Positions 1-20,345 of a stretch of 20,345 bases of DNA are shown here, one piece after another. The translations under genes were made by a program, and so were the position numbers. How positions within the stretch are numbered: position 1 is the first letter of the stretch; every line of letters starts with the position of its first letter. The notes under the pieces were generated by a model. The model ran no database searches, was not told where the DNA came from, and worked only from the letters and a program-made list of their open reading frames with translations. The DNA is taken from the IMG/VR virus record IMGVR_UViG_3300030118_000041, positions 1 to 20,345 of that record, one strand, 5' to 3'. The stretch comes from a virus.

Positions 1-2
1 CT

Positions 3-182
3 ACCTACGAATGGACAGGCTTGAATATGGATCAAAAACCTCAATGGCAGCAAACCACTCAAGGCAACGCTTTTCAATTCTCAGAGTTTTACAAAGGCCC
101 TTCTCTCGAATCAGTAATCGACATCACAAGACAAGTGACCTCAGAGGTCGTAACCGACACTACTATTATATTTTCCAACTAA
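3..182 (+). CDS. C-terminal end of an unidentified plus-strand protein (partial)
   Basis: An open frame enters from the left edge and runs 59 codons to TAA at 180-182. The visible peptide begins TYEWTGLNMDQKPQWQQ and ends TSEVVTDTTIIFSN. An internal ATG at 27 could start a 51-residue protein, but the frame is open upstream of it, so I treat it as the tail of a longer gene. The peptide is rich in Gln, Thr and Ser, with no membrane segment. I do not recognise the family. Its 3' end overlaps, in a different frame, the N-terminal coding region of the next plus-strand gene, which suggests translational coupling. This gene and its neighbour point towards the long minus-strand structural operon. Confidence is moderate that this frame is coding, because the peptide looks protein-like and the overlapping frame is arginine-rich and irregular here. 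Confidence 0.5.
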   Translation, partial: TYEWTGLNMDQKPQWQQTTQGNAFQFSEFYKGPSLESVIDITRQVTSEVVTDTTIIFSN

Positions 183-799
183 TAACGCTTTTTTCTTGTT
201 TGCCTAGTTATGCCTCTCAAAGCACAATAGCGAATCCTCAATCGAATACATCATCTAGTGTGTCAAACTTCGCCACTCAGGTCTTGACGGGGCCTATGAC
301 AGAAAATTCTTATGGTGCTGGTATTCAATGTTCTGGAGCTACACTATCGGTTAGCCCATTCGCCACAACTTCCGTTGCAATAAAGCGTCCTCAAGACTAC
401 ATTTTCCATACGCCAGTCTACAACGAAGCAACAGATGATGATGGCAACCTCACAAATGCGGGTGAAATTCTCTACTACAGAGAAAACTACAGCGGCAACA
501 AAGATGCCACTTCTTTTAATTTTGGTATAGCTGCAACAATATCTGTCCCACTTGATAAGCGTTTTCAAAATGCTTGTCTTAAAAGTGCAACCACTCAAGA
601 AAAGATAATGCGGCAACAATTATCGACAGCCAGATTGAACTATGAATTAGCCAGATTAAAAAACTGCCATGAGCTTAGAGTTATTGGTGCTGAATATTCT
701 CCAGAATCTGAGTACTTCGATCTTTGCTCCGATATTATAAGTAAACCGAAAATGAACCAAGTTATACCTCATACGCACAAAATTGAGCTAAATAAGTAA
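41..799 (+). CDS. Probable exported protein with coiled-coil region, unknown function
   Basis: The frame is open from ATG at 11; ATG at 41 is also in frame. The start is unresolved, because neither ATG has a visible ribosome binding site and both lie inside the upstream gene read in another frame. Numbering from the ATG at 11, residues 51-66 are hydrophobic (YYYIFQLITLFSCLPSY), follow an arginine-rich stretch, and end in YA-SQ, a plausible signal peptidase I site after residue 68. The mature part has a Ser/Thr/Asn-rich linker, a conserved-looking block ENSYGAGIQCSGATLSVSPF (99-118), a beta-rich middle, and a probable coiled coil at about 190-225. Cysteines in the mature part are at 107, 189, 219 and 239. 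I recall similar proteins in marine phage contigs but know no function. It is transcribed towards the minus-strand operon and stops 48 bases from it. It could be an envelope-acting lysis or superinfection factor, or a virion protein; this is inference only. Confidence 0.65.
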   Translation, partial: SMAANHSRQRFSILRVLQRPFSRISNRHHKTSDLRGRNRHYYYIFQLITLFSCLPSYASQSTIANPQSNTSSSVSNFATQVLTGPMTENSYGAGIQCSGATLSVSPFATTSVAIKRPQDYIFHTPVYNEATDDDGNLTNAGEILYYRENYSGNKDATSFNFGIAATISVPLDKRFQNACLKSATTQEKIMRQQLSTARLNYELARLKNCHELRVIGAEYSPESEYFDLCSDIISKPKMNQVIPHTHKIELNK

Positions 800-847
800 A
801 TTTAGTCCACTCAGAATCGCCTGTAAGGGGCTTGTAATTTTGCTTGC

Positions 848-1411
848 TTATGTTTGTGCCTTTGATTTATCCTTAGATTTAGTCAGACGCTTAATGGCAG
901 TCTTGATGAGGTTCTTGAGCAGATTGGCTATGATAGGTGAACCAGCCGCAGTAACAGCAATAATTGAAGTGTTAACAAGAACAGGAGTGCTAGGTATCCA
1001 TTTCTCAATAAAGGTTGAATCTCTGAAGATTTCATAGCAACGTCCATTTTTAACAGAATGACCGATAACGACTTGTAGCTTCAAATCATTAGGGTAACTT
1101 CCTACTGGAATATTATCTTCATTAGGGCATTTGACAAAAAACTCTTTATCTTTTTTTACTTGAGGCTTATATTCTGGTGGCTGTGGTATTTCTGGTTGAG
1201 GTTGTTCTGGCTGTTTTACTGGATCTGTTGGGATAAATTTGTCAGGGTGATATTGTAAAGCCTCGAATGTTGGATAACTTACAACAGGATAATCAATTCT
1301 TGGTTTGTCAATAATATCTAAAGTTGTCGGATATTGTTCCCATGTTCTTGTTCTGGGAATGTAAATTTCTTTTATCTGTATCTGTGGTATTTCAATTCTT
1401 GGGATTTCCAA
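848..1411 (-). CDS. Proline-rich protein with C-terminal hydrophobic segment, unknown function
   Basis: A 187-residue protein that starts with TTG at 1411. The start is supported by AAAGGTGA at 1425-1418, six bases upstream, and by a 20-base overlap with the preceding gene. The N-terminus is a run of Ile-Pro repeats (EIPRIEIPQIQI), followed by a Pro/Gln/Glu-rich linker at about 85-105. Residues about 142-168 form a hydrophobic segment (TPVLVNTSIIAVTAAGSPII) followed by a strongly basic tail rich in Lys (169-187). This layout suggests a membrane-inserted C-terminus with a cytoplasmic basic tail and an extended proline-rich arm. It is the last gene of the minus-strand operon and sits beside another single-pass membrane protein. 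I do not recognise a named family. Roles in lysis, a membrane anchor or a virion tip protein are possible, but none is demonstrated. Confidence 0.75.
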   Translation of the reverse strand: MEIPRIEIPQIQIKEIYIPRTRTWEQYPTTLDIIDKPRIDYPVVSYPTFEALQYHPDKFIPTDPVKQPEQPQPEIPQPPEYKPQVKKDKEFFVKCPNEDNIPVGSYPNDLKLQVVIGHSVKNGRCYEIFRDSTFIEKWIPSTPVLVNTSIIAVTAAGSPIIANLLKNLIKTAIKRLTKSKDKSKAQT

Positions 1412-1646
1412 GCTTATTCACCTTTGGTGGTTCTGGTAGCTGTATAGATGGCCCTGTGAGATTTGGTATCTTATCTCCCATGACATCTGGTAACTTATCC
1501 TCCAGACTTCCCATGATCTTGTTTTTCAACGTCCTCTCAAATTCTGGGCTTTTCATATAGCGAATTGCTACATATCCAAAAGCTGCCATTGAAAGTGACA
1601 TTAAAAATGACAAAATGGAAATAATTTTTATAATACGGTCTAGCAT
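1392..1646 (-). CDS. Small single-pass membrane protein, unknown function
   Basis: An 84-residue protein with an N-terminal transmembrane helix at about residues 5-30 (IIKIISILSFLMSLSMAAFG). A charged stretch (FERTLKNKIMGSLEDKLPDV) follows, and then a proline-rich tail (GPSIQLPEPPKVNKLGNP). It overlaps the start of the next gene by 20 bases, so the two are probably translationally coupled and may work together; both are proline-rich and membrane-associated. A holin-like role is conceivable from size and position after the tail genes, but one N-terminal helix with a long soluble tail fits an anchored or spanin-type protein equally well. I recall comparable small proteins at this position in marine phage contigs, without a known function. 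Start ATG at 1646 lies 22 bases after the upstream stop, with no clear Shine-Dalgarno sequence. Confidence 0.72.
   Translation of the reverse strand: MLDRIIKIISILSFLMSLSMAAFGYVAIRYMKSPEFERTLKNKIMGSLEDKLPDVMGDKIPNLTGPSIQLPEPPKVNKLGNPKN
1418..1425 (-). promoter_or_regulatory. Ribosome binding site for the TTG-started gene
   Basis: AAAGGTGA on the minus strand, six bases before the TTG at 1411. It is complementary to much of the 16S anti-Shine-Dalgarno sequence and decides the start of the proline-rich membrane protein, which has no ATG at this point. Confidence 0.6.
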
Positions 1647-1668
1647 TTTATGTTAAGAGAAATACTGC

Positions 1669-1920
1669 TTAAGCTGGCTGCCCCTTTGTCTTTGTTGACT
1701 TTGGCTCTTGTATTGGGTCTTGCCCCTCTATATTTGCTTGCTGGGATTCTTGTTCGTTCATCTTCTTCAATAACATCTCCTGAGCCTGTATCCCGCCCTC
1801 GACCATATCAATAGTCTTAATAGTACGTTCTAAAACTGACTCAGCTTGTTCTTTTGTAGTTTTTTGTCTTGCTAGTTCTTCTTTCCATTCAAGGATTTGC
1901 TTTTCAATAATAGTTTTCAT
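1669..1920 (-). CDS. Small coiled-coil protein, unknown function
   Basis: An 83-residue, highly charged protein. Residues 1-58 look like an amphipathic helix or coiled coil (EKQILEWKEELARQKTTKEQ and onward), and the last 25 residues are a disordered Gln/Pro/Lys tail. It starts two bases after the stop of the 806-residue fibre, so it is almost certainly expressed with it. Small coiled-coil proteins directly after a fibre gene are sometimes fibre assembly chaperones, and that would fit the position, but I see no family-specific motif. Its neighbours on the other side are two small membrane proteins of unknown role. The coding call is solid from operon position and composition; the function is unknown. 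Confidence 0.72.
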   Translation of the reverse strand: MKTIIEKQILEWKEELARQKTTKEQAESVLERTIKTIDMVEGGIQAQEMLLKKMNEQESQQANIEGQDPIQEPKSTKTKGQPA

Positions 1921-1922
1921 AG

Positions 1923-2081
1923 TTAAACAATAGTAAGATTTTCGCCTGACCCTATAGTAAGAGTAACACCACTATTGATTGTAATGGGGCCAGCACACAT
2001 AGCGTTCTTGCCATTAGTTATAGTATAGTTCGTTGTCATAGTCTGGCCATTTTCATAAAATAATTCATCAGATCCTCCACC
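1923..2081 (-). repeat. C-terminal fibre module, copy 1
   Basis: Encodes the last 52 residues of the 806-residue fibre, from GGGSDELFYENGQ to the terminal LTIV. Aligned by eye without gaps, 35 of 52 residues are identical to the end of the 264-residue fibre (8609-8767). The DNA has diverged much more than the protein. Confidence 0.85.
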
Positions 2082-4343
2082 TGTAGCACCAGCCGATATA
2101 CCTGTTAATGCGGAACCATCAATAGCTGGCAAAGCTCCTGTAAGTCTTGACGCTATAAGTTGTGCAGAACCATTTATAACTGTTGTACCATCTACTGAGA
2201 AACCATTATCTGCTCTCATTACTAATGGTGTGTAAACTCCGTTTGCAAATTCAGACGCATTATTTAGTCTTAAATAGCCATCGGCATAATCTGCTGAAAT
2301 TGCTATTCTTCCGTTAAAAGCAATACCCCTATTATCATCTGACGAGTTAGCCGAAAAATTAAGACAATCTCTACTAGAACTTGATAAAGTTATTATTCCA
2401 CTTAATGTGTCATTAGCATCTGATCTTGCAAAGCTACCAGAACTTACACCATCTAATGTGTCAGCATCTAATCCACTTCCAGACCCATCTACCGTTTTTA
2501 AAAGAGTTAGTATTTCTGATGCACTTTGGTCAGCAGTAGCTCCATTTTCAACATTTATAAATGTCCTTATTGCAGCTGCATTACCATGTCTTATATACCC
2601 ATCATTTCCTGTTTCTACACAAACTTGAGTAACACCACTTGAAACAGTATTAGGAGTTGTATTGAAAAAATTAGCAAAAATATATCCTGATGAATGTCTT
2701 TGAACAATAGTGCTATTTGAAGCACTTACACTTGCATTAGCACCGTCTAACGTGTCAGCGTCTAGCCCACTTCCAGAGCCGTCTACAGTTTTTAGTAATG
2801 TTAATATCTCACTTGCTGATTGATCGGCAGTGGCTCCGCTTTCAATTCCATCTAATTTACTATGATCTGCATTAGTAAAATTATTATCGGTCTGTGAAGC
2901 AACAGAAAAGTCTAGTGTGCCATCTGAGTCTTGATATGTGACAGTAATACCAGATTCAGTGTTGCTAGAAACCATACCTCCGACAATGTCTTGGACTTGC
3001 TCGTTTGAGAGTTGAGTATTAGCAGTAACGTAACCAGCACCGTTTGTAAGCTGATTATTGTTAGTGACATTAGTAGCACCAGCAGCAATTCCATTTAATT
3101 TAGACAATAAAGCATCAGTAAAAGCATTTGTATTACTGTTAGCTTCGTATGCTGTTTTGATCTCTGAGTTAGTTTGATCTGCTGTCGCCCCAGATTCAAT
3201 ACCGTCTAATTTACTATGATCTGCGTTTGTAAAGTTGTTTTGACTAAGCCCACCATCTCCAACTGTTAAATTACCTTCGTGAAATACGCTATAAAATGTA
3301 GAATCATTTGGAGAAAATTCAAGATCATCTTTTATCCTTAAAATAGAGCTATCTTCTTGATTTTTTATTCTAATATAACCCGCACTATTCCATTGAATAA
3401 ATGCTTTTTCAGTACTTCCTTCTTTAAATCTTATGTAAGGATTAGTTGCACCAGCAAGTATAAATTTTTGATCTGTTGATGAATTTAATGTATAAGTGCC
3501 ACCAGTTAAAGTATCACTTGCGTCTGATCTAACAAAACTTGCAGAAGATATGCCATCTAGAGTGTCAGCGTCTAGCCCTGACCCTGACCCATCTACCGTT
3601 TTGATTAATGTAAGTATTTCTGAGGCTGTCTGATCTGCTGTGGCATTTGATTCAATGCCATCAAGTTTTGATCCATCAGTTGCTACGTCACGCCCATCAA
3701 CTGTTCCCGATACGGATATATTGCCAGTTACTGCAATACCCCCTTGAGCATCTAATCTGTTAATAATATCAATATGACCATCTGAATTTATAACAAATTT
3801 ATCACTGTTATCAGCAGCGTCCTCAATAGTTAAAGCACCACTATCTACTTTTAATCTGTAATCAGGATTATTGTTTGTATCGGTAAATAAAATATTTGGA
3901 GTAGTTGCACTTATGACTAACTGTTCTCCGATAGTTACATTCTGACCAGACAATAAGCTTACAATTTCACTAGCTGTTTGATCTGCTGTGGCTCCGTTTT
4001 CTACGTTAAGCATTGTGCGTACATCTGACACACTTAAATTTTCAACATTACCAGTACCACTTGAATTTCTACCTAAGAAAGATGGAGTGCCGATATTTTG
4101 CATTTTTGCAAAGCTAACGACATCATTGTCAATTGTGAAAACTGAACCAGAGCTTGATACTGTTATGTCTCCTTTATCTCCATCACTAACACCAGCAGCT
4201 GCGCCTATCTCTTGAACACTTCCGTTGTCTTTTTTAGTAAATAATTGACCAGAATCTGTCCTTAATGCGACTTCTCCAACTACTAAATCTGAAGCACTAG
4301 GATCACTGCCGCTTGCATTTTTAAGTTTGATTGTGACCGACAT
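1923..4343 (-). CDS. Large modular tail fibre protein (806 aa)
   Basis: A long, Ser/Thr/Gly/Asn/Asp-rich, cysteine-poor protein built of repeats, typical of trimeric phage fibres that contact the host surface. Residues 1-45 (MSVTIKLKNASG...) resemble the N-terminus of the 487-residue fibre and probably attach the fibre to the tail tip. A 31-residue block running from ATADQ through ASEILTL and TVDGSGSGLDADTLDG occurs three times (about 234-264, 504-534 and 602-632). Shorter relatives contain SKLDGIES-GATADQ. The last 52 residues match the end of the 264-residue fibre closely. ATG at 4343 has the strongest Shine-Dalgarno sequence in the window. Repeats of this kind are familiar from marine cyanophage fibre proteins (from memory). 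Assignment as a fibre is confident; receptor and exact location are not known. Confidence 0.85.
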   Translation of the reverse strand: MSVTIKLKNASGSDPSASDLVVGEVALRTDSGQLFTKKDNGSVQEIGAAAGVSDGDKGDITVSSSGSVFTIDNDVVSFAKMQNIGTPSFLGRNSSGTGNVENLSVSDVRTMLNVENGATADQTASEIVSLLSGQNVTIGEQLVISATTPNILFTDTNNNPDYRLKVDSGALTIEDAADNSDKFVINSDGHIDIINRLDAQGGIAVTGNISVSGTVDGRDVATDGSKLDGIESNATADQTASEILTLIKTVDGSGSGLDADTLDGISSASFVRSDASDTLTGGTYTLNSSTDQKFILAGATNPYIRFKEGSTEKAFIQWNSAGYIRIKNQEDSSILRIKDDLEFSPNDSTFYSVFHEGNLTVGDGGLSQNNFTNADHSKLDGIESGATADQTNSEIKTAYEANSNTNAFTDALLSKLNGIAAGATNVTNNNQLTNGAGYVTANTQLSNEQVQDIVGGMVSSNTESGITVTYQDSDGTLDFSVASQTDNNFTNADHSKLDGIESGATADQSASEILTLLKTVDGSGSGLDADTLDGANASVSASNSTIVQRHSSGYIFANFFNTTPNTVSSGVTQVCVETGNDGYIRHGNAAAIRTFINVENGATADQSASEILTLLKTVDGSGSGLDADTLDGVSSGSFARSDANDTLSGIITLSSSSRDCLNFSANSSDDNRGIAFNGRIAISADYADGYLRLNNASEFANGVYTPLVMRADNGFSVDGTTVINGSAQLIASRLTGALPAIDGSALTGISAGATGGGSDELFYENGQTMTTNYTITNGKNAMCAGPITINSGVTLTIGSGENLTIV
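2448..2540 (-). repeat. 31-codon fibre repeat, copy nearest the C-terminus
   Basis: Encodes the block ATADQSASEILTLLKTVDGS continuing to LDADTLDG. It is identical in protein to the copy at 2742-2834 and near-identical to that at 3552-3644, but with many silent base differences. Confidence 0.85.
2742..2834 (-). repeat. 31-codon fibre repeat, middle copy
   Basis: Second copy of the ATADQ...TLDG block. It is preceded by HSKLDGIESG, whereas the copy at 2448-2540 is preceded by INVENG, so the upstream linker has been exchanged while the core is conserved. Confidence 0.85.
3552..3644 (-). repeat. 31-codon fibre repeat, copy nearest the N-terminus
   Basis: Third copy of the ATADQ...TLDG block, with only Ser to Thr and Leu to Ile changes. 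It is preceded by SKLDGIESN. Confidence 0.85.
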
Positions 4344-4347
4344 TTGT

Positions 4348-4357
4348 TCACCTCCTT
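4348..4357 (-). promoter_or_regulatory. Full-length Shine-Dalgarno sequence of the 806-residue fibre gene
   Basis: AAGGAGGTGA on the minus strand, ending four bases before the ATG at 4343. It is a complete match to the classical anti-Shine-Dalgarno complement and much stronger than the sites before most other genes here. It sits in the 26-base gap after the 487-residue fibre gene and suggests that this fibre is translated independently and strongly. Confidence 0.75.
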
Positions 4358-4369
4358 AAGAATCAGCGT

Positions 4370-5833
4370 TCAATATGTGCCGCCATTAACATCAAAACCA
4401 GAAGTTGCTCCATCTTCAAGGAAGGTTACTAGATCAGAAAGCGCAACTTGGACAATGCTCCCATTATCATTAATAATCATGCGATCTGCTGTTGCTAGGG
4501 TTGTTGAAGTAGCTGAAGTATTGCCATCTAATTTATTTATCTCGGCTGTTGTCGCTGTCACTCCGTCCATTATGTTAAGTTCAGAAGTCGTAGCAGTAAC
4601 ACCGTCCATAATGTTTAGCTCAGACGTTGTAGCAGTTACACCGTCCATGATGTTTAACTCTGAAGTAGTGGCAGTAAGCCCATCTAAAATATTTATTTCT
4701 GAGGCTGTAGCTGTAACTCCATCAAGAATATTTAATTCAGCAGTTGTGACAGTAGCACCATCTAAAATTGCCACTTCAGTTGAAGTCAAAGCAGCTAAGG
4801 CCGCAGCCGCACCAGACTGACAACCTGACAAAGCGTCTAAGTCAGCATCATAAGCCTGTATGTCTGAGCCAATGGCTAGACCTAAATTTGACCTACTAGC
4901 TGACGCACTCGTCCCGCCTGTACCCCCATCAGATATAGCTAGAGTCCCTGTGATAGAACTAGCATCTAGTTTTAAAGCTATTTTTGATGATTCAATTACA
5001 AGACCGCCATTTGACTTTAAGTCAACAGATAAAGTATTTCCAGACTTAGACAGCCCATCAGATGCCACCACTTGACCCGCGCCAGAGAACTGAACAAAGG
5101 ACAAATTATTCGTTGCCACCACCGCAGATCCCTTATCAGAACTGCAAACAAACCCATTATCGCCATTGACAGTGCCGCTTTCAACGAACATAAATGCTCC
5201 TGACGCATCAGAGCCAGCAGCCATATCATCAGCCCTTGCTGGTGATGACCCGACTATGTAAATACCATTCTCGGACGCACTAGACTGGTCTTTGACCAAT
5301 ACTCGATCATTTGTTGAAAGAGATACACCATCTAAAGTGTCGCCATTATTTAGAGCAGTTGCGATAGTAATGTTCGCAGTCGTGGCGGCGCGGACAGAAT
5401 CTTTAATATCTAAGCCCTGTGCGACTCCGTCAACATAACCTTTGTTTGCCGCATCATTATCAGCAGTAGGATCAGCCAAGTTTGTAATCTTTTGACTGTT
5501 AAGACTTACAGCACCATTAGGGGCAGTAAATTGATTTAGTCTTAATAGATCAGCTGCAACTAAAGATCTGAAAGTAGGAGCCGCAGCCGAGCCAGAGGTT
5601 GGGCCAGCTAAAATTGTATTTGCAGTTCTTGTATCTGTCTTGTTAAAAAATGCTCCAGAACCACCAACAGTAATGATTGAACTAGCAGATGGTGGGGTCG
5701 ATCCATTATCACCAAAGCCATAATATAATTTCAGATCCGCTTCATTAAATGCTAATTCTGATGGAGATAAACTTGAAGGCGCACCAGCACTGCCGCTTGC
5801 TGCTCTTTTTTTAATTCTTATTGTGTTAGACAT
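4370..5833 (-). CDS. Modular tail fibre protein with seven 13-residue repeats (487 aa)
   Basis: The N-terminal 50 residues (MSNTIRIKKRAASG... with ELAFNEADLKLYYGFG) form a module I recognise from phage fibre N-termini. A block at about 141-205, containing IKDSVRAATTANI, NDRVLVKDQ, ENGIYIVG and PARADD, is a common phage fibre domain. Residues 352-442 are seven tandem 13-residue repeats around SELNIMDGVTATT. The protein ends in DVNGGTY, similar to the end of the preceding 74-residue protein. Composition is Ala/Ser/Thr/Asp-rich with a single cysteine, as expected for a beta-structured trimeric fibre. ATG at 5833 follows the 74-residue gene by three bases, with GGAGG inside the end of that gene as ribosome binding site. 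Fibre identity is confident. Whether it is a side fibre or a tip fibre cannot be told from sequence. Confidence 0.85.
   Translation of the reverse strand: MSNTIRIKKRAASGSAGAPSSLSPSELAFNEADLKLYYGFGDNGSTPPSASSIITVGGSGAFFNKTDTRTANTILAGPTSGSAAAPTFRSLVAADLLRLNQFTAPNGAVSLNSQKITNLADPTADNDAANKGYVDGVAQGLDIKDSVRAATTANITIATALNNGDTLDGVSLSTNDRVLVKDQSSASENGIYIVGSSPARADDMAAGSDASGAFMFVESGTVNGDNGFVCSSDKGSAVVATNNLSFVQFSGAGQVVASDGLSKSGNTLSVDLKSNGGLVIESSKIALKLDASSITGTLAISDGGTGGTSASASRSNLGLAIGSDIQAYDADLDALSGCQSGAAAALAALTSTEVAILDGATVTTAELNILDGVTATASEINILDGLTATTSELNIMDGVTATTSELNIMDGVTATTSELNIMDGVTATTAEINKLDGNTSATSTTLATADRMIINDNGSIVQVALSDLVTFLEDGATSGFDVNGGTY
4508..4780 (-). repeat. Seven tandem 39-bp repeats encoding a 13-residue fibre motif
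   Basis: Exactly 7 x 39 bases. In order of translation the units read TEVAILDGATVTT, AELNILDGVTATA, SEINILDGLTATT, then three identical SELNIMDGVTATT, then AEINKLDGNTSAT. The three identical units differ from each other at 6 to 9 codons, all silently. The motif is known from cyanophage fibre proteins (from memory) and probably forms regular beta-helical or coiled turns. Confidence 0.92.
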
Positions 5834-5836
5834 GGC

Positions 5837-6061
5837 CTAAAAATTTCCTCCATTAACAAGTGTCAGTTTAGTGGTTGTTGGATCTGCTTTAAATTTAGCA
5901 GAACTAGCGTCATAGTAAACAACTGAGCCATCTACTTTATTAAGTTCATCAAGATCTAACCCTTTTGGGCCTTGAGGCCCTGCAACTTTTACAGTAACAA
6001 CTCTGGTTTCGCCATTTACTGTGACTGTGTTTTTGTTTTGGGTAATGTTGATGTTGCTCAT
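5837..6061 (-). CDS. Small structural protein with collagen-like AGPQGPKG motif
   Basis: A 74-residue protein. Residues 1-27 (MSNINITQNKNTVTVNGETR...) form a short beta-rich part. AGPQGPKG at about 28-35 is a miniature collagen-like stretch. Residues 36-74 contain DELNKVDGSVVYYDASSAKF and end in TLVNGGNF. I recognise this layout (beta part, GPQGP, KVDGSVVYYD, ending in GGNF) from marine phage tail-fibre regions. It is likely a short fibre or an adaptor for the large fibre that follows. It overlaps the preceding gene by one base and lies three bases before the 487-residue fibre gene, which ends with a similar VNGG-aromatic tail. The structural role is inferred from motif and position; no enzymatic motif is present. 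Confidence 0.72.
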   Translation of the reverse strand: MSNINITQNKNTVTVNGETRVVTVKVAGPQGPKGLDLDELNKVDGSVVYYDASSAKFKADPTTTKLTLVNGGNF

Positions 6062-6405
6062 CAGATAGTTGTATAGCCCTCACTTACAAATATAGTACCT
6101 TCTATATAATATTCACGCTCATCTGAAGCATTTACAAGTAAAACGTCATAAGCTAGTTCATTTGGTGTGAATTGTGTTGTCTGAACATCAGTCAAGCTAA
6201 TTTTAAATTCTCCGTTGCTTCGATTCGTATATGTAATTCCAAAATCTGCATACTTACCTGTCCGAGATTTGTCCCAGACTTGCGCTGCTACGGTGTAGCC
6301 TACAAGTGAAACCGCATCGTCATTGGAATCTGTAATTCTAAATGACTCAGCGTGATCTGCCCTTCTTTGAACAGTAAAATCATAAGTTCCAGCGATGATG
6401 GCCAT
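6061..6405 (-). CDS. Beta-sandwich tail or baseplate adaptor-like protein
   Basis: A 114-residue protein beginning MAIIAGTYDFTVQRRADHAE, followed by a hydrophobic/polar alternating pattern (SLVGYTVAAQVWD, EFKISLTDVQTTQF, ELAYDVLLVNASDEREYYIE, GTIFVSE). This resembles the small N-terminal beta domains of phage baseplate-upper-protein-like families, in which GxY...xxxG followed by a tension of beta strands and a final GxxxVxE is usual; I place it there by pattern only. It abuts the upstream gene directly and overlaps the next by one base, so it is part of the fibre operon. Likely role: adaptor or attachment piece for fibres. No cysteines or catalytic motif are seen. Confidence 0.68.
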   Translation of the reverse strand: MAIIAGTYDFTVQRRADHAESFRITDSNDDAVSLVGYTVAAQVWDKSRTGKYADFGITYTNRSNGEFKISLTDVQTTQFTPNELAYDVLLVNASDEREYYIEGTIFVSEGYTTI

Positions 6406-6666
6406 TTAGCTATATGGTGATGTGCCAAGTATATCAGTTTTCCATTGAGCTTTGAGTGCGTCTGTATCAGATGCGGCAGCAATAGCAGAGTCTGCTGGTG
6501 CGTCCCTTAACGCTTGTTTTTTAGTAACTATATCTGTAGTTGAAGCACCTGTTTCAAGTGCTTTCTGAAATTCAATATCAAGTTCTGCAAGCTTTGATTT
6601 TCTTGCAATTCTTATGTTATTTTTATGAATTTCTTTGGCTTTCGCCATGTCTACTCCAAATCCCAT
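6406..6666 (-). CDS. Small conserved helical phage protein of the tail region, unknown function
   Basis: An 86-residue, mostly helical protein. Residues 7-27 (MAKAKEIHKNNIRIARKSKL) are basic and helical. They are followed by AELDIEFQKALETGAS and a KKQALRDAPADSAIAAA segment. I recognise this pattern (MAKAREIHRxxIRxAR...LAxLDxxFxxALE...KQALRD) from small hypothetical genes beside tail fibre genes in many phages and prophages, usually next to a homologue of the preceding 66-residue gene, as here. ATG at 6666 has GGAG nine bases upstream; an internal ATG at 6648 would remove six residues. Function is unknown; a chaperone for a fibre is a reasonable guess from its small helical charged nature. Confidence 0.72.
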   Translation of the reverse strand: MGFGVDMAKAKEIHKNNIRIARKSKLAELDIEFQKALETGASTTDIVTKKQALRDAPADSAIAAASDTDALKAQWKTDILGTSPYS

Positions 6667-6672
6667 AATGAG

Positions 6673-6873
6673 TTACTCCGTATAAGTCCAAGCGTTCCTA
6701 AATGATCTATCAGTAGGAACAGCAGTTTTATCTATAATATAAGAAGTTTTGCCAGCTGGAACATCTTTCGCCTGTATTTCTTCAACGGATAATGGACAAT
6801 TATCTGCTGGTGAGACAATACACAAATTACCTGAGTCATCTGTGTAAACAATTCGTTTATCTGAGTTAGCCAT
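6673..6873 (-). CDS. Small conserved phage protein of the tail region, unknown function
   Basis: A 66-residue protein. It contains RIVYTDDSGNLCIVSPA (7-23), EEIQAKDVPAGKTSYIIDK (31-49) and ends PTDRSFRNAWTYTE. The pattern of a short beta hairpin, KDVPAG, then DRxFRxAW near the end is one I recognise from a widespread small phage family found next to the 86-residue type of gene that follows here. No function is established to my knowledge. ATG at 6873 is 22 bases after the upstream stop and the ribosome binding site is weak (AAGA). The pair lies in the middle of the fibre cluster, which suggests a role in fibre assembly or host contact. Confidence 0.7.
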   Translation of the reverse strand: MANSDKRIVYTDDSGNLCIVSPADNCPLSVEEIQAKDVPAGKTSYIIDKTAVPTDRSFRNAWTYTE

Positions 6874-6895
6874 AGGTTTTTCTTTTTAGTATAAC

Positions 6896-7291
6896 TTAAG
6901 GGTGAAATACGACAATCGAAACCCTATCTTGGTTGTCGTTAGCACCGTCATCTAAATCTCCTGTTCCTACATAAACAAAGGCTACATTTTTATTTAAGAT
7001 AAATGGAGTGTTATCAATATCATCTAGGCCGTCTGCATAGGTATCTCTATTAATTCCTGATGTGCCAACTGTAATGTAATTCGTATTAGAAAAAGAAGTA
7101 GAAAAATTAACTGTATAATTCCCTGTCGATCTATGGGTTACGCTGCTGACGTTATAGCTAGTGATAACACTTGTTGATCCTTGTGCTGAAAATTCAACAG
7201 CTGCTCTTGCTATGCCATCTGATAATTCTGATGGAGTAACGCTGTTACCTCCGCTTGTATCTTGAATTGTACCGACTTTAAGAGTTGACAT
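6896..7291 (-). CDS. Short fibre-like protein with MSTLKVGTI N-terminus
   Basis: A 131-residue protein. The first residues MSTLKVGTIQDTSGGNS match a short N-terminal motif shared with the genes at 7294 and 8057. The rest is predicted beta-rich (VITSYNVSSVTHRSTGNYTV, NFSTSFSNTNYITVGTSGI) and ends in SIVVFHP. The segment from SYNVSSVTHRSTGNY to SFSNTNY closely parallels the middle of the neighbouring 137-residue protein (ASFGISSVTDMATGRYKFNF, TSYSNNHY). The two are therefore homologous along much of their length and look like tandem duplicates. Likely a small receptor-contact or fibre-tip protein. The start is two bases after the preceding stop. Confidence 0.75.
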   Translation of the reverse strand: MSTLKVGTIQDTSGGNSVTPSELSDGIARAAVEFSAQGSTSVITSYNVSSVTHRSTGNYTVNFSTSFSNTNYITVGTSGINRDTYADGLDDIDNTPFILNKNVAFVYVGTGDLDDGANDNQDRVSIVVFHP

Positions 7292-7293
7292 AA

Positions 7294-7707
7294 TTACTTA
7301 TCTCCAAAACATTGAAAAAGGATAAAATCACCATCATTTAAAGCATTGTCTAATTGGGCGCACATAACCTCGCAAGATCCAGAAAGCATAAGGTTATTAG
7401 AAATATTTATATTTGAACTAAACTGACATAAGGCTCTAGGAGTTGTTCTATTTGAGCCAGCAGTTGATGCAGCACCTGTCCAGCTATAGTGATTGTTTGA
7501 ATAAGATGTGGAAAAATTAAACTTGTATCTTCCAGTAGCCATATCCGTAACACTAGAAATACCAAAACTAGCTCGAATTACCATACTATAACCATTCAAG
7601 CTGATCCACTCATTTGCAAGCATACCTTTTTCTACACCCGAACTGTTTTGAAAAACAGGTGGATTAGAATTAAGACTTTTAATTGTAGCTACTGATAAAG
7701 TACTCAT
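7294..7707 (-). CDS. Short fibre-like protein, paralogue of its neighbour
   Basis: A 137-residue protein starting MSTLSVATIKSLNSNPPVFQ, with the shared short-fibre N-terminal motif. The body contains EWISLNG, GISSVTDMATGRYKFNFSTS and YSNNHYSW, then a variable C-terminal half with AMCAQ-like cysteines (SCEVMCAQLDN). It shares its core with the following 131-residue protein, and the two differ mainly at the C-terminal end. It overlaps the upstream 117-residue gene by four bases (ATGA). The pattern of conserved N-terminus and core with divergent tip is typical for host-contact proteins, so I infer an adhesin role. No enzyme motif is seen. Confidence 0.75.
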   Translation of the reverse strand: MSTLSVATIKSLNSNPPVFQNSSGVEKGMLANEWISLNGYSMVIRASFGISSVTDMATGRYKFNFSTSYSNNHYSWTGAASTAGSNRTTPRALCQFSSNINISNNLMLSGSCEVMCAQLDNALNDGDFILFQCFGDK

Positions 7708-8057
7708 GGCTTAGGATATGTGTCTTTAACTGATTTAATGTGAGTTGCCCACGAACCAGTTGTATCTAGCTTACCAGCAACCATATCTGCGTACAACATA
7801 TCTAATTGCTCAACGATAGTTTTGTAAGCTACATATCTTTGTCTGGAATAATTGAGATTATTATATGCAGTAACAAGTTCAGCTAGTTTTGCGTTACATT
7901 CTTCCTCTGTAGGTTTTTTGCTATAAGTTCGCCATTCAACATTTGCGTAAGTTTGTTCGCCATTAATTATGAATGTAGCAGTTGGGTCTAAAGCTAATAT
8001 CGCATCAGATATCTCTGGAGAGTTAAATTGACCTGATCTGTGTTCTAAAGTTGCCAT
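7704..8057 (-). CDS. Tail fibre assembly chaperone-like or XkdW-like protein
   Basis: A 117-residue protein. The N-terminal part has SDAILALDPTATFIINGEQ and ANVEWRTYSKKPTEEE. The C-terminal part has the pattern RxxYVxYKTIVEQLDMLYAD...GxW...IKSVKDTYPKP. The latter (a QLDxLYxD motif followed by Trp, then IxxVKxxYP) is familiar from small phage tail proteins of the XkdW or tail-fibre-assembly type, which may help to fold or attach fibres. It sits among four short fibre-like genes and is coupled on both sides by one- and four-base overlaps (TAATG, ATGA). Family placement is by motif memory; the chaperone role is inferred. Confidence 0.7.
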   Translation of the reverse strand: MATLEHRSGQFNSPEISDAILALDPTATFIINGEQTYANVEWRTYSKKPTEEECNAKLAELVTAYNNLNYSRQRYVAYKTIVEQLDMLYADMVAGKLDTTGSWATHIKSVKDTYPKP

Positions 8058-8608
8058 TATGATGGGGAAACCTCCATTGCAATTACTGTACTAACTGCTC
8101 TTTGACGAGCATCTGTAGTTCCACTAGCTACGTTTCTATTGTAATAAAAAGTTCCACCATTACCTCCACAATCTATACATATTTGATAGCTTACCTGAGA
8201 TGTTGTGTTAGGTGAATCGAGATACATAATTTCAGCCATTTCCATAGTATTTGACGCATCATTATGGTAATTGTCAGCCCAACCGCCATACCCACGCGCT
8301 GCGCTTCCAGAGGTTTCTCCATTCCAAACTTCTGATCCGTTTCTTGTAAAACCTAAAACTGACTTGTAAAGAAATGAAAGACTGCTAAATTCTCCACATA
8401 TTCTACCTATTAATAAAATTTTGCTACTTGAACTGCGTGGTGTTATTGAAACTTGAAAATTACCACCTAGCGAATTAAGTGTATTAGCACTACATGAAAT
8501 CGTACCAGTTTGAGTAGCTTCTTTTTGTATTACTTGGATTATTCCACCGTTAGCACCACTACTAGCACCACCAACAGGAACAATAGAATTTACTTTAAGC
8601 TGACTCAT
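8057..8608 (-). CDS. Short fibre-like protein with MSQLKVNSI N-terminus
   Basis: A 183-residue protein. N-terminal MSQLKVNSIVPVGGASSG carries the motif shared with the two genes downstream. A Gly-rich linker and IIQVIQKEATQTG follow, then a beta-rich body with repeated polar/hydrophobic alternation (SITPRSSSSKILLIGRICGE) and a C-terminal STVIAMEVSPS. The body with SITPRSSSSKILL and a final VIAMEV is a recurrent design in marine phage fibre proteins (from memory), probably a jelly-roll-like receptor-binding tip. The gene abuts the 264-residue fibre with no gap and overlaps the next by one base. Host-contact role is inferred. Confidence 0.76.
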   Translation of the reverse strand: MSQLKVNSIVPVGGASSGANGGIIQVIQKEATQTGTISCSANTLNSLGGNFQVSITPRSSSSKILLIGRICGEFSSLSFLYKSVLGFTRNGSEVWNGETSGSAARGYGGWADNYHNDASNTMEMAEIMYLDSPNTTSQVSYQICIDCGGNGGTFYYNRNVASGTTDARQRAVSTVIAMEVSPS

Positions 8609-8767
8609 TTAAACAACTGTCCAAGTTTCGCCACTTCCGACAGTGACCGTTACTCCTGATTGTATAGTAATTGGGCCAAAGCTGCCAGCATTTTTTCCGT
8701 TTGTAATTGAATAGTTAGATGTGATTATTTGATCGTTTTCCCAAAATATTTCATCATTGCCACCTCC
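8609..8767 (-). repeat. C-terminal fibre module, copy 2
   Basis: Last 52 residues of the 264-residue fibre, GGGNDEIFWENDQ to WTVV. They are homologous to the last 52 residues of the 806-residue fibre (1923-2081), with conserved TNGKNA and GPITI. Confidence 0.85.
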
Positions 8768-9403
8768 TTCAGCACCACCTCCAGCTTCACCCCAGCTTAG
8801 TTGTCCAGAACCGTTTGATATTAAAGCATATCCGTTTACTGGTGAATCTGTGGCTGGCAAAGTGAGAGTTACATTGCTTGATACAGTTGCTGGAGCTTGT
8901 AGGGCAATATAATTACTGCTGTCAGAATCTGCAAATCTTATATCAGATTGTGCCTGTAAAGTAACTCCATTCTGATCTAAAATTATTTTTTCTGATCCAG
9001 CAAAAGTTAACCCTATTTGATTTGTACCAGTTTTGAATAACCCTGTACCGCTGTCTCCAAAATTTAATGATGGCGCAGAATTTGAGCCTGTAGAACCAGT
9101 TAATACACCAGTTAAAGTACCTCCTGATGTTGGTAGAAATCCAAAATTCGTCTGACTTACATCGCCTAGCTCTACAAAATCTGAATTAGCTGCGTTTCTT
9201 ATTTTTAGTTTATTAGTATCTGTGTTGATGTGTAATTGATAAGCTGCAAGATTAGCAGAGCCTGATGGATCTCCCGCTGCACTATTTACAGTTCTAAGAG
9301 ATTCAAAAATGTCTTTTATTGCAGTTCTTACAGCAAGACCTGTGCCATTATCAGGCGAAAAATTACTAGAACTTTCTTTTCCTGTAGAATTAACTCTTGC
9401 CAT
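8609..9403 (-). CDS. Tail fibre protein (264 aa) adjacent to the tip protein
   Basis: First gene after the gpJ-like tip protein. Residues 1-45 (MARVNSTGKESSSNF...AIKDIFESLRTVNSA) form a probable attachment segment. A mid region has FLPTSGGTLTGVLTGSTGSN and then PSLNFGDSGTGLFKTGTNQI, a segment I know from phage fibre proteins ahead of a beta-structured shaft. SNVTLTLPATDSPVNGYALI and NGSGQLSW follow, another common fibre segment. The last 52 residues are the ENDQ...TNGKNA...GPITI module shared with the 806-residue fibre. GGGAG-type ribosome binding sequence lies in the end of the upstream gene, seven bases before ATG. The position directly after J recalls lambda stf. Fibre identity is well supported; receptor unknown. 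Confidence 0.82.
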   Translation of the reverse strand: MARVNSTGKESSSNFSPDNGTGLAVRTAIKDIFESLRTVNSAAGDPSGSANLAAYQLHINTDTNKLKIRNAANSDFVELGDVSQTNFGFLPTSGGTLTGVLTGSTGSNSAPSLNFGDSGTGLFKTGTNQIGLTFAGSEKIILDQNGVTLQAQSDIRFADSDSSNYIALQAPATVSSNVTLTLPATDSPVNGYALISNGSGQLSWGEAGGGAEGGGNDEIFWENDQIITSNYSITNGKNAGSFGPITIQSGVTVTVGSGETWTVV

Positions 9404-9407
9404 TTAA

Positions 9408-12400
9408 TTAAGCTCCCTTTCCATATCCTAACGCTTGAAATGTAAATTTCACATCTGTAGGTTGATTAGATGAGTTCTTAAACAATATTGTAAACCCTGT
9501 CCCAGAAATTGAACTTAAGACAAAGAAACCGCCTTGTGGCATATCTTCTGGTGAAATAACTATAGACGGTAAAAATGCAGTAGTTGAGCCGCCTATATCA
9601 TTTGTTCCTGTGAAGAATGGCTTACCAAAGACAACTGATAAGCCACTAGATGATGTTCCTGACTGCAAAGGTGTAGATATGATATTCCCTCCTGATTGAT
9701 ATTTGTTTTCAGTTCTAGATGGTAAGAAAGCATCAAAACCTAATTCAAGAAATTTGATATTTTCATTTACATCAACTGAAGTTAAGGTGCTTGTAAATTT
9801 GAAAGCTCTTCCAACAAATGAAGCATTGAAAAGACTTTGCAAAGATGTATATGTAGAGGCATCTGTTGATGTTTGGACTTGTAGTTTTGATTTTAAACGA
9901 TCACTTCCAGCCCCATCAAAATTCAATCTTGCGTCTAAATCAGGTATTGAGTCAAATTGATCTGATACAAAAAAACCTTCAGACTTTATATGTCGCCTTA
10001 ATCTAAGATTTGTGAAAACTGAACCCAAATCAAATACAGAGGCAAATTCATAAGTTCCTGATAAATTGGCAGCTGGATTAGTTAGCTGTAAAACACCAGA
10101 GCTAACACTTAAATTTGTTTTATTTCCGCTGAAGCTAGTTTGTTCTCTTTGACTTTTTATTAGTAATTCGTCAGCTATCTCAGGTAATGTTAATTCTACT
10201 TTTGCCTCTGTAGCTGAAACTCTACCACCCACATCGCGGAACTTAAGACTGTAAGTCCCTGCTAAAGCTGGTAGGGTTATTTCATTGGTTGATCCACTTA
10301 TATTTGTATTGACATCAGTAGAATTTGCAAATGTAGCTGAAGCTAATACGGTTGGACTATGCCTAATGACACAAGCCCCTCCAAACTCTACATCTAAACT
10401 TGTAGTCTTATCCCATGATAATTTAACTTGTGTGTTACTTATTGGTTCTAGCTCAAAGCCTGTTGGATTCTCAGGAACTTCAGTTAATCCAAGTGTATCG
10501 ACACTTTTTTCAGTTGGTGTTTTACTTCTTTCTCCATTGCTGTTAATTGTAAAAATTTGAATATTATAAGTTCCAGCCTCTGAAGGTAATATTTCATAAT
10601 CAGATTGCTGCGTATTTATAACAACTGGATTTTCTTCATCTTTCGTATAGATTAATTGATAGCCAGATGCGCCCTCAACTGATTCCCAGTCAATAAATAG
10701 TTTTGGCACAGGTCTATTATTTACTAAAACAATTTTTTCCTGTATAGCCTTAGTTCCATCTTCTCTGTCAACCACATTAGGTGATGGCAACTGACTTGTT
10801 AACAAGTTGATATTCTTTGCTGGTAGTGGAGTGCCATCTTCTACAGCAGAATATTTACCAGCATTAAAATTAACAGCTGTGACAGTGAAGGTCTTATTTT
10901 GATTTTCTTTTATATTTAAAATTCTAAATGATTGCGCCTCTAAATCACCAGACTCCAAAATATACGGACTGTTCACTACTGGTATTGAAGAAAAATTATT
11001 AGACACATTTACTTCATTAGTGTTTGTATAACTTGTGATACTTCTAGTTTCTACAAGACCAGTACTTAAAAGGCACGAAATAGTTGGACTAGCGGACAAA
11101 TCAGGAAAATTAGTTTGCGTTGCATCATCAACCGTAATTTTCACATTTGTTGCTGCTTTTATAAGTCCACCTCTGCGAGTAGCAGATTTTACTCTATCTG
11201 AAATTCCAATAATATCTCCGATTCTTAAAATAGAGCCAGCTGCAATATTTGTCACAAAAACAACTGTTTCTGTTTGATTTTGCTGAGTATGTAGAAACCA
11301 TTTGCCGACCCTTTGTGCCATACCTCTTGAAGTAGTGCCAAATGTGTTTATTGTTTTAGTTTGTGTACCGTAGTTTGCCTGTGCAGTTGTATCTTTGACG
11401 GTAACATAATCAACATCTTGTGTATCTAGATCAAAATAAGAAACATTTATAACATTGAATCTAGTTTTTTTCGATGTACCAGAATAAGTAAATTCTCCGT
11501 CAACTACATTCGCATTGTTGAATACATAGTCAAAACTTATAGCACTAGGGTTAGATATGTCTTTTGGTGCGTCTTGAGCCACTTTTATGGTTCCTTCTTC
11601 GTAATATGGCATAGCCCTCATGACAGAACAAATGTCTTTGATGATCGACATTGCTTCGCGCCTAGTCTGGATATTTACATTTAACGAAAATCTAGGCTCT
11701 TGCCCTCCGTTTCCATCGTCAACTAATTCACTACAATAGTTGCTGACTTCGTAAAAACTAAAAGCATCTAGTTCTGCCTCAGGCAAAGCGCAGCCACTTC
11801 TGGTGTCAGTCAAAAGATCGTATAAAATCCAAGCTGGATCACTGCACCAAGCTTTTGTCCCATGAAATGACCCATTAAAAGTACCACTATATGTAAGCCT
11901 TCCATTTGAATAATCTACTGTCGCATTATGAGGTATTTTTATTAATTTTCCTCTAATACGGAAAAACCTTCGAGGCGCACTTGTAAATAATTCAGAACTA
12001 AATCTAAGAGAAGAATATGCAATGTTAGGGTAATTATTAGATTCACGAATTATCTGTCTAATCTCTGCAAGTCGCATAGTGTTAAAAGTGTTGTTATTGC
12101 CTACATCGTTGCCTCTTTCTAAACTTATAACTACTGGAAAAAATGAACCTGATTGTCCAGCTGCATTTCTATTAAAACCAGAGATATTTCTTAGGTTAAT
12201 ACCATAATCCCGATTGTAAGCGTTAAAACTTTTTCCTGTTACTCTTTGATTTATTACTGTTCTTATTGATCCATTATTAGGATTAACCTTAATAACCACT
12301 CTCACTGCTGTTGATTCTCTGTTACCAGTATCAGTATTAAGTTTGAAAAACTGATCGAATTTTACTTTTACTTGAACTGTATCAACATCTGTGTTTGTGA

Positions 12401-12815
12401 TAGTCCCTGACCTAGCAGTAGCTGAACCACCTACAGGAAATGTACATTCTTGCCCTTTGTCTCCTGTAATAACTTCACTGCTTTGTTGCTCTGCCGCGTC
12501 TAGAACTTCATTATTTGCAGTTCCATCTTGAAATTCAAAGGTGACTCTGTCTTGCGGATAATTAAATTCGTTTGCACTAGGACTTGTATTACTTGCATCA
12601 GCTTGCAAAACAGCTGTTTTATTTAAAAATAAATCTTTTAAAAAAGCATTTTTATAAGCATCACTACTCTTATCAGTTATTCTTGCCTTACTTGCAGTAG
12701 CAGAACCCTCTATCTGACCTTCACCAAGAGCATCTATAACTGTACCGAAGTCAATAGATTTTAACTTACCATTTGGCAGTAAAGCGTCAATAATTTCTCT
12801 TCCAATAAAAGGCAT
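9408..12815 (-). CDS. J: Tail tip / host specificity protein, lambda gpJ-like
   Basis: An 1135-residue protein in the position of lambda J. It forms the central tip of the tail and usually makes the first irreversible receptor contact. The N-terminal part (IDFGTVIDALGEGQIEG, residues 21-37) starts the conserved tip domain. The middle contains the J family core with WILYDLLTDTRSGCALPEAE and the Cys and Trp residues usual there, then AMPYYEEGTIKVAQDAP and MAQRVGKWFLHTQQNQTE. Residues about 700-880 form two fibronectin type III-like domains (FIDWESVEGASGYQLIYTKD and NPTGFELEPISNTQVKLSWD). The last 250 residues are a beta-rich, more variable domain, probably receptor-facing. It starts two bases after the gpI-like gene, as in lambda. 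Length is close to lambda J. Confidence is high. Confidence 0.93.
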   Translation of the reverse strand: MPFIGREIIDALLPNGKLKSIDFGTVIDALGEGQIEGSATASKARITDKSSDAYKNAFLKDLFLNKTAVLQADASNTSPSANEFNYPQDRVTFEFQDGTANNEVLDAAEQQSSEVITGDKGQECTFPVGGSATARSGTITNTDVDTVQVKVKFDQFFKLNTDTGNRESTAVRVVIKVNPNNGSIRTVINQRVTGKSFNAYNRDYGINLRNISGFNRNAAGQSGSFFPVVISLERGNDVGNNNTFNTMRLAEIRQIIRESNNYPNIAYSSLRFSSELFTSAPRRFFRIRGKLIKIPHNATVDYSNGRLTYSGTFNGSFHGTKAWCSDPAWILYDLLTDTRSGCALPEAELDAFSFYEVSNYCSELVDDGNGGQEPRFSLNVNIQTRREAMSIIKDICSVMRAMPYYEEGTIKVAQDAPKDISNPSAISFDYVFNNANVVDGEFTYSGTSKKTRFNVINVSYFDLDTQDVDYVTVKDTTAQANYGTQTKTINTFGTTSRGMAQRVGKWFLHTQQNQTETVVFVTNIAAGSILRIGDIIGISDRVKSATRRGGLIKAATNVKITVDDATQTNFPDLSASPTISCLLSTGLVETRSITSYTNTNEVNVSNNFSSIPVVNSPYILESGDLEAQSFRILNIKENQNKTFTVTAVNFNAGKYSAVEDGTPLPAKNINLLTSQLPSPNVVDREDGTKAIQEKIVLVNNRPVPKLFIDWESVEGASGYQLIYTKDEENPVVINTQQSDYEILPSEAGTYNIQIFTINSNGERSKTPTEKSVDTLGLTEVPENPTGFELEPISNTQVKLSWDKTTSLDVEFGGACVIRHSPTVLASATFANSTDVNTNISGSTNEITLPALAGTYSLKFRDVGGRVSATEAKVELTLPEIADELLIKSQREQTSFSGNKTNLSVSSGVLQLTNPAANLSGTYEFASVFDLGSVFTNLRLRRHIKSEGFFVSDQFDSIPDLDARLNFDGAGSDRLKSKLQVQTSTDASTYTSLQSLFNASFVGRAFKFTSTLTSVDVNENIKFLELGFDAFLPSRTENKYQSGGNIISTPLQSGTSSSGLSVVFGKPFFTGTNDIGGSTTAFLPSIVISPEDMPQGGFFVLSSISGTGFTILFKNSSNQPTDVKFTFQALGYGKGA

Positions 12816-12817
12816 AA

Positions 12818-13396
12818 TTAACTGTTTACGACTTGGAATGTGTCAATCGAAGAGCTAACAACTGTGCTACCAACTAAAACCTCACCATAAACGATATTAA
12901 TTGGAACACCTTGTTTGCTATTGTTCAACAATCCAGTGAAGGCATAGCTTGGGTCTTGTGGATCTTCCTGTCTTGCTGATTGAAATGGTTTAGGATCTGG
13001 GGTCAATAAATCTGTAACTCCACTAATTAAAAAGCTTACACCTATTGTTGTCAAAGCACTTGCTATTGATACTCCTAAAATTGTAGCTGTAAAAATTCCT
13101 CCGACTGCTGATGCAACTGCGCCAGCCCCTAAAAATGCGGCTGCTAAAAAGAAGAACTCACCATGAACCACAGGAATTATTTTTATATCACTTTCTGTCT
13201 GCATATCTAACAAATCCTCTGTAATTTTTAAATCTCCAGCCATTACACAATATTCTTGTTCTTTAATATGCTCTCTAACTCCTTTAAAATTTGACATTAA
13301 AAAAGAAAAAGCCTTTCTCGGAGTATCAGCTTTTATCTCAAAACTAGACTGCCCGATAAATTTTCTTAATCTGCCATAAACTGTAACTTTAATCAT
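12818..13396 (-). CDS. I: Tail assembly protein, lambda gpI-like
   Basis: A 192-residue protein. Residues 1-75 look ubiquitin/beta-grasp-like (MIKVTVYGRLRKFIGQSSFE). Residues about 83-130 are a hydrophobic Gly/Ala-rich segment (FFLAAAFLGAGAVASAVGGI) that is typical of gpI homologues. The C-terminal SYAFTGLLNNSKQGVPINIV with YGEVLVGSTVVS is a strong signature of this family. In lambda, I is needed for tail tip assembly but is not kept in the finished virion. It overlaps the gpK-like gene by eight bases and precedes J by two bases, the lambda order K-I-J. Confidence 0.9.
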   Translation of the reverse strand: MIKVTVYGRLRKFIGQSSFEIKADTPRKAFSFLMSNFKGVREHIKEQEYCVMAGDLKITEDLLDMQTESDIKIIPVVHGEFFFLAAAFLGAGAVASAVGGIFTATILGVSIASALTTIGVSFLISGVTDLLTPDPKPFQSARQEDPQDPSYAFTGLLNNSKQGVPINIVYGEVLVGSTVVSSSIDTFQVVNS

Positions 13397-13739
13397 TTAT
13401 TTCTGAAGGATATACAACAATAATAGACTCTGTATTAGGTTCCACAAGAAAGAAAGGTAAATCTAAGTATTTACAAGTCAGTCTATCAGTATGACTAAAA
13501 GCAAGTTCGCCATCAGGGTGGCTGTGTACTATACCAAGCACTTCCCCTAGATCTTCTCCATTAGCATAATCTATTGGATCAATAACAAATGATTTTTCTT
13601 TGTAAGCCTTTGAGATGTTCTTACATTTCCAATATATTTCACTATTATTTACGTTAATTATTAAACCACAACACTCCTCTGGATAAACCTCTGAAGCGTG
13701 AGTAAAAGCATCTCTAGCCCATTCGTATTCTTTTTTCAT
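13389..13739 (-). CDS. K: Tail-tip JAMM/Mov34 peptidase, lambda gpK-like N-terminal domain only
   Basis: A 116-residue protein with a complete JAMM (MPN+) zinc site: a glutamate at 21/22 (EECCGLI), H71 and H73 in HSHP, then S81 and D84 (HSHPDGELAFSHTD), matching HxH-x7-SxxD. This metallopeptidase domain forms the N-terminal half of lambda gpK. Lambda K also has a C-terminal NlpC/P60 peptidoglycan-hydrolase half, which is absent here; the protein ends after the JAMM fold and the next gene begins. Likely role: tail tip assembly, perhaps with a processing or peptidoglycan-related activity at DNA entry. It overlaps gpL by four bases (ATGA) and gpI by eight. High confidence in the domain, less in its substrate. 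Confidence 0.9.
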   Translation of the reverse strand: MKKEYEWARDAFTHASEVYPEECCGLIINVNNSEIYWKCKNISKAYKEKSFVIDPIDYANGEDLGEVLGIVHSHPDGELAFSHTDRLTCKYLDLPFFLVEPNTESIIVVYPSEIND

Positions 13740-14359
13740 ATAAACGTCCCCACAGCTGGAAAAATGTCTCTAGTGACTGTTCTTTGAGGAACTAATCTAT
13801 TTTCTAAGTCGTGTGCCGCAGTTAACTCAAACTGTATTATCTGCCTGTTTTCTACGGATTTTCTGTCAATAACAAAAATTTGATCTCGCAACCTATCAGA
13901 ACTAGGAGTTCCGAAAGGATTAGAACCTGAGGTGAAATTATCATTGTCTAGGGCAGATGCTAGTGGTAACTTCCTTGTGAGTTTCGCATCAATCAAATCA
14001 TTATTAGGTGTCACTTGATTAACTTGCTGTAAAAAATCAGTCATAGTAATAGCCAAACCTGTATTTGGATCTTTTACAATTCCACCTAAATTTGCAAAAG
14101 TCAATAATGGTCTTGCAATAACTCCTGTACTATTAGTCTCAAATCCCTCTGCTTTAACTGCAACTCTTTGATAAGATTCATTTTGGTATCTTATTTCCCC
14201 AAAATTATTAAGATTAGCACCAGCGTGAAATCGGTAAACTGTAGGCAAACTCTGTGGATTTCCTGTAGCAATATGCTTGCCAACAATTAAAGTAATCTCA
14301 AAAAGCTCTATCACAGAACTTGGATTTACTTTATTTAGTTCAACAAAAGGTATTGCCAT
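13736..14359 (-). CDS. L: Minor tail protein, lambda gpL-like, without the cysteine-rich C-terminal end
   Basis: A 207-residue protein. IELFEITLIVG, YRFHAGANLNNFGEIRYQNE, SYQRVAVKAEGFETNSTG and ENRQIIQFELTAAHDLENRL are the hallmarks of gpL: LFEL, YRFHAG, KAEGFE, ExxxVxFELxxxxDL. Tail tip protein between M and K, as in lambda. Lambda gpL carries a C-terminal region with four cysteines that bind an iron-sulphur cluster. Here the protein ends about 17 residues after the FEL...DLE motif (RTVTRDIFPAVGTFI) and contains no cysteine at all. Overlaps of one and four bases with its neighbours show that it is intact in its operon and not cut off by a frameshift. Confidence 0.88.
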   Translation of the reverse strand: MAIPFVELNKVNPSSVIELFEITLIVGKHIATGNPQSLPTVYRFHAGANLNNFGEIRYQNESYQRVAVKAEGFETNSTGVIARPLLTFANLGGIVKDPNTGLAITMTDFLQQVNQVTPNNDLIDAKLTRKLPLASALDNDNFTSGSNPFGTPSSDRLRDQIFVIDRKSVENRQIIQFELTAAHDLENRLVPQRTVTRDIFPAVGTFI

Positions 14360-14709
14360 TAGGGTTCAAAAACTTCTTGAAATGTACAAGTCAATCTAAC
14401 CCGATTTAAAAAAGGTATCGTTCTTGGATAGTTGGTGCAAATAAATTTTCGTGAAATCGTTTCAGTTGGCAATGTGAAATCAAATGATTCATTATTTGTT
14501 ATTCTTGCATTTAAAAAAGCAATAGCTGTATCAGATTGAGATTGAGATATTTCAAAAACTAAATTAGCAGTCACTGGATTTGTATTTAAACCTTCCGATA
14601 ATCTTTGTTGATATCCGTCCCCAAAATTGACAATATTTATAGAGGGTCTATGGGTGATTCTAGTGTTATATGTTGGCTGTATATCAACCTCAGTATTAAA
14701 ATTAGCCAT
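14359..14709 (-). CDS. M: Minor tail protein, lambda gpM-like
   Basis: A 116-residue protein. NIVNFGDGYQQRLSEGLN (about 26-43) is the signature of the gpM / phage minor tail family (FGDGYxQR...GLN). It is followed by ANLVFEISQSQSDTAIAF and RTIPFLNRVRLTCTFQEVFE. In lambda, M is added to the growing tail tip after L. The order here is tape measure, M, L, K, I, J, the same as in lambda apart from H being replaced by this tape measure. One-base overlaps (TAATG) on both sides. High confidence. Confidence 0.9.
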   Translation of the reverse strand: MANFNTEVDIQPTYNTRITHRPSINIVNFGDGYQQRLSEGLNTNPVTANLVFEISQSQSDTAIAFLNARITNNESFDFTLPTETISRKFICTNYPRTIPFLNRVRLTCTFQEVFEP

Positions 14710-16649
14710 TATGCAAGTAAACCTCCTGATCTTTTTTGATTAATGATTTCAGCTTGTATCGCTGCGGCAAGCTGCTCACCAAACTGATTTGACTCAGCAT
14801 CATTACCTTGAACTGAAGTACCAGAGGCATCAACATTAACAACAATGTTGTTTGTAATAGATTCACCACCAATTTTATTATTAGGAATAACAGTGCCAGC
14901 AGAACGAGGAACAAAAAGCTCAGGGCCTCTCTCACCAACTACAGAAATTTTGTTTACAGGTGGTTTTCCACCGTTTGCAAATAAGCCACCAAGAACTCCT
15001 CCTAAGATACCGCCTAAAGCACCTCCTAAACCTTTCTTCTCTCCTCCACCAAAAGCCTCTCCAAAGCCACCAAGAAGCTTGTCTATCTGTGCATCAATAA
15101 TCTTGTCTCTTATGCGGTTCAATACATTTGTCATAGCCTCTCCAAATGATTTAGCCCCTGTTATAGCGTCCCTTAAATTATTTTTTATACTGCTTTCGAT
15201 CTCTTCGCCTACAGCCATCATTTTTTCTTTTAGTTTATCTGTTTCTTCTTGATTCTTTTTAATTTGTTCTTCTTGTTTTTTTAATTCTTCATTTTGTTTT
15301 TTCTTTGCCTCAGTTATTTTTTCTTCTGATTCAAGAGTTTTTAATCTTCCATCTAACATTCTCAACTCTGCCTGTTCTTCTGCCAGCTTTGTTTGCAACA
15401 TACTTTTGCCTCGCTTTCCAGAACGAGCTAATTGATCCTCAATTTTTTTTATAACTTTAAGCTGTTCATCATAAGCTTTTTGTACATCTTCCTGACCACC
15501 TTCATTAATTAAGTCTTGGAATTTTTTTGCCTCATTTCTTGTTTTTATAAATGCAGTTGCAAGGCCACCAACAACCAAAGCAAAAGCACCAACGCCAGAG
15601 GCCAACATTGCAATTTTCAAAGCACCAAGAGCAACAGTCGTAGCCCCAATGCCTTTAGCAGCAAGCAAAGAAGATGCAGTTAGACCTGTAAATCCACTTT
15701 TTGCAAGTAAGGCTGCTGTTCCGACCATGCTTAATTTGGTTAATAATGCAGTTACAGCACCAGTTACCAAAGGAATAGCTAACGCTAAAACTTTTGCAGT
15801 AACAGCAATTTTGGCAAGTAATATCACAGCTTGTCCAGCATTAGTTCCAGAAAACTCCAACAGTTTATTTATAAGATCTGTCAATAATTTTGTAACACCC
15901 TCAACTGCTGGTCTAAGTTCAGAACCAAGAGCAATCGACAGATCCTGTGTAGCATTTTGAAAGTTTTTAAATATTTGTGTTGGATCATTTTTTAATAATT
16001 CTTCCAAGAACCCGCTGCCTTCTTTTCCTACTCTTCCCAAAGCTCTAAGAACCACATCACTGGTCAATTTTCCTTCAGCAGCTAATTTTTTAAGTTCTCC
16101 AATAGTTACACCAAGTTCAGCAGCTATAGGAGCAAGAACTGTTGGCACTTGTTCTGAAACACTCCTAAATTCATCACCAGCCAGCCTTCCTGAGCCAAGA
16201 GCCTGTGCTAGTTGCCTAAATGCGTTTGACGATTCTACCGCTGATGCACCAGCTAATTTTGCGGCAGTATTAAATCCAAAGAATACAGTCCTAATATCAT
16301 CAACACCAACTTTTAGAGGAGCTAGTCTTGCTGTTATATCTGTTACACCTTCTAAAGCTTCAATCGTACTTAATCCAAATGCTTTCTGTGCATCTTTAGC
16401 AATTTGAAGAGATTTAGCAAATGATCCACTTTCTTTTGTAAGCAATCCTAATCGTATTTTTAATTTATCAAAAGTAGCTGATGCGTTTACCGCTTGCCTA
16501 GCAACTACTGTTAAACCAATCCCAGCAAGAGCAGTTCTTAGGCCACCAAATGATTTCTGTAGAGCATTTGTTTTTTGTTGTACACCATTTAATGCCCTAG
16601 TCGCACCGCTGGCATCAACTTTTAACCTAACAACTGATTCAACCGCCAC
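14709..16649 (-). CDS. H: Tape measure protein
   Basis: A 646-residue protein with GTG start at 16649, 24 bases after the chaperone extension stop, preceded by AAAGG. Residues about 40-215 are the tape measure N-terminal domain (FDKLKIRLGLLTKESGSFAK; SSNAFRQLAQALGSGRLAGD with EFRSVSEQVP). About 265-370 is hydrophobic (membrane insertion on DNA ejection), and about 375-475 is a long charged coiled coil. A Gly-rich region (FGEAFGGGEKKG...GGLFANGG) leads to the C-terminal VVGERGPELFVP motif typical of these proteins. Using the usual 0.15 nm per residue, it predicts a tail near 97 nm. It sets tail length and helps the genome to cross the membrane. High confidence. Confidence 0.95.
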   Translation of the reverse strand: MAVESVVRLKVDASGATRALNGVQQKTNALQKSFGGLRTALAGIGLTVVARQAVNASATFDKLKIRLGLLTKESGSFAKSLQIAKDAQKAFGLSTIEALEGVTDITARLAPLKVGVDDIRTVFFGFNTAAKLAGASAVESSNAFRQLAQALGSGRLAGDEFRSVSEQVPTVLAPIAAELGVTIGELKKLAAEGKLTSDVVLRALGRVGKEGSGFLEELLKNDPTQIFKNFQNATQDLSIALGSELRPAVEGVTKLLTDLINKLLEFSGTNAGQAVILLAKIAVTAKVLALAIPLVTGAVTALLTKLSMVGTAALLAKSGFTGLTASSLLAAKGIGATTVALGALKIAMLASGVGAFALVVGGLATAFIKTRNEAKKFQDLINEGGQEDVQKAYDEQLKVIKKIEDQLARSGKRGKSMLQTKLAEEQAELRMLDGRLKTLESEEKITEAKKKQNEELKKQEEQIKKNQEETDKLKEKMMAVGEEIESSIKNNLRDAITGAKSFGEAMTNVLNRIRDKIIDAQIDKLLGGFGEAFGGGEKKGLGGALGGILGGVLGGLFANGGKPPVNKISVVGERGPELFVPRSAGTVIPNNKIGGESITNNIVVNVDASGTSVQGNDAESNQFGEQLAAAIQAEIINQKRSGGLLA

Positions 16650-16673
16650 AGATAAAAAAGCCTTTATTACATA

Positions 16674-17206
16674 TTACCTTAATTGTTGTTTTTGTCGTTG
16701 CAATGCTCTTTTTTCTTCGTCAGTTTTAACTTCATAATATGCCGCCCAATAAATAAGCTCTGCCTCAGTCATCTTAAGCCTGAGTTCTTGCACTGTCTTA
16801 CCGAGTTCTGTTGCTAGGAAAAACTCAAACCTGAGCCAAGTATCCCCTTTTATTCTTTTTTTGCTGTATCAATATCAAGCTTGATGTCATTTAAGAAAAG
16901 CTCAAGGTCATTTAATACCTTTTCTGGAAGCTGTCTTTGAAGCATAGGGGCATCTGACATATCAAAAGCCAAAGAGCCATCTTCTTTTTCTGCCATTTGA
17001 CAAAGCAGTTGAGTTGATACAACCAAAGCGTCAGCGTTTGGGCCAGCTAATTGCTGTGCTTTGACCCTTGCATATCTTGTAATTGGCTTGAAATATAAAG
17101 TCATAATGACTTCATCTTTAGAGTTTTTTACATCAAACTGTCGTCTTGTGACCATTTCATCTTGAAACGCCCCAAGCAATACCTCTGCGGTTCTTTTAGT
17201 TGCCAT
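16674..17206 (-). CDS. Tail assembly chaperone long form by -1 frameshift (lambda gpGT-like)
   Basis: Predicted fusion of the 118-residue short form (17206-16850) with a 60-codon -1 frame extension ending at TAA 16676-16674. The join is at A AAA AAA (16862-16856), three codons before the short-form stop. The extension reads RIKGDTWLRFEFFLATELGK and continues with TEAELIYWAAYYEVKTDEEK before RALQRQKQQLR, a helical, charged sequence typical of the T part of these chaperones. Fusion length 177 residues. The long form is known in lambda to recruit tail tube subunits, while the short form binds the tape measure protein, whose gene follows directly. No independent start codon with ribosome site is seen for the extension. 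The frame stays open across the whole region and is preserved exactly to the tape measure gene. Confidence 0.85.
16850..17206 (-). CDS. G: Tail assembly chaperone short form (lambda gpG-like)
   Basis: A 118-residue protein translated without frameshift. MATKRTAEVLLGAFQDEMVT, TRRQFDVKNSKDEVIMTLYF and helical blocks with DALVVSTQLLCQMAEKEDGS follow the pattern of gpG-type chaperones that coat the tape measure protein. It lies between the tail tube gene and the tape measure gene, the standard place. The last codons are GCA AAA AAA GAA TAA, which contain the slippery run used for the long form. No Shine-Dalgarno sequence is evident upstream in the 24-base gap. Confidence 0.85.
   Translation of the reverse strand: MATKRTAEVLLGAFQDEMVTRRQFDVKNSKDEVIMTLYFKPITRYARVKAQQLAGPNADALVVSTQLLCQMAEKEDGSLAFDMSDAPMLQRQLPEKVLNDLELFLNDIKLDIDTAKKE
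16856..16862 (-). other. Slippery heptamer for -1 ribosomal frameshift
   Basis: Seven consecutive A on the minus strand read in zero frame as A AAA AAA, followed by GAA TAA. This fits the X XXY YYZ rule. A shift of -1 enters a 60-codon frame that completes the chaperone. Confidence 0.85.
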
Positions 17207-17230
17207 AAATAAATGCGAAGAATTTTACTT

Positions 17231-17650
17231 TTAAATTGCTGATGTGATTGTGCCAGATGGCTTGAATGTAATGCTGATTGTATTTACATCACCAAGTGCT
17301 GAACTTTGCTCAAAGTTTGTAACAAGGCCGCTGAAACTTATTTTTTTTGTTCCACTCGCACTGTTAGGGAAAAGCTCAAAAGAGGCTGTTGCAGAGTCAC
17401 CTGTTGTCAAACAAGCATCAATAAAAGTTGCAGTCTCACCAGATGCGGCATCATCATAAACTAATTCAGCAGATCCCTCACCTTCAATAAGTCCACCAAC
17501 ATAAGATTTGAAAGTGTCACCTTGAACAGTTGTTTCTTGGATATCTTTGGTGATAGACATAGACCATGATCTAGTGCCAAGCACAGGGTTGACTGAAGAG
17601 CCGTCATCATCAAATTTGACTTGCCCGACATCACCTTTTACAGCAGCCAT
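17231..17650 (-). CDS. Major tail tube protein
   Basis: A 139-residue, beta-rich protein. MAAVKGDVGQVKFDDDG, RSWSMSITKDIQETTVQGDT, SYVGGLIEGEGSAELVYDD and TKKISFSGLVTNFEQSSALG with SITFKPSGTI match the small tail tube proteins of siphophages (SWSMSxTKDxxxxTxxGD...SYVGGLxxGxGxxExxxD). It forms the stacked hexamer rings of the tail tube. It sits between the tail terminator and the chaperone, as expected. No clear Shine-Dalgarno sequence is present before ATG 17650; an AT-rich gap of 29 bases upstream holds TATAAATA, a possible promoter element. Confidence 0.9.
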   Translation of the reverse strand: MAAVKGDVGQVKFDDDGSSVNPVLGTRSWSMSITKDIQETTVQGDTFKSYVGGLIEGEGSAELVYDDAASGETATFIDACLTTGDSATASFELFPNSASGTKKISFSGLVTNFEQSSALGDVNTISITFKPSGTITSAI

Positions 17651-17665
17651 AACAATAAAAAGAAA

Positions 17666-17673
17666 TATTTATA
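17666..17673 (-). promoter_or_regulatory. TATAAATA motif before the tail tube gene
   Basis: TATAAATA on the minus strand in the 29-base gap between the 46-residue ORF and the tail tube gene, 15 bases before the ATG. A TATAAT overlaps the same AT-rich tract. It equals the T4-type late promoter sequence, but the phage type differs, and the same octamer also occurs inside the gpM-like gene (14634-14641). Weak evidence. Confidence 0.22.
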
Positions 17674-17679
17674 ATTATA

Positions 17680-17820
17680 TTAACCTTTTTTTGGTTTTTT
17701 TACAGCTTTTGCTTTCTGACTTTCCAAATATCGTCTGCACTTAGGATCCCAATATCTTGGATCTCTTATACCTTTTACAGCTTCAATAGCGTCAAGCATC
17801 TCCTCAGTAATTTCAATCAT
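17680..17820 (-). CDS. Small charged protein (46 aa), tail module
   Basis: A 46-codon frame whose ATG (17820) overlaps the stop of the tail terminator gene as ATGA. The peptide MIEITEEMLDAIEAVKGIRD, then PRYWDPKCRRYLES and a Lys/Pro tail (KKPKKG), begins acidic and helical and ends basic. A gene is expected here because otherwise 166 bases would be unused in a packed operon. I do not recognise a family. The acid-to-basic layout suggests a small binding or assembly factor for the tail tube, but this is only inference. Confidence 0.68.
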   Translation of the reverse strand: MIEITEEMLDAIEAVKGIRDPRYWDPKCRRYLESQKAKAVKKPKKG

Positions 17821-18254
17821 GGTGTAAGTGCCTCATATAATTCAAATGTTATTCTAACCTGTGTCTGAAATTTGCCTTCTGGAGTTGATTGTAATACCTC
17901 AGGCCCTACTGGGGGATCAAAGCGTACATCAGAGACTGTAATTCTATTAAATAAATTTCTCAATCTTTTACCTATTGCAAAATTTTCCCCTGCCCCTACT
18001 CCTTGTCTTGTAAAAATATCAATAACAATAAGACCCACAACAAGGTTTGTAGCGGTGGTACTTGCATTAGGTGCTTGCTGTGTAAGGTATTCACTTGATC
18101 CAAAGCTAGTAACGCATTGAATATATTTATCAACAGTAGAGGCATCAAAAGGGGTGTTGTTAAAAACAAGAGGTATTGATGGCCCTATTCTAAACTCATC
18201 ATTCAAGCGTTTCTCAATAGTTGCCCTAACTGTGTTTAAATCTGTAGCGGCCAT
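17817..18254 (-). CDS. Tail terminator protein (lambda gpU-like / DUF4128-like)
   Basis: A 145-residue protein. The opening helix DLNTVRATIEKRLNDEF, a segment IPLVFNNTPFDAST, the beta strand TNLVVGLIVIDIFTRQGVGA and the ending FQTQVRITFELYEALTP are typical of the small terminator proteins that cap the tail tube and join it to the head. The position between the HK97-gp10-like neck protein and the tail tube gene supports this. Its TGA overlaps the following small gene. Confidence 0.82.
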   Translation of the reverse strand: MAATDLNTVRATIEKRLNDEFRIGPSIPLVFNNTPFDASTVDKYIQCVTSFGSSEYLTQQAPNASTTATNLVVGLIVIDIFTRQGVGAGENFAIGKRLRNLFNRITVSDVRFDPPVGPEVLQSTPEGKFQTQVRITFELYEALTP

Positions 18255-18257
18255 TAC

Positions 18258-18620
18258 TTATCTCCCAAACTGTTTTCTTATATATTGTTGCAACTCTTTT
18301 CCAATTAAATCAGGAAAGCCTTTTACTGTTCCTTGCCTTGTCCTAAAACTATCGCCCCATGAGGGTGGTAAAGCTATCCCATACATCACAGGCTCTGCAT
18401 AGACAACATTATTAGTAATTAATCCAACAAAACTACTCTGGTTTCTTTGTGTTGTTTGCAAAGGTATTTTTGTTTGCCATGCAGCCCTTAATCTACCAGT
18501 ATCAACTGGTGTTGCTTTTTTTACTCTTTTTGTCCATTCAAGAGTAGTTGCTTGAACGATATCAATGACCTGTTCTTGAAAGAAATCGTCCATCTCAAAA
18601 AGTTCTATTCTTCTAGTCAT
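18258..18620 (-). CDS. Neck / head-tail joining protein, HK97 gp10-like
   Basis: A 120-residue protein. The motif KKATPVDTGRLRAAWQTKIP (about 34-53) is diagnostic for the HK97 gp10 family (TPVDTGxLRxSW). It is followed by NVVYAEPVMYGIALPP and a C-terminal helix KELQQYIRKQF. Family members lie in the neck between connector and tail terminator, which matches the order here. Starts two bases after the head closure gene. Confidence 0.88.
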   Translation of the reverse strand: MTRRIELFEMDDFFQEQVIDIVQATTLEWTKRVKKATPVDTGRLRAAWQTKIPLQTTQRNQSSFVGLITNNVVYAEPVMYGIALPPSWGDSFRTRQGTVKGFPDLIGKELQQYIRKQFGR

Positions 18621-18622
18621 GA

Positions 18623-18976
18623 TTACCTCAAGAAAATATCAAAACTAATAGCTGTATTATTCTGCTCATTTGTATTAATTTGAACAACCTTATATTCTGT
18701 ACCGCTTATCACTACACGATCAAATGTAGTAGGTGTGAAAGTTATATCACCAGCAGATATAGTAAGTCGTTTGTCTTGACTAGAAACTTGGTCACTTATC
18801 TCAGACCTTGATACGTTGCTCACGACACCTTTTATATTGACATCTGCTTTAACTTCACTCATAGAGCCAGTTGTAGGGTTATAGATTCCAGTTGTCACTC
18901 TTCTATAAGTTATAGACCCACCAGTTGCCTTGATTGCTGCTGAAGCTGCCTTCTTAAGTGCTGATGCTATGCTCAT
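18623..18976 (-). CDS. Head closure / head-tail adaptor protein
   Basis: A 117-residue protein. A basic N-terminal helix (ALKKAASAAIKATG) is followed by beta strands: SITYRRVTTGIYNPTTGSMS, VKADVNIKGVVSNVSRSEIS, KRLTISAGDITFTPTTFDRV and SGTEYKVVQI. This is the layout of head closure proteins of the HK97 gp7 / SPP1 gp16 type (xGxxxxY, KGVVxxxS, D.VxxxGxxYxV). It overlaps the preceding gene by four bases (ATGA) and precedes the gp10-like gene. Probable plug of the portal after DNA packaging. Confidence 0.8.
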   Translation of the reverse strand: MSIASALKKAASAAIKATGGSITYRRVTTGIYNPTTGSMSEVKADVNIKGVVSNVSRSEISDQVSSQDKRLTISAGDITFTPTTFDRVVISGTEYKVVQINTNEQNNTAISFDIFLR

Positions 18977-19206
18977 AGGTAATAAGCTATAACTTGACCA
19001 CTTGCAAGGGTAATACTTGTTATAACACCACAGACTTCTGTTGAAGCTTTCATTGTAATGCCATTGATTGTTGAAGAACCGTTTTCTGTTATGTTTTCAG
19101 CTACAAAAGTAGCACTGGCATCAGCAAGACAATGAACCTTACCAAATCTGCCAGTATGGGCGTTTGTATCTGTGATGATGATTGCTGCTGGATAGTCGTA
19201 TGGCAT
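18973..19206 (-). CDS. Small structural protein of the head-tail region
   Basis: A 77-residue beta-rich protein, MPYDYPAAIIITDTNAHTGR, then FGKVHCLADASATFVAENIT, ending in SLASGQVIAYYL. The segment ASGQVIAYYL looks like the ends of small phage structural proteins of the spike/decoration kind (a final LxxGxVIAYx is common). It follows the head-tail adaptor gene by two bases and overlaps head closure by four. I have no precise family; a small connector or decoration protein is likely from context. Confidence 0.66.
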   Translation of the reverse strand: MPYDYPAAIIITDTNAHTGRFGKVHCLADASATFVAENITENGSSTINGITMKASTEVCGVITSITLASGQVIAYYL

Positions 19207-19208
19207 TT

Positions 19209-19769
19209 TTAAGACCTCTTGATTGATAGATTAGCACTTCCCCCTATTCTAAGACCTTTTAAATACTGGTCAATGATAGGTGGTATGCGGTCAACTCCTA
19301 CTCTTCCATAAAAGTTAGGAGTAACATTGATATTCCCGATACTCATGGCTGCAAAATCTTCCAAACCACTCAAGCCGATTCCATCTTTATTGTTATTTAA
19401 ATAAACAGCAAGTTCAATCGTTGCATCTTTCACTTCTGGTGGTATTTCTGTGTCTGTGTAATAGTCTGCAAGAATCCTATTAGGGAAAGATAGGCCATAG
19501 AGGTTTGTATATTGATCTGGTACACGAACACCGCTGCGTGGCCACTGCCTTGCTTGTGTGTCAGATGCTTTTGCTCCTAAAAATTCCTCACGATCAATTC
19601 GCCTAGTGCTTGAAAACAACGCGCGGTTTTTTTCGTCATCAGTGCTATTACCCCATGCAACTACATCATCAGACTGAGTAAGCCCTTCTACAAAAGAATT
19701 AGCCTCAGCCAAAGTGACATAACTGTTAGCTGTCGCACTGCCGACTGTCGCTGTTATTGTGATTGCCAT
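19209..19769 (-). CDS. Head-tail connector (gp6-like adaptor / DnaT-like family)
   Basis: A 186-residue protein. NSYVTLAEANSFVEGL, NRALFSSTRRIDREEFLGA and KASDTQARQWPRSGVRVPD with IPPEVKDATIELAVYLN are characteristic of the phage family often annotated as DnaT-like ssDNA-binding, which by gene position acts as a portal adaptor in virions. The mixed helical layout with RQWPR and PPxVKxAxxExA supports it. It is the first of the connector genes after the capsid end. Its start lies inside the end of the preceding small basic ORF. Confidence 0.82.
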   Translation of the reverse strand: MAITITATVGSATANSYVTLAEANSFVEGLTQSDDVVAWGNSTDDEKNRALFSSTRRIDREEFLGAKASDTQARQWPRSGVRVPDQYTNLYGLSFPNRILADYYTDTEIPPEVKDATIELAVYLNNNKDGIGLSGLEDFAAMSIGNINVTPNFYGRVGVDRIPPIIDQYLKGLRIGGSANLSIKRS

Positions 19770-19884
19770 TTACAGATACCTTTTGAGACTTGCGTTTTGG
19801 TTTTGGCTTAGAGGTGGAAACTGAAGCCGCCTTTTGAGCAGCTTCGTTTTGTTCCCTCATACGCCTAAATGCGTACATCCCCAT
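19726..19884 (-). CDS. Small basic protein (52 aa) before the head-tail connector
   Basis: ATG at 19884 overlaps the stop of the 121-residue gene (TAATG). Codons run 52 residues to TAA at 19728-19726. The peptide is MGMYAFRRMREQNEAAQKAA, then a Ser/Lys/Pro stretch (STSKPKPKRKSQ), and ends in a polar tail. It overlaps the connector gene by 44 bases in another frame. MYAFRRMRE followed by Lys/Pro-rich sequence is a pattern I recall from small phage genes at this position. It fills a space that would otherwise be empty in a packed operon. Function unknown; a basic nucleic-acid or capsid-contacting peptide is conceivable. Confidence 0.62.
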   Translation of the reverse strand: MGMYAFRRMREQNEAAQKAASVSTSKPKPKRKSQKVSVNGNHNNSDSRQCDS

Positions 19885-20249
19885 TAACTTGATGCACCCT
19901 TCCAGAGTACAAAGTTAATAACAGCAGCTTCACTTAAAGCACCGCCAGAAACATTTCCAACAGTAACTTTAAACGAACCAGCAGCTACAGCAGAAACATT
20001 TACTGTGTAAGCACCAGCAGTCCCAGTATCCCCAAGACAGGCATAAGGACAATCTGTTGCAGCCACACGATCATTGTTTACTTGAAATGTAACTTCTGCT
20101 CCATCAGCCAGAGCAGCATTATTCATTGTGATCTGTCCTGACTCTGTATTTAGAGTGACAGCAGTTGACTTGTTACTCGCCTGAGTAACTGTTCCGCCAG
20201 TAACAGGCCCAATGGCCTTACCAGCAGTTACGTCAAATAAAGAAGACAT
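19884..20249 (-). CDS. Small beta-rich virion protein, capsid decoration-like
   Basis: A 121-residue protein. VTGGTVTQASNKSTAVTLNT (17-36), SGQITMNNAALADGAEVTFQ and AGAYTVNVSAVAAGSFKVTV with SGGALSEAAVINFVLWKG are a recurring set of motifs in phage genes next to the major capsid gene. The all-beta, Gly/Ala/Thr-rich nature fits a jelly-roll-like surface protein. It has an AGAGGT ribosome site upstream and follows the truncated gene by 12 bases. I place it as a capsid-associated structural protein; the exact role (decoration or neck spike) is inference. Confidence 0.75.
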   Translation of the reverse strand: MSSLFDVTAGKAIGPVTGGTVTQASNKSTAVTLNTESGQITMNNAALADGAEVTFQVNNDRVAATDCPYACLGDTGTAGAYTVNVSAVAAGSFKVTVGNVSGGALSEAAVINFVLWKGASS

Positions 20250-20261
20250 GATTAATTACCT

Positions 20262-20345
20262 CTAGTCATTATTAGAAACAACGGTAGCTCTTACGATACC
20301 GATATTCTTTGTCTCATAGACTTTCGACCAAGAGCCTACAGTTTC
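20262..20345 (-). CDS. C-terminal end of upstream structural protein (partial, probably capsid)
   Basis: Twenty-seven codons from the right edge to TAG at 20264-20262. The peptide is ETVGSWSKVYETKNIGIVRA followed by TVVSNND. The frame is in phase to the window edge and the following gene starts 12 bases later with a good ribosome site, so this is a real gene end. IGIVRATV resembles the last strand of capsid proteins, and the position just before a decoration-like gene and the connectors suggests the major capsid protein. Identity is not provable from so short a piece. Confidence 0.55.
   Translation of the reverse strand, partial: ETVGSWSKVYETKNIGIVRATVVSNND

Follow-up and report, generated by a model that had tools for sequence, protein, structure and literature searches.

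The tail assembly chaperone locus of a 20,345-base, AT-rich (38% GC) virus record from IMG/VR, all of which was analysed and is referred to here as the window, raises the question of how a second reading frame that overlaps the 3' end of the chaperone gene and continues beyond its stop codon is expressed. This second frame is present in each of the 81 sequences formed by the window and its 80 closest viral contigs (group A), and the gene lies between the major tail protein and tape measure genes, as in the lambda G/GT type. The initial annotation proposed that a programmed -1 frameshift joins two halves of a tail assembly chaperone, a proposal supported by homology, conservation, selection and gene order. 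We consider it very probable, from sequence comparison, structural models and the lambda analogy, that the locus encodes a G/GT-type chaperone pair whose long form is made by a -1 ribosomal slip on an A_AAA_AAA heptamer.

Profile matches order the tail module as tail terminator, major tail protein, chaperone, tape measure and central fibre J, and the features of the locus itself are listed in Table 1. The window also encodes fibre-like proteins with internal repeats (ADQTASEIL..., TATTSELNIMDGV...) at positions 1923-4343 and 4370-5833, adjoining several short structural genes.

Table 1. Coordinates of the chaperone locus and adjacent tail genes in the window
Feature	Coordinates	Strand	Basis
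Tail terminator	17817..18254	-	phrog_179 E=8e-16
Major tail protein, directly upstream of the chaperone	17231..17650	-	phrog_10528 E=1e-28
Short tail assembly chaperone (gpG-like), 118 aa, normal-frame product	16850..17206	-	ORF; phrog_20784 E=1e-24
Slippery heptamer A_AAA_AAA, putative -1 slip site	16856..16862	-	zero-frame codons GCA AAA AAA
-1 frame extension (gpT-like), 60 aa plus stop	16674..16856	-	phrog_337 E=5e-8
Tape measure protein, 646 aa, GTG start, directly downstream	14709..16649	-	Pfam TMP_3 E=1e-35; several PHROG tape measure families

The short form matches a PHROG without an assigned function (phrog_20784), and neither half of the protein reaches any Pfam or NCBIfam model. 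Searches of PDB sequences with profiles of either half gave no meaningful match, and a DNA-level search of public phages gave no match. An AlphaFold model of the short form (pLDDT 86) has as its best PDB match the HK97 tail assembly chaperone 2ob9 (Foldseek E=7e-4, probability 1.00, TM-score about 0.5, 14% identity over the structural alignment). In a library of viral structures both halves match the 160-residue 'Tail assembly chaperone' of Rhodobacter phage RcRhea, and both also match a 179-residue protein, D6PII1. The short form has a dN/dS of 0.09. By its position, domain homology and predicted fold, the gene is a gpG-type tail assembly chaperone belonging to a G/GT-type pair.

The zero frame begins with ATG at 17206 and ends ...ACA GCA AAA AAA GAA TAA, in which the run of seven A residues is phased as A_AAA_AAA relative to that frame. 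Past the slip the -1 frame reads RIKGDTWLRFEFFLATELGK... for 60 codons to a TAA, so that a fusion product would be 177 residues long, and 24 bases separate the extension stop from the tape measure start at 16649. Upstream of the slip the -1 frame is open for just four codons, and any change of frame is thus confined to a very short stretch. The coordinates, heptamer phase, 60-codon frame, 177-residue fusion and 24-base gap given by the initial annotation all prove correct to the base.

The extension matches phrog_337 (E=4.8e-8), a family also matched by lambda gpT (E=4.7e-7) and by 30 of the 30 family members scanned, and it is predicted to form a helical domain (pLDDT 87). Substitution patterns show that the -1 frame is under purifying selection, with dN/dS of 0.15 in group A, 0.12 in a group of relatives that includes phages P-HS2 and MED4-117 (group B) and 0.10 in a group that includes Synechococcus phage S-H1 (group C), while the other frames have values above one. 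This selection includes the first 18 codons past the zero-frame stop, which lie ahead of any possible start codon (dN/dS of 0.15 for group A and 0.02 for the P-HS2 group). Because selection acts on these codons, the extension is, by this evidence, translated into protein, and a change of frame is the only way into it.

The same observations bear on whether the -1 frame could be a small gene in its own right, with translation beginning internally or by re-initiation, and never fused to the chaperone. There is an in-frame GTG at 16793 and an in-frame ATG at 16772, and the public S-H1 record annotates a separate 47-residue hypothetical protein within the extension. The conserved part of the extension (GDTWLRFEFFLATELGKT), however, is upstream of any in-frame ATG, GTG or TTG, in-frame ATG codons are absent from 71 of the 80 group B loci and all three start codons from 3/80, and the slip-site bases are conserved although a separate gene has no need of them. 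Independent translation of the whole extension is ruled out by the selection on its start-less first 18 codons, and we regard a separate gene as extremely improbable. This answers the reservation in the initial annotation that an independent start might translate the extension alone, as no start codon is found upstream of its conserved N-terminal part.

The heptamer alone is weak evidence for a frameshift, as in-phase X_XXY_YYZ heptamers are frequent, with 52 in the 6,335 codons of the window, and six other in-phase copies of A_AAA_AAA are found in other genes. These numbers are what would favour the -1 frame being a chance open sequence in AT-rich DNA, with the heptamer there by coincidence. 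Apart from the one at 16862, however, no heptamer opens a frame longer than 39 codons, compared with 60 codons at 16862, and a chance open frame is refuted by conservation across relatives, by dN/dS and by the uniform phrog_337 matches (30/30), leaving this explanation with a negligible probability. Separately, we note that the tape measure gene contains three in-phase copies of A_AAA_AAA, each of which reaches a -1 stop within five codons; with these copies inside that gene, A_AAA_AAA must by itself be only weakly slippery or tolerated.

What distinguishes the heptamer at the chaperone 3' end is its conservation, which the initial annotation had suggested examining in related phages: A_AAA_AAA is present in 80 of the 81 group A sequences and A_AAA_AAC in the remaining one (L026), all in phase, and the -1 frame is kept in all of these close relatives. 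Among 69 distinct group A sequences there is no synonymous change in GCA AAA AAA, although lysine is encoded by AAG at other positions of the gene, and nowhere except in the last four sense codons do three or more consecutive codons lack synonymous variation. Since bases 5' of the heptamer's last base are not decoded in the -1 frame, double coding cannot explain the missing variation. Judged from these alignments, the conservation of the heptamer (81/81) and the purifying selection on the -1 frame are not due to chance.

An A-run could in principle also act during transcription, with RNA polymerase slippage adding an A to the mRNA at the seven A residues and generating the fusion without any ribosomal slip. 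Polymerase slippage at poly-A is known in bacteria, the reported cases examined being 11 A residues in Citrobacter rodentium tssM1 and nine at a Yersinia site (PMC4256274), and no RNA stimulator of a ribosomal shift was found here. The run in the window is only seven residues long, however, compared with 9 to 11 in those cases, and the A_AAA_AAC sites of L026, the S-H1 group and a further relative, L326, have six A residues with the codon phase unchanged. Homologues related to P-HS2 and to AG-345-A17 moreover keep the extension with A runs of no more than 3 to 5 at the site. Transcriptional slippage on seven A residues is therefore unlikely, and we assign it only a slight probability.

That the frame change is ribosomal is an inference, as are how often it takes place and how the two products share the work. 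In the -1 ribosomal slip that we favour, most ribosomes would read 118 codons to the TAA and produce the short chaperone, and a minority would slip back one base by low-level tandem slippage of the two tRNA-Lys that occupy the P and A sites on A_AAA_AAA. The slipped ribosomes would read AAA AAA AGA..., miss the TAA and append 60 residues to give the 177-residue fusion. A_AAA_AAA is a known slip heptamer, weaker in Escherichia coli than A_AAA_AAG, and the lambda long product is made at about 1:30 (PMC5009743); a weak site is consistent with a long product made in small amounts. On the lambda model, the tape measure protein would be coated by many copies of the short form, and the few long forms would use their extension to bring in the major tail protein.

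A search for stable pseudoknot-free RNA structure in the 70 nt downstream of the zero-frame stop in group A gave a mean z of +0.5 and no sequence below -2, and an Rfam search of the window gave no match. The same 70 nt interval in the S-H1 group has a mean z of -1.6 with 36% of loci below -2, unlike the other groups, and this mild tendency towards structure is a possible stimulator.

More distant homologues carry different signals at the same junction. These groups of relatives were picked by similarity and are not independent samples, and each signal is nearly uniform within its group. The S-H1 group (80 loci, L166-L245, and S-H1 itself) uses A_AAA_AAC, with one A_AAA_AAA, and has the extension in the -1 frame and an in-phase heptamer in 80/80. 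A_AAA_AAC is also present in L326 (positions 4001-4527, 61% identity), the sole relative from one scan of genome contigs; it is in a single-cell assembly labelled uncultured Alphaproteobacteria, and if this label is taken at face value the host range of the tail module may exceed the cyanobacteria.

In the P-HS2/MED4-117 group (L086-L165, L082, L085) a canonical heptamer is absent from the last codons of the short gene in 80/80, and there is instead an invariant NNA_AAG_GAA, and the -1 frame carries the conserved extension. There are four alternatives for the first codon (GCA in 38, GTA in 26, ACA in 14 and ATA in 2) but its third base is always A and the following AAG GAA is invariant, and NNA_AAG provides the only bases allowing re-pairing. 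At the sequence level this pattern agrees with a single-tRNA slip on NNA_AAG that is known in E. coli and IS1222 and is aided by flexible decoding of the 5' codon (PMC5009743), and as AAA GG AA it fits, at least by name, the 'threetwotwo' motif of PRFect (PMC10885494).

The AG-345-A17 group (80 loci; L246-L325, L084) differs in direction: the extension occupies the +1 frame, after an invariant TTR_AAA_A (80/80) that reads TTR AAA AGC in nearly all. This +1 frame is closed by a stop formed from TTR and the bases that follow, and the shift must thus occur at TTR AAA A, where tRNA-Lys could re-pair one base forward on AAA_A. One apparent zero-frame case (L281) comes from a contig whose short form carries an internal deletion, and its TTG AAA AGC site is intact. 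The initial annotation took relatives lacking both the slip site and an open -1 frame as evidence that would count against a frameshift; the extension is kept among the relatives, but some distant ones lack the heptamer or have the extension in the +1 frame.

Taken together, these patterns make it probable that within one homologous chaperone gene of marine phages the recoding signal was replaced repeatedly and the direction of the shift flipped (A_AAA_AAA/C for a tandem -1 slip, NNA_AAG_GAA for a -1 slip of a single tRNA, TTR_AAA_A(GC) for +1), with the fusion kept. The change of both signal and direction while the fusion persists suggests that selection maintains the fusion and not any one slip sequence. 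If so, the family provides a natural series for studying the evolution of recoding signals; the mechanism itself is textbook, and what is added is the change of signal and direction in one family while the fused product is conserved.

There are also consequences for annotation. The public records of P-HS2, MED4-117 and S-H1 that we inspected contain no annotated fusion; the extension is unannotated in the first two, and that of S-H1 has only the internal 47-residue ORF. Identification of the extension therefore supplies the missing half of a tail assembly protein that is absent or partial in these cultured cyanophage records. We found no paper reporting this frameshift in these cyanophages in a search that covered few subscription journals, so an earlier report may exist. 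The succession of phrog_20784 and then phrog_337 in another frame offers an annotation profile that works where a heptamer search fails.

The locus resembles lambda G/GT in its placement between the major tail and tape measure genes, in having a short form with a -1 extension, and in the membership of that extension in phrog_337. It differs in its slip site (A_AAA_AAA rather than the G_GGA_AAG of lambda), in the length of the extension (60 residues compared with about 140), in the position of the shift two codons before the zero-frame stop, and in the PHROG of the short form (20784 rather than 42). HK97 also makes a frameshifted long form, and its chaperone is the best PDB match for the fold of the short form, yet with the low identity and modest TM-score given above. 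Related named phages are S-H1 (56% identity), which has the -1 frame and a heptamer in equal codon phase but with A_AAA_AAC, and the Prochlorococcus cyanophages MED4-117, MED4-184 and P-HS2 (53% identity), which have a homologous short form and extension in the same order and in the -1 frame but differ in having the invariant NNA_AAG_GAA and no canonical heptamer. The published A_AAA_AAC -1 site in g-t expression of the haloarchaeal virus HCTV-2 (PMC5009743) is the same as that of L026 and the S-H1 group, although HCTV-2 is an archaeal virus. Many tail chaperones use -1 shifts, and the haloarchaeal virus HSTV-2 is considered very likely to use a +1 shift (PMC5009743). The initial annotation described the all-A heptamer as unusual; the seven A residues are indeed present, but their novelty was overstated, as A_AAA_AAA and A_AAA_AAC are both known shift sites (PMC5009743). 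The A7 heptamer is thus not novel, and the window is an ordinary further case of the known lambda/HK97-type mechanism.
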